Shown: one piece after another, positions 1-64,000 of the stretch
Layout of the letters: the number at the start of each line of letters is the position of its first letter
Numbering within the stretch: position 1 is the stretch's first letter
Assembly: GCA_013823945.1 (NCBI GenBank)
Contig: PNMZ01000004.1
Coordinates: forward strand, 186,001-250,000
Source: a bacterium
GTDB lineage: Bacteria > Armatimonadota > Fimbriimonadia > Fimbriimonadales > Fimbriimonadaceae
Reading direction: 5' to 3'
DNA: 64,000 bases
Notes under the pieces: generated by a model
Database searches by the model: none
Told to the model about the DNA's origin: nothing
Seen by the model: only the letters and a program-made list of their open reading frames with translations
Program-made: the position numbers and the translations under genes

Positions 1-362
1 GCCCGGTCGGCGGCTTGCAGGGAGAGGGAGATCCATTCGATCAGTTTGATGGGATCTTGCCAATCTTTGGTAGGAATGGAGAAGTAGGACATGGCCATTG
101 GTTTTTCACCGCCGTCCCAGATGAATGGGCCTTGCCCCGCGGATTCAAAGTGGTGGCGATTGGCGTCATCCACCTTGAAATAAACTTGGTCGATTGCGAA
201 AAGGGCGTACATTGGTCCGCCTTCCGAATAAAAGCCGTAGCCGCCGAACATGGCGCGGGCGGTGGTCGGGAACTGAGCGTCTAAGAGTTCGAGGAAGCGC
301 TCGGCGGTGGGGTCTTTGATTCGTGGTTTTCTAGGTGGAGTTGCTTGGTTGTCGTTCGGCAT
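1..362 (-). CDS. TfoX/Sxy N-terminal domain protein (partial, C-terminus off window)
   Basis: Reading the minus strand from an ATG at 362 gives an open frame to the window edge, about 120 codons, starting MPNDNQATPPRK. Residues 36-110 carry the TfoX N-terminal pattern: MFGGYGFYSEGGPMYAL, then FKVDDANRHHFE, then a PMAMSYFSIP stretch followed by a helix. Small stand-alone proteins of this family are often annotated as competence regulators, but most single-domain members have no proven role. The 3' end lies outside the window, so total length is unknown. The family call rests on the MFGGYG motif and the run of conserved residues after it. Confidence 0.8.
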   Translation of the reverse strand, partial: MPNDNQATPPRKPRIKDPTAERFLELLDAQFPTTARAMFGGYGFYSEGGPMYALFAIDQVYFKVDDANRHHFESAGQGPFIWDGGEKPMAMSYFSIPTKDWQDPIKLIEWISLSLQAADR

Positions 363-732
363 AGATCTGCTGGAAAGGATGCCATATTTTGAGAATCGTT
401 ACTTTGAATTTGGCGGGATGTTGAGCTATGGAAGTCGAAATGGTGTGTTGGATTTTCTCGAATTGGAGAATTGTACTTTTGGTCAGCGAATTTATTTAAC
501 TAAAAGATAAGACCGTAAATCTAGAATTAATTTAGAGTCAGCCTGTGGAGTCGGGCTTCTAACCTCCTTGATACGATTTTGCGATTGGACGTCTAGGCGG
601 ATGTGAATCTCTGGGGCAACGTTCTTAACACTTACTGAAACAGCTGTTCTCACCAGAGGGATTGATGCGAGGTTCGAACCGATCAATCGAGCAGGTAAGT
701 ATGAACGTGCTCGACTGATCGGAAGGGATGAT
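363..732. other. Intergenic region without a recognised gene
   Basis: About 370 bases between the start of the TfoX-like gene and the stop of the PEP-CTERM gene, both on the minus strand. It should hold the promoter of the TfoX-like gene. Apart from an inverted repeat at 680-721 I see no RNA gene or convincing reading frame; the short frames here lack start signals and resemble no family. Confidence 0.5.
680..721 (-). terminator. Stem-loop after the PEP-CTERM gene
   Basis: Arms of 14 bases at 680-693 and 708-721 pair with one G-T and enclose a 14-base loop. The structure starts 12 bases after the stop codon of the minus-strand gene at 733. There is no T-run on the minus strand, so it may protect the mRNA end rather than act as an intrinsic terminator. 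Confidence 0.4.
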
Positions 733-1368
733 TTACTTTCGCTTGCGTCGGATGACGGCGGCGGCGATTGCGCCGACGGCGAAGAGGCTGATTGGCTCAG
801 GAACGGCTTCTGCACCAATCAAGTCTTGGAACCTGTCCCCATTTGGGCCATGATTTGTTGCTTCGTACACTTGAAGGAAGAGTGCTTCTGGCCCGGCAGT
901 CGCTGATTGGGCGAGATAGTGCGCAGTTTGAGTTGCGATTGCCGAAGAGGTTCCGGTGGCTTTAAAGTTACCGACGGCCAGTCCATCAGCACCATCGGTA
1001 ACGATGTCCCACAAAGCAAGTTGGAACGCAGCGGCTTCGACAGAGTTGTTCACCCCTGTCCACTCGTGAGAGAACAGGTTTGCGATCAATGTTCCGCTTG
1101 AAACTGAACCGACACCGATGATGTTGGCGTTGTAGTTGTATCCGGCTTGGTTGCCGTGATCAAGATCAATGCAGTAGAGATTGATTGGGGATGCTCCATC
1201 GACGGACACGCTTTGCGCACCGGCGTAAACGTTTCGGTTTTGGCCGTTGTAGTTGATCGTGACGACTTCATGGAGGCCAGGGGCCATTCCATTGATGGTG
1301 AGGTTGACAGCTTGGGCGCTCGCGATGAGGCCGCACGCCAAAAGCGATGTGGTGACTATTTTGTTCAT
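733..1368 (-). CDS. PEP-CTERM sorted protein with thioester-domain-like motifs
   Basis: A 211-aa exported protein. It has a signal peptide (residues 1-20, ending SAQA) and a C-terminal sorting signal: Val-Pro-Glu-Pro at 189-192, a hydrophobic stretch, then RRKRK. PEP-CTERM signals are cut by exosortases, which are not encoded in this window. The body has two motifs seen in thioester (TED) domains: YCID with Cys66, and an AAAFQLALWDI segment with Gln116. In TEDs such a Cys and Gln form an internal thioester that can bond covalently to a target. The start is supported by GAGGAG seven bases upstream. The sorting signal is clear; the thioester is inferred from motifs and their spacing only. Confidence 0.8.
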   Translation of the reverse strand: MNKIVTTSLLACGLIASAQAVNLTINGMAPGLHEVVTINYNGQNRNVYAGAQSVSVDGASPINLYCIDLDHGNQAGYNYNANIIGVGSVSSGTLIANLFSHEWTGVNNSVEAAAFQLALWDIVTDGADGLAVGNFKATGTSSAIATQTAHYLAQSATAGPEALFLQVYEATNHGPNGDRFQDLIGAEAVPEPISLFAVGAIAAAVIRRKRK

Positions 1369-1677
1369 TTATTGCTCCTCCCCGAGTTGTCATCCAGCGA
1401 TGACACAGCTTCGGTTGGAGATAGTATGGTCAAATTGCGTTAAGCAATGGTGAAGTCCCAATGAAGTCCAGTACTTTTACTGAGGGCTAGGTTAAAAAAT
1501 GAAGATAATTGGAGCCACTTAGTGGAATCGAAATGGATCTAGCTGCTTTAGTGCTGAATGAGGGAGTTTGTTGATTTAGCGAGGGTTGCCCGTCTGCATT
1601 TTGAGTTCTTAATCAAGTGCTTAAATAAAAGTAGATTTGTAATGGCGTTGTAATGATGGGTTTGGTAGCCTCATTAC
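1369..1677. other. Intergenic region holding a displaced tRNA-Thr 3' fragment
   Basis: 309 bases between the divergent PEP-CTERM and lipoprotein genes. It should hold both promoters. Its notable content is the 23-base tRNA-Thr 3'-end copy at 1510-1532. From that copy onward the DNA is AT-rich, notably 1600-1670. No gene seen. Confidence 0.5.
1510..1532 (-). repeat. att-like direct repeat: copy of the tRNA-Thr 3' end
   Basis: The 23 bases starting tggagccactta are identical to 2768-2790, the 3' end (CCA, acceptor strand and part of the T arm) of the intact tRNA-Thr. The copies have the same orientation and lie 1258 bases apart. An intact tRNA gene with a displaced copy of its 3' end on the far side of inserted DNA is the usual footprint of site-specific integration. 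The segment between holds one lipoprotein gene and no integrase. Confidence 0.7.
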
Positions 1678-2610
1678 ATGAAGAAGGTTTATTGGTCGGC
1701 GGTTGTTGTTGTAATGATTGCGGGATGCGGTGGGAGTGGCGGCTCGAATTCAAGTGCCAATGCCCTTCCCGAAAATGTCATTTTGTTCTCGGACTTTGAT
1801 GGAACTGGAACCCTCTTTGCGATTGATTCAGACGGTCAGGACAGAACGTCTGTCCTTGATTTTGGAGCAGCGAATGTCAGTATTTCTCCTTCACGAACCA
1901 GCATTGTTTACGAGATCAACGATCCTACTGCGACCAATAATCGAAGACGGATATATCTTGCTTCAAATGATGGAACTGGTATTCGAAAAGTTTCCGTTGA
2001 AGATGGAATTGACGATTCTCAGGCTTCTTTTAGCCCGAGTGGGAATCGAATTTTTGTAGCGCGCGGGCTTGATGATCTGAACAACCGAAAAATTGTGAGC
2101 ATGGATTTGGACGGATCGGATGTTGTTCAGCACACTTTTCCGGGGGCGGGTTTGCCCAATGACTTGCCAAATTTCTTCAGTCCAAGTCAACATCCTTCAT
2201 CGAACAGGATTCTTTATGCCAGAACTGAGCAGACTTCGGGACAAACTGTAGTTGCGACTTCTGACTTTAGTGGTGAGAATGAGCAGGTTCTCACACCTGC
2301 GGGATGTAGCGATCCTGTTTGGTCGCCTGATGGCACCAAAATAGCCTATTCAGATGCGATCACGACGAACTACAAAGTAGTTGTTATGAATGCTAACGGT
2401 ACGGGAAAAGTGACCATTTTGAATGGCCCGAATCGATATTCTGGTCTGACCTGGTCGCCGGACGGAGCAAAGCTTGCATTTAGCGTGGTTCCGATTGCCC
2501 CAAACTCGCGAAACGAAATTTTCGTAGTGAATGCCGATGGATCGGGGCTTGCGCAAATTACAACTGGCTCTCCAGTGGGGGCATTTCGACCGAGGTGGTC
2601 AAGTTACTGA
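1678..2610 (+). CDS. TolB-like beta-propeller lipoprotein
   Basis: A 310-aa protein with a lipoprotein signal: a hydrophobic stretch and lipobox Ile-Ala-Gly-Cys at residues 14-17, followed by a Gly/Ser linker. The rest is made of WD40-like/TolB propeller repeats, visible as FSDFDGTGTLFAID, ASFSPSGNRIFVA, PVWSPDGTKIAYSD and LTWSPDGAKLAFSV. It is probably anchored in the periplasm or outer membrane, but propellers of this type have many roles and no substrate can be named. It is the only gene between the two tRNA-Thr 3'-end copies, and it looks AT-richer than its neighbours, so it may have arrived by integration. Confidence 0.75.
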   Translation: MKKVYWSAVVVVMIAGCGGSGGSNSSANALPENVILFSDFDGTGTLFAIDSDGQDRTSVLDFGAANVSISPSRTSIVYEINDPTATNNRRRIYLASNDGTGIRKVSVEDGIDDSQASFSPSGNRIFVARGLDDLNNRKIVSMDLDGSDVVQHTFPGAGLPNDLPNFFSPSQHPSSNRILYARTEQTSGQTVVATSDFSGENEQVLTPAGCSDPVWSPDGTKIAYSDAITTNYKVVVMNANGTGKVTILNGPNRYSGLTWSPDGAKLAFSVVPIAPNSRNEIFVVNADGSGLAQITTGSPVGAFRPRWSSY

Positions 2611-2635
2611 GTTGTCTTACATAGTTTAGAATCGA

Positions 2636-2661
2636 AGCGGAAAGTATCCCCACTTTCCGCT
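2636..2661 (+). terminator. Stem-loop after the lipoprotein gene
   Basis: A perfect 10-base stem (agcggaaagt pairing with actttccgct) with a 6-base loop, 25 bases after the lipoprotein stop. The sequence after it is mixed rather than a T-run, so termination is plausible but not certain. Confidence 0.45.
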
Positions 2662-2767
2662 GCTGTCTATAATTCTTTCGATCGTCAGTCTCCAAATGAG
2701 AACGATTTGGGGCTGAATAGTTGCTCAATCGCCAAGAATCGCTCCTTATGATCAAAATGCGTTTTTC

Positions 2768-2842
2768 TGGAGCCACTTAGTGGAATCGAACCTCTGACCT
2801 GCTGTTTACGAAACAGCTGCTCTACCGCTGAGCTAAAGTGGC
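2768..2842 (-). tRNA. tRNA-Thr (anticodon CGT)
   Basis: On the minus strand GCCACTT (2842-2836) pairs with AAGTGGC near the 3' end, followed by discriminator T and an encoded CCA (2770-2768). The anticodon arm is GCTGT-TTCGTAA-ACAGC, giving anticodon CGT for threonine. The D arm (TAGCTCAGCGGTAGAGCA) and T arm (GGTTCGATTCC) are canonical. Its 3' end is duplicated at 1510-1532, suggesting use as an integration site. Confidence 0.96.
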
Positions 2843-2974
2843 CCTTTAGCGGGGATATTATGGAAGATGTTCGGGGGTTGGGGTCAAGACTGGAGGAAAA
2901 TCGGGGACTTGGGGCCGATTCTGGCGGTTCATTTGCGCCATTGCGCCCGTATAATGAATCAAAGGAACAAACCA

Positions 2975-4060
2975 ATGGCGGACACTTTTCCAATTCGACG
3001 AGTTGACCACGTGCGGCACTATGTGAACAACGCGCGTCAGTCAGCATTTTTCTATCAGCACACGTTTGGATTTTCAATCACGGGGTATCGAGGACTGGAA
3101 ACTGGTTCGAGCGATCTTGTCGATTATGTTTTGGAGCAGAATAACATCCGGCTTGTTTTCACTGCTCCGCTCCGGCCCGGTTTGCCGATGTCGGACATGA
3201 TTTCGCGGCACGGAGACTTTGTTCGCGATATTGCTTTTGAAGTCGACGATGTGGATTGGGCGTTTAATGAGGCCGTGAAGCGGGGGGCTTCAGCAGAGCT
3301 TGAGCCTTATTGGATGGAAGACGACCACGGCAAAGTGCGCCATGCAGCGATCAAGACTTACGGAAACGTTCTGCACAGCTTGATCAACCGGGACAAGTAC
3401 ACGGGTCACTTTTTGCCGGGGTTCATTGAGAAGAACGAGCCGGGTGATCCGATCGGGCTTTTGGAAGTTGACCATTGCGTGGGGAACGTCGAGCTTGGGA
3501 AGATGAACGAGTGGGTGAAGTGGTACGAGGATGTTCTCGGCTTCAAGAATTTGATCAGCTTTGACGACCAGGATATTTCCACTGAATACACCTCTTTGAT
3601 GAGCAAAGTGATGGCGAGCGGGAATGGTCGGGTGAAGTTCCCGATCAATGAGCCGGCTCCAGGCAAAAAGAAGAGCCAGATTGACGAGTATTTGGAGTTC
3701 TTTGGGGGGCCGGGAGTTCAACACGTGGCCATGCTCACGGACGACATTGTTCATACAGTGAGTCGGTTGCGGGCGCGCGGGGTTCCGTTCCTGAGTGTTC
3801 CGCGGACTTATTACGATGAGCTTGAGGCGCGAGTTGGTCAGATTGATGAGGACATTGAGGTGCTCGCGGATCTTGGGATTTTGGTTGACCGGGATGATGA
3901 GGGGTATTTGCTCCAAATCTTCACCAAGCCGATCACGGATCGCCCGACGTTGTTCTATGAGATCATTCACCGGAAGGGGGCGCAGAGCTTTGGCAAGGGC
4001 AACTTTAAGGCGTTGTTTGAGTCGATTGAGCGGGAACAGGCGTTGCGCGGGACTTTGTAG
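2975..4060 (+). CDS. hpd: 4-hydroxyphenylpyruvate dioxygenase
   Basis: 361 aa from the ATG at 2975, the usual length for this enzyme. It converts 4-hydroxyphenylpyruvate to homogentisate in tyrosine breakdown, using non-haem iron and O2. The N-terminal half is the inactive vicinal-oxygen-chelate domain (DHVRHYVNNARQSAFFY). The C-terminal half holds the expected Fe ligands: His167 in VDHCVGN, His250 in GPGVQHVAM and Glu329 in FYEIIHR. The frame stays open upstream to 2867, but the 2975 start has AAAGGA about nine bases before it and matches family length. It is divergent from tRNA-Thr; no other homogentisate-pathway gene lies beside it. Confidence 0.95.
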   Translation: MADTFPIRRVDHVRHYVNNARQSAFFYQHTFGFSITGYRGLETGSSDLVDYVLEQNNIRLVFTAPLRPGLPMSDMISRHGDFVRDIAFEVDDVDWAFNEAVKRGASAELEPYWMEDDHGKVRHAAIKTYGNVLHSLINRDKYTGHFLPGFIEKNEPGDPIGLLEVDHCVGNVELGKMNEWVKWYEDVLGFKNLISFDDQDISTEYTSLMSKVMASGNGRVKFPINEPAPGKKKSQIDEYLEFFGGPGVQHVAMLTDDIVHTVSRLRARGVPFLSVPRTYYDELEARVGQIDEDIEVLADLGILVDRDDEGYLLQIFTKPITDRPTLFYEIIHRKGAQSFGKGNFKALFESIEREQALRGTL

Positions 4061-4065
4061 AGTTA

Positions 4066-4135
4066 GTGGGGAGGGATTAACCCCTCCCCATTTCCCTCGC
4101 TTCCGCGAGGGCAGGCATTGGGGAGGGTGAGGCGA
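4066..4135. repeat. Palindromic G/C repeat element after hpd
   Basis: Starts just after the hpd stop codon. Three nested palindromic blocks: ggggaggg facing cccctcccc, then ccctcgcttccgcgaggg, then ggcattggggaggg. It is a diverged member of the CCCTCCCC/GGGGAGGG family also present at 6656, 33991 and 35365. The first hairpin could help end hpd transcription. Confidence 0.6.
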
Positions 4136-4195
4136 ATGCGATTTTTCGTCGCTCTTGATCTTGGGTCTACTCAGCTAGTGCGTGCGTTTCTACCC

Positions 4196-4246
4196 TCTAC
4201 CTCACCCCCTTAGTCCCCCTCTCCGTTTCAATGGAGAGGGGGAAAG
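4196..4246. repeat. Palindromic repeat, possibly at the start of the next gene
   Basis: ccccctctcc and ggagaggggg face each other over a short tttcaat loop, with a cctcaccccctta lead-in. If the longer reading frame from 4182 were used, this repeat would encode its first residues (PLPHPLSPPLRFNGEGES), a low-complexity stretch unlike the rest of the protein. Confidence 0.55.
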
Positions 4247-4259
4247 CATAATCAGGTTT

Positions 4260-4817
4260 GTGGCGTTATCGGAGTTGGCGGAAGAGAGTTTTGGGGCGGT
4301 TGAGGGGTTGCTCGCGGAGACGGGGGCGGGGGGAGTAGAGTGTATTCAGCGTAGCAGTTCGATGGCGGTTTCGGTTCCTGGGGGGTTGGAAGTCCGGGTT
4401 TTTGACGAAGGGGAGGATGTGATGGTGAGTTGTGAGCGGTGGCACACACATTGCGAGGATGCGGAAGAAACAGCTTGGTGCGTTCGGTGGTTGATGTCGC
4501 CGTTTTCGCGGATTGTGCACGAGTTTAAGGGGGCAATTTTGGCGGCGGTTTGGGTGGAGCGGTATTCGGCGGTAGGTTGGGAGGGGTTTGAGCCAGTTTA
4601 TTTTTTGAACCCGGAGTATCCGCCAGAATGGGAGCTTGAGCCGGGGCAGCGATGGTTTCGCCGGATTTATCATCAGGCGGCGGTTCCGTTTGCGGTGGAT
4701 TTGGGGGTGGTTTTGCCGGGGGTGGAATTAGTGGATGGATTGCCGGTCGGGTGGCGCGGGGATGCTTTTACGATTGAGGTTGAAGAGTCGATGGGGTTGG
4801 CTTTGTTTGAGGAGTGA
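4260..4817 (+). CDS. Hypothetical protein
   Basis: About 185 aa from a GTG at 4260; the frame is open back to an ATG at 4182, but that extension is made of repeat DNA. I do not recognise a family. The protein is acidic, has two Cys close together (CERWHTHC) and many Trp (for example AWCVRWLMSPF, RYSAVGWEGF, RWFRRIYHQAA), with no signal peptide or membrane segment, so it is probably cytoplasmic and globular. Strong G-rich third-position bias matches neighbouring genes, which supports coding. No clear ribosome binding site is visible for either start, so the start is uncertain and may have been altered by repeat insertion. Confidence 0.55.
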   Translation: MALSELAEESFGAVEGLLAETGAGGVECIQRSSSMAVSVPGGLEVRVFDEGEDVMVSCERWHTHCEDAEETAWCVRWLMSPFSRIVHEFKGAILAAVWVERYSAVGWEGFEPVYFLNPEYPPEWELEPGQRWFRRIYHQAAVPFAVDLGVVLPGVELVDGLPVGWRGDAFTIEVEESMGLALFEE

Positions 4818-5172
4818 GCGACTTACATATTTCTGGTAGAGATTTTGCCCCCTCCTAAGTCCTCTCCCGAAGGGGGAGGGTGGTCGAACATTTCTCCAAA
4901 ATTTCGTTTCTCAAAAACTCCTGTTGTTGTTACTTCGCATCGCTCTTTATTTTGACATTTATCTGGCAACAATTAGACCCCCTCCAAATTCCCCTGTACA
5001 AGCCAGGGACAGGCTCTCCCCATCAGGGGAGTTAGGCGACAAAGTGAACTCTCAAGAATTGGGGTTGAAAGTTAAAATTTCTCCCCACCACTAGCCCCTC
5101 CCCATCAGTGGAGGGATGAAACGAGGTGAATTGGTAATTCGGGCAACCCTAGGGCGCGTAACAATGAGTTCC
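4818..5172. repeat. Intergenic region filled with palindromic repeats
   Basis: 355 bases without a gene. At least three palindromic blocks lie here: 4848-4882 (ccccctcctaagtcctctcc facing gaagggggaggg), 4978-5032 (an interrupted palindrome around cccctgta...caggggagtt) and 5082-5118 (ctccccacc...cccctccccatcagtggaggga). They resemble the element family at 6656, 33991 and 35365 but are more diverged. Confidence 0.55.
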
Positions 5173-5751
5173 TTATTCCGATAGCCACCCTTTTCGGGCG
5201 GCATTAGCGACGATTTGTTGAATGAGTTCGAAGATGGCAGATGAGCCTTCGGCGACGTGGGAATTTTTATCGAGGACTTGGGCGGCGGTGAGTTGGTGTT
5301 CGACCCAGGTTCCGCCTTGATTGTTCTGGTTCATGATGAAGGCCATGAGGCGATCCACGGCGTGGGCGAATTTTGCTTCGGGGGTTTCGCGGGCTTCAAA
5401 TTCTTGCCACAGGGCAAGGAATTCTTGAGCTTGATCAATAGGAAGGTGGCTGAGGATGCGTTTTGTGGCGTCGAGTTCTCGGGCGGGGAGGTCAGGATCT
5501 TGGTCTTTGGCGTAATGGAAGACGTCGCCGCATTCGATTTCGGGGAGATCGTGGATCGAGAGCATTTTGATCACCCTGAGGAGATCTATTGGTTCAGCGG
5601 AGTGGGGGGCGAGAACGGTGGCGGCGAGGATGACTTGCCATGAGTGTTCGGCGGAGTTCTCTTTGCGGGTGAGGCCGATTGGGGAGGTTTGACGCTCGAC
5701 GGTTTTGAGGGCATCGGCGGCGGTGAGAAAGGAGATTTGTTGGTTGATCAT
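5173..5751 (-). CDS. HD-domain phosphohydrolase (YfbR/HDDC2-like)
   Basis: 192 aa from the ATG at 5751. The metal-binding HD set is visible: His36 in NSAEHSW, His67-Asp68 in LSIHDLPEIECGDV, and Asp133 in HAVDRLMAF. Spacing and the EIECGD segment fit the HDDC2/YfbR group, which removes phosphate from deoxynucleoside 5'-monophosphates; substrate here is inferred. The chosen start overlaps the upstream ferredoxin stop as ATGA, implying translational coupling. With rdgB next upstream, a nucleotide-pool role would make sense. Confidence 0.8.
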   Translation of the reverse strand: MINQQISFLTAADALKTVERQTSPIGLTRKENSAEHSWQVILAATVLAPHSAEPIDLLRVIKMLSIHDLPEIECGDVFHYAKDQDPDLPARELDATKRILSHLPIDQAQEFLALWQEFEARETPEAKFAHAVDRLMAFIMNQNNQGGTWVEHQLTAAQVLDKNSHVAEGSSAIFELIQQIVANAARKGWLSE

Positions 5752-6029
5752 GGTGACTGCTTGGTTCCGGACGGGGCGATGATCTGGACTTGATCCGCGG
5801 GACAGATGCAGGCTTTGAAGTGGTTTTGAGATTTCATACGGAAGGTGAGTCCTTCTTGCGAAACGGTGGTTGGAGAGCCTTCGAGGCATTGGATGATGCA
5901 CGATAGACACTCGCCTTTGCGACATGAGTAGCCGACGGGGATTTTGTGGCGGAGGAGGACGTCGAGGACAGTGTCTCCAGGTTGTGGGGTGAGCGTGATC
6001 GATTCTCCAGAGCGGGAAAGGTAGTGCAT
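5748..6029 (-). CDS. Plant-type [2Fe-2S] ferredoxin
   Basis: 93 aa. Cys36, Cys41, Cys44 and Cys74 form the plant-type pattern C-x4-C-x2-C-x29-C, seen in SCRKGECLSC and FKACIC. It is a small soluble electron carrier, possibly serving an oxygenase or reductase elsewhere. It begins directly after the rdgB stop codon and its own stop overlaps the start of the HD hydrolase gene, so the three genes are probably cotranscribed. Confidence 0.85.
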   Translation of the reverse strand: MHYLSRSGESITLTPQPGDTVLDVLLRHKIPVGYSCRKGECLSCIIQCLEGSPTTVSQEGLTFRMKSQNHFKACICPADQVQIIAPSGTKQSP

Positions 6030-6629
6030 TTATTGGTTTTGAAGCCAGTCGGCAAAAGCGCGGAGAACTTGGCCACGGTGGGAGATGGCGTGTTTTTGCT
6101 CGGCAGTGAGGTCGGCCATAGTGCAGTTCATATCGGGGAGCCAGAAAATTGGATCGTAGCCGAATCCGCCCTTGCCGGAGGGAGTTTGAGCGATTCGTCC
6201 GGGGCAGATAGCGGAGAAGTGCTCGGTGGGGAGTCCGGGTCGGGCGAGGGCAATGTGGCAGTTAAACCGGGCTCCGCGTTGGGCTTCTGGGGTGTCTTTG
6301 AGGTGGTTCAGAATGATCGCCATTTTTTCAGGGAAGGGGGTTTCTTCACCAGCGAATCGTTTGGAGTAGATGCCGAGTTCGCCGGGTAGGGCGTCAATTT
6401 CGATTCCAGCGTCATCGGCGAGGCACCATTCCCCAGTGGCTTGGGTGGCAGATTCGGCTTTTATGGCGGCGTTTTCGGCGTAAGTTGTTCCGGTTTCTTC
6501 TGGTTCTGGAGCGTTGGGGTAGTCGGCAAGCGTTTTGATCGTAAGATCGGGAAATTGAGATTGGAGGATGGTGACCATTTCGCCGGCTTTTTTGGGGTTA
6601 TGGGTGGCGATGACGAGGGTTGCGGGCAT
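6030..6629 (-). CDS. rdgB: Non-canonical purine NTP pyrophosphatase (RdgB/HAM1)
   Basis: 199 aa from the ATG at 6629. It hydrolyses ITP, XTP and dITP to the monophosphates, keeping damaged purines out of nucleic acids. Family motifs are clear: VIATHNPKKAGEM at the N-terminus, LADDAGIEIDALPG and YSKRFAG, GKGGFGYDPIF, and a C-terminal ISHRGQVLRAF. The frame is open upstream to 6815, but that part runs through the palindromic repeat at 6656-6693 and encodes low-complexity sequence, so the internal ATG giving MPATLVIATHN is chosen. Confidence 0.95.
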   Translation of the reverse strand: MPATLVIATHNPKKAGEMVTILQSQFPDLTIKTLADYPNAPEPEETGTTYAENAAIKAESATQATGEWCLADDAGIEIDALPGELGIYSKRFAGEETPFPEKMAIILNHLKDTPEAQRGARFNCHIALARPGLPTEHFSAICPGRIAQTPSGKGGFGYDPIFWLPDMNCTMADLTAEQKHAISHRGQVLRAFADWLQNQ

Positions 6630-6655
6630 TGGATTATTATGATTGAGAGTTACGA

Positions 6656-6693
6656 TCAACCCCGCCCTGCCCTCCCCAATCTTGGGGAGGGAA
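6656..6693 (-). repeat. Palindromic repeat element, copy 1
   Basis: On the minus strand it begins ttccctccccaagatt and continues through ggggagggcagggcgggg. The 38 bases are identical to 33991-34028, and 35365-35403 is a close variant. This copy sits in the leader of rdgB. Confidence 0.75.
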
Positions 6694-6825
6694 TTGCTTC
6701 GCAGAGAATAAAGAATGTTAAACCCTAGACTATTAAATGGGTCCATGGAATTTGTTGATGATTTGAGTTGCGTGTTCGTGAAATGTAGAAGACTGAATGA
6801 AAATACGTGCCTCAAAAATTGGTTG

Positions 6826-6848
6826 GGGGCAAGCGTTTAGCTTGCCCC
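6826..6848 (-). terminator. Stem-loop terminator with a stop codon in its loop
   Basis: A 9-base stem (ggggcaagc with gcttgcccc) and a 5-base loop; on the minus strand a TTTTT run follows about eight bases later. The TAA stop of the small gene at 6837-7031 is in the loop, so the stem overlaps the gene's last codons. Confidence 0.55.
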
Positions 6849-7031
6849 GATGAGCTCACAGTCTAATTCTGGTCGGTTTGAATGATTGCGCTGATGTCTC
6901 TTGCAGTATTCGACCAGTTTCCGGACTGCTTTTTCGGATGTGGGGTCAAGCGCAACGTCGCTGGTCATTGCCAATGCGAGCAGTGCGAATGCCTCATCTT
7001 CCGAGAGCTCCAACCGATCATGATTGCTCAT
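6837..7031 (-). CDS. Small acidic hypothetical protein
   Basis: 64 aa, not recognised. It starts MSNHDRLELSEDEAFALLALAMTS and looks all-helical, with acidic N-terminal and basic middle parts (KAVRKLVEYCKRHQRNH). AGGAG lies about ten bases before the ATG, and a stem-loop sits at its stop codon, so it has the signals of a real single-gene unit. It lies between rdgB and prmA, all on the minus strand. Function unknown. Confidence 0.6.
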   Translation of the reverse strand: MSNHDRLELSEDEAFALLALAMTSDVALDPTSEKAVRKLVEYCKRHQRNHSNRPELDCELIGAS

Positions 7032-7133
7032 CCTTGTTGTAGCTCCTGTAGAGATTTGACTCTCTACATTGAATTATGACGGATTTTCAGATTTTTTGTT
7101 CCAGAGTCTTACGGGGGTTTTGTTAAAAATTTG

Positions 7134-7973
7134 TTAACGAGTTAGGCGAGCGGCGATCCAGTCACCCTCGTGAATATGGTCGATGAGAGTGAAGCCGCAT
7201 GCGGTGGCTTTGGCGAGAACGTCTGGCCAATTGGTTTCGATGATCCCGCTGATTATCCACGTTCCGCCGGGACGGACTCGTCGGGCAGCTTCATGGGCAA
7301 TGCCAATGAGGGCGGCGGAGATGATGTTGCTGAGCACGAGGTCGTACGTTTGCCCGGAGGGAAGGGGATCGAATCCTGCTCCAAGAAAGGTGTTGCCAAT
7401 TACGTTATTTCGAGCGAAGTTTTCGGTGGTGCTGCGGATGCAGAGGGGGTCTGTGTCGACACAATCGAGAGATTTTGCACCGATGAGGGCGGCACCGACG
7501 GCGAGGATCCCACTGCCGCAGCCTATGTCGGCGACCTCTTTTCCTTGTGCGCCTGCTCGTTCCAGAAGTTCGAGACATCCCCGAGTTGTGGGGTGATCGC
7601 CGGTTCCAAATGCTTGCCCTGGGTCAAGGGTGATGGTGATGTCGCCCGGTTGGGGTTCAAATTCTGACCAACTGGGGACGACCATGAAGTGATTGCCGAT
7701 GCGGCGGGGTACGAAAAATTGCTTCCAAGCTTCGGACCAGTCCACTTCAGGCACTTGGGAGTGGGTGACCTTGATTGCGCCGGCGGATTCTAAAGCTTGA
7801 ATCAGCGGTTCAAGATTGGATAGGGCATCGGGTGAGAGGTAGCCGCTGAGAGTTGGGGGCTTGTCGGTTTGGACGGTGCCAGCAATCCCATGCTCCTCAA
7901 AAATATCATCCCATGAAGACCAGTCGAGGGGGGAAGCGCTGAGCTCCGCTTTGACTTCAATCCATTCGCTCAT
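7134..7973 (-). CDS. prmA: Ribosomal protein L11 methyltransferase
   Basis: 279 aa. PrmA trimethylates ribosomal protein L11 using S-adenosylmethionine. The N-terminal substrate-recognition domain is followed by the signature FGTGDHPTTRGCLELL, the SAM motif VADIGCGSGILAVGAA and the SNIISAAL segment that replaces the usual catalytic motif. The start overlaps the dnaJ stop by four bases (ATGA), placing it last in an rpoZ-dnaJ-prmA operon. Confidence 0.92.
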   Translation of the reverse strand: MSEWIEVKAELSASPLDWSSWDDIFEEHGIAGTVQTDKPPTLSGYLSPDALSNLEPLIQALESAGAIKVTHSQVPEVDWSEAWKQFFVPRRIGNHFMVVPSWSEFEPQPGDITITLDPGQAFGTGDHPTTRGCLELLERAGAQGKEVADIGCGSGILAVGAALIGAKSLDCVDTDPLCIRSTTENFARNNVIGNTFLGAGFDPLPSGQTYDLVLSNIISAALIGIAHEAARRVRPGGTWIISGIIETNWPDVLAKATACGFTLIDHIHEGDWIAARLTR

Positions 7974-9103
7974 TTTCGCTTGAATATTTTCTCGAAGATG
8001 TTGGCGGGTTTGCCGGGGCCGTTGGGGATCGGTTCGCCGCGAAGTTCGGCGTATTCCTTGAGAAGTTTGGATTCTCCCTCGGATGTTTTCTTGGGGATTG
8101 TGATTTTGGCTTCGACGAGAAGGTCGCCGCGATTTCCGCCGCCGAGACGGGGGAGTCCCTCGCCTTTGATGCGGAAGGTGTCGCCGGGTTGGGTTCCAGG
8201 TTCAATTGTAAGTTCGAGGGTTTGGGTGAGTCCTTCGATTTCAATGCTGTCGCCGATGGCGGCTTGTGCGAATGTGATTTCAACTTCCGTTTCCAGCATT
8301 CGGCCCTCGCGTATGAAACGCTTATCTTCGGCGACGTGGGTGACGACGTAGAGGTCCCCAGGTAGCCCGCCTCGGACTCCGTCGGAGCCTTTCCCTTGGA
8401 CGCGAAGGGTTTGTCCTCCTTCGATTCCAGCCGGGATGGTGACGAATAACTCTTCTTGTTTGGGGGTGACGCCTTCGCCGCGGCAAGTGCCACAGGGGTT
8501 GTCGATTTGGATGCCTTCGCCCCGGCATTTGGGGCATGGAGTTTGAGTGCGGATGCTGCCGATCATAGTTTGGCGGACTTGAGTTACCGCCCCCATTCCA
8601 TTGCAGGTTTCACAAGCTTTTGGTTTTGACTTGTCGGCGGTTCCCATTCCGTCGCAGGTTTCACACCGGGCAGCTCGACGGAAGGTGACTTTCTTCTCAA
8701 CGCCTTCTAGAACTTCGATGAGGGTGACTACGGCTTCGGCACGGAGGTCATCGCCGTCGCGGCGTCCTCCGGATGCACGTTGAGGTCCACCGCCTTGTGA
8801 GCCGAAGAAGGCCTCGAAGAGATCACCAAATCCCGCTCCACCTTGGAAGAAGTCTCCGGGGTTACCTTGGAATCCGCCTTGATCATCAACGGAACCGAAT
8901 CGGTCGAATTGAGCTTTCTTTTCGGGGTCGGAGAGGATGGCGTAGGCGGTGGAGAGTTCTTTGAACTTTTCTTCCGCTTCAGGATTATTGGGATTGACGT
9001 CCGGGTGATACTGCCGCGCGAGTTTGCGATAGGCAGATTTGATTTCGTCGGGGCTCGCGTCGCGAGAAACCCCTAATGCGGCGTAGGGGTCGGGAGTTGC
9101 CAT
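7970..9103 (-). CDS. dnaJ: Chaperone DnaJ
   Basis: 377 aa, the usual DnaJ length. It has a J domain with His33-Pro34-Asp35 (RQYHPDVNP), a Gly/Phe-rich linker (about 75-110), four zinc-binding motifs (CETCDGMG, CETCNGMG, CPKCRGEG, CGTCRGEG) and the C-terminal substrate-binding domain. It delivers unfolded proteins to DnaK and stimulates its ATPase. It starts six bases after rpoZ ends and its stop overlaps prmA; no dnaK or grpE is nearby. Confidence 0.96.
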   Translation of the reverse strand: MATPDPYAALGVSRDASPDEIKSAYRKLARQYHPDVNPNNPEAEEKFKELSTAYAILSDPEKKAQFDRFGSVDDQGGFQGNPGDFFQGGAGFGDLFEAFFGSQGGGPQRASGGRRDGDDLRAEAVVTLIEVLEGVEKKVTFRRAARCETCDGMGTADKSKPKACETCNGMGAVTQVRQTMIGSIRTQTPCPKCRGEGIQIDNPCGTCRGEGVTPKQEELFVTIPAGIEGGQTLRVQGKGSDGVRGGLPGDLYVVTHVAEDKRFIREGRMLETEVEITFAQAAIGDSIEIEGLTQTLELTIEPGTQPGDTFRIKGEGLPRLGGGNRGDLLVEAKITIPKKTSEGESKLLKEYAELRGEPIPNGPGKPANIFEKIFKRK

Positions 9104-9109
9104 GTTGAC

Positions 9110-9676
9110 TTAGTCTTCTTTATCCTCTTCGTTTCCGGCTTCTTCTTCTGACGCTAGATCGTCGAGGGAAATTTCAGGTGTATCATCGTCGGCGACAACG
9201 GCGGCTTCGTCATCTTCGGGTTCGTCTTCGACGACGACTTCTTCCTCTTCATCATCGGCGAGAAGGGTTTTTAGTGAATCGTCAAGTTCGATTTCATCCT
9301 CGTCGTCTTCGTCTTCGTCGTCAAAACCGAGGTCACCAAGGCCGAGAAGATCGTCATCGTCGTCTTCATCGCTTTCGTCGTCAACTCCGGGAAGGAGGAG
9401 TCCCACATCGTCGAGACCGAGCTCATCCAAAGCACTGTAGTCTTCATCAAGTTCGGCGGCTTGAGCGTCGGAGCCAAGAATAGGCTTGATTTTGCCTTGT
9501 GCGATTTCTTCGAGTGCGATGCTCAGGGGGTGATTCGTATCGATGCGAACAAGTGGAGGAGCCCCTTCTTTAATTTGTTTTGCGCGCTTTGCGGCGAGGT
9601 TAGTGAGAACAAACTTGCCGTATTCAACTTCATTAAGGATATCTGGGGCAGGAAAAATCTTCTCGTTTGCACTCAT
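9110..9676 (-). CDS. rpoZ: RNA polymerase omega subunit with long acidic C-terminal tail
   Basis: 188 aa. Residues 1-67 match omega: YGKFVLTNLAAKRAKQIKEG, then PLSIALEEIAQGKIKP. Omega helps fold and hold the beta' subunit. Typical omega is 70-100 aa; here about 120 residues more are dominated by Asp and Glu with short hydrophobic breaks, such as DDESDEDDDDDLLGLGDLGF. No basic or catalytic domain is visible in the tail. A comparable acidic tail occurs in the delta subunit of Firmicutes RNA polymerase, which displaces nucleic acid; any such role here is inference. It is first in the operon with dnaJ and prmA. Confidence 0.85.
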   Translation of the reverse strand: MSANEKIFPAPDILNEVEYGKFVLTNLAAKRAKQIKEGAPPLVRIDTNHPLSIALEEIAQGKIKPILGSDAQAAELDEDYSALDELGLDDVGLLLPGVDDESDEDDDDDLLGLGDLGFDDEDEDDEDEIELDDSLKTLLADDEEEEVVVEDEPEDDEAAVVADDDTPEISLDDLASEEEAGNEEDKED

Positions 9677-9815
9677 GGGGAACGCAATATCTTACCACTG
9701 AGGGCTGGCATGGGGTTGCCGGAGTCCTAGTGACTTTTTGGTGGATTGTTAAGGACCTGTCAAGACGGTGGATTTTGGATGATCGGAGTGGGATTTTGAG
9801 CGATAGAATGGAGGC

Positions 9816-11801
9816 ATGGCAGACGAAAAGCAAATGCATTACGACAGTGACGAAGTGGTGCGATCTGATGATGGGGTGGGGGTTGATTTTGCGCGGATCG
9901 TCGAGGGTCGAATCGGACGTCGGGGTTTGTTGCAGGGGGGGATCGTGGCGGCATTTGCGGCATCACCGCTTGGAAAGGCGTTTTCGACGGTTGGCGGCTC
10001 GGCAAAGGTTGCGCCCGAGGGGTTAGATTTTGTGGGGATTGCTCCGAGTACGGGCAGCGAGATTGTGGTTTCAGCAGGCTATAAAAGTGAAATTCTAATT
10101 AGCTGGGGGGACGATTTTGGTCAGCGCGGGTCGGCGGTTCCGGTTGCGGAAATGACGGCAGACAAGCAGAAGACGGCATTTGGTTACAACAACGATTTTG
10201 TCGGCTTCTTGCCTCTCCCATTTGGTTCGGAGAGTTCCGACCACGGCCTTTTAGGTGTGAACCATGAGTATATCAATCCAGAACTGATGTTTAACGTTGG
10301 GGATGATGTTCAAAAGGTGACCTGCGAGCAGGTAGATGTGAGCATGGAAGCCGTTGGGTTTTCAGTGGTTGAAGTGAAGCGGGAAAATGGCAAATGGAGC
10401 TATGTGCCGGGGAGTAAGTTTAATGCTCGATATACGGCGAATTCGGAGATGGTTGTCTCGGGTCCGGCGGAAGGAGATGCTCGGATGCGAACTTCAAAGC
10501 ACAAGAATGGCTTGACTTGCACAGGGACATTCTCGAATTGTTCGGCTGGGAAGACGCCATGGGGGACGGTTTTGAGTGCAGAAGAGAATTTCCAGTCGAT
10601 GTTTGGGCGAGCAGCTTATACAAGTGATAAGGACAAACGTTCGGCCAAGCGGTACGGAATCGCGTCAGGTCAGAGTGAATACGGTTGGGAAAATCATTAC
10701 GACCGTTTTGACGTGAGTAAGGAACCGAACGAGCCGTATCACTTTGGCTGGGTAGTTGAAGTTGATCCATTTGATCCGGATTGGGCTCCCCGAAAGCGAA
10801 CGGCACTCGGGCGATTCCGCCACGAGGCGGCAACAACTCACGTCACCTCAGACGGTCGGGTGGTGATGTATTCCGGATGTGACTCGCGGTTTGAATATGT
10901 TTATAAATTTGTGAGTCGGGATAAGTTTGATCCAACCGACCGGATCAAAAATCGGGATTTGATGGATCATGGAACGCTTTATGTTGCCAAGTACAACGAA
11001 GACGGAACAGGTGAATGGTTGCCGATGGTTTATGGCACCGGTCCGTTAACGAAAGAAAATGGGTTTGAGTCGCAGGCGGATGTTGTGATTGATGCGCGGA
11101 TTGCGGGTGATTTGCTGGGTGCGACCAAGATGGATCGTCCGGAGGATATTGAGGTTAATCCGGTGAACGAGCGCGTTTATGTTGCTTGTACGAACAATTC
11201 GGATCGTGGCAAGGAAGGCAAAGAAGGCGCAAACAAGATGAATCCGCGAAATGAAAACCGCCATGGACATATCGTGGAAATGGTTGAAGGGAGCGGACGA
11301 GATCATGCGGCGACAACCTTCACCTGGGAGTTGTTCCTCGTGTGCGGAAATCCGGAAGACGAAGCGACCTACTACGCTGGTTATCCGAAAGAGAAGGTGA
11401 GTCCGATCAGTTGCCCTGACAATATCTGCTTTGACCGGTTTGGGAATCTCTGGATTGCCACGGACGGAATGGAGTCATCCATGAAACTTCGGGATGGATT
11501 CTTTGCGGTACCGACGGATGGACCGGATCGAGGGAATTTGAAGCAATTTATGGCGAGTGTTCCGGGTTCGGAAGTGTGCGGGCCGGAATTTACGCCAGAT
11601 GGCACGACGGCGTTCCTGGCGATTCAGCACCCAAGCGAAGGACTTCTGTGGGGTGAGTGGGATGAAAGCTGGCCTGAAGCAGGCAAGCCACCCAAGCCAA
11701 GCATCATTGCAATCCAGGCTTTGAATGGAGCACCGATTGGTTCGGCCGAGGCCAACGCAGTCAGCCGTCGCGATGCACTTTCCGGGTTGCTGGGCAGGTA
11801 G
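9816..11801 (+). CDS. phoX: PhoX-type alkaline phosphatase (DUF839)
   Basis: 661 aa. PhoX enzymes are Tat-exported, Ca/Fe-dependent phosphatases releasing phosphate from organic esters under starvation. The N-terminus has a Tat-like twin-arginine segment (IGRRGLLQGG, residues 32-41) and a weak hydrophobic stretch. Family segments include LGVNHEYINPE, LTCTGTFSNCSAGKTPWGT followed by SAEEN, and RPEDIEVNP with a propeller-like C-terminal part. The 3' end is 12 bases from a ferredoxin gene, then apt and an OB-fold gene follow, probably as one transcript. No clear Pho box is visible upstream. Confidence 0.9.
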   Translation: MADEKQMHYDSDEVVRSDDGVGVDFARIVEGRIGRRGLLQGGIVAAFAASPLGKAFSTVGGSAKVAPEGLDFVGIAPSTGSEIVVSAGYKSEILISWGDDFGQRGSAVPVAEMTADKQKTAFGYNNDFVGFLPLPFGSESSDHGLLGVNHEYINPELMFNVGDDVQKVTCEQVDVSMEAVGFSVVEVKRENGKWSYVPGSKFNARYTANSEMVVSGPAEGDARMRTSKHKNGLTCTGTFSNCSAGKTPWGTVLSAEENFQSMFGRAAYTSDKDKRSAKRYGIASGQSEYGWENHYDRFDVSKEPNEPYHFGWVVEVDPFDPDWAPRKRTALGRFRHEAATTHVTSDGRVVMYSGCDSRFEYVYKFVSRDKFDPTDRIKNRDLMDHGTLYVAKYNEDGTGEWLPMVYGTGPLTKENGFESQADVVIDARIAGDLLGATKMDRPEDIEVNPVNERVYVACTNNSDRGKEGKEGANKMNPRNENRHGHIVEMVEGSGRDHAATTFTWELFLVCGNPEDEATYYAGYPKEKVSPISCPDNICFDRFGNLWIATDGMESSMKLRDGFFAVPTDGPDRGNLKQFMASVPGSEVCGPEFTPDGTTAFLAIQHPSEGLLWGEWDESWPEAGKPPKPSIIAIQALNGAPIGSAEANAVSRRDALSGLLGR

Positions 11802-11813
11802 GATTCGGATTCT

Positions 11814-12137
11814 ATGGCGACCCATAAAGTGACGGTTCCGGGCGTGGGATCATTTGACGTGGAAGGCGGGACGAAACTCGTCAATGCTTTGGAAGCAAAC
11901 GGCGTTGATGTAAGTCATCGGTGTGGCGGATTGGCCCGCTGCACGACTTGTCGGGTGGAATTTCACTCTGACGAACCTGAGATGGGTCAGGCTGAGCACG
12001 ACTCCCTTGAAGAGGATGGCGTATTGGGTCAATTTCGCTTGAGTTGTCAGGTGCGAGTTGATCGGGACATGGATGTTACGCCATTGATGCGGGCAAGCGA
12101 GCAAGGTTGGGAGCCTGGCCCTTCGGTTGAGGCATAG
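11814..12137 (+). CDS. [2Fe-2S] ferredoxin, adrenodoxin-like spacing
   Basis: 107 aa. Cys37, Cys43, Cys46 and Cys78 give C-x5-C-x2-C-x31-C (RCGGLARCTTC and LSCQV), the adrenodoxin-type spacing rather than the plant type of the ferredoxin at 5748. It is an electron carrier for an unidentified partner. It lies 12 bases after phoX and 21 before apt. Confidence 0.87.
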   Translation: MATHKVTVPGVGSFDVEGGTKLVNALEANGVDVSHRCGGLARCTTCRVEFHSDEPEMGQAEHDSLEEDGVLGQFRLSCQVRVDRDMDVTPLMRASEQGWEPGPSVEA

Positions 12138-12158
12138 GGAAGGTATAAACCGCTTGCC

Positions 12159-12680
12159 ATGGCAAAGTTGCTCGCCGAAGATTTGATTCGAGACGTTCCG
12201 GATTTTCCAAAGCCTGGAATTGTCTTTAAGGATATTCATCCTGTTCTGCAGGTTCCGCAGGCTTTTCGTGAAGTATGCGATTTGATGATGGAAGATGCAA
12301 AGTCGAAGGGGGCAGAAGTCATTGTTGGGATTGAAAGTCGGGGTTTTATCTTTGGGGTGCCGATTGCGTTGGGTTTGGATTTGCCGTTTGCTTTGACCAG
12401 AAAGATCGGGAAGTTGCCGTACGATAAGATTACGGAAGAGTACGACCTTGAGTACGGCTCGGCGACAATTGAAATGCATGTTGATGCAATTGCTCCGGGT
12501 CAGAGGGTTTATGTGGTTGATGATCTGCTTGCAACCGGCGGGACAGCGGAAGCGGCGGCAAAGTTGATCGAACGATTGAATGGGACGGTCTGCGGCTTTG
12601 GATTCATGGTGGAACTTGGATTCTTGGCAGGACGTCAGAGACTTGAGCAGTATGAGATTTGCAGCTTGATCAATTATTGA
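12159..12680 (+). CDS. apt: Adenine phosphoribosyltransferase
   Basis: 173 aa, the usual size. It makes AMP from adenine and PRPP in purine salvage. Motifs: DVPDFPKPGIVFKDIHPVL at the N-terminus, VGIESRGFIFG, and the PRPP loop VYVVDDLLATGGTAEAA. Adenine also arises from S-adenosylhomocysteine in some bacteria, but this organism carries ahcY, which gives adenosine instead. Confidence 0.95.
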   Translation: MAKLLAEDLIRDVPDFPKPGIVFKDIHPVLQVPQAFREVCDLMMEDAKSKGAEVIVGIESRGFIFGVPIALGLDLPFALTRKIGKLPYDKITEEYDLEYGSATIEMHVDAIAPGQRVYVVDDLLATGGTAEAAAKLIERLNGTVCGFGFMVELGFLAGRQRLEQYEICSLINY

Positions 12681-12697
12681 GCTGAGGAGAAAATGAG

Positions 12698-13096
12698 ATG
12701 AAAAAAGCAGTTTTGATGGGCGTGGTGTTGGTGAGTGCATTGGCGGTTGCGGTTGAAGCGATGACCGTTGACAAGATGTTGAAAGACCAGGATGCGCTGG
12801 ATGGCAAAGAAGTGACGGTTACAGGGGTTGTGAGTGACTACCGACAACGTGAATCCCGAGCAGGTAATCCTTATGTGAACTTTAAGCTCAAGGGTGAAAA
12901 CAAGATCGCAAATGTTTACTTGCGAGGAAGCCTGGAAGGGGACAAAGCGCCAAAGAACGGAGATACCGTCGAGGTGATGGGGATCTATCGCAAAGAGAAG
13001 AAAGTGAATGATTCATTCACCGTTAAGGATGAAGTTGACGCCTCGCCAGTTGAGAAGAAGAAGTTCGGTGTGAAGATTACGAAGCGGGGTGAGTGA
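12698..13096 (+). CDS. Exported OB-fold protein
   Basis: 132 aa with a signal peptide (about residues 1-21, ending VEA). The rest looks like a nucleic-acid-binding-type OB fold: LDGKEVTVTGVVSDYRQRE, then NPYVNFKLKG, IANVYLRG and KNGDTVEVMGIYR. Periplasmic OB proteins of this kind often have unknown ligands. It is the last gene before a strong terminator, 17 bases after apt. Confidence 0.7.
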   Translation: MKKAVLMGVVLVSALAVAVEAMTVDKMLKDQDALDGKEVTVTGVVSDYRQRESRAGNPYVNFKLKGENKIANVYLRGSLEGDKAPKNGDTVEVMGIYRKEKKVNDSFTVKDEVDASPVEKKKFGVKITKRGE

Positions 13097-13110
13097 TCTT
13101 GCCAAATCGG

Positions 13111-13145
13111 GCCACCTCTTTCTTTGAGAGAGGTGGCTTTTTTGT
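13111..13145 (+). terminator. Intrinsic terminator of the phoX-apt operon
   Basis: gccacctct pairs with agaggtggc over a short loop and is followed by a T-rich run (ttttttgtt). It directly follows the OB-fold gene and reaches the stop codon of the convergent gene. Confidence 0.9.
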
Positions 13146-15682
13146 TAATCATCGAGATCGATGCCGCCAGTTTCGCCGAAGGTGAGGCCGAGGGCTTTGA
13201 GTCCGCGACCATGGGGTCCAGCCCATTCGGTGGGATACGGTTTTGCACCCATTTGGGCATGCCACACAAATCGGGAGAGGTTATCCATCTCGGTTTCGGT
13301 TTGAACTTCACGTTGTCGGAGATCAATTTTGCTGACTTTGGCAAAGTAGGTGAGAGCGGTGGAGTTCAGAGTTGCGGTTGAATTGAACTCGTCAAGTGGT
13401 TGTTTAGGGGTGATAGCAGCGTAGGGGGCAAGATTCGGCGTTTGGTTAAAGCATGCGTCCATGAGGGGGGCGGCGGCGTCATTTTGATTCATGGGCTGGA
13501 TGCCAAAGATGCGATTGATTGTTTTGAGCACGGAAGTTTGGTTATAGAAGTTGCTGACGAGTCCCCGGTTTCGTGAATATGGGCTCACGACGAGGCATAC
13601 GGAGCGATGTCCGTCTATGTGGTCGGTTCCGGCTTGGGGATCATCTTCGTTGATGAAGATTGCGGTTTGAGGCCAGAATTTTGACTTGCTAATTGCTTCG
13701 ACCAGGCGACCAACGGCGAGGTCATTGTCGGCCATGTGGGCGGCGGGAGTAACGGCACCGCCAGCGTGGTCTTGAGGCAAGTAGATGATGGTGAAGTTAG
13801 GGAAATCGCCGGACTTTTCGAATTCCTTAAACTCTTTGAGGAATCTGTCCATGCGGAGGACGTCCGGGATGTTCATGTTCCAACCGGGATAGTCAGGAGA
13901 GGAATACCGGCGGAGATTGGCGATGCCGATGTTGTTGGTGAATTCGAGAGGTTCGCCAGCAACGTATTTCTCCCAAATTTGACGTCCGTTCATGGCAGGT
14001 TTGGGCTCGGAGTAGCTCATTTCGCCATAGTTTCGGAACGAGAGTCCGGCGGCGAGGACACCGTCCCAGATGAATCCAGAACTGCTGTAGGTGATGGGAT
14101 CATCGCCAAAGGTGTAGCTTCGGGTGAACCCGCCAAAGGCACGGTTGAGATAGGGGGTGAGGTTGCCTTCAGTTGCCCAGGAATGACCGTCCGCGCTGAG
14201 TACACCATTGCAGTAGTAGTTGTCGAGCTGAACGAATTGTTGAGCAAGAGCTCGGTGGTTGGGGATATGGTCGTCGGTGAAGATATTGAGTTTGGGCTCG
14301 CCTTTGCCTTTGGGAAGATTGCCGAAGTATTGGTCGTACGTTCGATTTTCTTTGATGACATAGACGACGTGTTTGATGAGACTGGGCTCGCCAAGTTTGG
14401 CGGGGATGGGGACGGGTTTGGCGGATGTGCTTTGGGAACGTTCGAGTTCCGTGAGGATTCGGGATTCGCGGGTTAGCTCGGCGGCGAGCTTGGTGTATTC
14501 GGGCAGTTTTTTATCGTCCAGGGTGAGTTTTATGAGGGTTCCGCTCTTCTCGTGGGAGTTGTAGGCGGGTTTTGATTCACCGTTTACAGGTCGGGCTCCG
14601 ATGCCCTTGTTATTGAGCGTGAACAGGGTCTGGTTTTGAACAAGAACGGCGGAGGGGTACCAGTCGGTAGGAATTTGGCCGAGAAGTTTTTTTGATTTGA
14701 GATCGAAAATTGCGACGGCGTTGTTCCCAGCGTTTGCGACATAAAGACGATTTGACTTGGCATCTACGGCAAGGGCGTTGGGCATTGATCCAAACGGGAG
14801 TCGTGGATCGGGTTTTGATTCAAATTCTCCTTGCTTTTTGTTTATCTTGAGATTGATGAAGGTGATCGTGTCGTTGTTGGCTTCGGCGACGTAGGCGATT
14901 TCAGACGTTGGGTCTATCGCGATAGCTCCGGGCTGGAGACCGGTGGCAATCTGGGCGATCGGTTTTCCGGAGTTGCGATTAAGAATTGAAACGGATCCTT
15001 GGGCGGCGACACCGCGTTCGTCAATTTCGGTTTCGGTACCAGCACTGGGCGCAGTTCGAACCTCATTCTTGGGAATCGGGCCGCCCTGCTCGGAAACGAT
15101 GAGGCTATCTTTGTGAATGGCGATTGAGTAGGGGGCAATTCCCACTGGCGTTTGCCAAATGGTTTGGCCGGTGGTTGAGTCGAGAGCGACGACTGAATTG
15201 CTGATACTCAGGGCGATATACGCACGGGTGCCTTCAAGATTGAACATGATTCCGCACGGGAAGGAATTTGCCGATTTGGGTGGTTTTGGAAGGGTGATTT
15301 CCCGAGTCTTCGTTGGTTTTGTGGGGTCGGCGATTGAGAAAATCTGAACTGCGTTTTGGGCGTTCGTAACCCAGATTTCTTTCGTCTTCGGGTTTTCGGC
15401 GATTCCGATGAGGGACGCTCCGCCGGGGAGTGATGCGGAACCAAGGAATTTGTTGGTACTGGGATCAACCGTTCGGATGGAGTTGAAATCCTTGATGACG
15501 ATGGTTTTGCCATCGGCAGTGAGAAGCATATCGACAGGGCGCCCGGGCATTTCGAGGCGATCACCCGGAGATTCGAGGCGATGTCCGGTGGGGATGACGT
15601 TGGGATTGGTGCCTACCCGGTCGGTTGGAGTGCACGCAGAGAGGACGAGAAAGGCAAGTACGATGAGGCTGGCGTGCTTCAT
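13145..15682 (-). CDS. Lipoprotein: YVTN beta-propeller fused to phosphoesterase
   Basis: 845 aa from the ATG at 15682, which gives a clean lipoprotein signal (MKHASLIVLAFLVLSAC). Residues about 30-400 are a YVTN/NHL-type propeller (for example PNALAVDAKSNRLYVANAGN). The C-terminal half is a phosphoesterase of the phospholipase C/acid phosphatase superfamily: HVVYVIKENRTYDQYFG near its start, DHIPNHRALAQQF, and a metal-site segment INEDDPQAGTDHIDGHRS. It probably acts on phosphate esters at the cell surface or periplasm; substrate unknown. It may join PhoX in phosphate acquisition, although it is transcribed convergently to it. Confidence 0.85.
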   Translation of the reverse strand: MKHASLIVLAFLVLSACTPTDRVGTNPNVIPTGHRLESPGDRLEMPGRPVDMLLTADGKTIVIKDFNSIRTVDPSTNKFLGSASLPGGASLIGIAENPKTKEIWVTNAQNAVQIFSIADPTKPTKTREITLPKPPKSANSFPCGIMFNLEGTRAYIALSISNSVVALDSTTGQTIWQTPVGIAPYSIAIHKDSLIVSEQGGPIPKNEVRTAPSAGTETEIDERGVAAQGSVSILNRNSGKPIAQIATGLQPGAIAIDPTSEIAYVAEANNDTITFINLKINKKQGEFESKPDPRLPFGSMPNALAVDAKSNRLYVANAGNNAVAIFDLKSKKLLGQIPTDWYPSAVLVQNQTLFTLNNKGIGARPVNGESKPAYNSHEKSGTLIKLTLDDKKLPEYTKLAAELTRESRILTELERSQSTSAKPVPIPAKLGEPSLIKHVVYVIKENRTYDQYFGNLPKGKGEPKLNIFTDDHIPNHRALAQQFVQLDNYYCNGVLSADGHSWATEGNLTPYLNRAFGGFTRSYTFGDDPITYSSSGFIWDGVLAAGLSFRNYGEMSYSEPKPAMNGRQIWEKYVAGEPLEFTNNIGIANLRRYSSPDYPGWNMNIPDVLRMDRFLKEFKEFEKSGDFPNFTIIYLPQDHAGGAVTPAAHMADNDLAVGRLVEAISKSKFWPQTAIFINEDDPQAGTDHIDGHRSVCLVVSPYSRNRGLVSNFYNQTSVLKTINRIFGIQPMNQNDAAAPLMDACFNQTPNLAPYAAITPKQPLDEFNSTATLNSTALTYFAKVSKIDLRQREVQTETEMDNLSRFVWHAQMGAKPYPTEWAGPHGRGLKALGLTFGETGGIDLDD

Positions 15683-15711
15683 GAAATTGACTATAGCTGA
15701 GACTAAAATTG

Positions 15712-15737
15712 AAAAGCCCGGGTGACGTCCCGGGCTT
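15712..15737 (-). terminator. Intrinsic terminator of the aspartyl protease gene
   Basis: aagcccggg pairs with cccgggctt over a 6-base loop, and on the minus strand TTTTC follows. It lies between the protease gene (15760) and the propeller-phosphoesterase start. Confidence 0.8.
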
Positions 15738-15759
15738 AACATTTTGTTGACCTGCTTGG

Positions 15760-16950
15760 TCAGTTTGCGCTTGGTTTATTCACCATGACTTCGCGCTTTA
15801 TTTCGTGGCGGGTTAAGACTCCATCGCGAGAAGTGGCGCAGACAAACATGGAGCCAGGTTCACCTTCCATAAGACGCATCATTCGTCGGAATGGGGTGTT
15901 GGAGATGAGCTCACCGTTGATCGAGACTAGAAAGTCGCCGGGTTTGATTCCGGCTTTTTCGGCGGGGCTTCCGGGAAGGACACGACCGACTCGCATTCGA
16001 GATGAGCGGTCATCCCAGAACGCAAAGAATCCAGGTTCACCAGTTTCCGGTGATCCGACTTCGTTGGTGAAGTTTTCGAGCATGACGAGTCTTCGCTCCA
16101 TGTCGATTGTGATATTAAAGTTTTTGAGGAATCCAAATCCGACGGTGCCATCGCTATCGGCATCGGAGGCGGGACGGTCTATGATATTCCAAACGCCTCG
16201 TGGAACATCGTAGCCGTAGATGTTCATGTCTTTCAGTTCGATGTCCCAGCTATCCACGGCTCCGGAGGCGACAAACGACTGCTTCATGAAGTTAGGTTTT
16301 ACGCCGACTTTCCAGAGACCAATGCGTTCAAGACTGTCTTTGTGGGTGGTGCTGTAGAATGCGTTGCCGGTGTCGAGGCTCAAGTAGAGTTTGCCGCCAT
16401 TGGGGGCTTTCACAAGTAGTTTGATGGCGTTGTTGCCAATTGGGAGCATCTTGAGAACGGTCTTGCCGGGTTGCCCTTTGAACTTGTTGATGTCATAGCT
16501 ATCCGGGAAGAATTTGAATTTGGATTCTTGGAAGTTGATTTGGGTCACGCGGTGAGCAATGACTTCGAGACCCATGATTCCATCGCAGTGCGTACCGTAG
16601 TTGAGAGAGTAATTCTCGTCGGGCATTTGTACGACTTGCATATCTTGAGGCTTCATGTCAATTTCGCCCATTTTGAGGGAGGTGATTTTGACCGTAGGTG
16701 CTTGGAAGACTCCGACGAAGTCTTGGAGATTCATAAATCCGGTTGGCTTTCCAACATTGACGCTTTGGTTAAGAACGTAGGCTCCGGAGAATCCGGTATC
16801 GAACATCGCACTGACATTACGACCGTTGACTTGGCTGTCTACGACGATGGCATCTTCCATGATTTTGAACGGCCACTCTGAAGTCGCTTGGGGAGCGGTG
16901 GCGGTCGTGGCGATAATGAATGGGAGGGCGGCTACGGCGAGATTGACCAT
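15760..16950 (-). CDS. Exported retropepsin-like aspartyl protease with PDZ domain
   Basis: 396 aa with a signal peptide (about residues 1-19). Two aspartyl-protease-like motifs are present: SAMFDTGFSGAYVL near residue 50 and LSLDTGNAFYS near 195, with a GIMGLEV segment between. The C-terminal 90 residues form a PDZ domain (RVGRVLPGSPAEKAGIKPGD). Proteins with this layout are usually annotated as predicted aspartyl proteases; activity is not proven. The PDZ domain suggests it recognises protein C-termini in the periplasm. Confidence 0.8.
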   Translation of the reverse strand: MVNLAVAALPFIIATTATAPQATSEWPFKIMEDAIVVDSQVNGRNVSAMFDTGFSGAYVLNQSVNVGKPTGFMNLQDFVGVFQAPTVKITSLKMGEIDMKPQDMQVVQMPDENYSLNYGTHCDGIMGLEVIAHRVTQINFQESKFKFFPDSYDINKFKGQPGKTVLKMLPIGNNAIKLLVKAPNGGKLYLSLDTGNAFYSTTHKDSLERIGLWKVGVKPNFMKQSFVASGAVDSWDIELKDMNIYGYDVPRGVWNIIDRPASDADSDGTVGFGFLKNFNITIDMERRLVMLENFTNEVGSPETGEPGFFAFWDDRSSRMRVGRVLPGSPAEKAGIKPGDFLVSINGELISNTPFRRMMRLMEGEPGSMFVCATSRDGVLTRHEIKREVMVNKPSAN

Positions 16951-17062
16951 ATTGATGAGTTCCTATTTTACTTAAACGCGTGAGTTGGAAGTTTGTTCCC
17001 ATGCGAACTTGATGCCAGTTAGGCGGGTTAAGTCAGGGGTGCTCCGGTACAATCACGGGGGC

Positions 17063-19318
17063 ATGAGCTTGGTTGTGAGCACGGTTGCATTAGCGCTAGG
17101 GATGGTGGGCTTACAAGGCTCAACATTGCCACCGATTGTGCCTATGCCGACCGAGTATGTGCGGAAGACTGGGCAGTTCGAGATTCTGCCCTCGACGGTG
17201 ATTGTGGCGGATAACCGGGAGCTTGGGGAAGCGGATCGGTTGGCCAGAATGCTCCGCAAGTCAACCGGCTATCCGTTGCCGATCCGTCCGACTAAGCCTG
17301 TTAAGGACTATATCGAGTTTGACTTAAAGCCGGAAATGAAATGGCTGGGAGAGGAGGGGTATCGGGTGAGTGTGCGATCGGATTATGTGACAATCCGTTC
17401 GTTTGGGATTCCAGGTTTATTTTATGGGGCGCAAAGTTTTCGGCAGATGCTTCCGAAAGAAATTGAGTCGGATGAAGCGGTTTTTCAGGATTGGATTGCG
17501 CCAGCGGCGGAAATATCGGATGCGCCCCGGTTTCAATGGCGCGGAATGCACTTGGATGTTTCAAGGCATTTTTTTGGGGTGGATGAAGTCAAGAAATTTA
17601 TCGACTTGCTTGCGTTGTACAAGTTCAATCGGTTTCATTGGCATTTGGTGGATGACGGGGGTTGGCGGATTGAGATTAAGGGTCATCCTGATCTGACGAG
17701 GGTGGGAGCATGGCGGATTGGGGATGGGCGGGGTTGGGATCATTCTCAGCTATTTTTTAATCAGAACGACGGGGTTTATCAGGTTTACGGTGGCTATTAC
17801 ACACAAGACCAAGTGAGGGAAGTAGTTGAATATGCATCTTTGCGACACATTACGGTAGTGCCAGAGATTGAGATGCCTGGGCATTCACTTCCTTCGCTTT
17901 GGGTACGGAGGGATCTAGCGTGTGATGAGGCAAGTGTTAACCGAATATTGCCGCAAATTAAAACGCAGTTTGTGAACACTTATTGCCCGGGAAAAGAGGC
18001 GACTTACAAATTTTTGACCGAGGTTTTGGATGAGGTGGTGGAGCTTTTTCCAGGGGATTATGTTCACATTGGGGGGGACGAGGTGGACAAGCGGACTTGG
18101 ACGACGTGCTCGGACTGTTTGGCCATGCGGGAGCGACAACGACTCGATGGGAATGAGGAACTCTATGGTTACTTTATGCGCAGGATGGCAAGCTATTTGA
18201 AGTCAAAAGACAAGACGGCGGTGGCGTGGGACGAGGTTTTGGAAGGGGGATTGCCAGGGAATACGGTGGTGATGAGTTGGCGAGGGGATGCGGGGGCGAA
18301 GGCGGCGATCCAAGCGGGGGCTCAGGCAGTGATGGCACCTCAACAGCTCACATACTTTGACCATTCTTACCAAGCGACACCGATGCAGGAAGTGTATGGA
18401 TTTGATCCGGTTCCGAAGGGGGTGACAGCGGAGCAAGCAGCTTTAATCAAAGGAGGGCAAGGGCAGGTTTGGACGGAGCGGCTGGAGCAGTGGGGGGATG
18501 TAGAGCAGGCGGTGTTTCCGAGGATGTTGGCGTTGAGTGAATCGCTCTGGAGCGATCTCAAGGCCAAGAACTGGGCTCGGTTTGAGGCGGGGGTTCAGCA
18601 ACAGATCGCGCGGCTTGATCAGCTTGAAGTTCAGAGTCATGTACCGGAGCCAGAGTTTGACTATTACTTTGTAGCGTTTCGTGATTCGGTGACGCTGAAC
18701 CCGCCGAAAGCTCCGCCGGGGATGTCGGTGAAACGGACGCGTGATGGGTCAGTTCCGCGAGCGACAAGCGAGGACTATGTCCGCCCTTTCGTAATGACCG
18801 AATCGGGGGAGATCAGCGTGGCATTCATGCGAGCCAATGGGGCGATGGGGAAACCAGTTTCGGTCAGGTTTTTGCGGGTGGAGGAGCCAGATGGGCGGTT
18901 GGAATCGGGGTTGTGGGCGGATTGGTATTCTGGGCGTTTTCGCGACGTCGATGGTTTTTCGGGCAGCGTGGAGCGGACAGACGTTCCGACTTGGGCGAAC
19001 CAATGGCGGTTCTTGGGTGACCCGTTTGGGGTGCGGTTCCACGGGGTGTTGGCGATTCCGGCGGACGGAGTTTATACATTTTATTTGCGTAGTGATGACG
19101 GAAGCCGTTTGAGGATTGGAGGGCGGGACTTGATTGATTTGACGCAGGTGGGGGGGACAGGATCGGGGGCGATTCAGGTTCGGCTCGTGAAGGGTCGGTA
19201 TCCGTTTGAGCTGCTTTATTTTAATGCAGGAGGGAGCCGGGAGTTGCTTTGGGAAGTGGAGGCGGCGGGGTTCCGGCGGCGGAGCGTTCCGACGGAGTGG
19301 CTGTTTCGGGGGGAGTGA
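17063..19318 (+). CDS. Secreted beta-N-acetylhexosaminidase (GH20) with C-terminal PA14
   Basis: 751 aa from the ATG at 17063, which gives a short signal peptide (MSLVVSTVALALG). It has the GH20b N-terminal domain, then the catalytic barrel (WHLVDDGGWRIEIKG, PEIEMPGHS) with the catalytic Asp-Glu pair at 339-340 in HIGGDEVDKRTW. The last 150 residues are a PA14 domain (YTFYLRSDDGSRLRIGG), a likely glycan-binding module. It removes terminal GlcNAc or GalNAc from glycans or chitin fragments. The frame is open upstream to 16985, but that stretch has no signal-peptide character. Confidence 0.92.
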   Translation: MSLVVSTVALALGMVGLQGSTLPPIVPMPTEYVRKTGQFEILPSTVIVADNRELGEADRLARMLRKSTGYPLPIRPTKPVKDYIEFDLKPEMKWLGEEGYRVSVRSDYVTIRSFGIPGLFYGAQSFRQMLPKEIESDEAVFQDWIAPAAEISDAPRFQWRGMHLDVSRHFFGVDEVKKFIDLLALYKFNRFHWHLVDDGGWRIEIKGHPDLTRVGAWRIGDGRGWDHSQLFFNQNDGVYQVYGGYYTQDQVREVVEYASLRHITVVPEIEMPGHSLPSLWVRRDLACDEASVNRILPQIKTQFVNTYCPGKEATYKFLTEVLDEVVELFPGDYVHIGGDEVDKRTWTTCSDCLAMRERQRLDGNEELYGYFMRRMASYLKSKDKTAVAWDEVLEGGLPGNTVVMSWRGDAGAKAAIQAGAQAVMAPQQLTYFDHSYQATPMQEVYGFDPVPKGVTAEQAALIKGGQGQVWTERLEQWGDVEQAVFPRMLALSESLWSDLKAKNWARFEAGVQQQIARLDQLEVQSHVPEPEFDYYFVAFRDSVTLNPPKAPPGMSVKRTRDGSVPRATSEDYVRPFVMTESGEISVAFMRANGAMGKPVSVRFLRVEEPDGRLESGLWADWYSGRFRDVDGFSGSVERTDVPTWANQWRFLGDPFGVRFHGVLAIPADGVYTFYLRSDDGSRLRIGGRDLIDLTQVGGTGSGAIQVRLVKGRYPFELLYFNAGGSRELLWEVEAAGFRRRSVPTEWLFRGE

Positions 19319-19383
19319 AGGTAAAGATCGAGCCCTCTCCTCGATTGATTCAAATTATGGCTAACTATTTGTGGAGGTAAAGG

Positions 19384-20412
19384 ATGGTTGCATGGGTACC
19401 CTTCTTGTACATCCTCATGACAAAAAACGTAGTCCCTTGGATTTTGGGTGGTTTGGTAGTTGCTCTTACTGCCCAGGGGGGATGTGCTTCTCGGTTAGCT
19501 AAGGCGGGAGCAGTGGGTGGGCTTGGAGACGGATCGGTGATCGCTAAGCGTGAGGTTTATAAGCAAATTGGCAGCACTCAGCTTCCAATGAGTATTTACT
19601 CGCCTCGCGGAGATTTGGACAAGAATGGTCGCCCAGCAATAATCTTCTTTTTTGGAGGAGGGTGGAGTAGCGGTACGCCTGCCCAATTTGAAGCGCAGGC
19701 TCGTTATTTTGCGAGTCGGGGAATGATTGCGATGACAGCGGACTATCGTGTCCGTTCACGTCATAAATCTCAAGTTATTGATTCAGTGTCAGATGCTCGA
19801 TCGGCGGTTCGGTGGGTCAGAATCCATGCTTCCCGATTAGGAGTTGATCCACAACGGATTGCAGCTTCGGGCGGATCGGCAGGTGGTCACTTGGCGGCAT
19901 CAACTGCTTTTATCAGAGAATTTGACGACCCTCGCGAAGACACCAAGACGTCTGCAGAGCCGAATGCGCTTGTTTTATTCAATCCGGCCCTGATGCTTGC
20001 TCCACACGAGGGATCTAATTTTAGAAATCTGCGGGGGGTGCCGGAACGGGAGTTTTTGGGTGCAGATCCGGAGCGAATTTCGCCCGTGCATCATATCAAA
20101 GCGGGTGGACCGCCGACAATTATTTTTCACGGCAGTATGGATCAAACAGTTCCAATTGAAACGGCCCGGTTTTTTTCGGATCGGATGAAATCTTTGGGGA
20201 ATTCTTGCCTGCTGGTGGAGTTTCAGGGACAGGGGCATGGATTTTTCAATCAGGAAAAGTATTTAAGGGAGACTTTGGAGAAATCGGATAATTTTCTTAA
20301 AAGACTAGGTTGGCTTCAGTTGAACGAGCAGTATACACGTTGTGTTATTTGCCAGGAAGAGGGCGTTATCGTCGCTAGTCTGACGGGGTGGCTCGGAGTT
20401 TTCGGCGGGTGA
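19384..20412 (+). CDS. Alpha/beta hydrolase, esterase type
   Basis: 342 aa. GGAGG just upstream supports the ATG at 19384; a hydrophobic segment (VVPWILGGLVVALTA) followed by GGC suggests export or a poor lipobox. Catalytic features: oxyanion motif FFFGGGWSSGT, nucleophile Ser in ASGGSAGGH, Asp in HGSMDQTVP and His in GQGHGFFN. This is the carboxylesterase/acetyl-xylan-esterase-like group, consistent with glycan or ester breakdown next to GH20. The last 30 or so residues do not look like the fold and the 3' end overlaps the convergent gene by 38 bases, so the original stop may have been lost. Confidence 0.85.
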   Translation: MVAWVPFLYILMTKNVVPWILGGLVVALTAQGGCASRLAKAGAVGGLGDGSVIAKREVYKQIGSTQLPMSIYSPRGDLDKNGRPAIIFFFGGGWSSGTPAQFEAQARYFASRGMIAMTADYRVRSRHKSQVIDSVSDARSAVRWVRIHASRLGVDPQRIAASGGSAGGHLAASTAFIREFDDPREDTKTSAEPNALVLFNPALMLAPHEGSNFRNLRGVPEREFLGADPERISPVHHIKAGGPPTIIFHGSMDQTVPIETARFFSDRMKSLGNSCLLVEFQGQGHGFFNQEKYLRETLEKSDNFLKRLGWLQLNEQYTRCVICQEEGVIVASLTGWLGVFGG

Positions 20413-20779
20413 AAAGAGTTGTTGCGATGCCGGCGACGAGGGCAAGGGCGGAGCCGAGGGTGACCATCGAGACTGTTTCATTGATTGTTTTGAGCTGGAG
20501 GGGGTAGATGTTATTGGCCTTAAGGTAGTTCTCGTCGAGAAGCTTTGTCCCGTCTTCTAAAGTGTCGGGGAGAATGGCTTTGGGGTCATCAATGATGAAG
20601 GCTTGGGGGGAACCGATTTTGGTGCCGAGATCGCCGAATAACTTGGCTTCTTCGGTTTGTTCGATGCGTTGGTAGACAACGGCGCGCTTGGCGTAGTCTG
20701 CTCGGATGACCTGGGCGGCGATGAGGGCAATGACGGCAACGGCGGCGACGGTAATTCCGAGAATGTTGAGGATTTTCAT
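20375..20779 (-). CDS. Small membrane protein, unknown function
   Basis: 134 aa with two transmembrane segments (about 5-24 and 104-123) and an external loop between. The topology suggests both ends in the cytoplasm, with a basic C-terminus (RRKLRATPSD). No family recognised. It lies after the YceI gene on the same strand with a terminator between them, and overlaps the 3' end of the convergent esterase gene. Confidence 0.65.
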   Translation of the reverse strand: MKILNILGITVAAVAVIALIAAQVIRADYAKRAVVYQRIEQTEEAKLFGDLGTKIGSPQAFIIDDPKAILPDTLEDGTKLLDENYLKANNIYPLQLKTINETVSMVTLGSALALVAGIATTLFTRRKLRATPSD

Positions 20780-20799
20780 ATCATTTCCAGGTTGAAAAT

Positions 20800-20825
20800 G
20801 CTCCCCGGGGTACGAGCCGGGGAGC
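20800..20825 (-). terminator. Stem-loop terminator after the yceI gene
   Basis: gctccccgg pairs with ccggggagc over a short loop, and ATTTTC follows on the minus strand, 13 bases after the yceI stop. Confidence 0.75.
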
Positions 20826-20837
20826 GTTTTCTGATGA

Positions 20838-21446
20838 TTAGCCCTTGCTTTGACCGTAGACAGTCACGCTGATGGTGACGGAGTTGCTGACTTTGCCTTT
20901 GGCGGGGGCAGGAATTTTGATTCCGAAGTCGCTGAGGTTGACGTTGAATTTGGATTTGACTTGGAGGACGTCGCCTTTGAACCCTGCGCTCTTGGTGGTA
21001 GCGCTTTCTTTGAGGTGCTTGACTTCGACATTGGTTTTGATCGTCTTGGTGACACCGTGCATGGTGAATTTCCCCGTGACGGAAAAGGTGTTGCCTTTGA
21101 CGAACTTGACGGTTGTTGCTTCAAACGTGATGGTTTTGAACTTTGCGGTGTCGAGCCAGTTCGGGCTGCGCATGTGCTCGTCGCGGAGGTCGATTCCGGT
21201 GTTGATGCTGGCGGCATCGATGACGATTTTGCCGGAGCCAGTGCGCTTGGCGGGGTCGAATTTGAGGTTACCGGTGACTTTGTCGGTGCGCCCGGTGAAG
21301 GTTTCGAGGTCAGTAGCGGATTCGACTTGGGCGATTTGTTGAGTTTGGTTTCCGGCTCCGATTTTGAAATCAATAGGAGCGGCGTTTGCGGCGCCAAAAG
21401 CGGCGAGGGTGAAGAGGGTTGCGACGATTTTGTTGAGATGTTTCAT
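20838..21446 (-). CDS. YceI-family periplasmic lipid-binding protein
   Basis: 202 aa with a signal peptide (1-22, ending ANA). The body has YceI features: ATDLETFTGRTDKVTGNLKF, HMRSPNWLDTAKFKTITFEA, and the strand-rich KFTMHGVTKTIKTNVEV. YceI proteins bind polyisoprenoid lipids and are commonly induced by stress or high pH. It is followed by its own terminator. Confidence 0.88.
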   Translation of the reverse strand: MKHLNKIVATLFTLAAFGAANAAPIDFKIGAGNQTQQIAQVESATDLETFTGRTDKVTGNLKFDPAKRTGSGKIVIDAASINTGIDLRDEHMRSPNWLDTAKFKTITFEATTVKFVKGNTFSVTGKFTMHGVTKTIKTNVEVKHLKESATTKSAGFKGDVLQVKSKFNVNLSDFGIKIPAPAKGKVSNSVTISVTVYGQSKG

Positions 21447-21628
21447 GGTCTTGTTCTAGTTGTGTCCCAGAAGGAACTTCCTTTATCGAAACGCTACGTT
21501 TTGAAAAGTAGTTCCGTGGTCCTGTTGTGATTTTTTGAAACCGGTTTTTGGTCAAAAAAGGTTCCGGAGGGGATTAGGGCTTTGGGATTTATTGGTTTGT
21601 TAACTTGCGAAATTGGTAGGGTAGAGGG

Positions 21629-22321
21629 GTGAAGCGCGGATTTACGTTGATTGAGCTTTTGGTGGTGATCGCGATTATTGCGATTTTGGCGGCGATTTTG
21701 TTCCCGGTTTTTGCTCAGGCGAAGCAGTCGGCGAAGCGTTCGGCTTGCTTGAGCAATTTGCGGCAGATTGCTATTGGGAACGAGCTTTATGTGAATGACT
21801 ATGATGATTTGATGCCGTGGGTGCCGGATGCTGAGTTGCAGTTGACTCCGGCGGTGCGGGCGGATGGGCGGAAGTATGCGGTGGTGGGGAGCTTTATGCC
21901 GCTGTGGGATCCTTATTTGAAGAACGTTCAGATTTTCCATTCGCCGGCATTGGGAACAGCGCGGCTATCGGGTTGGCAGAGCTACTTTGAGGCTCCATGG
22001 CGGGCGAATGGGGTTGATGATTGGAATCGAGGGAAGACACATTACATTAGTGATCTATTTGCGGAGTTGAATCCGGCTTCGTCGCGGTTCACTCGGGGTC
22101 GGAGTGCTTTGAGCGTGGCAGATGCAAAGGGTCTGAGCGTGAGCGAACAGGAGTGGTTGATGACACCGTTCTATGAAGCGGGGTGGTGGAACTATTCCCA
22201 TACGCTTTGGTCGGTTGGGGGTTCGGAGCCGCCGGTGGGGGGATGGAGTGCGCACGTGGGTGGTCGGAACCAGATTTACTTTGATATGCACGCCAAGTGG
22301 ATTAAGAAAGACATTCGTTGA
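21629..22321 (+). CDS. Solitary prepilin-like protein (Gly at -1)
   Basis: 230 aa from a GTG start. Class III signal: a short basic leader ending in Gly, then the Phe-Thr-Leu-Ile-Glu start with Glu+5 and a hydrophobic helix ending FPVFAQAK. After [10 protein letters not shown] and a YVNDYDDL segment the C-terminal domain is unique to this copy; it ends with IYFDMHAKW, like the usual ADGH-K end of the group. The leader would be cut by a type IV prepilin peptidase. No pilus or type II secretion genes lie nearby. It lies divergent from yceI, 24 bases before the DUF2779 gene. Confidence 0.85.
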
Positions 22322-22344
22322 GTCTGAGGCGGTAGAGTTGAGGG

Positions 22345-23811
22345 GTGAATTCTGGTGGCCGTCGGCTCTCAAAATCGGCATATAAAGATGGGGTGAAGTG
22401 TCCGAAGCGGTTGTGGCTTCGGTGGAATCAGCCTGAATTGGGGGTCGTGGACGAGGCGATGCTGGCGCGGGCGGAGATTGGCCAGAAGATCGGGATATTG
22501 GCAAGGGGTTTGAATCCGGGGGGGGGTGAGGTTCCTGGTGATTCATTGAGTGAGCGGTTGGAGAATACGGCCCGGATGATGAGGGAGGGGCATCGGGTGC
22601 TTTATGAAGCGGCGTTTGCGATTGATGGTTTGTTTGCCCAGGTAGATATCCTGTTTCGTATTGGAGAGACATGGGGTTTCCGCGAAGTGAAGTCGGCGAA
22701 AACGGTCAACGACAATCATGTCAAGGATGCGATTTTTCAGTACCACGTTTTAAATAGGTCGGGGCTTTCGATTGAGCGAGTGGAGTTAATTTTTGTCGCG
22801 CAGGAGACGCCGATGATTGAGGGGTCTCGGGTTCAGGATTTGTTTGTTCCGCTGGATGTGACGGATATTTGCCGGAGGGAGTCATCCGAGCTGCCGGAGG
22901 CGGTGAATGAGCTGCTGGCGGTTGTTGAGAGTGGGGAAGCGGAGAAGATTCGGGCGGGGCGTCATTGTGAGGCGACTTGTCCTTACCTTGCTCACTGTTT
23001 TGGGGACTTGGCGGATGATGACTTGCTGTTCGCGCCGAGTTTGGACAAGCGGAAGTATCAGGCGTTGGTTGACAGAGGGATTCATCGGATGAGTGAGGTT
23101 CCAGCGGATGAGGAGCTGAGCAACAAGGCGGAGTTTGTGCGGCGGGCTTTGGGGTCGGGCCGAGTTCCTTGGGTTGCACCGGATTTGGGTCGGCGGCTTG
23201 CGGCGGTTAAGTATCCGGCAGTGTTTTTGGACTTTGAGACAGCGTCACCGCTGTTTCCGGTGAATCCGGGAATGAAGGGCGGGGAACTCGTGGTGTTTCA
23301 GTTTTCGGCTCATGTTTTGAGCGAGCCGGGGGGAGACGTTGGCCATTTTGAGTTTGTCGATTTGGATTCGGATGATCCGCATTTGGGGTTGGTCGAGGCG
23401 TTGACACCGGTTTTATCGGGGGCCGGGAGTGTGATCCATTACTCAGCGTTTGAGAAGCGGTGTTTGACCCGGTTGGTGGGGGCGGGGATACCGGGGGCGC
23501 AGGAGTTGTTGCAGAAGTTTTTGGCATCGAGCGTGGACATGGAGGATTTCTTTAAAGATGGGGTCTATCATCCGAAGTTCCGGGGGAAGAGTTCGATTAA
23601 GGTGGTGCTACCGGTGATGGTTCCGGGGCTGGATTATTCGGATTTACAGGTGAAGAACGGCGGGATGGCGGAGATGAGTTATGTGGCGGCGCGGAGTGGG
23701 GAGTTGGTCGGGGCGGATTTGGCGGCGCGGCGGGAGGCGCTGCTCCGGTATTGCGAGCGGGATACTTTTGCGATGGTGAAGCTGTTTGAAGTGCTTGTGG
23801 GGTTGGTTTAA
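22345..23811 (+). CDS. DUF2779 protein: Cas4/RecB-like nuclease plus DEDD-like nuclease
   Basis: 488 aa from GTG. The N-terminal half has PD-(D/E)XK nuclease features, Asp101 (AQVDILFR) and Glu114-Val-Lys116 (FREVKSAK), framed by four Cys placed as in Cas4-type 4Fe-4S nucleases: Cys19 (KCPKRLW) and Cys208, 212 and 218 (HCEATCPYLAHC). The C-terminal half begins FLDFETASP, with Asp296 and Glu298 like motif I of DEDD exonucleases, and ends RYCERDTFAM, like the last Asp motif. This layout fits DUF2779. It probably acts on DNA or RNA ends, but no function is established; there are no cas or defence genes beside it. Confidence 0.8.
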   Translation: MNSGGRRLSKSAYKDGVKCPKRLWLRWNQPELGVVDEAMLARAEIGQKIGILARGLNPGGGEVPGDSLSERLENTARMMREGHRVLYEAAFAIDGLFAQVDILFRIGETWGFREVKSAKTVNDNHVKDAIFQYHVLNRSGLSIERVELIFVAQETPMIEGSRVQDLFVPLDVTDICRRESSELPEAVNELLAVVESGEAEKIRAGRHCEATCPYLAHCFGDLADDDLLFAPSLDKRKYQALVDRGIHRMSEVPADEELSNKAEFVRRALGSGRVPWVAPDLGRRLAAVKYPAVFLDFETASPLFPVNPGMKGGELVVFQFSAHVLSEPGGDVGHFEFVDLDSDDPHLGLVEALTPVLSGAGSVIHYSAFEKRCLTRLVGAGIPGAQELLQKFLASSVDMEDFFKDGVYHPKFRGKSSIKVVLPVMVPGLDYSDLQVKNGGMAEMSYVAARSGELVGADLAARREALLRYCERDTFAMVKLFEVLVGLV

Positions 23812-23812
23812 G

Positions 23813-24514
23813 TTAGTGGTCGTGATTATCTTCGGGGGTAAGGCCGATGACAATTCGGAACTTAGCCTCCAGGTCGCCGGTTGGAGAGTTAATCATCGGA
23901 GTAAAGGCAGCTTGGACGAGCTTTTGGGATTCCGAATTGCCCGCTGATCGGAGGACGCCGTCGCGGGCGTTGCCCGGGTCATCCTGGACATGGATTTGAG
24001 ATGTGAGGATGACTTGTTCTTTATGAATGACGCGGAAGTGGATGTGAGGAGCACGTCCGGGGTAGGGGACAGGTTTGACGGTGCGGAATTTGTAGGCACC
24101 GGATGAGTCGGTCTCGAATTTTCCGAAACCTTGGAAGTTTTTGTCGGCTTGTGATTTATTGGCGGATCCGGAATGGAGGTAGACCCCATTGCCATCTACT
24201 TGCCAGATTTCGATGATGGCGTTTTTGATGGGTGCACCGGAACGGTCAAGGATTTCTCCGCTGAGGTGGGTGACTCGGCCAATGGCGGGGGTGGTTGAAT
24301 TTTTGATGAGAACCAGGTCGTTGTCTTGATCGAGAGGGAGTTTGTTGGGATAGAAGGGGCCTTCGGTGAGATAGGGTGTGACCTGGAGGAGGTCTTGATA
24401 GGTGCCGAATTCAATGAGGCGGTGGAGTTCTTCTGGGAAGAGAGTGGCGGCGGTGCCAGCGGCGAGAGCTTGGAAGAGTTCGCGGCGGGTTGGGGTTCGG
24501 GTGAAGAAATCCAT
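23813..24514 (-). CDS. Intradiol ring-cleavage dioxygenase (exported)
   Basis: 233 aa. A Tat-like N-terminus (TPTRRELFQALAAGTAA) is followed by the dioxygenase domain: YLTEGPFYPN, WQVDGNGVYLHSG, and VPYPGRAPHIHFRVI. The Fe(III) ligands expected for intradiol enzymes are two Tyr (YLH, PYPG) and two His (PHIHF). Known members open catechol or protocatechuate rings; exported versions with twin-arginine signals are common in soil bacteria and their substrate is usually unknown. Convergent with DUF2779, one base apart. Confidence 0.87.
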   Translation of the reverse strand: MDFFTRTPTRRELFQALAAGTAATLFPEELHRLIEFGTYQDLLQVTPYLTEGPFYPNKLPLDQDNDLVLIKNSTTPAIGRVTHLSGEILDRSGAPIKNAIIEIWQVDGNGVYLHSGSANKSQADKNFQGFGKFETDSSGAYKFRTVKPVPYPGRAPHIHFRVIHKEQVILTSQIHVQDDPGNARDGVLRSAGNSESQKLVQAAFTPMINSPTGDLEAKFRIVIGLTPEDNHDH

Positions 24515-24587
24515 GGTCTAGTTTACGACAGATGTTATGAGCTTTGAATGAGAAAATGAGAGTCTATCTGCAACTAGCACTCCTTGG

Positions 24588-24623
24588 GCCCCCTTACAGT
24601 TCATTTGCAAGGGGGCTTTTTTT
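24588..24623 (+). terminator. Intrinsic-terminator-like hairpin pointing away from neighbours
   Basis: gccccctt pairs with aagggggc, followed by seven T on the plus strand. Both flanking genes are on the minus strand, where no T-run follows, so the hairpin has the polarity of a plus-strand transcript with no annotated gene. It may simply be a poor terminator for cydB. Confidence 0.5.
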
Positions 24624-24628
24624 CACAA

Positions 24629-25663
24629 TTAGTAGTGGAGATGGGTTTCGTCGACTTTGCCTCGGAACACCCAATAGATCGCGGCCGTATAGGCCAGAAC
24701 GAATGGGACACCAATGATGGCAATTGTCATCATAACGGTGAGGCTTGGAATCGAACTGGCTGAATTGAGCGTTGTCAGGCTGTATTCAGGATTCGGGAAG
24801 CTCGGGAGAAGATTTGGGAACATCCCAATGCCAACCAAAGCGAGATTTGCGACTATGCTGAAGCAACTACTCAGGAACGCTAAGAAGTCGCGGCCGTGGT
24901 GGAGTTCACGCGGAACGTTGGCAAGAGCGAGGACATTCAGTACCGGAAGAATGAATAGGATGGGCATTGCTTGGAGCTTGGCGACCATTTGGGGTGCCCA
25001 CAAGAACATCGCTCCGGTCAGAACGGCGTAGCTTACAAAGTAGAAGATCATTGTTCCCTTGAGCCATCCTCTGACTTGATCTCGCAGTTCGCCACTCGTT
25101 TTGAGAGCGAGGTAGATCGCTCCGTGGAGCATGAACATTGCGAGGGTTGTCACTCCAACAATGATTGGAAATGGTCGGCTCAGGAGGGTCCAGAACGTTC
25201 CAGCGTATTCTCCTTCGACATCTAGGGGGACGCCGATTATGACGTTACCGAGGGCGACGCCCATGAGAACGGGGAGGATAATGCTTGAAATACTGAACGC
25301 TTTATCCCAGAATCCGCGCCATTTTGTTGATTCTTCTTTTGATCGGAATTCAATTGCAACGGCCCGGAAGATGATTCCCATCAGGACGAGCATGAAAGCG
25401 GTGTAGAAGCCGCTGAATGCAGTTGCATAGACGGGAGGAAATGCCGCAAAGAGTGCACCACCGCCAACGAGGAGCCAGACTTCATTGCCGTCCCATACGG
25501 GGCCGATTGCATTGAGAATGACCCTGCGGTGGTGATCTTTCTTTGCGAAGAGATGTAGGGCTCCGGCTCCGAGGTCAAAGCCATCGAGGATCGCATATCC
25601 GGTGAGGAGGACTCCGATGAGAATGAACCATGCGGTGGCAAGGTCGAATGGGTAGTTGATCAT
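24629..25663 (-). CDS. cydB: Cytochrome bd ubiquinol oxidase subunit II
   Basis: 344 aa, integral membrane. The start [17 protein letters not shown] and the block LDGFDLGAGALHLF, then GPVWDGNEVWLLVGGGALFAAFP match CydB. With CydA it forms the high-oxygen-affinity quinol oxidase. The start overlaps the cydA stop by four bases (ATGA). Confidence 0.95.
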   Translation of the reverse strand: MINYPFDLATAWFILIGVLLTGYAILDGFDLGAGALHLFAKKDHHRRVILNAIGPVWDGNEVWLLVGGGALFAAFPPVYATAFSGFYTAFMLVLMGIIFRAVAIEFRSKEESTKWRGFWDKAFSISSIILPVLMGVALGNVIIGVPLDVEGEYAGTFWTLLSRPFPIIVGVTTLAMFMLHGAIYLALKTSGELRDQVRGWLKGTMIFYFVSYAVLTGAMFLWAPQMVAKLQAMPILFILPVLNVLALANVPRELHHGRDFLAFLSSCFSIVANLALVGIGMFPNLLPSFPNPEYSLTTLNSASSIPSLTVMMTIAIIGVPFVLAYTAAIYWVFRGKVDETHLHY

Positions 25664-27066
25664 GATTTTGCCTCTGTTGATTCGGGGGTGTTTACTTTTG
25701 CGCCAAAGAGCTTGAGCTTTTGACTTTCGAGGGGTTCTGGTTCGTCGTAGTCGGCATCTGGGCCGGCTTTGATTCGCTTGTCAAGCAAGTAGAAGAAGAG
25801 GAAGCCGAGCAGGATGTATAGGAAGATAAACATCGTGAGGGATCCAGCTATTTGTCCGGCGCTGACTACCTTTGAAGTTGATTCGCTGGTGCGAAGGAGT
25901 CGATAGACACTCCAAGGTTGGCGTCCGACTTCGGCGACCATCCATCCAAGCAGGTTCGCGATATGGGGTAGCACGGCGCTGACAATCATAACCTTCAGGA
26001 GGGTTGGCTTATTTTCAAGGGTTCCACGGAAGACGGAAATTGTTCCGACTAAGCTGAGTAACAGCAAGAACGTTCCGATTCCGACCATGATTCGGAATGA
26101 TTGGAAAACCGGAGCTACTGGAGGTAAGTCTTCCTTTGCGAATGAATCAAGCCCTTGAACTTTCGTATCGGGATTTCCGTCAATGAGAACCGATCCCATG
26201 TTGGGAATCTTGATTCCTGTAGTTTCATTGGTCTGTGGGTTATACGATCCGAGGATCGTCAGATCGACGGGTTTTGTGGAGTCGTAGTGACCTTCAATTG
26301 TTGCGAACTTTTCGGGTTGGTTTTTCACGAGATGCTGAGTTGATGCATGTCCAACTAAGATCTGCGCTACAGAAGCGACGAGGGCAACGGACAGGGCGAT
26401 TTTGAGTGATCGCCGGGCGAAATCGAGATGCTGCTTTTTGAGCATGTAATAGGCCGCAACCGAGATTGCAAAGAATGCGCCAGTGAGAAATGAAGCGAGG
26501 ACGGTATGAGTAAATCTGTCCACGGTGCTGGGATTGAAGACCATGGCCCAAAAATCGGTAATACGGGCTACTTCACCGGTTGCTGTTTGCTCAAGCCGAA
26601 ATCCAGCTGGCGTTTGTTGCCAACTATTGGCAACCAATATCCAAACGGCACTGAAAATCGAACCCATGAAGACCATGCACGTGCTGAAAAAGTGCATCTT
26701 AGGGCTGACTTTGTTCCAGCCAAAGACAAGAATGGCAAGGAATCCGCTTTCAAGGAAGAAAGCGAAGACGCCTTCGGCAGCGAGGGCGGATCCGAAGATG
26801 TCTCCAACATATCGGGAGTAGCGCGACCAATTGGTTCCGAATTGAAATTCCATTGGAATTCCTGTTGCAACTCCAACGGCAAAGGTCAGGGCAAAGACGA
26901 GAACCCAAAATCGCGTCATTTTGTGATATAGGGGGTCTTTGGTTTTGAGATAAAGTCCTTCCATGATCACGAGTAGGAGTCCGAGCCCAATGCTCATGGG
27001 AGGGAAGATGAAGTGGAATCCTGCGGTGACCGCAAATTGGATCCGGGCGAGTATTTCTGCACTCAT
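25660..27066 (-). CDS. cydA: Cytochrome bd ubiquinol oxidase subunit I
   Basis: 468 aa. CydA carries the three haems and the quinol site. Visible features: the N-terminal helix with haem ligand His18 ([10 protein letters not shown]), [17 protein letters not shown], and [11 protein letters not shown] followed by the last helices. The quinol loop is of the short kind. A 5' stem-loop and a pair of direct repeats lie upstream. Confidence 0.95.
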
Positions 27067-27081
27067 TTGATAGCCTGCTTT

Positions 27082-27107
27082 GAGGCAAGAGAGGCTCCTC
27101 TTGCCTC
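27082..27107 (-). promoter_or_regulatory. Stem-loop in the cydA leader
   Basis: Perfect 10-base arms gaggcaagag / ctcttgcctc around a 6-base loop, 15 bases before the cydA start codon on the minus strand. No T-run follows. It could be an operator palindrome or an mRNA structure close to the ribosome binding site. Confidence 0.45.
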
Positions 27108-27150
27108 GATGTATTCAGGGTACTGGGGCTTTTCACCATATATCAATGAT

Positions 27151-27237
27151 GAAAAAAACGTCACGTATTACGGCTTTAATTTGTAGGGCTTTAGTGTTGA
27201 TTCATTACTCTATAATAACTGGAAAAAAATGTCATGT
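27151..27237 (-). promoter_or_regulatory. Two direct repeats upstream of cydAB
   Basis: GAAAAAAA[C/T]GTCA[C/T]GT occurs at 27151-27166 and 27222-27237, 14 of 16 bases identical and 71 bases apart start to start (near seven helical turns). Such spacing suits a regulator binding twice. The regulator is unknown; it does not look like a Rex or FNR palindrome. Confidence 0.35.
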
Positions 27238-27264
27238 TACTGAGTCTAAGCAAGAGAAAAAACC

Positions 27265-27304
27265 AAGAAGCCAGAATTCGTGATGATACACGATCTGGCT
27301 TCTT
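27265..27304 (-). terminator. Intrinsic terminator of the E2 gene
   Basis: aagaagccaga pairs with tctggcttctt, extended by an inner tcgtg/cacga stem; on the minus strand a TTTTTT run follows (positions 27262-27256). Confidence 0.85.
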
Positions 27305-27323
27305 TTCAATTTGCTTTTGTTGA

Positions 27324-28661
27324 CTATTTGAAAAAGTCCATGGATTCCAGTTTGCCCTTGAAGGATTGGAGGAATCTTCCGGCTTGGAGTCCGTCGACGA
27401 GGCGGTGGTCGTAGGTGAGCACTGCGTTCATGATTGATCGGACAGCGATCATTCCGTTAATGATCACGGGCTTTTGGACAATTCCGTAGACGCCAAGGAT
27501 TCCGGCTTGGGGAGCGGAGATCATTGGCGTTCCAAGGATCGCACCGTAGCTTCCTGGATTGGTGAGGGTGAAGGTTGCACCTTGCACTTCATTGATGCTC
27601 AGAGTGTTACTTCTTGCCTTGCCGGCGATTTCGTCGAGGTCACGGGCGATTTGAACCAATGTTTTGCTATTGCAGTCTCGGATCGGAGGGACGATCAGTC
27701 CGCCTTCTCCATCTTTGCCAAGGCTGACGGCGATGCCGATGTGAGCGTTCTTATTCGTGATTACATTGCCATCTTGGAGGCTCGAGTTGAGCATCGGGAA
27801 TTGTCCGAGGCATTCGGCTAGAGCCTTGATAAAGAAGGGTGTGTAGGTGAGTTTGACTCCGTGGCTTGCGACGAAAACGTCCTTGTTGATGGCTCGATAT
27901 TCGACCAGCGGGGTTACGTCAATTTCGATGAGGGTGCTGACCACGGGGATTTGGGAACTGCGTTCCATGTGATCGGCGATGGCTTTGCGCATACCGACCA
28001 GCTTGGTGACTTCTTGATCCGGGCCAGCCGTGACGGGGGTTGGGGCCTTGAGTTCCGGTTTGGGTTCGGCTTTAGGTTGGGTGGTTGGAGCGGGGGTTGT
28101 GACCGCAGAGGGTGTCGGGGTGACGGTTGCGGTAATGGGTGCGGGCGTAGCACCGCGATTGGCGATGAAATTCTCGATGTCGGTTTTAGTTACGCGACCG
28201 CCCTGGCCGGATCCGGAAATTGTTTCGAGTTCGGCATCGGAGATATTGTTTTGTTTGGCGATGGCGCGTACCACCGGGGTGTAGAAGCGGCGTTCGCCGT
28301 CGGAGGACGCCGCGGGGGCAACTGGTTCTGGTTGAGCTAGTGCTTCGACTTGGGCTTCTGTAGGAGCGGTGGTTGCTTCTGCAGCAGGGGCGCTGCCGTT
28401 GAGCATGGCTTTGGCGGCGGCTTCATCTTCTTCGATGACGCCCATTTCGGCAAAGACTTCAACGAGCTCACCTTCGGGGATTGTGATTTTGACGAGGATT
28501 CCGGATGCGGGGGCACCGAGTTCGGTGTTGACCTTGTCGGTCATGATTTCTACTACGGGTTCGTCTTCTTTGACGAAGTCGCCAACTTGCTTGAGCCAGC
28601 GGCTGACAGTGCCTTCGTGGACGGACTCACCCAATTCCGGCATCAGAATCTCTACGGCCAT
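27324..28661 (-). CDS. Dihydrolipoamide acyltransferase (E2) of a 2-oxoacid dehydrogenase
   Basis: 445 aa. Lipoyl domain at 1-77 with lipoyl Lys43 (EIMTDKVNTEL), an Ala/Pro/Thr-rich linker, an E3/E1-binding domain near 125-160 (VVRAIAKQNNISDAELETI), a second linker, and the acyltransferase domain ending with TYDHRLVDGLQAGRFL, where His is catalytic. The E2 could belong to the branched-chain, 2-oxoglutarate or pyruvate complex; no E1 or E3 gene is adjacent, so the substrate cannot be assigned. Confidence 0.9.
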   Translation of the reverse strand: MAVEILMPELGESVHEGTVSRWLKQVGDFVKEDEPVVEIMTDKVNTELGAPASGILVKITIPEGELVEVFAEMGVIEEDEAAAKAMLNGSAPAAEATTAPTEAQVEALAQPEPVAPAASSDGERRFYTPVVRAIAKQNNISDAELETISGSGQGGRVTKTDIENFIANRGATPAPITATVTPTPSAVTTPAPTTQPKAEPKPELKAPTPVTAGPDQEVTKLVGMRKAIADHMERSSQIPVVSTLIEIDVTPLVEYRAINKDVFVASHGVKLTYTPFFIKALAECLGQFPMLNSSLQDGNVITNKNAHIGIAVSLGKDGEGGLIVPPIRDCNSKTLVQIARDLDEIAGKARSNTLSINEVQGATFTLTNPGSYGAILGTPMISAPQAGILGVYGIVQKPVIINGMIAVRSIMNAVLTYDHRLVDGLQAGRFLQSFKGKLESMDFFK

Positions 28662-28885
28662 AGGTTAATTATGGCTGATTTAGGTTCGGGCCTAGAGTCG
28701 GTTTTTTGATTTGGGATGCTAGTAATTTTGCGGGGAAAGGAGGAGTGGCTCGACGAATCGAGATGCTTGATGATCTGTGCGATCAAGGTATGCGGGCTGA
28801 TGTAATCGAGAAAGTGAGTGGGCCAAGCAACTGATCCAAGATTCTTGACTCAATCAATTTAGTTAAGATGAGTATTATTTGAAGA
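28662..28885. other. Intergenic region before purF
   Basis: 224 bases between the divergent E2 and purF genes. AAAGGAGG occurs at about 28736-28743 before a 29-codon frame, but spacing to any start codon is wrong for translation, so I do not call a gene. No purine riboswitch or PurR-like site recognised. Confidence 0.4.
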
Positions 28886-30358
28886 GTGAAGCACCACGAC
28901 GAATGGCATTTGGATCGGATTAAGGAGGAGTGTGGTGTGGTGGGATTTTATGTTCCAGGGGAGGAAGTTGCGCGGCTCGCGTTTTTTGGCCTTTTTGCCC
29001 TGCAGCATCGGGGCCAGGAATCGGCGGGGATTGCGGCGAGTGACGGGGGGAAGGTGCGGATGTTTAAGGATATGGGTTTGGTCAGTAAGATTTTTACGGA
29101 GCAGATTCTGGATGGTCTGCCGGGGCATGTAGCGGTCGGGCATACAAGGTATTCGACATCTGGGGGGAGTGAGCAGAGGAACGCTCAGCCGATTTTCTGT
29201 GTGACAGTTGTGGGGGAGATGGCGGTTGCACATAACGGAAATTTGACCAATTCGGCAGAACTTCATGCGGAGCTGCGAGCCGTAGGGCAGAAGTTTGAGA
29301 CCGATGCCGATAGCGAGTTGATCGCGGTTTTGTTGATGAAGTACATGGAACTCGGCATTGACGAAGCGGTTCGGCGGACGATGGCGAAAATTGAGGGTGC
29401 TTACTCCGTGGCGGTTTGTATGGAAGACCGGTTGATTGGTTTTCGCGATCCGTTCGGGGTGAGGCCGCTGAGCTTGGGGCGGATTGGGGAAGGGTGGATG
29501 CTTGCGAGCGAGAGTTGTGCGTTTGACCCGGTTGCGGCGCGTTTTGAGCGGGATTTGATGCCAGGAGAAGTGGTTGTTGTTGATTCGACGGGGTTGCGGT
29601 CATTCTTAACCGATGGTTCAACCCGGGGGAATATGTGTTTGTTTGAATTTATTTACTTTGCTCGTCCGGACAGCGTGATGTACGGAACATCCCTCTACCA
29701 AGCTAGATTTCGCATGGGGTCGGCTCTGTGGGCGGAGCATCCGGTGGAGGCGGATTTGGTGGTTCCGGTTCCGGACAGCGGGATTCCAGCGGCAATTGGA
29801 TTTGCGCAGGCGAGTGGGATTCCTTTTGGGGAAGGGATGATGAAGAGTCGCTATATTCATCGTACGTTCATTCAGCCGGATCAGCGGATGCGGGAGTTGG
29901 GGGTGCGGATGAAGCTATCACCGTTGCGCCAGAACATCGCGGGGAAGCGGATCGTTTTGGTGGATGATTCGATTGTGAGGGGGACAACTACAGATCAGAT
30001 CGTGCGGATGATGCGGGAGAACGGGGCAAAGGAGGTTCATGTGCGGATTACGGCTCCGCCAATTGAACACCCGTGTTACTATGGGATTGATATGGCGAGT
30101 CGCGAACAGCTGATAGCGGCGAATAAGACAATTGAAGAAATTCGGGAGCATTTGGGGGCTGATTCTTTGGGGTATTTGAGCGTGGATGGGGCGATGGATG
30201 CGGTGGGGATTGGAGAGCGACGGTTCTGCAATGCGTGCTTCACGGGGAATTATCCGATTCAGGTTTCGTCGACGTTTGACCGAGATGGGATTGCGAAGGG
30301 GGTTGTTGGGGAGATGGCAACGGTGCGGAGTGGTCAGGGTTTGCTGGAAGTAGAGTAA
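28886..30358 (+). CDS. purF: Amidophosphoribosyltransferase
   Basis: 490 aa from GTG. It catalyses the first committed step of purine synthesis, PRPP plus glutamine to phosphoribosylamine. The N-terminal glutamine amidotransferase nucleophile is Cys16 (KEECGVVGF), implying removal of a 15-residue propeptide as in the Bacillus type. Cysteines for the 4Fe-4S cluster of that type are visible (NMCLFEF, EHPCYYG, FCNACF). The PRPP site is IVLVDDSIVRGTT. A strong terminator follows. Confidence 0.95.
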   Translation: MKHHDEWHLDRIKEECGVVGFYVPGEEVARLAFFGLFALQHRGQESAGIAASDGGKVRMFKDMGLVSKIFTEQILDGLPGHVAVGHTRYSTSGGSEQRNAQPIFCVTVVGEMAVAHNGNLTNSAELHAELRAVGQKFETDADSELIAVLLMKYMELGIDEAVRRTMAKIEGAYSVAVCMEDRLIGFRDPFGVRPLSLGRIGEGWMLASESCAFDPVAARFERDLMPGEVVVVDSTGLRSFLTDGSTRGNMCLFEFIYFARPDSVMYGTSLYQARFRMGSALWAEHPVEADLVVPVPDSGIPAAIGFAQASGIPFGEGMMKSRYIHRTFIQPDQRMRELGVRMKLSPLRQNIAGKRIVLVDDSIVRGTTTDQIVRMMRENGAKEVHVRITAPPIEHPCYYGIDMASREQLIAANKTIEEIREHLGADSLGYLSVDGAMDAVGIGERRFCNACFTGNYPIQVSSTFDRDGIAKGVVGEMATVRSGQGLLEVE

Positions 30359-30473
30359 GAGTGATCCAATCAAAGTGCCATCGGATTTAACTAGCATGGA
30401 AGAAAAGTTGCGAGATCAACCGCAACTCGAGGTTTTGGCATAAGATTCGCATATTGAGAAATCGTTGGTGTGA

Positions 30474-30517
30474 GGCCCCTCACCCGGAGTGATCTGGGTG
30501 GAGGGGCCAGTTTTTTT
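30474..30517 (+). terminator. Intrinsic terminator of purF
   Basis: ggcccct-c-accc pairs with gggt-gg-aggggcc, ending in seven T at 30511-30517. It ends just before the convergent ahcY stop. Confidence 0.88.
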
Positions 30518-30523
30518 GAGACC

Positions 30524-31936
30524 TTAGTAGCGGTAGGTGTCGGGTTTATATGGGCCGGTGGTGTCTACACCGATGTACTCGGCTTGTTCGGGACGGAGGA
30601 CGGTGAGTTCGGCGTCCAGTTTTTCGAGTTGGAGTCGGGCAACTTTTTCATCCAGGATTTTGGGGAGGACGTAAACGCCGGGGGCGTATTCGCCTTTGTT
30701 TTTCCAGAGTTCAATTTGGGCGATGACTTGGTTGGCGAAGCTCGAGGACATGACGTAACTGGGGTGTCCGGTTCCGCAACCGAGGTTGATGAGTCGGCCT
30801 TTTGCGAGGAGGATGATGCGCTTGCCGTCGGGGAAGATGACGTGATCGACCTGGGGTTTGATTTCTTCCCATTCGTAATTTTCCATTGAGGCAACGTCGA
30901 TTTCATTATCGAAGTGGCCAATGTTGCAGACGATGGCATTGTTCTTCATCCGAACCAGGTGATCGTGGGTGATGACATGGTAATTGCCGGTGGCGGTGAC
31001 GAAAATGTCGGCCTTGTCGGCAGCGTAATCCATGGTGACGACTTTGTAGCCTTCCATGGCGGCTTGGAGGGCGCAGATGGGATCAACTTCGGTGACCCAG
31101 ACTTGAGCGCTGAGGGCGCGGAGGGCTTGTGCGGAGCCTTTGCCGACATCACCATAACCGCAAACGACGGCAGTCTTTCCGGCGATCATGACGTCCGTGG
31201 CGCGTTTGATGCCATCAACGAGGGATTCGCGGCAGCCGTAGAGGTTATCGAATTTGCTCTTGGTCACGCTGTCGTTGACGTTGAAGCAAGGGAAGGGAAG
31301 CTCGCCTTTCTTTTGGAGTTCGTAGAGGCGGTGGACTCCGGTGGTGGTTTCTTCGCTGACGCCTTGGATGTTGGCTTTGATTCGGCTGTAGAACGTGGGG
31401 TCTTCCTTGAGCTTTTTCCGGATGGAGTTGAAGAGGCAGACGGCTTCTTCGCTGGTGGGGTTATCGAGGACGGAGAGGTCGGATTCGGCCTTGGTGCCGA
31501 GGAGGATGAGCATTGTGGCATCGCCTCCGTCGTCGAGGATCATGTTGGGGGTTCCGCCGTCGTGCCATTCCATGATCTTGTGGGTGAAGTCCCAGTATTC
31601 GTCGAGATTTTCGCCTTTGAACGCGAAGACGGGGATGCCTTGTTCGGCGATAGCGGCGGCGGCTTGGTCTTGGGTCGAATAGATGTTGCAACTCGCCCAC
31701 CGGACTTCGGCTCCGAGGGCGACGAGGGTTTCGATGAGAACGGCGGTTTGGATCGTCATATGGAGCGATCCGGCGATGCGGGCACCGGCGAGGGGTTTTT
31801 CGGCGGCGTACTCTTTGCGGATAGCCATGAGGCCGGGCATTTCGGTTTCGGCGATGCGGATTTCTTTGTGGCCCCATGCGGCGAGGGACAGGTCGGCAAC
31901 GTGGTAATCGGTTTTGTTGTGGGTGACGGTGCTCAT
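30524..31936 (-). CDS. ahcY: Adenosylhomocysteinase
   Basis: 470 aa. It splits S-adenosylhomocysteine into adenosine and homocysteine, relieving product inhibition of methyltransferases and regenerating methionine. Motifs: [33 protein letters not shown], the NAD-binding [12 protein letters not shown], and the C-terminal [10 protein letters not shown]. The leader carries an SAH riboswitch and terminator, and AGGA lies about six bases before the ATG. Genes for methionine synthase or metK are not in the window. Confidence 0.97.
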
Positions 31937-31980
31937 ATGTGTTCCTAATGGAGTTTTGGTTGGATCGTTTGCCTTGTCCT

Positions 31981-32022
31981 AAAAGGAAAACGCTCGCAAC
32001 CGGTTTTTTCGGGTTGCGAGCG
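31981..32022 (-). terminator. Riboswitch expression platform: intrinsic terminator before ahcY
   Basis: On the minus strand CGCTCGCAACC (32022-32012) pairs with GGTTGCGAGCG (32001-31991), an 11-base stem, followed by TTTTCCTTTT (31990-31981). Six bases of the 5' arm region (GCGCTC, 32023-32018) are also the downstream pseudoknot strand of the SAH aptamer, so ligand-bound aptamer and terminator compete. Confidence 0.85.
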
Positions 32023-32089
32023 CAGTTCTTGTCCCGGGTTTTTTCGGGGTGGTCGAGCCTGGTCTCTTTCGATCGCAGCGCTCCTCGAC
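32016..32089 (-). promoter_or_regulatory. S-adenosylhomocysteine (SAH) riboswitch aptamer
   Basis: Minus-strand RNA begins GUCGAGGAGCGCUGC, has CCAGGCUCGAC in the middle and ends AACUGCGCUCGC. These match the conserved GAGGAGCGCUGC, CCAGGCUCG and GCGCUC blocks of the SAH riboswitch. P1 is GUCGAG/CUCGAC; GAGCGC (32083-32078) can pair with GCGCUC (32023-32018) as the pseudoknot. It is followed by a terminator and then ahcY, whose product removes SAH. Predicted logic: SAH forms the pseudoknot, sequesters the terminator arm and turns ahcY on. Confidence 0.93.
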
Positions 32090-32099
32090 TTCTGAATGA

Positions 32100-32108
32100 G
32101 TTGTACCA
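32100..32108 (-). promoter_or_regulatory. Possible extended -10 promoter of ahcY
   Basis: Minus strand reads TGGTACAAC, an extended -10 form (TGn then TACAAC). It lies 11 bases before the aptamer, so transcription would begin at its 5' edge. No good -35 box is visible. Confidence 0.3.
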
Positions 32109-32140
32109 TTTTTTTGGCACTTCTTGTGGTCATCGAATGA

Positions 32141-32158
32141 CACGGGTTAAAACCCGTG
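32141..32158 (-). terminator. Stem-loop after the VWA gene
   Basis: cacgggtt pairs with aacccgtg over a 2-base centre, 17 bases after the VWA stop. No T-run follows closely on the minus strand, so it is a weak terminator candidate for the FHA/VWA operon. Confidence 0.4.
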
Positions 32159-32175
32159 CCACACGCAAAGAATTG

Positions 32176-33576
32176 CTAGTTACTTTTGCCTTGGTCGAGG
32201 TGGACCATGGTGCCCATGAGGGTTTTTTCGGCGGAGCCGATGTCGCCGCGTTGGATCGCTTGCATCGCCATCGTGACTTCTTGGGCGTCGGCGGTTTTGC
32301 CTTGGGAGGTGAGGAGAGCCTGGGTTTTGGCGAGGTCGGCGAGGGCGGCATGGCTGGTGATGGCCTGGGTTTTGAGGCCCATGATGGTTTTTTCAACCAC
32401 GCGGGAAGCGGCAGATATCTGCCAGGCGGCATCGACGCGGGGGTTGGGCTGGGCACCATAGCGGGTGGCATCGGCGGTGAATTCCATGACGAAATCCACG
32501 TCTACGACTTGGGTTCCGCCGGCGATTGATTCGTAGGTGAGTTTGCCGGAGGCGACGCGGTAATGCCCGAGCGGGTGGTTGTCGAATTCAAAATCGGCGA
32601 CGACTTCGATCATTGCGCCTTTTTCGATGTCGGCGAGGTTAACGGAGATTTCGCGTTCACCGAGAGGGCCGGAATAGCCGGTGACGCCTTTGATGCTGAC
32701 CCAGCGGGCGGCTTTGAGGTCGAACTTGAGGTTGACCCCGGTGGTGCTGACCATTTTGCTGAATTCGGTGCGGAAGATCTCGGGGATCATTTGGGGTTCG
32801 GGGATGTAATAGTAGTTTCCTCCGGCTTTTTTGGCCATGGCGGCGAGGAGTTCTTCGTTATATTCGGCTCCGAATCCGAGGTAGGTGGTGGTGATTCCGC
32901 GTTGTTTGATGTCGCCGGAATGGGCGACGAGGGGTTGGAAATCTTTTATTCCGGCGGTGGGTTCGCCATCGGTGAGGACGACCATGCGAGTGACGCGGCC
33001 GGTTTCGATGGCTTGGCTGAGTTGCTGGGAGCCAAGGGTAATGCCGTCGTATAGGTTGGTTGTGTAGCCAGGTTGGATTTGGGCAATACCGTTCTTGATG
33101 GCTTGCTTATCGGTGACGCGCTGGGGCGCCATGAGGACTTCGACGATTTCATCGAAGACGACGATGGAGAGGATGTCGGTGGGGCTGAGGAGGTCAACGA
33201 GCTGGTTGCAGGCTTGCTTGGCGTACTCAATGGGTTGGCCCTCCATGCTGCCGGATCGATCAATGACGAGGCAGAGGTTGAGGGGGGCTCTCTCGCCGGC
33301 GGTGGACATCCCGGGGAGGCCGCCGTCAGTGGGGGCGGTGATTTCGAGGAGGAATTGTTCGCGGGCGGGGCCGTTTGCCATGGTGGCGGTTCGGGTGGGG
33401 GTGAGAACGAAGCTGAGGGGTTGACTAGGGGAGAAGGCAACGGTGCGGTTTGGGTCTCCGGCGGTGGGTGGGGTGGTCATCGCCATTGTTTGATTGATGT
33501 TGGGGGTGCCGATCATGGTGCGGTTGGGATCGAGCGGAGGGGAAATGATGGTGCGGTTGGGGTCGTTTTGGTTCAT
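32176..33576 (-). CDS. VWA-domain protein with N-terminal DPNRT repeats
   Basis: 466 aa, apparently cytoplasmic (no signal or membrane segment). The N-terminal 50 residues are unstructured and repeat DPNRT at 5-9, 16-20 and 41-45, plus an INQT. Then comes a vault-type (VIT/VWA-like) layout: the VWA domain starts LCLVIDRSGSM with metal-site Asp106, Ser108 and Ser110, a middle Thr (PGYTTNLYDG) and LTDGEP. The C-terminal part is beta-rich then helical. It is last in an operon after two FHA proteins. The repeated Thr motifs are plausible kinase and FHA targets; this is inference, since no kinase lies in the window. Confidence 0.85.
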   Translation of the reverse strand: MNQNDPNRTIISPPLDPNRTMIGTPNINQTMAMTTPPTAGDPNRTVAFSPSQPLSFVLTPTRTATMANGPAREQFLLEITAPTDGGLPGMSTAGERAPLNLCLVIDRSGSMEGQPIEYAKQACNQLVDLLSPTDILSIVVFDEIVEVLMAPQRVTDKQAIKNGIAQIQPGYTTNLYDGITLGSQQLSQAIETGRVTRMVVLTDGEPTAGIKDFQPLVAHSGDIKQRGITTTYLGFGAEYNEELLAAMAKKAGGNYYYIPEPQMIPEIFRTEFSKMVSTTGVNLKFDLKAARWVSIKGVTGYSGPLGEREISVNLADIEKGAMIEVVADFEFDNHPLGHYRVASGKLTYESIAGGTQVVDVDFVMEFTADATRYGAQPNPRVDAAWQISAASRVVEKTIMGLKTQAITSHAALADLAKTQALLTSQGKTADAQEVTMAMQAIQRGDIGSAEKTLMGTMVHLDQGKSN

Positions 33577-33641
33577 GGGGAGATTATCGGATGGTCGCTG
33601 GTTTTTATGACGCTTGAAGATGTGGTGATTGATTCATTGGG

Positions 33642-35057
33642 TTAAGGCGAAGAGTCGACCCGGAAAGAAGTTGAGCCGATTTTGATGGTGCTTCCAGTAG
33701 GGGCGGCGGCTTCGGGAATGCGTTGACCGTTGAGGTAGGTGCCGTTGGTGCTCCCGAGGTCTTTGATGTGGAGGCCGTTCGGGGTGGGGGAGATGAAGGC
33801 GTGGCGACGGGAGGTTTGGGGGTCGAAGCCGAGGTTGATGCCGGGGGATTCTCGTCCTGCTTCGGTGGGGGCGGTGATGGGGAAGCGTTGTCCGGTGAGG
33901 GGGCCGTCGAGGGCAACGAGGGTGTAAGTTGGATGAGGGTTTTGATTAGTAACACTGGTACCACTGGTTACACCTGTTTGCGCTCTTTGGTCAACCCCGC
34001 CCTGCCCTCCCCAATCTTGGGGAGGGAAATTCGCCAGACTAGCTGCAACAGTAGTGTCTGGGCCTAGATGACCACTTTGCTGGATTGCGTTGAGTGGAGT
34101 AGGGAGTTGTCCAGTGATGGGCTGGGGTTGAATGCGGCCTTCATGGATGCGGCGGGCGGCGGAGCCTTTGACGAGGAATTGGAGTTGGTGGGGGCCGATT
34201 TGGAAGAAGTCGCCGGGTTGGAGGGCGACTGGGGCAGACATCCGAACGCCTTGGTAGCCGGTGCCGATGGGGGAGCCGGCGTCGTGAAGGATGTATTGGG
34301 GGCCCTGGCGAGTGATGGTGGCGTGGAGCGGGGCGACGTTGTTGTCGCCGAAGAGGGGAACGTGAGCACGTTCGTCTCGTCCGAGGTGGGTTTGGGTGGC
34401 ATCTATGGGCCACTCTTTGCCCTCGTTGCGTCCAACGATGAGGCGCACCCACGCCTGGCGGGTGGCTTGTTCGAGCCAAGCGGTGAAGAGTCCGACGGTG
34501 AAACCCATGAAGGGCCACATGAGGGCGCGTCCGGCGAATCCTGATTCTCCGCCAGCGGATATGATTTGACCGACAGTTGAACCGAGGGGGTCGAAGAATA
34601 GGCCTGCGATTCCGCCGCCAAGGAGTCCGCCGAAAGCTCCGGCAATGATGATCCGGGTGCGAAATTGGGTGACGCCAACGCCAGCTCCAAGGAACATTCC
34701 GATCATGGCGAAGGTGAGGGTGCGGGGAATGATGGGGAAGGGGCGGAGCGCCCACCCGGAACCGAAGAGGGCGTTGGAGAGAGTTCCGCCGATTTGGTAT
34801 CCCAGAACGCCGCCGATGGTGCCGAAGACGGCTCCGAGGGCGAGGCCAAGGAGGATATTGCGGCGACCGCCTTTCAAGTAGCCTTGGTGGAACCCGGCGG
34901 CGAGTCCAGTGAAAAGCATGGCAATGATGACCATGCGGAATTCGGCGGCGGCCCAGTTGGGGCTTGCGAATTCTTTGGGGAGCATGGGCTCGGTGATGAG
35001 CCAGCCGATGAGTCCGGCGATGGCGCACAAAATGGCGCGTCCGAGCATTTTTCCCAT
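33642..35057 (-). CDS. Polytopic membrane protein with two FHA domains
   Basis: 471 aa. Residues 1-200 hold about five Gly/Ala-rich transmembrane segments. Residues about 215-295 look like a degenerate FHA domain (IVGRNEGKEWPID, APLHATITRQG), lacking the usual Ser-x-x-His. Residues about 385-471 are a canonical FHA with AGRESPGI, SRRHAFI and GSTNGTYLNGQ, the phosphothreonine-binding set. The linker between, residues 344-356, is encoded by an in-frame palindromic repeat (33991-34028). It probably places phosphothreonine-dependent binding at the inner membrane. Six bases from the upstream FHA gene, 65 from the VWA gene. Confidence 0.85.
   Translation of the reverse strand: MGKMLGRAILCAIAGLIGWLITEPMLPKEFASPNWAAAEFRMVIIAMLFTGLAAGFHQGYLKGGRRNILLGLALGAVFGTIGGVLGYQIGGTLSNALFGSGWALRPFPIIPRTLTFAMIGMFLGAGVGVTQFRTRIIIAGAFGGLLGGGIAGLFFDPLGSTVGQIISAGGESGFAGRALMWPFMGFTVGLFTAWLEQATRQAWVRLIVGRNEGKEWPIDATQTHLGRDERAHVPLFGDNNVAPLHATITRQGPQYILHDAGSPIGTGYQGVRMSAPVALQPGDFFQIGPHQLQFLVKGSAARRIHEGRIQPQPITGQLPTPLNAIQQSGHLGPDTTVAASLANFPPQDWGGQGGVDQRAQTGVTSGTSVTNQNPHPTYTLVALDGPLTGQRFPITAPTEAGRESPGINLGFDPQTSRRHAFISPTPNGLHIKDLGSTNGTYLNGQRIPEAAAPTGSTIKIGSTSFRVDSSP
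33991..34028 (-). repeat. Palindromic repeat element, copy 2, inside an FHA gene
   Basis: 38 bases identical to 6656-6693, lying in frame in the linker between the two FHA domains and encoding roughly FPPQDWGGQGGVD. An exact match between a leader region and a protein-coding linker points to a mobile or recombining short element. Confidence 0.75.
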
Positions 35058-35063
35058 GATTTG

Positions 35064-36257
35064 TTATTCTTCGTATCGGAACGAAATGGTTCCGAATTGA
35101 ACGGTATCTCCAGGATTGAGGACGGTGGGAGAGGTGATCTTGGTTCCGTTGATGTAGGTTCCGTTGGTGGAGCCGGAATCTGAGACGGTGATTTGGTTAG
35201 CGTCGCGAGTGATTTGGGCGTGGGATCGGCTCACGCTGGATTCTCCGGCGAGAGTGAGGTCAGCGGATTCGCGACCGATGGATTGAGTGCCTTCAGGGAC
35301 AAGGTGGATGTTTCCCTCGGGGGTGACGAGGCGGGGGTTTTTGGTTACGGCAATCGTCGGAGTGACAACCCCTCCCTGGCCCTCCCCAAGCTTGGGGAGG
35401 GAACTATCTTGGAGAACAATCTTTTGGAGGTCTTTCTTTGGTGGGTCAGCGGGAAGGGCACCGGTTGGGTCGGCGGGGTCTTGGGGTTTCAGCCCGGCTT
35501 GGTCAGCGAGTTTTTCGACGACCTTCTGATTGTTTTTGTAGTACCAGTAGCCGGCGTATGCGAGTCCGCCGACAAAGGCGAGGCCGATCAGGTTTTGCAA
35601 AAGGGAAACGAAGGGGTTCTTAGCGTCGCTTGGCTTTGGTGCGGTTGGGGTTTCGTTGGTGACACCTGATTCTTCAGTTGCAGTGAATTCGGCATCAATG
35701 GGGATGTCAATCGTGAAAGCTCCAGCGGTTTTTGTTGCATCTCCCATGCCGGAAAGGCGGCTTTGATTTGAGTCGGCTTCATAGGTGATTTCATATGAGA
35801 TCACGGAGTTTGGAAGGAACCGAATGGAGACCTGATTGTTGTTCTGGGCGGTGATCAGTTTTGTGACGACTTCCTTTCCAGAAGTCACTTTGAGATTGGC
35901 GGCGGGTATTACCCCCGACTTTGGGTTGAGTTGGAAAATTGTTTCGGCAACGAGGGTGAATTCGTCGGATTTGGGAGTGAATTTTTTGGTTTTGAGGACT
36001 TTGATGAGGTCGGCTGAAGCGGCCCGATTGATAGATGTGTCAATGACATAGACACGATAACCGTTGGGGTCTTCTGGGGCGGCGGCTTCGACGGATTTAC
36101 CTTCGATGGGGAGGGGTGCTTTCGATTCGTCGGGTTTTTGGATGATATAGCTAAATCCTCCTTCGCCAGGCGGAGTGATGGTAAATGTCCGGACCGATTG
36201 GGCGAACGATAAGTTGGCAATGAAACAGAGGAGGAAGAGGAGGGCCGCTCGAATCAC
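35064..36257 (-). CDS. Single-pass membrane protein with cytoplasmic FHA domain
   Basis: 397 aa. Signal peptide at 1-19 (FIANLSFAQ), a periplasmic domain of about 190 residues, a transmembrane segment near 219-240 (LIGLAFVGGLAYAGYWYY), and a C-terminal FHA domain (310-397) with SIGRESADL, SSVSRSHAQI and DSGSTNGTYINGTK. This puts the phosphothreonine-binding domain in the cytoplasm and a sensor-like domain outside. Residues 286-300 are encoded by a palindromic repeat. It overlaps the nnr stop by four bases and the next FHA gene starts six bases on. Confidence 0.85.
   Translation of the reverse strand: MIRAALLFLLCFIANLSFAQSVRTFTITPPGEGGFSYIIQKPDESKAPLPIEGKSVEAAAPEDPNGYRVYVIDTSINRAASADLIKVLKTKKFTPKSDEFTLVAETIFQLNPKSGVIPAANLKVTSGKEVVTKLITAQNNNQVSIRFLPNSVISYEITYEADSNQSRLSGMGDATKTAGAFTIDIPIDAEFTATEESGVTNETPTAPKPSDAKNPFVSLLQNLIGLAFVGGLAYAGYWYYKNNQKVVEKLADQAGLKPQDPADPTGALPADPPKKDLQKIVLQDSSLPKLGEGQGGVVTPTIAVTKNPRLVTPEGNIHLVPEGTQSIGRESADLTLAGESSVSRSHAQITRDANQITVSDSGSTNGTYINGTKITSPTVLNPGDTVQFGTISFRYEE
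35365..35403 (-). repeat. Palindromic repeat element, copy 3, inside an FHA gene
   Basis: Variant of the copies at 6656 and 33991 with the core ccctccccaagcttgggg. It lies in frame between the transmembrane segment and the FHA domain, encoding LPKLGEGQGGVV. The leader copy before rdgB would encode the similar LPKIGEGRAGLI in the same frame. Confidence 0.75.
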
Positions 36258-37783
36258 GATTCGATGAGTTTAGCCCGTGCGGCGGGCAAATGGGTAGCGA
36301 CATCGCGGGCCGTGAATCCGATGTGGCCAATTTCTTGGGCGCAGAGATCACCTGACAATCCATGCCAATACATTCCGGCGGCGGCAGCTTCGTCGGGGTG
36401 AAGCTCTTGGGCGAGGAGGGTCGCGATGACTCCGCTGAGAACATCGCCCATTCCGGCGGAGGCCATTCCCGAGTTACCAGTTTGGTTGACCATCATGGGA
36501 TCGCTGTCGTTTGCAACAATGCTGTATGGTCCTTTGAGAAGAACAGTTTTTCCGAACTTTTTGGTCGCGGCGAAGGAAGATGAGAATCGGTCGGCCTGAA
36601 TTTCCTCAACGGATTGTCCAAGGAGGCGAGCCATTTCGCCAGGGTGTGGAGTGAGAACGCACGGTGCAGCGGGAAGGTTTATGCCAGTACTCACAGCATT
36701 GAGTGCATCTGCGTCGATCACACTGGGTACTTCCCAGCGATTCCAAAGACGAGTGAGGAAATCCTTTACTGGCGGTTCGTGGGTCATTCCCGGTCCGAAC
36801 AGTGATGCGCTGAACTGCGCCTGGTGATGGAGAATTAAATCGGCGGCTTCGGGTGCGATTACTCCTTCTCTCTCTGGGAGGGGGAGGAGAGTTGCCTCGG
36901 GGATGTGGGCCATGACGGCTTGGCATACTGATTCAATCCCGGCAACGGTGATTAAACCGATTCCGGATCTGAGTGCGGCCTTGGCAGCGAGGATTGCGGC
37001 TCCTCGCATTTGGTTACTGCCAGCGACAATAAGGAGGCGACCGTTGGTGCCTTTATGGGAATCGCGGAATCGTTCGGGTAAGAGTCCGGCGACCCATTCT
37101 TTCTCAATGAGTTTGGCCGAACAAGGAGTTGCGAGGAGCTCGGGTGGGAAGCCGATTTTTGCGACACTCCAATAGCCAGAATGTTCGAGCCCGACACCTT
37201 GGAATAGGAAGGGCTTCGGAAGACCAAATGTGACGGTTCGGAGTGCCCAAACGCTTGCACCGAGATCCTGTCCTGAGTTGCAATCGAGTCCGGAAGGAAC
37301 GTCCACACTTACGACAGGGACACCGGATCGATTGATGGCTTCAATCGAATTTTTGACTGGGCCGTGGAGTTGACCTTCGGCACCAAGGCCTAGAAGCGCA
37401 TCAATGATTAAATCATGGTGGCCAAGGCATTCGAGCTTGCGTTCAAAACGTGGATCAGAGGAGTAAATTGGGTGGACACCTTGGGCTTGGGCTTGGAGCA
37501 TCTGGAGGCGACATTCTTCTCGTAAGTGAGATTCTTCGGCGGCAACGAGGCAATCCACATGGTATCCGTGTTCGAGGAGAATGCGTGCGGCGACAAATCC
37601 ATCTCCGCCGTTATTGCCGTGTCCGCAGAAGACCATAACACGGCCGTGGCCCTTGAGAAGCTGGTCGGCAGCTTCGTATACAGCTAGTCCGGCCCGTTCC
37701 ATGAGTACCATGGCAGGGACGCCGAACTCTTCTGTTGCCCGGCGGTCAATTTCTTGACTCTGCTCTTTGGTTGCTATCCACAC
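36254..37783 (-). CDS. nnr: Bifunctional NAD(P)H-hydrate epimerase/dehydratase
   Basis: 509 aa from GTG. It repairs hydrated NADH and NADPH. The N-terminal YjeF_N epimerase domain shows VFCGHGNNGGDGFVAARIL; the C-terminal ADP/ATP-dependent dehydratase shows GPGMTHEPP, LTPHPGEMARLLG and SGMASAGMGDVLSG. The bifunctional arrangement is usual in bacteria. It probably shares a transcript with ASCH upstream and FHA/FHA/VWA downstream (ATGA overlap with the first FHA gene). Confidence 0.94.
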   Translation of the reverse strand: MWIATKEQSQEIDRRATEEFGVPAMVLMERAGLAVYEAADQLLKGHGRVMVFCGHGNNGGDGFVAARILLEHGYHVDCLVAAEESHLREECRLQMLQAQAQGVHPIYSSDPRFERKLECLGHHDLIIDALLGLGAEGQLHGPVKNSIEAINRSGVPVVSVDVPSGLDCNSGQDLGASVWALRTVTFGLPKPFLFQGVGLEHSGYWSVAKIGFPPELLATPCSAKLIEKEWVAGLLPERFRDSHKGTNGRLLIVAGSNQMRGAAILAAKAALRSGIGLITVAGIESVCQAVMAHIPEATLLPLPEREGVIAPEAADLILHHQAQFSASLFGPGMTHEPPVKDFLTRLWNRWEVPSVIDADALNAVSTGINLPAAPCVLTPHPGEMARLLGQSVEEIQADRFSSSFAATKKFGKTVLLKGPYSIVANDSDPMMVNQTGNSGMASAGMGDVLSGVIATLLAQELHPDEAAAAGMYWHGLSGDLCAQEIGHIGFTARDVATHLPAARAKLIES

Positions 37784-37833
37784 TTGGATAGTCTACGGAG
37801 TGAGGTGGGCGTAATGTTTCCGAGAAAGAGGGC

Positions 37834-38181
37834 CTATTCGTCAATCCGGCTGAAATAAAGAACCGTTACGTTGTGAGCCGGGGTGATGAACTCGCCATAA
37901 ACTCGGCTTAGAAAACTGATCATTTCATCTTGCGATCGGATCTCGGGGTTTTCGCGCTCGATGTCGCGGGGGCTGAGTTCGGAGATGCGTTTACACTCGA
38001 CTCGGTCGAGAATGGCACTGTAAAGCATTTGCCTTCGTCCGAACCTTGGACCGATTGTGACCCAGACAACCATGCCCTCTTGGTACTTGTCGGTTTTGTC
38101 TCCGAGGCGAATTGTGGCGGTTTTCCGACCCGCTCGAAGCAACTCATCGTAGAGTTCGGCGTAAAAGTTGAGTGCGAACAT
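37834..38181 (-). CDS. ASCH-domain protein
   Basis: 115 aa from the ATG at 38181. ASCH features: MFALNFYAELYDELLRAGRKTATIR, then MVVWVTIGPRFGRRQMLYSAIL and a C-terminal VTVLYFSRI strand. ASCH domains have a PUA-like beta barrel and are thought to bind RNA or act on nucleotides. The upstream open frame to 38574 has no start support. It is divergent from the hydrolase at 38245 and 50 bases before nnr. Confidence 0.75.
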   Translation of the reverse strand: MFALNFYAELYDELLRAGRKTATIRLGDKTDKYQEGMVVWVTIGPRFGRRQMLYSAILDRVECKRISELSPRDIERENPEIRSQDEMISFLSRVYGEFITPAHNVTVLYFSRIDE

Positions 38182-38244
38182 GACAGCGAGGCTAGATTTT
38201 AGCCAATTTTCGCTTGCTATGTCGCAACAAGGGAAAATGAGACA

Positions 38245-39129
38245 ATGCAAATACTGATCGCAGTGATTTTGACGGTAGTGGTTGTGGCGTTTTTGTTGTA
38301 TTTGGGTGCTCAAATCGCGGCGGTGAAATTCAGTTTGCATCCGATACGAGTTCATCAATTCGTGAGTCCGGGAATGATGGGTTTTCAACAGAGTTCGTTT
38401 GAGGTTGAAGCTTCGGATGGAGTAGTTCTTCGGGGGTGGGTAGCGCACGGGGATGGTGAGACGGTGGTGATTTGCGCTCATGGTTACTTGGTCAATCGTT
38501 GCGAGTGGGTTCCGGTCGCGCAGACTTTGGTGCCAGAGGGGGCGACGATGGTGTTTTTTGACCATCGGGGGCATGGTCGGAGTGGAGCGGCAAAAGTGAC
38601 GTTGGGTCGAGACGAGCGGCTTGATGTTTTGGCGGTGCGGGAGTGGGTGGGGAAGCAGTTTCCGGGCAAGAAAGTGGTTTTGATGGGAAGCTCGATGGGG
38701 GGTGTAGCGTGTGCGTTGGCGGCGGAAGAGTCAGGTTTTGAACTTGATGCGATGATTTTGGATGCACCGTTCCGGTCAATGAAGGAGGCAAGCGATGCTT
38801 GGTGGCTATTCTTAGCGGGCGAGATGGCGGCGAAGTGGATGCGTCCGACGGGATGGATCGGTCCGTGGTTTTTGGGTTTTCGTCCGGAGGATGTTAGGGT
38901 TGATCACGCGTTGGCCAAGTTAGATCCACGGATTCCGGTGTTGCTGTTTTTTGGAAGTGAAGATCCAATTGTTCCGCCGAGTTCAGCAAAGTTGTTAGAG
39001 GAGTCGGTGACGGGGCCGGTGCGAGCGGTGATGTTTGATGGTTCGACCCATGGTGCGGGTCGGTTACATCACCCAGAAGTATTCCGGACGGAGTTGTTGG
39101 GCTTTATGAGAGAGCATGAATTGTTGTGA
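38245..39129 (+). CDS. Membrane-anchored alpha/beta hydrolase
   Basis: 294 aa. One N-terminal transmembrane helix (3-22), then an alpha/beta hydrolase core: CAHGYLVNRCEW, FFDHRGHGRSG, nucleophile in LMGSSMGGVAC, Asp near FFGSEDPIVP and His in GSTHGAGR. Related proteins are annotated as serine aminopeptidase S33 or esterase. Substrate unknown; single gene divergent from ASCH. Confidence 0.85.
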   Translation: MQILIAVILTVVVVAFLLYLGAQIAAVKFSLHPIRVHQFVSPGMMGFQQSSFEVEASDGVVLRGWVAHGDGETVVICAHGYLVNRCEWVPVAQTLVPEGATMVFFDHRGHGRSGAAKVTLGRDERLDVLAVREWVGKQFPGKKVVLMGSSMGGVACALAAEESGFELDAMILDAPFRSMKEASDAWWLFLAGEMAAKWMRPTGWIGPWFLGFRPEDVRVDHALAKLDPRIPVLLFFGSEDPIVPPSSAKLLEESVTGPVRAVMFDGSTHGAGRLHHPEVFRTELLGFMREHELL

Positions 39130-39255
39130 TTACGTTATAATTTGCAACAGTTTGGCGCGGCGTTGCGTCTGCAGATTACGTATTCAGTCCGGTTCCTTGG
39201 TGACAATGAGGTCGCATTAGGGGGATTGATAACCACGGAAGGTTGATCAGGAACA

Positions 39256-39756
39256 ATGGCGATTTCAGGTAACGAACATTGGATGCTGCCCCAATTGCGG
39301 CGATTAGCCCGGGCAAAGCCGGATTCATTTGAACAGATTGCAGGACATATTCGGGAGTTTCATCCCGGGTTGTATGAGGAACTCTGCTTGATGGCAGTTG
39401 AGCATGGGGATTTGACTCAGGGCGATTGTGCGGTTTGTTTGGCGACTGACGTTTCTCACTTGGCGGTTCGATTAGAAATTTATCGCAATGATGCGGGAGA
39501 TGCAGGCAATCCCATCTTGATTGAGGTTGATGAGAATGGGGTGGCTTGCCTAGTGGATAGTCGGATTTTCGTTTGGGAAATTGAGCGTGAGTTCCGAAAG
39601 CTAGGTTCCATTGAGGCGTTGAAAGATTCTTATACGGGTCTGACGGAAGGGGAACTTCGGGCGGCTTTGCGGTATGCGGAGCGGCATCCCGATGAAATTG
39701 CGCGAAAGATACGGGCCTACGAAGATCGGTTTGTTCGTTCAGAAGGTGCGGGCTAG
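39256..39756 (+). CDS. Hypothetical protein with DUF433-like C-terminus
   Basis: 166 aa. The N-terminal 110 residues are not recognised. The C-terminal segment DSRIFVWEIEREFRKLGSIE... then YTGLTEGELRAALRYAERHPDEI resembles DUF433, a winged-helix-like fold common in antitoxins. The resemblance is moderate and no toxin partner follows, so an antitoxin role is not supported. AGGAACA lies before the ATG. purC follows 44 bases later. Confidence 0.6.
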   Translation: MAISGNEHWMLPQLRRLARAKPDSFEQIAGHIREFHPGLYEELCLMAVEHGDLTQGDCAVCLATDVSHLAVRLEIYRNDAGDAGNPILIEVDENGVACLVDSRIFVWEIEREFRKLGSIEALKDSYTGLTEGELRAALRYAERHPDEIARKIRAYEDRFVRSEGAG

Positions 39757-39800
39757 TTCCGCCTAGATTGGATGGGGAGTTTGGGGCTATTCTTTTTGAG

Positions 39801-40694
39801 ATGGCGGCGTTGCTTGGGACGGATTTATTTCATTTGGGGGAGCCCCGGACGGGGAAAGTTCGGGAAGTTTACGACTTGGGAGATCAGTTGTTGATAGTGA
39901 CGACGGATCGAATTAGTGCATTTGATGTTGTGATGGGGAATGGAATTCCGGACAAGGGGCGGATTTTGAACCAAATGAGTGCGTTTTGGTTCGAAAAGTT
40001 TGCTGAAGATGTTCCGCATCACATGATTTCGATTGATGACACGGCAGTTGCAGACGTGGTAGGTAGCTACCGTTCGGAATTGGCGGGTCGATGTATGGTG
40101 GCGAAGAAGGCACGTCCGCTCACAATTGAATGCGTGGCCAGGGGATATATTGCGGGATCACTTTTTAAGGAATATCGAAAGGATGGCGGAAAGGTTCATG
40201 GGTTTAATTTGCCGGACGGTTTGCATGATGGAAGTCGGCTTCCCGAGCCAATTTTTACTCCGGCTACTAAAGCTGAGGAAGGGCACGATGAAAATATCTC
40301 GTTTGCACAAGCAGAGGATATGGTGGGGAGTGAGGTCGCGGCTCAGGTACGCGATTGGACATTGAAGCTTTATTCTCAAGCGGCGGAACACGCCGAAAAA
40401 GTGGGTTTGATTTTGGCGGATACAAAGTTTGAATTTGGGCTGACGGATCGTGGATTAATTTGGATAGATGAAGCGTTGAGTCCGGATTCTAGCCGTTATT
40501 GGGAGGCTAATCTCTACCATCCAGGGGGGGCTCAACCGAGTTTTGATAAGCAATATGTTCGGGATTATTTGGAGACACTAGATTGGGACAAGACCTCGCC
40601 GGGGCCAGTATTGCCGGAGGACGTGGTTTTGAATACTCGAGCGAAGTATGTTGAGGCGTTTGAGCGGATTACTGGGCGGACATTTGTGAATTAG
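39801..40694 (+). CDS. purC: SAICAR synthase
   Basis: 297 aa from the ATG at 39801; the frame is open to an ATG at 39768, but the shorter start places the GKVREVYDLGD motif at the distance typical of the long eukaryote-like form. It joins aspartate to CAIR in purine synthesis. Motifs: TDRISAFDVVM, RPLTIECVARGYIAGS, PIFTPATKAEEGHDEN and DTKFEFGL. waaA begins directly after its stop codon. Confidence 0.93.
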   Translation: MAALLGTDLFHLGEPRTGKVREVYDLGDQLLIVTTDRISAFDVVMGNGIPDKGRILNQMSAFWFEKFAEDVPHHMISIDDTAVADVVGSYRSELAGRCMVAKKARPLTIECVARGYIAGSLFKEYRKDGGKVHGFNLPDGLHDGSRLPEPIFTPATKAEEGHDENISFAQAEDMVGSEVAAQVRDWTLKLYSQAAEHAEKVGLILADTKFEFGLTDRGLIWIDEALSPDSSRYWEANLYHPGGAQPSFDKQYVRDYLETLDWDKTSPGPVLPEDVVLNTRAKYVEAFERITGRTFVN

Positions 40695-41978
40695 ATGTTT
40701 TGGGTATATAACGTCCTCTTGACCTTGTTGAGCCCGGTTTGGGTGCCATGGATGCTTTGGCGGGCGAGGCGACGCTCCGAAAATGTCAATTGGCAAGAGC
40801 GGCAAGGGAATATAGTTTTGGCACTCAAGCCGGGTAGTGAGCGAATTTGGCTCCACGCGGTGAGCGTGGGGGAAGTCGTGGCGGCATTACCGATTTTGCG
40901 TGGGATTCGGGAACGTTCTCCCGAGTTGGAAATCGTGCTGAGCGTGACGACTTCGAGCGGTCATGAGACGGCGAGGAACCAGGCCGACGGATTATTTGAC
41001 CAGTTGGTTTATCTACCAATTGATGTGGTCCGGTTTACATTGAATGCCATGGCTCGAGTGGAGCCCAAGGTGGTTGTGGTGATGGAGACTGAGTTGTGGT
41101 TTAACTTCTTTTGGGCAGCAAAAACTGTGGGGGCAGAAGTTTTGGTTGTGAATGGTCGGGTGAGTGATCGGTCATTTCCCCGGTCTTCGAAATTGGGGTT
41201 CTTCTATCGACCGCTGTTAGCAATGGTTGACGAAGTCTTGGTGCAGTCCGAAACTGATCGTGAGAGATTCGTTAGTTTGGGCGCGAAGTCGGCAGAGGTT
41301 TTGGGGAATTGTAAATTTGACCAGGCACTGGAGGGAGTGGATGCGAATGCAGCGAAATGGCGCGATGAGTTGGGAATCCCTGCGGATGCATTTGTTGTTG
41401 TCATTGGCTCGACACGTGGGGAGATTGAAGAGGAGTTTGTGGTTACGGCATTAGATGACGAACGGTTGTCTGATGTTTGGGTGGTTCATGCGCCACGGCA
41501 TATGGAAACCGTTCCAGGTCTTGTGAGCCGAGTGGAAGGTGCGTTTGGCCAAGTGGCACGGAGGTCAAAAGGGGAATCGGGACGATATTTGATCTTGGAT
41601 AGTTATGGGGAGTTGTCGCAAGTGTATTCGGTGGCGGATGTTGTGGTGATTGGGGGAGGATTTGACCGGCTCGGGGGTCAGAATTTGATTCAGCCTTTGG
41701 CGCATGGAAAGCCGGTCATTCATGGACCGCACATGATGAATTTTAGAGACTCCGCGGAGATGGCGGACCGAGTGGGGGCGACATTGACGGTTGAATCTTC
41801 AGAAGGGCTACGCGGCGCCTTGATTGAGTTGATGAATGACGGAGGCAAACGTACCCGGATGGGGAAAGCGGCGGCGGATTTGGTTGCGGGGAATCGAGGG
41901 GCAAGTGACCGATATGCGGATCGGATTGTCACGGTGGTTGGTCGGGCCAAGGGTGCGCCGCGCCGAAGTCGCAATTGA
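40695..41978 (+). CDS. waaA: 3-deoxy-D-manno-octulosonic acid (Kdo) transferase
   Basis: 427 aa. WaaA adds Kdo from CMP-Kdo to lipid A at the inner membrane. It has an N-terminal membrane anchor, IWLHAVSVGEVVAALPI, PKVVVVMETELWFNFF, FGSTRGEIEEEF-like IGSTRGEIEEEF, and the nucleotide-sugar site VVVIGGGFDRLGGQN followed by PVIHGPHMMNF. It implies lipid A-Kdo in the outer membrane. The gene starts with no gap after purC. Confidence 0.92.
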   Translation: MFWVYNVLLTLLSPVWVPWMLWRARRRSENVNWQERQGNIVLALKPGSERIWLHAVSVGEVVAALPILRGIRERSPELEIVLSVTTSSGHETARNQADGLFDQLVYLPIDVVRFTLNAMARVEPKVVVVMETELWFNFFWAAKTVGAEVLVVNGRVSDRSFPRSSKLGFFYRPLLAMVDEVLVQSETDRERFVSLGAKSAEVLGNCKFDQALEGVDANAAKWRDELGIPADAFVVVIGSTRGEIEEEFVVTALDDERLSDVWVVHAPRHMETVPGLVSRVEGAFGQVARRSKGESGRYLILDSYGELSQVYSVADVVVIGGGFDRLGGQNLIQPLAHGKPVIHGPHMMNFRDSAEMADRVGATLTVESSEGLRGALIELMNDGGKRTRMGKAAADLVAGNRGASDRYADRIVTVVGRAKGAPRRSRN

Positions 41979-42007
41979 TTTGGCTCGGGTTGGTCTAAAC
42001 TGAGTTC

Positions 42008-42673
42008 GTGAAGTTTCGAGGCGGATTTACGCTGATTGAGTTGTTGGTTGTCATTGCGATCATTGCGATTTTGGCGGCGATTTTATTCCCAGTTTTTGCG
42101 CAAGCAAAGGGGTCGGCAAAGGCGACGCAGTGTCTGAGTAATCAGCGCAATTTGGGGATTGCGATGGTGCTTTATCAGCAAGATTACGATGATGTATTCC
42201 CATTGGATGCTTATGCGACGGATACTGGATTTCCGATTTGGCATGATATGGTTGATCCGTATGTGAAGAATAAGCAGATATGGCTTTGTCCGGGTTCAAG
42301 TATTTCGGAGACGGATGCGAGTGGGGCACAGACATCGCATTTTGGTTACAACGCTGATTACTTGACGACGATGGCCTATGATTTTTCAAATTTTGATGGG
42401 CACACGGCGGTGAGTGCAACGGCGGTGGGAAGTCCGGCAGAGACGGTAGTTTTGGTTTCTGCGAAATCGAGCGTTCTGGGGAGTTGGTGCGGGGACGAGG
42501 GGAAGCACTTATTGGCTCCAAGTGGGCCAGATACGGACTGTTGGGGGCGTCCAGATTTGACTTGGGCGGGCGGGGCGACGGTTTTCTGGGCGGATGGGCA
42601 CTCGAAGCGGGTTCGGCTGGGGCAGTTTTACGCGGGTCAGGATCCGGTAGACAAGTTCTTTGATTTGGAGTAA
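42008..42673 (+). CDS. Solitary prepilin-like protein (Gly at -1)
   Basis: 221 aa from GTG. Same N-terminal helix as the other three copies (leader FRGG then Phe-Thr-Leu-Ile-Glu, ending FPVFAQAK), then [22 protein letters not shown]. The C-terminal domain is its own, ending [18 protein letters not shown], like the ADGH-K end of prepilin-processing-associated proteins. 29 bases after waaA; possibly cotranscribed. Confidence 0.85.
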
Positions 42674-42718
42674 AGAAACCAGTCCGTCATCATTTTCCAA
42701 CGGAACATGAGGGACTAG

Positions 42719-42753
42719 AGAAGTGCCCCCTTGGACTTCATGGGAGCACTTCT
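42719..42753. terminator. Hairpin between convergent genes
   Basis: agaagtgc pairs with gcacttct with further partial pairing inside. It lies between the ends of the prepilin gene and the 1072-aa gene and could serve both; neither side has a clear T-run. Confidence 0.5.
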
Positions 42754-42762
42754 TATGACTGT

Positions 42763-45700
42763 TTAGTTTGAGCGGATCCGGATTTTGCGATAGCTGACTC
42801 GATCTCCGTGGTCTTGGAAGACGATGTGGCCCCGGCGCAGGGTCCCGAATCGAGGCATGTCTTTGAACTTGCTTTCGGCGACACGATCTTTGAATTCTTG
42901 GGAATTCAAGTCAACGCGGAGCATCAGCTTGTGGTTGAGGTAGTGTTCGATGACGCCGTCTTTGTGGACAATTCGTCCAACGTTCCACTCACCGAAAGGA
43001 CGAGTGTAGTCGTTTTCGCATCGGTACAAGGCGTACATGGCAGCGGCGGACGTCATTGGATTTGCACCGTCGGCATGCTTTTGGTTGTGGAGAATTTGGT
43101 ACTCGGGAGCAGTTAGCCAAGCAGGGGATTGTCCGTCATCTCCGGCAAGATAGAAGACTCCGCTATTGGCGCCTTCTTGGACTCGCCATTCAAACGAGAG
43201 GTCGAAGTTCGAGTAGGTGTCTTTTGTTTTGAGGTCTCCTCCACCGACTCCAGGAGTGAAGTCGAGCTGGCCACCGCGGAGGGTCCAGCCGGCCGGGATG
43301 GGGCGGTTGTTCCAACCTGTGAATTGATCCATGCTGGAGGTCAAGTCATCGGCGGGAGCGGGTTCGGCTGGTTGCTCGACTCGGCGCATTGGAACAGGGC
43401 CATCCTTTGCAGGAATTTTGTTGATCGTTGACCATGCCTCAGTTGACCAGATGAATTCTTTGTCTTCACTTTGGAGGCTGGGATGCGTGTGGACATAGGC
43501 GACGTGTCCTTCTTTAAGTCCATCGACGTTTAGGAACACAGATTTGCGATCTGAGCTGACAAAGACCGACTGAACTTTGAGTTCATTTTCGTCGATTTTT
43601 GGTCCGCCGTATTCCACGGTTGGGACGTACTTCCATTGCTTAACTTGGTAGTAATTTGGGGTGTTCCCAACTTCGGCACTGATTGGCTCGGTGAATGTCA
43701 GTTGGAGGCCGTTGCGTCGAGGACTGACGGTGAGCATCTCGAATACAGATGTGTTGTTGTAGGCAAGTCGTTGGAGCCCATATGGGAGTTTTCCGGTTTG
43801 ACCCCAGTTGCCAGATGATCCGATTCCGCCAATGATAAAGCTTCCGTCGGGTGCGGGAACAACCCGGTTAACGCCGGACTCCAGACCTTGAGTGAAGCGA
43901 AATACAGTACCTTGCAGTACTCCATTGACTTCTTCGACATAGACACGTTTGAGTCCGCCATGGGTGACATCACCGTGAACCATTTGGTTTTTGTAGGGGC
44001 CATGGTTGAGCGGTGCGATTTGGCTTGGTGAGTTACCGATTTCGTTTTGAGGAAGCCAGACAACGGGAGGGTCTTCGGGGGTATCGGCTTTGGAGATGGG
44101 TTCGACGGAGCGATTGCCGTAGAATGCATCTTCTTTGACCACCATGATTTTGCTACTGGGGAGCCAATCGCCTTGGTTGTCAGAGATGTAGAGTTTGCCA
44201 AAGGCTCCAAAACCAATTCCGTTGGGAGTTCTTAGGCCACTGAGGATAAACCTGTATGTGCCGGTTTTGGGATCAATTTCAAGGGTTCGGCCTCGATCAG
44301 GGTTTTGGGGTTGGGTTGAACTTCCACCGGGATTGATGGCGGTCGCGAGATTTCCATAGAACTTGCCGTCTTTGTATGAAAGTCCGAATGCGAATTCGTG
44401 GAAGTTTGCTGTGACGCCCCAACCGTTGGCGACGCAGCGATATTCATCGATAACTCCGTCGCGGTCTATGTCGATGAGCTCGGTGAGTTCTTGTTTTTGG
44501 AGGACGAAGATTCGGCCATCGACAACCTTGATTCCTAATGGTTCGGCGAGACCAGCGGCAATGCGCTGGTGAGTTTGGCGATATTGAAGCTTGTCCCAAT
44601 GCTTGACAATGTAGACAGCTCCATCTGCGTCCCAGGTGCAAACGATCATGTCACCGTTAGGGAGGAAGTCGATTCCTCCGACCCGGGGCTGGAATGAGTC
44701 GGGGCGAGCTTGGGAAAGCGTGTATGCAGGGTGTACTGCTTCGAGCGGGCGTTTGTCGCCGGGGCGATAGTTATCGATTCCCATCACATTCTTTTTGCCG
44801 GGAGCAGTGACCCTGACTTCTCCAGCAGGAGTTGTAAAGGCGGAAGCGGGCACCGGGGTGAAAGTGGTATCGCCGGGCTTCTTCCAACGGAGCTCGAGGG
44901 CGGCGTCGGCTTCATTCTCAAACATTTCAATTCGGATGGGGTTTTCCCCGGCGTTGAGTTCTGTTTTTCCGGCGCGGAAGGATTTTCCATGTAGGCCATC
45001 ATGGTTGACGACGAGGTTATCGCCGATGAAGAGACGAGAGCCGTCGTCAGAGCCAAGTTCAAATTCGTATGTTCCGGGCTGTGTGACGTTGATGAATCCC
45101 GTGACATGGACAAGGAAGTAGTCTTCAAATGGGCCAAAGCCGTCGTTTCCTTGTTTGACTTCGGGGATGATTATGCTGTAGTTGGGAGTTTGACCGGAAA
45201 CAAGCTCCGGGATTTCGCTCATTGTGATTCCGGTGAAATAGAGCCGGAGAGAGAGGCCAGGAACGCGTTCTTTGCTGACATCTTGCTGGGGAGCCGGAGC
45301 GGGAACTGGATCGCCATCGCCATCGGGTTGGGTTACGCCGCCTGGAGTTCCTGAGATAGGAAAAACAGAAGTGAAGGTCGCGGTGCCAGAGGGCAAAGTC
45401 AATGTCAGATTTGAACCAGTTGCCGAAAACGATCCCGGGCCGTTAAGAGTGTGCTTGGATTTGGATGTTTGGAAGTTCGACTGGTTAATGAGCTGCACGT
45501 TTGAGGGTGCAGAAATTCTAAACGTACGTTGGAGTCCAATTTCGTCATTTTCAGCTTCGACGAATTCAGGCACCTCTTCGACAGTTGCTTTTGCCTTGGA
45601 TGTGGGGTCGGAGAGTTCGTATTTGAATGTGAGCTGATCGCCCATGACACGGTATCCGAGATAGCGGACGGCGGCAGGCTGGCTACTTCCGGCAAAGCTC

Positions 45701-45981
45701 CAGGTGGCCCCTTTGTTCAGTAGATATGGAGTCCCGAGAGAGGTAGGTTGGGGACCATGGACGGTTGTATACACCGCACCGTCGAACTTGACGCCTCCAG
45801 TCCAGGCTTTATACAGACTGCATGTTTTTGTGTCGTATGCAACCCACAACTTTTCATTGAGGGCGGCGGTAAGCATCCGGGCATTTTCGTCCAGTACACT
45901 TCGAAAAACCCAGATATCACGGGGTCGCTCCATCGGAGCAGTTTGGGCGATGACAAGGGCAGCGACAACGCTGGTGAGCAT
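42763..45981 (-). CDS. Large secreted protein: PA14, propeller dehydrogenase-like and DUF1080 domains
   Basis: 1072 aa with a short signal peptide (1-14). Order: a beta-rich N-terminal part (20-220) with a Pro/Asp linker, a PA14 domain near 245-370 (YEFELGSDDGSRLFIGDN), a glucose/sorbosone dehydrogenase-like propeller near 400-740 (GGIDFLPNGDMIVCTWD, RTPNGIGFGAFGKLYISDN), a linker domain, and a C-terminal DUF1080 (GH16-like fold) near 890-1072 (SGVFYLAGDD, FGEWNVGRIV). DUF1080 proteins include 3-keto-glycoside hydrolases. Its use in oxidising or cleaving plant or microbial glycans is a reasonable inference. Confidence 0.85.
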   Translation of the reverse strand: MLTSVVAALVIAQTAPMERPRDIWVFRSVLDENARMLTAALNEKLWVAYDTKTCSLYKAWTGGVKFDGAVYTTVHGPQPTSLGTPYLLNKGATWSFAGSSQPAAVRYLGYRVMGDQLTFKYELSDPTSKAKATVEEVPEFVEAENDEIGLQRTFRISAPSNVQLINQSNFQTSKSKHTLNGPGSFSATGSNLTLTLPSGTATFTSVFPISGTPGGVTQPDGDGDPVPAPAPQQDVSKERVPGLSLRLYFTGITMSEIPELVSGQTPNYSIIIPEVKQGNDGFGPFEDYFLVHVTGFINVTQPGTYEFELGSDDGSRLFIGDNLVVNHDGLHGKSFRAGKTELNAGENPIRIEMFENEADAALELRWKKPGDTTFTPVPASAFTTPAGEVRVTAPGKKNVMGIDNYRPGDKRPLEAVHPAYTLSQARPDSFQPRVGGIDFLPNGDMIVCTWDADGAVYIVKHWDKLQYRQTHQRIAAGLAEPLGIKVVDGRIFVLQKQELTELIDIDRDGVIDEYRCVANGWGVTANFHEFAFGLSYKDGKFYGNLATAINPGGSSTQPQNPDRGRTLEIDPKTGTYRFILSGLRTPNGIGFGAFGKLYISDNQGDWLPSSKIMVVKEDAFYGNRSVEPISKADTPEDPPVVWLPQNEIGNSPSQIAPLNHGPYKNQMVHGDVTHGGLKRVYVEEVNGVLQGTVFRFTQGLESGVNRVVPAPDGSFIIGGIGSSGNWGQTGKLPYGLQRLAYNNTSVFEMLTVSPRRNGLQLTFTEPISAEVGNTPNYYQVKQWKYVPTVEYGGPKIDENELKVQSVFVSSDRKSVFLNVDGLKEGHVAYVHTHPSLQSEDKEFIWSTEAWSTINKIPAKDGPVPMRRVEQPAEPAPADDLTSSMDQFTGWNNRPIPAGWTLRGGQLDFTPGVGGGDLKTKDTYSNFDLSFEWRVQEGANSGVFYLAGDDGQSPAWLTAPEYQILHNQKHADGANPMTSAAAMYALYRCENDYTRPFGEWNVGRIVHKDGVIEHYLNHKLMLRVDLNSQEFKDRVAESKFKDMPRFGTLRRGHIVFQDHGDRVSYRKIRIRSN

Positions 45982-46024
45982 TTTTTTAGGTTACCTGTGG
46001 GACAGCAATGTCGCATACTGATTT

Positions 46025-46786
46025 GTGATGGGTTGGAAGAAAATTGTCAAGAGTGCGCTGGCGAAACGGGGACTTGAAATTGTCGCTCGGGCTGAGGGGC
46101 CGTCTCCGACTTATGATCAGGACGGTTTGCGTACGATTCACAATGCGGATTTTTTGCAAGATGCAGACTTCGTTGCGAGTTATGCTCGGGGGATTGAAGC
46201 GGCGGAGGCGGATTATTCGTTCCATTGGCGGGTTCATGTTGGACTCTGGGCGGCATCCGTAGCCGTGAAACTTGAAGGAGATTTCGTTGAATGTGGGGTG
46301 AACCGGGGATTTCTAAGCTCAGCCATCATGAAGTCTCTGGATTGGAATCGACGGGGGAAGCAGTTTTGGTTGCTGGATACGTTTGCGGGGATTGATTCGC
46401 GGTTTGTGACCGATGAGGAGCGAGATGCGGGGATATTGGAGCGGAACGAAGGGGAGTTTTATGTAGGTGGAGTTGACGTAGTACGCGAGAATTTTTCTGA
46501 ATGGGAACGAGTCCGGATCGTGGTTGGTGCGGTTCCGGAGTCTTTGGTGGAGGTGGACTGCAATCAGGTGGCTTATCTCCACTTGGATATGAACTGTGCG
46601 CCGCCGGAAGTCGCGGCGTTCGAGTTTTTCTGGCCGAAGATGGTCACGGGTGGGATTGTTCTGCTAGACGATTATGCTTATCGGGGTTATGAGAGTCAAA
46701 AGCGGGCGATGGATACGGTTGCGGGGCGGGCGGAAGTGAAGATTTTGAGTTTGCCGACGGGGCAAGGGATTATTGTGAAATCCTAG
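46025..46786 (+). CDS. TylF-like SAM-dependent O-methyltransferase
   Basis: 253 aa from GTG (ATG three bases later is equally likely). Family features: the SAM motif FVECGVNRGFLSS, LLDTFAGIDSRF, LHLDMNCAPP and GGIVLLDDYAYRGYESQKRAMD. TylF/MycF enzymes methylate sugar hydroxyls of macrolides, but relatives are common in polysaccharide clusters. A decayed second copy lies at 47963-48297. A strong hairpin follows. Confidence 0.87.
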   Translation: MMGWKKIVKSALAKRGLEIVARAEGPSPTYDQDGLRTIHNADFLQDADFVASYARGIEAAEADYSFHWRVHVGLWAASVAVKLEGDFVECGVNRGFLSSAIMKSLDWNRRGKQFWLLDTFAGIDSRFVTDEERDAGILERNEGEFYVGGVDVVRENFSEWERVRIVVGAVPESLVEVDCNQVAYLHLDMNCAPPEVAAFEFFWPKMVTGGIVLLDDYAYRGYESQKRAMDTVAGRAEVKILSLPTGQGIIVKS

Positions 46787-46817
46787 CAAAGAGCCGCCCA
46801 CTAGTGCGGCTCTTTGC
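46786..46817. terminator. Bidirectional hairpin between tylF-like gene and prepilin
   Basis: Perfect 12-base arms gcaaagagccgc / gcggctctttgc around an 8-base loop. It begins at the methyltransferase stop codon and ends 18 bases before the convergent prepilin gene. Confidence 0.75.
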
Positions 46818-46834
46818 AACTCGATTATCTTTGA

Positions 46835-47797
46835 TTACTGGACAGGTTGGCCAGTTGCCGGATCAACGATAGCTGATCCACCCAAAGAGTATGCAGCTTT
46901 ACCCCAGGCAAATCGGGTTGGGCTGAGGGTGCTGTAGGTGTCTCGGAACTTTGCACTTGTGTCAGAGAACACGTAGTTGTTTCCACGGTCGAAGCGACCG
47001 ACGTGGGAATAGCGCAAGGTGTGATCCAAAGCACTCGAAAGTACAGTGCCACTGTTGCAAGCGAATACCGCTCGGGCGGTGGTCAAGCTAATTGCCTCGA
47101 GAGGGAAATCAGCCGCAGCGGTTGGAATGCTGCTAAATCCGTCGCTAACTTGACCGCGCTTTGCGATTCCGATAGCATTTCGGTAAGTGCGGTATTCACC
47201 ACTCCGTTGCATGCATTGCTTGGACTCTGTCATTGGCGCGAGAAGAATGGTTCCCGAAACGTCATCAACTTGGGTTTGGGTGACTGTGGTTGAAGTATCG
47301 CTTGATTGGCGTTTTCGTGGCATCAGCAATTGGTTGCCAGTGTAAGAAAGTCGCCCTACTTGAGTGGTGAAGATTCCAGAATTGTAACCTGCAATTGAGC
47401 ATGCTGCGGCGGAAGTGACATCGCTCTGGACTCCCGGGACGCCAAATCCTCGGTTATTGTTGGCACCATTCCAACAGGATGGTGCCCATCCACCGATCTT
47501 GTCTGCCGGGCTGACAAAGATCTGTTCGTTTTTGACGTAGGGCAAAACCATCCAAGACCAGTGAACTTCACCGAAAGCCGAGCTATCATTGTTTCGGTAG
47601 TTGGCTGGGGGGTAAGTGTCATCAAAATCGGAGATATAGATTTGCATCGCGATGCCAATTTGCTTAGTGTTGCTCAGGTCGGAAACCTTCTTAGCGGCCA
47701 GCTTTGCTTGAGCGAAGACGGGGAATAGGATTGCCGCTAGAATCGCGATAATCGCGATAACGACAAGAAGTTCGATGAGGGTGAAAGCCTTTTTCAT
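46835..47797 (-). CDS. Solitary prepilin-like protein (Ala at -1)
   Basis: 320 aa from the ATG at 47797 (MKKAFTL). Here the residue before Phe+1 is Ala, not Gly. The N-terminal helix is otherwise the same as in the other copies, followed by DLSNTKQIGIAMQIYISDFDDTYP. The C-terminal domain has many Cys-poor Ser/Thr stretches and ends RYSHVGRFDRGNNYVFSDTSAKF, similar to the RH-GGAN-FADGH-K consensus of this group. A longer start at 47821 exists but the MKKAF start matches the other Ala-type copy. Confidence 0.85.
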   Translation of the reverse strand: MKKAFTLIELLVVIAIIAILAAILFPVFAQAKLAAKKVSDLSNTKQIGIAMQIYISDFDDTYPPANYRNNDSSAFGEVHWSWMVLPYVKNEQIFVSPADKIGGWAPSCWNGANNNRGFGVPGVQSDVTSAAACSIAGYNSGIFTTQVGRLSYTGNQLLMPRKRQSSDTSTTVTQTQVDDVSGTILLAPMTESKQCMQRSGEYRTYRNAIGIAKRGQVSDGFSSIPTAAADFPLEAISLTTARAVFACNSGTVLSSALDHTLRYSHVGRFDRGNNYVFSDTSAKFRDTYSTLSPTRFAWGKAAYSLGGSAIVDPATGQPVQ

Positions 47798-47962
47798 AGC
47801 AGAGCTATGAAACAACGACACGGTTAAGAAAATGTTAAAGCGGGGAATATGGTGAAAGTAATTTCATCAGCTCGAACAAATCAGTCCATTTTGAATTCAG
47901 TTTACTGGATTCGAGGAGAATGAGGGTCTTGTGTGCAGTGGGTCTTTTATCATTTGAGAGTG

Positions 47963-48297
47963 ATGCATTTTCCCAAAATCGTTAGAAGTGCTCTTGCTGG
48001 ATTCGAGATTTCAATTCACCTTTTTATGGCGAGTATGCCAATAGACTTGGCATCAACAAATCCGATTCCAACCGATGAGCGACTTGGGCATCGGTTACTG
48101 ATTGAAGGATTTGTATCACAGTCTTTCGGGTTTTTCTGCTCGAAAATTGTGATAAGTGGGATTGTTCTGCTTGACGACAAGCGTATCGGGGATATGAGAG
48201 TCAGAAGCACGCGATGGATGAGGTTGCAAGGATGCTGGGATTGAAGATTTTGAGTTTGCCGACTGTGCAGGGGCTTATTGTAAAACGTCCAGGTTAG
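47963..48297 (+). pseudogene. Decayed copy of the TylF-like methyltransferase
   Basis: The N-terminal frame from 47963 reads PKIVRSALAGFEI, like KKIVKSALAKRGLEI of the intact gene at 46025. From about 48130 the DNA encodes FFCSKIVISGIVLLDD, and after a frameshift YESQKHAMDEVARMLG and LKILSLPTVQGLIVK to a TAG at 48295, again matching the intact C-terminus. The central SAM-binding part is missing. This is a duplicated gene with an internal deletion and a frameshift. Confidence 0.8.
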
Positions 48298-48345
48298 GGA
48301 TTTTTGGGAGAAATGGGTTTGGGCGCGTAGAATAGGGAGGAGACG

Positions 48346-49299
48346 ATGGCATTGGATTCGATAACTTTGGCGGCACCGCGGGGATTTTGTGCAGGGGTGG
48401 CTTATGCGATTGAGGTGGTGAATTTGGCTTTGAAGATTCACGGGGCACCGCTCTACGTGCGCCATGCGATTGTTCATAACGAGTATGTAGTCAAAGATTT
48501 TGAATCGAAGGGGGTTATTTTTATCGAAGATGTGAATGAAATCCCGGAAGGGAAGACAGTGGTTTTTAGTGCGCATGGTGTTTCACCACAAGTTCGGACG
48601 GACGCTGCAGGGCGAGGTTTGAATGTGATTGATGCGACGTGTCCGCTTGTGACGAAAGTGCATAACGAGGCGAAGCGGTTTGCCAGTAAGGGGTTTTTGA
48701 TGGTCTATGTGGGGCATCGGGGGCATGTTGAGGCGGAAGGGACGATGGGTGAAGCGCCCGACAAGATGATCTTGGTGGAGACACCAGCGGAGGCGGAAGC
48801 GGTTGAATTACCGCCGCACGACCGGCTCGCTTTGGTCACGCAGACGACTTTGAGTGTTGACGAAGTCGAGGCGATTACAGAGGTTTTGGAGCGTCGGTTT
48901 CCGCACATTGAGCGACCGAAGAAAGAGGATATTTGCTACGCAACTACGAATCGGCAAGGTGCGGTTAAGGAACTCGCTCGGCAATGTGACTACGTGATCG
49001 TTGTGGGATCGACTTTGAGTTCGAATAGTAATCGGCTAGCGGAAGTTGCGAGGGACTATGGGGCGGATTCGATTTTGGTGATGTCGCCGGATGAGTTGGA
49101 AAGATCGACAATTGATCGGTATAAGTCAGTGGGGGTGACGAGTGGAGCTTCAACTCCGGATCAGTTGGTGGAAGAAGTCATTGGTCGGCTCTTGGAATGG
49201 TCGCCGGGGACTCCGGTTTCGGTATTGGAGACGGTTCGGGAAGATGTGGAGTTTATGCCGAGTCGGAATTTGATTGCCTTGGCGATGGCATCATCGTGA
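48346..49299 (+). CDS. ispH: 4-hydroxy-3-methylbut-2-enyl diphosphate reductase
   Basis: 317 aa. Last enzyme of the MEP isoprenoid pathway, an iron-sulfur protein making IPP and DMAPP. Cluster ligands Cys15 (RGFCAGV), Cys99 (DATCPLV) and Cys197 (DICYATTNRQ) are present, with FSAHGVSP, GHRGHVEAEGTMGE and TSGASTPDQLV. Single gene. Confidence 0.96.
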   Translation: MALDSITLAAPRGFCAGVAYAIEVVNLALKIHGAPLYVRHAIVHNEYVVKDFESKGVIFIEDVNEIPEGKTVVFSAHGVSPQVRTDAAGRGLNVIDATCPLVTKVHNEAKRFASKGFLMVYVGHRGHVEAEGTMGEAPDKMILVETPAEAEAVELPPHDRLALVTQTTLSVDEVEAITEVLERRFPHIERPKKEDICYATTNRQGAVKELARQCDYVIVVGSTLSSNSNRLAEVARDYGADSILVMSPDELERSTIDRYKSVGVTSGASTPDQLVEEVIGRLLEWSPGTPVSVLETVREDVEFMPSRNLIALAMASS

Positions 49300-49451
49300 A
49301 TATGAATGGGTTTTTTTTGATGTTCGTGATTTGTCACACGTTTGACGATCAGGAAATTGGGTTTGAGATTCCGGGATAGTCTGGTGCTTGGAATTCACGA
49401 GAGTGGAGTGCTAAGGAGAAGGAAGATCGTTTAAACTGTAGGAAGAAGATT

Positions 49452-49904
49452 ATGAAAATTGCAGAATTGAAGCAGGTTTTGGGTGGGTTGGAGTCGATCA
49501 GCTTTCGACTGCCGGAGGGTAAATTGGTGCCCCAGCACTTTCATGTGACGGAAGTCGGGCTTGTGACCAAGCACTTTATTGACTGCGGTGGCGTGGAGCG
49601 ACATGAGCGGGTTGCAAGTTTTCAGCTTTGGACAGCAGACGATTTTGACCACCGCCTGGCTCCCCCGAAGTTGTTGAAAATTTTGGAGATGTCAGAAAAG
49701 ATGTTGGGTGAAAGTGACGATCTGGACATTGAGGTTGAGTACCAGCAGGGGACGATCGGGAAGTTTGGGCTGGAGTTTGACGGTTTGGGGTTTGCGTTGA
49801 CAGCGAAGCAGACGGCTTGCTTGGCGCAAGATGCTTGCGGGATTCCGGGTTTGCAGATGGCGAAAGGCGAAAGTTGCTGCGCTCCGGGTAGCGGGTGTTG
49901 TTAA
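49452..49904 (+). CDS. DUF6428-like protein with cysteine-rich tail
   Basis: 150 aa. PQHFHVTEVGLVTKHFIDCGG, followed by FQLWTADDFDHRL fits DUF6428, a small family often near arsenic resistance genes. The end GESCCAPGSGCC carries four Cys that could bind metal; Cys124 and Cys129 add two more. There is no arsR or arsenate reductase beside it, so an arsenic link is only suggested by family knowledge. Confidence 0.65.
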   Translation: MKIAELKQVLGGLESISFRLPEGKLVPQHFHVTEVGLVTKHFIDCGGVERHERVASFQLWTADDFDHRLAPPKLLKILEMSEKMLGESDDLDIEVEYQQGTIGKFGLEFDGLGFALTAKQTACLAQDACGIPGLQMAKGESCCAPGSGCC

Positions 49905-49994
49905 GAGAAGCGTAGCTGAAGTACCTTGATATCTATCTGTGAGTACATGTATTGTTCCTGAGCAATCCTTATTCAGAACTGTAAATAAAAAAAC

Positions 49995-50070
49995 TGGCAG
50001 GGGCAACAGGATTCGAACCCGCGACCTAAGGTTTTGGAGACCTTCGCTCTACCAACTGAGCTATACCCCT
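49995..50070 (-). tRNA. tRNA-Trp (anticodon CCA)
   Basis: Minus strand AGGGGTA (50070-50064) pairs with TGCCCCT, then discriminator G and encoded CCA (49997-49995). Anticodon arm AAGGT-CTCCAAA-ACCTT gives anticodon CCA, tryptophan. D arm and T arm (GGTTCGAATCC) are normal. Confidence 0.96.
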
Positions 50071-50176
50071 GCTTAGATTCAAGATAATACCCGGTGGGTT
50101 TGGGCGGTGGGGTGGGGCCTGGGATGGGGGAGGATGGTGAATCGTTTGAGGGGGTTGGTTAGTCTGAATTCGTACA

Positions 50177-51415
50177 GTGATTCCAACGTTTTTGTGCATG
50201 GCCATATTGGGGGGGCAAGAGTCGTTTTTGTTGAAGCCACAGGCGGGGGTTGACCCGTTGCGACTTGCCCTCACGCCGATTCGCGACGGGGTGGTTACGG
50301 ATCAAGAGTGGGATCAGTTTGTGGATACGGATAATGGGCCGACGTTCTTCCAATGGGAGCCGGGGAAGCTCTACTTTGGGGCGAAGCCAAAACCGGGATT
50401 TGAAGTAGTGATTTCGTTGGATACGCGAGGGGATGGCTGGCTTGTGGGGGATGACAATTTGGAAATTCGGGTTTCGATGGAAGGGGAGAATCCGAAAGCT
50501 GAAGTGCGCCAATTGGATGCAACTGATCGGAGTGGGCCAGTCTGGGTGGTGCCGAGACTTTATCCGAATTCCGTTCAAGTTGCGGCGAAGCCAAGTACCG
50601 CATATTGGAATTTGGAATCCGTTTTTTCGGCAGAGACGATGGGGATTGAGATCAAAGAAGATTCTCGGGTTGGAGTGAGAATTGATGTTGTCCCGGCGGG
50701 AAGCGATGTCGGGCCTAGTTATCTGCCGCGAAATTTGCAATTTATGCGCCTTCGGTTTGATAAGAGCCGGGGTCTTTTCAGCGGTTTGGTGTGGCGACCA
50801 GGGATTCGGAATCGAAATGTTGCACGTCTCGATCCGTTCAATTTTCGGTTTAATTTTGAAGTGGAATCGGATGCCCCTGCATTGCAATCCATGGATGTCG
50901 TGGGCGAGGGGTTTGCTCGGGATGCGATTCGGCAGGTGACAATTCCTTTCCCTACTCCGGATCGTCGGGGCCGGACATTCGTTGATTACGAAAGTGAGAT
51001 CAAGAGTGATGCGGTTGGGGGATACCGAATTTTGCGGGCGACTCTTTTGGCGGCGGATGGTCGGATCGCTCAGATTCGGACGAGTTTCCGGATTGCGGAT
51101 CTGCTTGACTTTGAGTTTGGATTACCGACTAGTTTGCGCTATTCCGATGCGCCGCAAGTGATCAGGGGGACGGTCACACTGCGGAGCCAGGGAGAAGGGA
51201 GAATGAACGGGAATTTCAACATGGTTCTTCCGGAAACGTGGAGTTCGCGGCGGGGATTGAGTGAAGACTTTTTGATTTACTTCTCGCGGGGGAATGCGAA
51301 GATTAACGTCGAGTATTCAATTCCGGGAGGTGCAACGGGAACATTTCCGGTGATCTTGAATGCGCGGATTGGAGAAATGGAGTTGCAACGGGTGGTTTAC
51401 GTTACAATTAGATAG
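50177..51415 (+). CDS. Exported protein with DOMON/CBM9-like domain, unknown function
   Basis: 412 aa from GTG, with a short hydrophobic start (MIPTFLCMAILGG). The first 200 residues look like a CBM9/DOMON-type beta sandwich (RDGVVTDQEWDQF, KLYFGAKPKPGFEVVISLD, DNLEIRVSM), as found in proteins binding sugars or haem. The second half is also beta-rich and has no recognised family. No enzyme motif seen. The next gene starts six bases later. Confidence 0.65.
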   Translation: MIPTFLCMAILGGQESFLLKPQAGVDPLRLALTPIRDGVVTDQEWDQFVDTDNGPTFFQWEPGKLYFGAKPKPGFEVVISLDTRGDGWLVGDDNLEIRVSMEGENPKAEVRQLDATDRSGPVWVVPRLYPNSVQVAAKPSTAYWNLESVFSAETMGIEIKEDSRVGVRIDVVPAGSDVGPSYLPRNLQFMRLRFDKSRGLFSGLVWRPGIRNRNVARLDPFNFRFNFEVESDAPALQSMDVVGEGFARDAIRQVTIPFPTPDRRGRTFVDYESEIKSDAVGGYRILRATLLAADGRIAQIRTSFRIADLLDFEFGLPTSLRYSDAPQVIRGTVTLRSQGEGRMNGNFNMVLPETWSSRRGLSEDFLIYFSRGNAKINVEYSIPGGATGTFPVILNARIGEMELQRVVYVTIR

Positions 51416-51420
51416 ACAAA

Positions 51421-52191
51421 ATGGCTGATAGCGACCGACCCAGTGATCCGCGCGAGAGTTTTGCTCCGGTCGCGGAGAAGTACCTGACGAGTGCGGCTCA
51501 TGCTAAGCCAGATGAGTTGCTTGCGTTGGTTCAGCGGATTGAACCAGTTGGGGGAGTGGTGTTGGATGTTGGTACGGGGGCGGGACATACGGCTTTTGCA
51601 TTTGCGCCCAGGGTTGATCGCGTGATTGCTTACGATATGACGCAGGAAATGCTCGATATAGTTGCTAGAGTATCGAGCGAACGGGGGCTGGGGAACATTG
51701 AAAAGAGGTTGGGGCGAGCGGAGGAATTGCCGTTTGAAGATGACTCGATTGATGGGGTTGTCACGAGGCTGGCGGCGCATCATTTTGAAGATGTTGGAGA
51801 GTTTGTGTCGGAAGTTGGTCGGGTTTTGAAACGGGACGGTTGGTTCTTGGTTGTTGATACAGTCGGTCCGGAGAGCGTGGGGATTCAGAAGGAGCTGGAT
51901 CACATTGAACGGCTCCGTGATCCTAGCCATGGGCACGATTTGAGCGTTTCAGAATGGGGGGCATTCGTGGATGGGGCGGGCTTTAGCACCGAGTGGGTTG
52001 ATGTCACACGTAAGACATTAGATTTGGAAGATTGGCTGGAACGAATGAATGTGCCGGAGTCTCGAAAGCCCACGTTGCGTGAGTTGATTTTGGATTCCGA
52101 AGGTCAACTCAGGCAGTATTTGAGTCCGGGTATTGGAGCGGAACCGACATTTGATCTGTGGGAAATGGCTCTCTTTGCGCGGAAAGCGTGA
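51421..52191 (+). CDS. SAM-dependent methyltransferase (UbiE-like)
   Basis: 256 aa. Class I methyltransferase motifs: VVLDVGTGAGHTAFAFAP, VIAYDMTQEML, RAEELPFEDDSIDGVVTRLAAHHF and VLKRDGWFLVVD. Substrate unknown; the C-terminal helical part is specific. Six bases after the DOMON-like gene and about 35 before the DHDPS-like gene. Confidence 0.83.
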   Translation: MADSDRPSDPRESFAPVAEKYLTSAAHAKPDELLALVQRIEPVGGVVLDVGTGAGHTAFAFAPRVDRVIAYDMTQEMLDIVARVSSERGLGNIEKRLGRAEELPFEDDSIDGVVTRLAAHHFEDVGEFVSEVGRVLKRDGWFLVVDTVGPESVGIQKELDHIERLRDPSHGHDLSVSEWGAFVDGAGFSTEWVDVTRKTLDLEDWLERMNVPESRKPTLRELILDSEGQLRQYLSPGIGAEPTFDLWEMALFARKA

Positions 52192-52223
52192 TTCTAATTG
52201 GTTGAAGGGTTCGTCTGGAGGGT

Positions 52224-53000
52224 GTGAGTTTGCGACTGATTGCGCCTTTGGTGACGCCTTATACGGATGATGGATCCACGATCAGCGAGATCCGATTGGC
52301 CAGGCTGATGCGGCGGTACCGTGAGAGTGGGCTAGAAGGAGTCGTTGTTGGGAGTGATGCGGGGGAGTTTGCGAGCTTGAGTTTGGCGGAGCGCAAGCGG
52401 CTGCTGGAATGGGTGATGCGCGATTCTGGTGATATGGCCATTTATGTGAATGTCACGGCACAGACGACGGCGATTGCGATTGATATTTGCCAGGATGCGG
52501 CGGCGAATGGGGGGAACGGAGCGATCCTTTGTCCCCCAATGGTTGGGCATTTGACCATTGAAGAGGCGCGGAATTACTTAAATGTGGTGCGTCGGCATGG
52601 CAACTTGGGAGTGGGTTGGATTGATCCGATGGGGGTTTTGCAAGAGGCTTCGTCAACGGGGATTGATTCTGTGGCCGTTAAGTGCGCAGAGCCGCTCGCG
52701 GATCATGATTTGGGGCAGTATTCGGTTACTCCACACGGGGCAAATTGGGAATGTTGGACACCTAGTGGAGTAATTCATCCGGCGGCGATATTTGGTCGAG
52801 AAAAAGGGGAGATTATTTTGGAAAAGTGGCCAGCAATGAAGCCAGTTTTGGAGGCTGTGATTCGCCATTCGGGTGTTGCAAGAGTAGGTAAATATATCGT
52901 TGAAGCGATGGGCATTGAAGTTGGGCCGCTTAGAGGGCCGTTTATGCCATTAAACCCAGCCGGACGAGAAGTTGTGGATCACATTTTGAGTGCAATTTAG
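52224..53000 (+). CDS. DHDPS/NAL superfamily protein with altered active site
   Basis: 258 aa, shorter than the usual 290. The barrel start LIAPLVTPYTDDGST, GLEGVVVGSDAGEFASLSLAERKRLLE and the Schiff-base Lys153 (VAVKCAEP) fit dihydrodipicolinate synthase relatives. The Thr-Thr of GTTGE is replaced by Ser-Asp-Ala, and no Tyr corresponds to the catalytic Tyr (WIDPMGV in that place). Function other than lysine synthesis is likely. A TTG at 52230 has better ribosome-site spacing than the GTG at 52224. Confidence 0.75.
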   Translation: MSLRLIAPLVTPYTDDGSTISEIRLARLMRRYRESGLEGVVVGSDAGEFASLSLAERKRLLEWVMRDSGDMAIYVNVTAQTTAIAIDICQDAAANGGNGAILCPPMVGHLTIEEARNYLNVVRRHGNLGVGWIDPMGVLQEASSTGIDSVAVKCAEPLADHDLGQYSVTPHGANWECWTPSGVIHPAAIFGREKGEIILEKWPAMKPVLEAVIRHSGVARVGKYIVEAMGIEVGPLRGPFMPLNPAGREVVDHILSAI

Positions 53001-53005
53001 GCTAG

Positions 53006-53479
53006 CTATTGCATAGCTCTCATTCGGTTCAGAATAGTCAGGCTGTGATTGAAGACGGCTTCTGTGAGGGGGTTCCACAGGTGGTAGCAGTCTGGGAGTT
53101 CGTCGAGAGTACAGAATTTGCGTCCGGACGATTCGTCAGTGTGGGTGATATCGCTGAGGGTTTTGACTTCAGCGACGAATACGTCGGCCCATCGAACTTC
53201 GACGGGGCTGGCCATTCGGTAACAGCCAATGTATGCCGTGCAACCGAGGATGGCACCGGCTTCTTCTTTGGCTTCTCGGATTGCAGCGGCTTGTGATTCT
53301 TCGCCTGGTTCAACTCGGCCCGAGGGGATGCACCATCCCCGCTCGTAGATGTCGGCGATCAGAATTTTTTCTTGTTGCCAAGGAAAGACGAGGGCAGCGA
53401 AGGCCCGGAGAGGTGCGCGGTATGGAGCGGGGAAGAACTCCATTGTTTGGTTGCCGTATTTGCCAACCGGGAATCTCAT
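53006..53479 (-). CDS. Nudix hydrolase
   Basis: 157 aa. The Nudix box GRVEPGEESQAAAIREAKEE and the following AGA fits G-x5-E-x7-REUxEExGU. It hydrolyses a nucleoside diphosphate derivative of unknown identity. It starts three bases after the lepB stop, so the two are probably cotranscribed. Confidence 0.88.
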   Translation of the reverse strand: MRFPVGKYGNQTMEFFPAPYRAPLRAFAALVFPWQQEKILIADIYERGWCIPSGRVEPGEESQAAAIREAKEEAGAILGCTAYIGCYRMASPVEVRWADVFVAEVKTLSDITHTDESSGRKFCTLDELPDCYHLWNPLTEAVFNHSLTILNRMRAMQ

Positions 53480-53482
53480 GAC

Positions 53483-53986
53483 TTACTCTTCTTTTGCAGT
53501 TGCAGTTCGAGAGGAAGGAAATCCGAACTGGATGATGATCACTTTGCCGATGATTTCAGATTTTTCGACTGGACCCCAGGCGCGACTGTCTTCGCTGGCT
53601 GGGCGGTTGTCACCAAGAACATAATATTCTCCATCGGGAACGATGTATTCACCGTCGGTCAGTGTGTAGTTATCCGGCAAGTTCATGAAGTCGACAGACT
53701 CGCCTCCTACTCGATTGATGCGCTTAATGTAGTATTCGCCTTTCACATCACGGCTCCGGACTACGACGATGTCACCTTTGCGGAGATCGCCCACGAGCCA
53801 ATAGGCTTTGCTCACGAGGACGTGATCTTTTTCTTTGAATGTCGGCTCCATTGATGGGCCCTTTACTTCGATTGTTGTGAAGTTCTGGCTTAGGAAGATC
53901 ACGAAGGCGAGAACGAAAAGCAAGAAGACGGTAAATCCCGTTACGACAACCTTTTTCTTGGTGCTTTTCTTCGCGATTCGGGCCAT
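53483..53986 (-). CDS. lepB: Signal peptidase I
   Basis: 167 aa. One N-terminal membrane helix (14-33), catalytic Ser45 in VKGPSMEPTF, general-base Lys88 in EYYIKRINRVGG, and the box GDNRPASEDSRAWGPV. It removes signal peptides from exported proteins; this genome clearly exports many. Divergent from the DUF4446 gene. Confidence 0.94.
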   Translation of the reverse strand: MARIAKKSTKKKVVVTGFTVFLLFVLAFVIFLSQNFTTIEVKGPSMEPTFKEKDHVLVSKAYWLVGDLRKGDIVVVRSRDVKGEYYIKRINRVGGESVDFMNLPDNYTLTDGEYIVPDGEYYVLGDNRPASEDSRAWGPVEKSEIIGKVIIIQFGFPSSRTATAKEE

Positions 53987-54069
53987 TGATTGAATCCTTT
54001 TTTCTAGACGCCGTCTATTGGGGGTTATACTTCAAAGTCGGCCCTAAATGTGGGTGACGTTAGAGCAAG

Positions 54070-54588
54070 ATGGAGTGGTTGACGGCAAATCCGGTGGTGG
54101 TTCCTGTGATCGGGGGAATTTTTTGTATTGTGGCAATTGGTTTGGGAGTTCAGAATGCTCGGTTAAGCAAGAGGTATCGGCGATTGGAGTCGCTTTGGGA
54201 GGAACTTTCACAAGGAGTTGAGGGTGGCAATTTGGAATTGATGTTGCGGCAGCAACTTGCCATGGGAACTCAGCTTCAGAATGACATTGAGGGGATTGAG
54301 AAACGTCTGAAAGTTGCGGAAGCTAAATTGGTGCAATCAAAACGTTACGTGGGATTGGTTCGGTATGACGCGTTCAATGATGTCGGCGGCGGTCAGAGTT
54401 TTTCACTCGCTGTCTGTGACGAGAATGGTGATGGAGCAATTGTGACAAGCCAAGTGGGGCGGATGGATTGTCGGGTCTTTGGGAAGTCTCTCCGAGCGGG
54501 TCGGTCGGATGTATCTTTGACGGCAGAAGAAGAACAGGCTTTGGAGGAGGCGGTTGCGGGTCGAAGTCGGCCCAAGATTGGATTATAG
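54070..54588 (+). CDS. DUF4446 protein
   Basis: 172 aa: one membrane helix (8-27), a coiled-coil-like region (30-88), and RYVGLVRYDAFNDVGGGQSFSLAVCDENGDG, characteristic of DUF4446. Function unknown. The sigma factor gene begins directly after its stop codon, so it may belong to the same regulon. Confidence 0.8.
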   Translation: MEWLTANPVVVPVIGGIFCIVAIGLGVQNARLSKRYRRLESLWEELSQGVEGGNLELMLRQQLAMGTQLQNDIEGIEKRLKVAEAKLVQSKRYVGLVRYDAFNDVGGGQSFSLAVCDENGDGAIVTSQVGRMDCRVFGKSLRAGRSDVSLTAEEEQALEEAVAGRSRPKIGL

Positions 54589-55173
54589 ATGTCTCAGCGT
54601 GATTTGATTTTGATCGAACGGGCCCAAAAGGGTGATCGTTCGGCGTTCAATGACTTAGTTGGATTGTATGAGGAACGGGCATACAAGTATGCGTTTCGTC
54701 TAACGCGAAATCCGGATATGGCGTCAGATGTCGTTGCAGATGCATTTGTAAGGATCAATTCGGCGTTGAAGAATTTTCGAGGTCAAAGTGCTTTTGGTAC
54801 TTGGCTTTATCGAATTGTTACGAACTGCTATTTGGATCGTAAGAAGCGAGATAAGGAGTCGCGGAATGTGAGCCTGGATCAGACACTGAATACAGGTTCT
54901 GGCGATATGGAGAGGCAGTGGGAAGACGATGCGGATGGGCCGGCGGAGATTGCGGAGCGAAATGCAAGGGAGTCGGCGATGCAAAATGCTCTTGGTCAGA
55001 TGCCGGAATATCAGCAAGCCATGCTCGTGATGTATCACGTTGAGGCCCTGAGTTATGAAGAGATTGCGGAGACCCTTGATTTGCCGATCGGAACGGTCAA
55101 AAGTCGTCTTAACCGGGCAAGAGTTGCATTGCGCGACATTTTGTCCCAGTCTCCGGAACTATTTAGTTTGTGA
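54589..55173 (+). CDS. ECF-type RNA polymerase sigma factor
   Basis: 194 aa. Region 2 (FNDLVGLYEERAYKYAFRLT, FRGQSAFGTWLYRIVTNCYLD) and region 4 (LSYEEIAETLDLPIGTVKSRLNRAR) are clear. It is directly after DUF4446 and 49 bases before an anti-sigma-like gene, the usual arrangement for an extracytoplasmic signal response. Confidence 0.92.
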   Translation: MSQRDLILIERAQKGDRSAFNDLVGLYEERAYKYAFRLTRNPDMASDVVADAFVRINSALKNFRGQSAFGTWLYRIVTNCYLDRKKRDKESRNVSLDQTLNTGSGDMERQWEDDADGPAEIAERNARESAMQNALGQMPEYQQAMLVMYHVEALSYEEIAETLDLPIGTVKSRLNRARVALRDILSQSPELFSL

Positions 55174-55222
55174 TGAGGTCAAACGAAAACAAGCAATGGC
55201 ATGACGCCCAGGAGCGAGCACG

Positions 55223-56080
55223 ATGAACGCAGCAAAAGCAAGAGATTTTTTCAGCGCCTACTATGAAGGCGAACTCAAAGGAGGCATTTTGGAAGCCTTT
55301 GAGCGTGAGCTTGCGGCGAATCCGGGATTAAAGGCTGAGTATGAAGAATTCTGTTTGGTTCTGAAAATGTTTGAAGAACCGGAGGAGGAGATTTCAATGC
55401 CTCACGATTTGCATGATCAGATCATGGCTCGGCTGGATAAGCAGGCTTGGGAAGAAAAAGAGGCGGCTCCGCAAGGATTTTTTGGTCGTTGGAAGTTCGC
55501 ATTTGTTGGGGCAGCGGCAACATTTATTCTGGTCGCGGGGGTTTTCAGCCTGAACAATCGTGGCGGGGATGCGATGCAAGCTTCTTCAATTCCGGCGATG
55601 GTAAATCAGCCAAAAATTGAGAATGTGGTTGACCTTGTGCCAACGGACAAGGGCTTGGTTTTGCAATACTCAGGAAATCCGGGAACTGAATATACTGTAG
55701 TGAAAGTTGCAGATGAGTCTGAACTTGGTCAAATTCGCTTAGATACGGGAATCGCAACACGCGAGTTGGTCAACGAATCTGAAAAGGCCGAAGTTTTTGC
55801 AGTTCGGGCTGAGGATGGAGCGGAAGCACTTACAGTTGTTGTTCCGGGCAAGGTTCAAGGTGATCATTTCAGCGGTGAAGGTACGGTGCTTGAACTTGCG
55901 CAGGCAATGGCTGATACGTTCCGAATTCCATTGATTCTCCGAGTGACAGATTTGAGCCGAACGCTGACGTGGGAGTTTGACAAAGATGGAGACCAAGCCT
56001 CGCGGGCGGCAAAACTTGAGAAAGATGGCTTAAGTCTGAGCGTGCGGGCAGACGGAGTCTCGATTCTGTCGGGCGAGTAA
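55223..56080 (+). CDS. Probable anti-sigma factor
   Basis: 285 aa. N-terminal 70 residues resemble an anti-sigma domain (FFSAYYEGELKGG, LEAFERELAANPGLKAEYEEF) but lack the zinc His-x3-Cys-x2-Cys set. One membrane helix follows (about 93-111, FAFVGAAATFILVAGVFSL), then a periplasmic domain of 170 residues. It likely holds the upstream sigma factor at the membrane until a signal arrives. Position after the sigma gene supports the role. Confidence 0.75.
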   Translation: MNAAKARDFFSAYYEGELKGGILEAFERELAANPGLKAEYEEFCLVLKMFEEPEEEISMPHDLHDQIMARLDKQAWEEKEAAPQGFFGRWKFAFVGAAATFILVAGVFSLNNRGGDAMQASSIPAMVNQPKIENVVDLVPTDKGLVLQYSGNPGTEYTVVKVADESELGQIRLDTGIATRELVNESEKAEVFAVRAEDGAEALTVVVPGKVQGDHFSGEGTVLELAQAMADTFRIPLILRVTDLSRTLTWEFDKDGDQASRAAKLEKDGLSLSVRADGVSILSGE

Positions 56081-56084
56081 GCCG

Positions 56085-56927
56085 TTACTTTAGCCCGAGC
56101 AATGTCTTTCGGTACGGGGCAGATTGCTGGGCGAACTTCATTTCGTTTTGATAAGCGATGCTAAACAGTCTGGTTATCACAAGTCCTTGGGCTTCGGCGG
56201 CATTGCTTGGCAGGATTTGATCAGATTGATCTTGAAAAACGAGATGAACTTCGTAGTCGGACGGGAGAATGATATTAGGATCGCGTGCTACTTGTTTGGA
56301 GAGTCGCGAGATACGGGTTAATTCTTGGGTTATTCGCTCAGGAGAAGGATTTGTACTTGCCAGGGATGAGAGAAACGATTCTTGCTGACTTTCGGTGAAA
56401 TTTTGACGGTGGCTGAGAAATATTTCTAAGGTTTGAAGTTGCAAGTGGGCACTGTAAGCCGTAGCTATTGGGGAATTGTACTTGGAAATTTCGCAGATCT
56501 GAATAATTTGGTTTTGTCGGATTGAGGCGGCTTCCCAATCCTTGTTTCTAATCGCCGTAGAGTATTCGCGATCAATTGCCGAGATCAGGGTTCGACGATA
56601 CATTTCGATTTCCGACCGAAAACCACTGAAGCCGTGGTCGTTGAGGGCGAGAATTTCAATGTCCTTCAGCTTGCCGTTCTCGTGAAGCTTCAACCAATAG
56701 TTGGCGACTTTGTCCACGGCGACCGGATCTTGCTCAACGATTGCGTCGAGATAGTGAGAAGTGAAGTTAAGGGGTTGGGAGTAGGCGAGGATATCTTTGG
56801 TGATTTCGGGTCCATATTCGAGTTCGGAATAGGGGGAGATAAAGTATCGGCCTTGGATTGCTAGGAGGGCAAGCAACCAGACGGGGGCACAAGCAGCTGC
56901 GACATATGCAATTGTGCGGGCCCTCAT
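56085..56927 (-). CDS. Hypothetical membrane-anchored helical protein
   Basis: 280 aa. One N-terminal membrane helix (7-25) and a mostly helical exported domain rich in Asn, Gln and Ser (for example IRQNQIIQICEISKYN). No family recognised. It is convergent with the anti-sigma gene and divergent from the second sigma gene by 98 bases, so it could be controlled by that sigma factor. Confidence 0.65.
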   Translation of the reverse strand: MRARTIAYVAAACAPVWLLALLAIQGRYFISPYSELEYGPEITKDILAYSQPLNFTSHYLDAIVEQDPVAVDKVANYWLKLHENGKLKDIEILALNDHGFSGFRSEIEMYRRTLISAIDREYSTAIRNKDWEAASIRQNQIIQICEISKYNSPIATAYSAHLQLQTLEIFLSHRQNFTESQQESFLSSLASTNPSPERITQELTRISRLSKQVARDPNIILPSDYEVHLVFQDQSDQILPSNAAEAQGLVITRLFSIAYQNEMKFAQQSAPYRKTLLGLK

Positions 56928-57025
56928 AGGAGGGATTGTCGGTTGGAATGGTCCTACTTCTCTAGACCATAAAAAGGCCCGTTATAGACCTATTTGTTTG
57001 GTGGACTACAGAAAGTCGATACGAT

Positions 57026-57619
57026 ATGGGTGTGGACCGCAAGAACACAACACTAAAAAGAATCCCGGAATGGGAGGAACATTTGATCGCTCGAGCGCAG
57101 GCTGGTGAACGCGTGGCTTTTGAATTGCTGGTGGAAATGCACCGACCAGCTATTTTGGCCCACGCAAGCCGAATTTTGCGTGATAACGAGGATGCACAGG
57201 ATGCCGTGCAGGACACGTTTTTGAAGGCGTGTCGGGCGATTGGCAGTTTCAAATCGGGTCGACCGATGTTGCCATGGCTGATGCGCATCTGCAGCAATTG
57301 TAGTGTGGACATCATTCGTGGGCGACGGAAGCGAAGCGAGAGTATTGACACCTACGAGCATGCGATCTTTGATGATAGCGTTGACGTGGCGCATGACTTG
57401 GAAAGCTCGTTGGAGTCAGATTCTTTGCGAGCAGCGATTGGTCGGTTGCCAAAGCGGTATCGGGACATTATCTTGATGCGTCACTACCGACATATGGACG
57501 TCAACGAGATTGCAGAGATTTTGGGCAAGCCAGAAGGGACGATCAAGAGTTGGTTGTTCCGCGCCAGGGCGATGCTCCGCAAAGATCTGGATGGTGGTTT
57601 GGTGGCAATGTCCGCATAA
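57026..57619 (+). CDS. ECF-type RNA polymerase sigma factor
   Basis: 197 aa. Region 2 (AFELLVEMHRPAILAHASRIL, EDAQDAVQDTFLKA) and region 4 (HMDVNEIAEILGKPEGTIKSWLFRAR) are clear. No zinc anti-sigma gene follows; the next gene is a beta-helix protein. The divergent hypothetical protein may be its partner. A hairpin follows 24 bases later. Confidence 0.9.
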   Translation: MGVDRKNTTLKRIPEWEEHLIARAQAGERVAFELLVEMHRPAILAHASRILRDNEDAQDAVQDTFLKACRAIGSFKSGRPMLPWLMRICSNCSVDIIRGRRKRSESIDTYEHAIFDDSVDVAHDLESSLESDSLRAAIGRLPKRYRDIILMRHYRHMDVNEIAEILGKPEGTIKSWLFRARAMLRKDLDGGLVAMSA

Positions 57620-57642
57620 CCCACGATTTTTGAGTTTAAAGT

Positions 57643-57669
57643 ACGTACCTGGCGACTTGCCGGGTACGT
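57643..57669 (+). terminator. Hairpin after the sigma factor gene
   Basis: Eleven-base stem (acgtacctggc with gccgggtacgt, one G-T) with a 5-base loop, followed by tattgttt. It ends just before the start region of the next gene and could be a weak terminator or attenuator. Confidence 0.65.
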
Positions 57670-57677
57670 TATTGTTT

Positions 57678-60119
57678 GTGAGTATGGTTCTGGCAGGGCT
57701 GGTTATGGGGTTGATGGGAATGCAGGAAGTGAAACTCAGTCAAGGAATGGTCATTCGCGAGTCGGTGACGGTGGCAAAGGGGGACTATTTGATTGCGGGG
57801 GGAGGCGTTGATGCTCCGGCCCTAGTCATTGAAGGGGATGGGATTACGGTTGATTTTAGCGGGGCTATCTTGCGGGGGACGAAAGCGACGGTTGAACCTA
57901 ATGAGCGAGACGGCGTGGGGATTGTGGTTCGAGGGAAGAACGTCACCCTGCGTGGATTGACGGTGAGAGGATACAAGGTGGGGCTCTATGTGGAGGGAGT
58001 AGAGGGATTTCGACTCCTGGATTCTGATCTGAGTTACAACTGGAAGCAAAAGCTCAAGAGCGGGCGGATGAAGGAGGATGTTTCTGATTGGATGAGCTTT
58101 CATCAGAACGAGAATGATGAGTGGCTACGATTTGGTGCGGGGGTATACCTGAGAGGGGTTAAAGATTTTGAGGTTCGTAATGTTACGATTTCGGGTGGGC
58201 AGTGTGGATTGATGATGACAGAATCTCATCAGGGCAAAGTTTGGAACAATGATTTCAGTTTTTTGAGTGCAATTGGGATTGGCATGTATCGTAGTTCTGA
58301 TAATTTTGTTATGCACAACAAAGTTGATTGGTGTGTGAGAGGTTATTCGCATCGATTTTACAACAGAGGGCAAGACTCGGCGGGGATATTGATGTACGAG
58401 CAGTGTATGCGGAACACAGTGGCATATAACTCGGTGACGCACTCTGGGGATGGACTCTTTTTGTGGGCGGGGCAGTCGACGATGGACTCAGGAGAAGGAG
58501 GATGCAATGATAATGTGTTCTACGGCAATGACTTCAGCCATGCACCGACCAATGGGATTGAGACCACATTTAGCCGTAATCAGTTTATCAATAATTTGGT
58601 TCTGGAATGTTGGCATGGAGTTTGGGGAGGGTATTCATATGATTCGAAGTTTATAGGGAATACCTTCGGTTTGAATGGGGAAGCGATTGCAATTGAACAT
58701 GGCCAGGACAATGAGATTTCGGGGAACATTTTTCGGATGGATACGAACGGTATTTATCTGTGGATGAGGGAGAGTTTGCCACCGAATGAGTGGGGATATC
58801 CCAAACAGCGAGATACTAAGAGCCGTGATTATTTGATTCAGGATAATGTGATGTTTGGCATACCGGGAACGGCGTTTATTGTTGATTCGACTAGCAACCT
58901 TTTAATGAAAGGAAATTTTGTTAAGAAAGTTGGAAAGGCATTTGAACTCGGAGAGGGGGTGCGCGATATGGTGGACGAAGGTGGATTTTATTCTCGCGCG
59001 GGCGGAGTCGAATGGCCAGATGTGATTGTTCAGAAGGGCACGGTTCTGGATGATCAATCGGTTCCTGTTCCCGGGCCATATATGGAGCGCCGTGGGCTTG
59101 TTGTTCGACGCGACGCTGATCCGGGAATGTTTAGCAAAAATTTGCGGGAGTCGAAGTGGAATCCGATGGTTTTGAAGATTGTTCAAGATAAATCGAAGGA
59201 TGATATGAGTCCGGAAGAGTTGCGAGATCTCCATGCGAAGCCTTACTACGTTGCACCGTTGGATGAAGGAATAGTTCCCTTCTTGGGGCCGGATGCAAGG
59301 CGGGGTCGGACGGAAATATTGGTGGATGAATGGGGACCGGTTGATTTTAGATCGCCAATTTTGTGGCTCGAAGATTGGTATGACTCACCGACGGGGGGGA
59401 AATACTATGTGTTTCGGGTCGTTGGTCCGGATTCGGGTGGTTGGACGTTTTCGGAAGCGGAGGGGTGCATCTACACGAAGTTTGATCCGGCATGGCAGGG
59501 TGTGATTCCGACGACTCCGCCCTTTGTTGAGCCAGGGGTTGCCACGCTGTCGGGCGATATGGGCGACCGTATTTTGGTTCGGGCAGGGGGGCAGTTTTCG
59601 ATCACGTTGAGTTATCTTGGGGCGAAGACGATTGATTATCGGGGAGTAGAAACTCCGGCGGATACCGCAATTCCGTTTGGCTATAAGCACGATGAAGTCG
59701 CCGTGAATTGGCTGGTTTCGTTTTTTAACTATGATCGGGCCACGATCGATCCGAGAGAGAACGTTGATGAGTTTCGAAAGATTTATGAGAGTGAGCCGGT
59801 TGTTTCTCAACGTATGAGTTCACTTGAAGGGGCTTGGTCGGGATCTCCGGCGGAGGGTGTTACGGCAAATGCGTTTGCGACTTTGGCCGAGGGCCGTGTG
59901 ACGGTTGAGCCGGGAAGCTATACGCTTAGTGTGACTAGCGATGATGGGGTACGGGTCATGGTGGATGGAAAAGTTGTTTTTGAAGACTGGACCTGGCATG
60001 CTCCTAAAACGGATGACATCGTGCTTGAATTGTCCGGTCGGCATTCTATTCGGATTGAGCATTTTGAGCTGGATGGCTATTCGGCTCTGCAGGTGCGGAT
60101 GCGGAAGAATAAGAGTTGA
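57678..60119 (+). CDS. Secreted parallel beta-helix protein with C-terminal PA14
   Basis: 813 aa from GTG at 57678 (ATG at 57684 is also possible). A signal-like hydrophobic start (MVLAGLVMGLMG) is followed by a right-handed parallel beta-helix with periodic short strands rich in Asn and Gly (for example KNVTLRGLTVRGYKVGLYVEG, then NNDFSFLSAIGIGMY, and FIGNTFGLNGEAI). The C-terminal 110 residues are PA14-like (YTLSVTSDDGVRVMVDG). Beta-helix proteins often are polysaccharide lyases or hydrolases. The frame stays open upstream into the sigma gene, but that part is not coding. Confidence 0.8.
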   Translation: MSMVLAGLVMGLMGMQEVKLSQGMVIRESVTVAKGDYLIAGGGVDAPALVIEGDGITVDFSGAILRGTKATVEPNERDGVGIVVRGKNVTLRGLTVRGYKVGLYVEGVEGFRLLDSDLSYNWKQKLKSGRMKEDVSDWMSFHQNENDEWLRFGAGVYLRGVKDFEVRNVTISGGQCGLMMTESHQGKVWNNDFSFLSAIGIGMYRSSDNFVMHNKVDWCVRGYSHRFYNRGQDSAGILMYEQCMRNTVAYNSVTHSGDGLFLWAGQSTMDSGEGGCNDNVFYGNDFSHAPTNGIETTFSRNQFINNLVLECWHGVWGGYSYDSKFIGNTFGLNGEAIAIEHGQDNEISGNIFRMDTNGIYLWMRESLPPNEWGYPKQRDTKSRDYLIQDNVMFGIPGTAFIVDSTSNLLMKGNFVKKVGKAFELGEGVRDMVDEGGFYSRAGGVEWPDVIVQKGTVLDDQSVPVPGPYMERRGLVVRRDADPGMFSKNLRESKWNPMVLKIVQDKSKDDMSPEELRDLHAKPYYVAPLDEGIVPFLGPDARRGRTEILVDEWGPVDFRSPILWLEDWYDSPTGGKYYVFRVVGPDSGGWTFSEAEGCIYTKFDPAWQGVIPTTPPFVEPGVATLSGDMGDRILVRAGGQFSITLSYLGAKTIDYRGVETPADTAIPFGYKHDEVAVNWLVSFFNYDRATIDPRENVDEFRKIYESEPVVSQRMSSLEGAWSGSPAEGVTANAFATLAEGRVTVEPGSYTLSVTSDDGVRVMVDGKVVFEDWTWHAPKTDDIVLELSGRHSIRIEHFELDGYSALQVRMRKNKS

Positions 60120-60180
60120 TTAAGTTGACGAGCAAGACGACTTTTTGCCTTCCAGGGCTGGAGATACTGGGAGGGTTATG

Positions 60181-61116
60181 ATGGACAGACGCGAGTTTTT
60201 TGGTGCGGGAGCAACAGGATTAGCAACGGTGGCAGGCGCGAGATTGGGATTGAACTTACCCGAGCGTAAACGGGTGTTGAGAATTGCGCACTTAACTGAT
60301 ATGCATGTGCAACCAGAAAAGGGGGCACAAGCAGGATTTGAGAAAGGATTGGAAGCCTGCCAGTCGCAATCGCCAGATCTCATCTTTTGCGGTGGAGATT
60401 TGATTATGGATGCTTTAGGAACAGATCTTGGCCGGGCACAGAAGCAGTGGGACTTGTTTACGGCCGGGGTGAAGGCGAGCGCAGGAGTGCCGGTGCGGTA
60501 CGCATTGGGGAACCACGACGTTTGGGGTTGGAATAACATTGACAAACACAAGGATCACGCTCTTTTTGGAAAGCAGCATGCCCAGGATCAATTGGAGTTA
60601 GCGAGTCCTTACTATTCTTTTACCCAGGCGGGTTGGCGCATTATTGTTTTGGATTCGACCCATCGCAAGTTGGACGGAAGCGGGGGATATACCGCACGGT
60701 TGGATGATGGACAGTTTGAGTGGCTGAGCGATACTTTGGCAGGAACACCGAAGGATCAGCCAGTATTGGTCTTGAGTCATATTCCGATTTTCTGTGCGTG
60801 TGCGTTTTTGGATGGGGATAACGAGAAGTCGGGGAATTGGCAGGTTCCAGGTGCTTGGATGCACATTGATGTCCGGCGGATCAAAGATTTGTTCTTGAAG
60901 CACCCGAATGTGAAATTGGCGCTGAGTGGTCACATTCATCTCGCTGATCGCGTGGATTATTTAGGCGTTTCTTATTTCTGCAATGGTGCAGTGAGCGGTG
61001 GATGGTGGGGCGGAAAGTATCAGGAATTTGGAAATGGGTACGCGATTGTTGATTTGTTTGATGATGGGAGCTTTGAGAATAAGTATATGGAATACGCTTG
61101 GACGCCGAAGGCTTGA
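60181..61116 (+). CDS. Exported calcineurin-like metallophosphoesterase
   Basis: 311 aa from the ATG at 60181 (GGGAGGG upstream; a second ATG lies three bases earlier). A Tat-like start (MDRREFFGAGATG) is followed by the metallophosphoesterase motifs: HLTDMHVQP, FCGGDLIMDA, ALGNHDVWG, LSHIPIF and GHIH. Substrate unknown. Transcribed after the beta-helix gene. Confidence 0.9.
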   Translation: MDRREFFGAGATGLATVAGARLGLNLPERKRVLRIAHLTDMHVQPEKGAQAGFEKGLEACQSQSPDLIFCGGDLIMDALGTDLGRAQKQWDLFTAGVKASAGVPVRYALGNHDVWGWNNIDKHKDHALFGKQHAQDQLELASPYYSFTQAGWRIIVLDSTHRKLDGSGGYTARLDDGQFEWLSDTLAGTPKDQPVLVLSHIPIFCACAFLDGDNEKSGNWQVPGAWMHIDVRRIKDLFLKHPNVKLALSGHIHLADRVDYLGVSYFCNGAVSGGWWGGKYQEFGNGYAIVDLFDDGSFENKYMEYAWTPKA

Positions 61117-61138
61117 AGCTGAGGAGCTGGAACAAAAA

Positions 61139-61170
61139 AATCCGCTTCCCATTCAAGTGGGAAGCGGATT
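61139..61170. terminator. Bidirectional intrinsic terminator
   Basis: tccgcttccca pairs with tgggaagcgga, flanked by A-run and T-run, so it works in both directions between the phosphoesterase and the convergent small lipoprotein gene. Confidence 0.9.
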
Positions 61171-61183
61171 TTTTGTTTGTCGG

Positions 61184-61417
61184 TTACTTTCCTTCGCCGG
61201 CTTCGGTTACGCCTTTACCGGCTTCTCCCTCACCGCGCGCTTCACGATTCAACTCTCCAAATTTCTCCATTTGTTCAGGAGTCCATTTTGAAGCTGATTC
61301 TTGAGCTGCGGCTTGTGAGGCAGCTGGCTCTGGTGGCATTGGCTCTTCTGCACCGCACCCCAGGAGGGAAACGGTGCAGAAGGTAAGAGCGGCAAGAATC
61401 GTAGCGAATCTCGCCAT
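61184..61417 (-). CDS. Small lipoprotein
   Basis: 77 aa from the ATG at 61417 (a GTG at 61435 is possible). Signal with lipobox Leu-Leu-Gly-Cys, then a Pro/Ala/Glu/Gln-rich low-complexity tail ending GEGEAGKGVTEAGEGK. It probably tethers nothing enzymatic. Five bases after the prepilin gene, likely cotranscribed with it. Confidence 0.72.
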   Translation of the reverse strand: MARFATILAALTFCTVSLLGCGAEEPMPPEPAASQAAAQESASKWTPEQMEKFGELNREARGEGEAGKGVTEAGEGK

Positions 61418-61422
61418 TCTGG

Positions 61423-62295
61423 TTAGTTGTTCCACCAGGTTACGCCGGTTGCTTCCGGAAGGGCAACGAAGTCTTTGCAGACAAAGCTGCCGAGGGGGAA
61501 GCCATTACGGGGGAACGGATTGATGACGGCATCCGGATCAGCGCAGTAGCCTTTGGCTCGCTGATCGAAGCTGACTGGAGAGCCAATGAGTTCGCCTGCG
61601 AGGGCTCCACCGCCAACTCCACCTTTCCAACCAACAACTTTGGCGTGGCTGTCAGCAAATACCATGGTAATTTTTCCACCGAAGTAGATGTTGCTACTTT
61701 TGTTACCGCCGGGATAGTCATCGAAGTACCAACCGATCGATCCGATGGTTTGTCGGGGGGTGTCGTAAGTGTTTCCGAATGCGAACAAATCAGCCGGGTT
61801 TGCAAACTGGGTGATTGACTTACCAGCATTGTAGCGGCGTCCCATTGCTGTCATAACACAGGTTTGAACCGGACCACCAGTCACACACTTTTCTTCGTCT
61901 ACCATGCCCTCAGCGGCTCGAATTTCGAAGCCCCAGTTGTAGCCGAGGTCATTCCGGTCGTAGCTGATGGCACCTGTGGTTGAGTTGACGGCCAGGCTTT
62001 GGGGTCGGCCGTTTTGTCGGTGACCCACCCAAAGCTGCAAGTTCTTGGTGTAGGGATACATGGTGCAGATCGGGTCTCCGCCGCAGTTCGGACCATCGTA
62101 GACTGAAGGGAATCTGTCGTCGTAGTCGGACGAGTAGATGTGCGATGCAGTTCCGATTTGCTTAGCGTTGCTCAAGGCTTGAGTCTTTTTAGCAGCGGTT
62201 TTAGCTTGGGCGAAAACCGGGAAGAGGATGGCAGCAAGAATGGCGATGATGGCAATAACCACCAAAAGCTCGATCAATGTGAAGGCTTTTTTCAT
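61423..62295 (-). CDS. Solitary prepilin-like protein (Ala at -1)
   Basis: 290 aa. MKKA leader with Ala before Phe+1, then the same helix as the other three copies and [25 protein letters not shown]-terminal domain has several Cys ([30 protein letters not shown]), possibly disulphide bonded, and a [16 protein letters not shown] end. It is followed by a small lipoprotein gene, a pair that may work together. Confidence 0.87.
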
Positions 62296-62382
62296 AAGGG
62301 ATGTCCTCGCGAACGAGAACGTTATGGGATTGAATTATGATGGCAGGGTTAAGAAGAGTGAAATTTAACTATGGTATACCCA

Positions 62383-62412
62383 AACATATTATTAATACAT
62401 TAAAAATATGTT
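62383..62412. repeat. Inverted repeat upstream of the prepilin gene
   Basis: aacatatt and aatatgtt, 8-base arms around 14 AT-rich bases, in the region between the ABC-F stop and the prepilin start. Could be an operator for the prepilin gene. Confidence 0.35.
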
Positions 62413-62451
62413 ATGCCCTTGCATCGGGTGAACTTTTAATGAACTTGGGTA

Positions 62452-64000
62452 TTAGCCCTGTTGGCGTTGGAGATTTTCGAGAGTGAGGGTGTCTTCTTCC
62501 CATTGGTTCATGGCGCGGGTCAGTTCCTTTTGGGCCGCTTGATAATCGTGGCTCAGCTGGATGACGTCGGCTTCGGGCGGTGGGTCGGCGAGGGTGGATT
62601 CGATGCGCGAAATTTGGTTTTCGGCTTGGGCTACGGCCTCTTCCGAATTGCTAACTGCAGTTTGCATCCGGGCGATTTCTTTGCTGAGTTCGCGGGGGGT
62701 GAGAGTTGGTTCAACGACTGCCGTAATTGTCTGGGTTTTTGACTTGGCAGGTGCGGTAGTCGTTTGAGAACGTCGGTATTCGGCGTATCCGCTGATGTAT
62801 TCGATTGGGCCAGCGCGGCGGACGTCGAGGATACGATTGGTGACTTGGCGCAGAAGCCAGCGGTCGTGGCTGATGAGGATGAGGGTTCCTTTATAGTCGT
62901 TGAGGACATCTGCGAGAGCTGCTCTGGAGTCCATGTCGAGGTGGTTGGTGGGTTCGTCAAGGACCAGGAGGTTGGGGTTGAGGACAGTGAGAGAGGCAAG
63001 GACGAGTTTATTTTTTTCTCCACCGCTGAGGGAGGATATGGGTCGGAAGACGTCGTCGCCTGTGAAGAGGAAACGAGCGAGAAGGTTTCTGGCCGGCCCA
63101 GCATCCATTCCTAGTTCGAATACCATGTGTTCAAGGGGCGACATTGAAGGGTCAAGATCGGCGACATCTTGAGAGAAATAGCCGAGTTCGATTCGCGAAC
63201 CGAGTTTTGATTTGCCGTCTACGGCTTTGTGGCGACCGAGAATGGTCTTGATCAGGGTTGACTTGCCGGCTCCATTTTCGCCAATGATGCCCCACCGTTC
63301 GCCGAACCGAACTTCCCAGTTGAGGTTGGTGAATAGGGTTTCGTCAGAGAATCCAACGGTTAGGTTTTCAGTGCGGACGACGATGTCTCCGGATCGCTCA
63401 ATTTTTCCGAATCCGGCTTTCATTCCGGCATCGGACGTGGGCGCTTGAACCTGAGATTCTTGGAGTTTGAACATCTGCTTTTGGCGACCGCGGGCTTGGG
63501 CGGTGCGCTGGCTGTTCATAAATCGGCGGACGTACTCGTCGAGTTTGGCGATTTGGTTGGCTTGTTTTGCGGCGAGGTCGGCTTGGCGTTCTTCGTCTTC
63601 GGCGCGGAGTTGGAGATATTTTTGGTAGTCGCCTTCGTAGGTCGTGATTTGTCCAGCGCGGAGTTCGAGGAACTTTCCGGCGGTGTTTTCGAGGAATGTA
63701 CGGTCGTGGCTGACGAGGAGGATTGCTCCGTGATAGGAGCGAATCCATGATTCGAGCCATTCAGTGGCTTGGAGGTCCAGGTGGTTGGTGGGTTCGTCGA
63801 GAATGAGGAGGTCCGGTTCTTCGAGAAGGAGCCGGGCGAGAGCAAGTCTGGTTTTTTCTCCGCCGGAAAGGGAATCTGTGAGTTTTTCGTAGTCAGATTC
63901 TTCGAATCCCATTCGGGTGAGAATGCTTGTGAGGTCTCGTTCTGCGGAGTAGCCTTCTTGATCGTTGAAGTGCTCGTGGAGGAGGGCAAATTCATCGAGA
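62452..64000 (-). CDS. ABC-F family ATPase (partial, N-terminus off window)
   Basis: The open frame runs off the window end, so the N-terminal ATPase start is missing; about 516 codons are visible. Two ATP-binding cassettes: the first with LSGGEKTRLALARLLLEEP and LLILDEPTNHLD, then the inter-domain linker rich in Lys/Arg/Gln (RFMNSQRTAQARGRQKQ), and the second with GENGAGKSTLIKTILG, SLSGGEKNKLVLASL and LLVLDEPTNHLDMD. The C-terminal region is a coiled coil. ABC-F proteins bind the ribosome and act in translation, some giving antibiotic resistance. No membrane segment. Confidence 0.9.
   Translation of the reverse strand, partial: LDEFALLHEHFNDQEGYSAERDLTSILTRMGFEESDYEKLTDSLSGGEKTRLALARLLLEEPDLLILDEPTNHLDLQATEWLESWIRSYHGAILLVSHDRTFLENTAGKFLELRAGQITTYEGDYQKYLQLRAEDEERQADLAAKQANQIAKLDEYVRRFMNSQRTAQARGRQKQMFKLQESQVQAPTSDAGMKAGFGKIERSGDIVVRTENLTVGFSDETLFTNLNWEVRFGERWGIIGENGAGKSTLIKTILGRHKAVDGKSKLGSRIELGYFSQDVADLDPSMSPLEHMVFELGMDAGPARNLLARFLFTGDDVFRPISSLSGGEKNKLVLASLTVLNPNLLVLDEPTNHLDMDSRAALADVLNDYKGTLILISHDRWLLRQVTNRILDVRRAGPIEYISGYAEYRRSQTTTAPAKSKTQTITAVVEPTLTPRELSKEIARMQTAVSNSEEAVAQAENQISRIESTLADPPPEADVIQLSHDYQAAQKELTRAMNQWEEDTLTLENLQRQQG

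Follow-up and report, generated by a model that had tools for sequence, protein, structure and literature searches.

The leader of the adenosylhomocysteinase gene ahcY in the window (the whole analyzed stretch of DNA, 64,000 nucleotides long) is very probably a riboswitch of the SAH class (RF01057) with a transcription-terminating platform, predicted to switch expression on in the presence of SAH. The class was reportedly described by Wang et al. in 2008. SAH is a toxic by-product of methylation, and the sensor RNA sits before the gene whose product destroys it. The leader comprises 156 nt up to the ATG at 31936 on the minus strand. The gene itself (30524–31936, minus strand) encodes a 470-residue protein that matches TIGR00936 with 605 bits and has PDB entry 3d64 as a relative (E 3e-236). 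As originally predicted, the aptamer lies directly before ahcY, in the window as well as in relatives. The finding extends the range of the class, which has been described mostly in Proteobacteria and Actinobacteria, to the phylum Armatimonadota.

The RF01057 covariance model matches at positions 32092–32011 of the minus strand over its full length (model positions 1–78 of 78) with a score of 32.8 bits and an E-value of 1.3e-4, computed against all 4227 Rfam families. The aptamer blocks GAGGAGCGCUGC (32086–32075), CCAGGCUCG (32062–32054) and GCGCUC (32023–32018) are all present on the minus strand where the original prediction had placed them. That prediction had also proposed scoring with the Rfam model, counting a score below threshold against it. 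The score does fall below the gathering score of 37 bits, and for this reason a default Rfam scan misses the aptamer; at the gathering threshold, the scan of the window reported two tRNAs only. This measure is judged too strict here. A lineage covariance model built from 26 leaders of other Armatimonadota genera, with the genus of the window left out, gives 50.0 bits (E 1e-10) for the window aptamer, the next match in the 64 kb scoring 8.3 bits, and four congeneric leaders score 35–39 bits with RF01057. On account of these scores the element is considered a true member of RF01057; the gathering cut-off is set by curators to govern automatic listing and does not describe the structure that characterizes the class. 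By sequence, the window element is thus an SAH riboswitch aptamer of an already known class. Scores of 33–39 bits are found within the genus and of 39–62 bits in other genera. The low values are probably due to features common to the genus, namely a P4 hairpin cut to UC-GNRA-GA, an extra hairpin in the linker that joins P1 to the pseudoknot strand and, ahead of GCGCUC, AACUG replacing AACGG. The Rfam cut-off hides most copies of the riboswitch in this genus. The 3.16-Mb genome contains one credible copy, that before ahcY; a second RF01057 match, at 14.1 bits, was dismissed as chance. A CRISPR-DR54 match in the window (20.2 versus 39 bits) was also dismissed.

Helix P1 is formed by the strands GUCGAG (32084–32089) and CUCGAC (32057–32052). 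The P4 hairpin is reduced to UC-GAAA-GA (32065–32072), a short form common to the genus. The pseudoknot pairs GAGCGC (32083–32078) with GCGCUC; all six pairs are present in the window, are standard in all 26 aligned relatives and are intact in 45 of 45 leaders. Between P1 and the 3′ pseudoknot strand, folding predicts an optional linker hairpin CCCG...CGGG (32033–32048), and leaders of other genera carry a different hairpin, or none, at this site. The helices covary. Among the 26 leaders of other genera, ten pairs of P1 and P4 are changed on both sides, including five of the seven P1 pairs, and the aptamer covariation score is 0.370, a value reached by none of 500 shuffles, compared with 0.168 after shuffling. 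When the P1 and P4 partners were slid by 1–3 columns, pairing was lost, and all five measures exceed those of the slid controls. In one leader (L009), a second, partial linker hairpin and AACGGCGCTCGG lie just before ahcY, about 200–350 nt downstream of the start of the aptamer; this partial copy resembles a duplication of the 3′ part of the riboswitch.

The 3′ pseudoknot strand also begins an intrinsic terminator (31981–32023, minus strand), consistent with the dual role originally proposed for it. The terminator pairs CGCUCGCAACC (32022–32012) with GGUUGCGAGCG (32001–31991) through 11 base pairs plus one G-U pair and continues into the U-rich tail UUUUCCUUUU (31990–31981). It has the stable, G+C-rich stem directly before a U tract that defines intrinsic terminators, with an energy of −20.0 kcal/mol when intact and −8.8 kcal/mol when the GCGCUC strand is withheld. 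In the predicted fold all 11 pairs have pairing probabilities of 0.82–1.0. Folding with both pseudoknot strands kept unpaired removes the lower half of the terminator and allows P1 to form. A simple terminator scan misses this hairpin because a loop of 10 is longer than the scan allows. The same sharing is widespread: a terminator that uses the pseudoknot strand is found in 41 of the 45 Armatimonadota leaders, compared with 0.5 expected from dinucleotide shuffles of the downstream sequence. Three leaders (L020, L022 and L140) have no recognizable terminator and another (L145) has a branched one, such that this platform is common but not universal in the set. Beyond the shared strand the stem covaries, and a single position can show as many as six pair types. 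Within the shared strand, one leader (L148) has a U replaced by C, and the new base still pairs in the pseudoknot (G-C) as well as in the terminator (C-G).

These pairings suggest the following switch. Without SAH, GCGCUC (32023–32018) would start the terminator hairpin of 11–12 bp and RNA polymerase would stop before ahcY. With SAH, GCGCUC would be held in the pseudoknot with GAGCGC, and the leftover 6-bp hairpin, apart from the U tract, should be unable to terminate; ahcY would then be transcribed and SAH hydrolyzed. The aptamer, the mutually exclusive pairings with their conservation and covariation, and the identity of the gene can be read from the sequences; that the window leader binds SAH, how tightly it does so and that termination responds are inferred. 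The comparison across the 45 leaders lends support to the ON logic of the original prediction.

A mainly translational switch, with a hairpin that masks the ribosome site, is very improbable. Such platforms do exist in the class: in two gammaproteobacterial leaders (L048 and L053) the pseudoknot strand GCGCUC base-pairs around the start codon of ahcY and occludes it, unlike in the window. Here, however, the probable Shine-Dalgarno sequence AGGA (31943–31946, minus strand, 6 nt before the start codon) lies outside the switch structures, about 45 nt beyond the end of the hairpin, which argues for transcriptional control, and the stem is followed by a U-rich tail in the window as in 41 of the 45 leaders. 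Hairpins similar to that of the window are found in Hydrogenophaga (L051) and Rhizobacter (L056), where the pseudoknot strand also runs into a hairpin and then a T run, although these hairpins use only part of the strand. A pseudoknot strand that also serves a terminator is thus not new in itself. The crcB and pfl motifs are likewise similar in that a terminator overlaps the conserved RNA and the ligand is expected to favor expression (PMC2864571), but their aptamers and genes are unrelated.

It is slightly less probable still that the genus retains a degenerate former riboswitch, which no longer binds SAH and has left a plain attenuator. The reduced P4, the AACUG sequence and the sub-threshold scores of the genus relative to other genera could be read in this way. 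On the other hand, each of the five element-bearing members of the genus keeps the core positions, every one of the six pseudoknot pairs and the terminator, and the P4 loop, GAAA in the window, is GCAA in a congener (L024), both being GNRA loops.

Aptamer variants with changed ligands exist in other riboswitch classes, and an RF01057-like fold that binds SAM, or both SAM and SAH, would be compatible with the sequence. This reading is very improbable: all credible copies with a readable downstream gene precede ahcY, where a SAM-responsive ON switch would make less sense, and the SAH riboswitches that have been tested have an affinity for SAM 1000-fold or more below that for SAH (PMC11188199). 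The SAM/SAH riboswitch RF01727, which shares with RF01057 the class feature of a small, pseudoknotted SAH-binding aptamer, has a different fold and precedes metK in Rhodobacterales (PMC2864571, PMC4239095); the Rfam scan found no match to it in the window.

Compared with the RF01057 class as a whole, the window element is alike in its core blocks, P1, P4, pseudoknot, place before ahcY and (here predicted) ON logic. It differs in host phylum and in the reduced P4, extra linker hairpin and sub-cut-off score of its genus. SAH riboswitches are mainly known from beta- and gammaproteobacteria and also from Mycobacteriaceae, and horizontal transfer of riboswitches has been suggested (PMC3766115). They precede ahcY in seven proteobacterial lineages, for which co-evolution with ahcY has been proposed; the core regulon of Proteobacteria consists of ahcY and metF (PMC4239095), whereas the single copy in the window genome precedes an ahcY without adjoining metF. 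A literature search, whose scope excluded the original papers on the class and the Rfam full alignment, returned no report that joins Armatimonadetes and riboswitch.

The original prediction considered an ON switch in this lineage worth recording, the class being best known from proteobacteria and actinobacteria, but the riboswitch is not rare there: RF01057 is present in 70 of 291 Armatimonadota genomes (E at most 0.01), about a quarter of those searched. AhcY relatives were identified in 269 of the 291 and fall into three groups by identity to the window protein: about 75–100% (68 genomes), about 60–66%, and about 42–49% over the catalytic half. All 68 genomes with an AhcY of the first group (at least 75% identity) carry the riboswitch, and no credible riboswitch was found in the 201 genomes with other AhcY types, where a single weak match (G267; 29.9 bits with Rfam, 20.4 bits with the lineage model) lies in apparent coding sequence and was dismissed as chance. 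The remaining riboswitch-bearing genome (G135) has its riboswitch at a contig end, so that ahcY is cut off. Another match (L027, 24.4 bits), apparently inside coding sequence and without an adjoining ahcY, was also dismissed as chance. Where other AhcY types were sampled, no other Rfam riboswitch adjoined the gene. Judged from these sequences, the riboswitch and the first type of AhcY are inherited together as a unit, or cassette, in Armatimonadota. With 68 of 68 versus no credible case in 201, this is a clean example of a cis-acting RNA strictly co-inherited with one version of an enzyme.

The division runs through the genus of the window. Four members (G003, G005, G006 and G007) have both the riboswitch and a first-group AhcY, and three (G001, G002 and G004) have neither, carrying instead an AhcY of 420–430 residues (39% identical in G004). 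Through these congeners with and without the riboswitch, SAH recycling under regulation can be compared in nature with recycling that lacks it. In the window, ahcY is flanked by a VWA-domain gene and purF. In G004 these two genes are adjacent, about 165 bp apart, with no ahcY between them, and ahcY is on another contig. The closest solved relatives of the G004-type AhcY (7r3a, 3x2e and 5tov) include an S-inosylhomocysteine hydrolase as well as further AhcY enzymes of the short type, which are archaeal or Thermotoga proteins.

The genome of the window belongs to the family Fimbriimonadaceae, and the closest AhcY among named records is that of Armatimonadetes bacterium Uphvl-Ar1 (99% identical). 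Outside Armatimonadota, a search of 84,980 species gave best matches almost exclusively in Proteobacteria and Geobacteraceae, at 72–81% identity, and many of these relatives also carry an SAH riboswitch. In the AhcY tree, Fimbriimonadaceae (f1) and a second Armatimonadota family (f10) are placed separately among these relatives with SH-aLRT support of 80–88, although neither a single clade of the two families (p-AU 0.16) nor a grouping of all Armatimonadota (p-AU 0.28) was rejected in tree tests. Judged from these comparisons, the cassette was probably transferred from Proteobacteria. The fuller scenario, in which Armatimonadota acquired the riboswitch-ahcY cassette from Proteobacteria, perhaps repeatedly, and the cassette displaced an archaeal or Thermotoga-like AhcY even between congeneric species, is about evenly balanced between true and false; if true, a regulatory RNA and its enzyme would have been replaced as one unit. 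Two metagenome-assembled genomes labelled Chromatiales (L039 and L040) encode an AhcY 80–81% identical to that of the window, without an SAH riboswitch, and their ahcY directly follows an apparent 3′ end of metK. A contig labelled Akkermansia muciniphila (L087) bears a betaproteobacterial-type ahcY with an SAH riboswitch and is probably mis-binned.

Upstream of the aptamer, by about 10 nt, a probable but weak extended −10 element, TGG TACAAC (32100–32108, minus strand), is proposed from its position only; most relatives have TATAAT-like hexamers at the equivalent place, and a consensus scan found no sigma-70 promoter at the riboswitch leader. The interval from the VWA gene to the riboswitch promoter contains a perfect palindrome, CACGGGTTAAAACCCGTG (32141–32158), which occurs once in the window; it is perhaps the terminator of the VWA gene or a repeat element. 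In the near-identical relative G006 (L218; G006:C1:1425200-1428600), about 1 kb of extra sequence separates the VWA gene from the riboswitch, and this insert contains small reading frames that resemble a toxin-antitoxin pair as well as a second copy of the 3′ end of the VWA gene.
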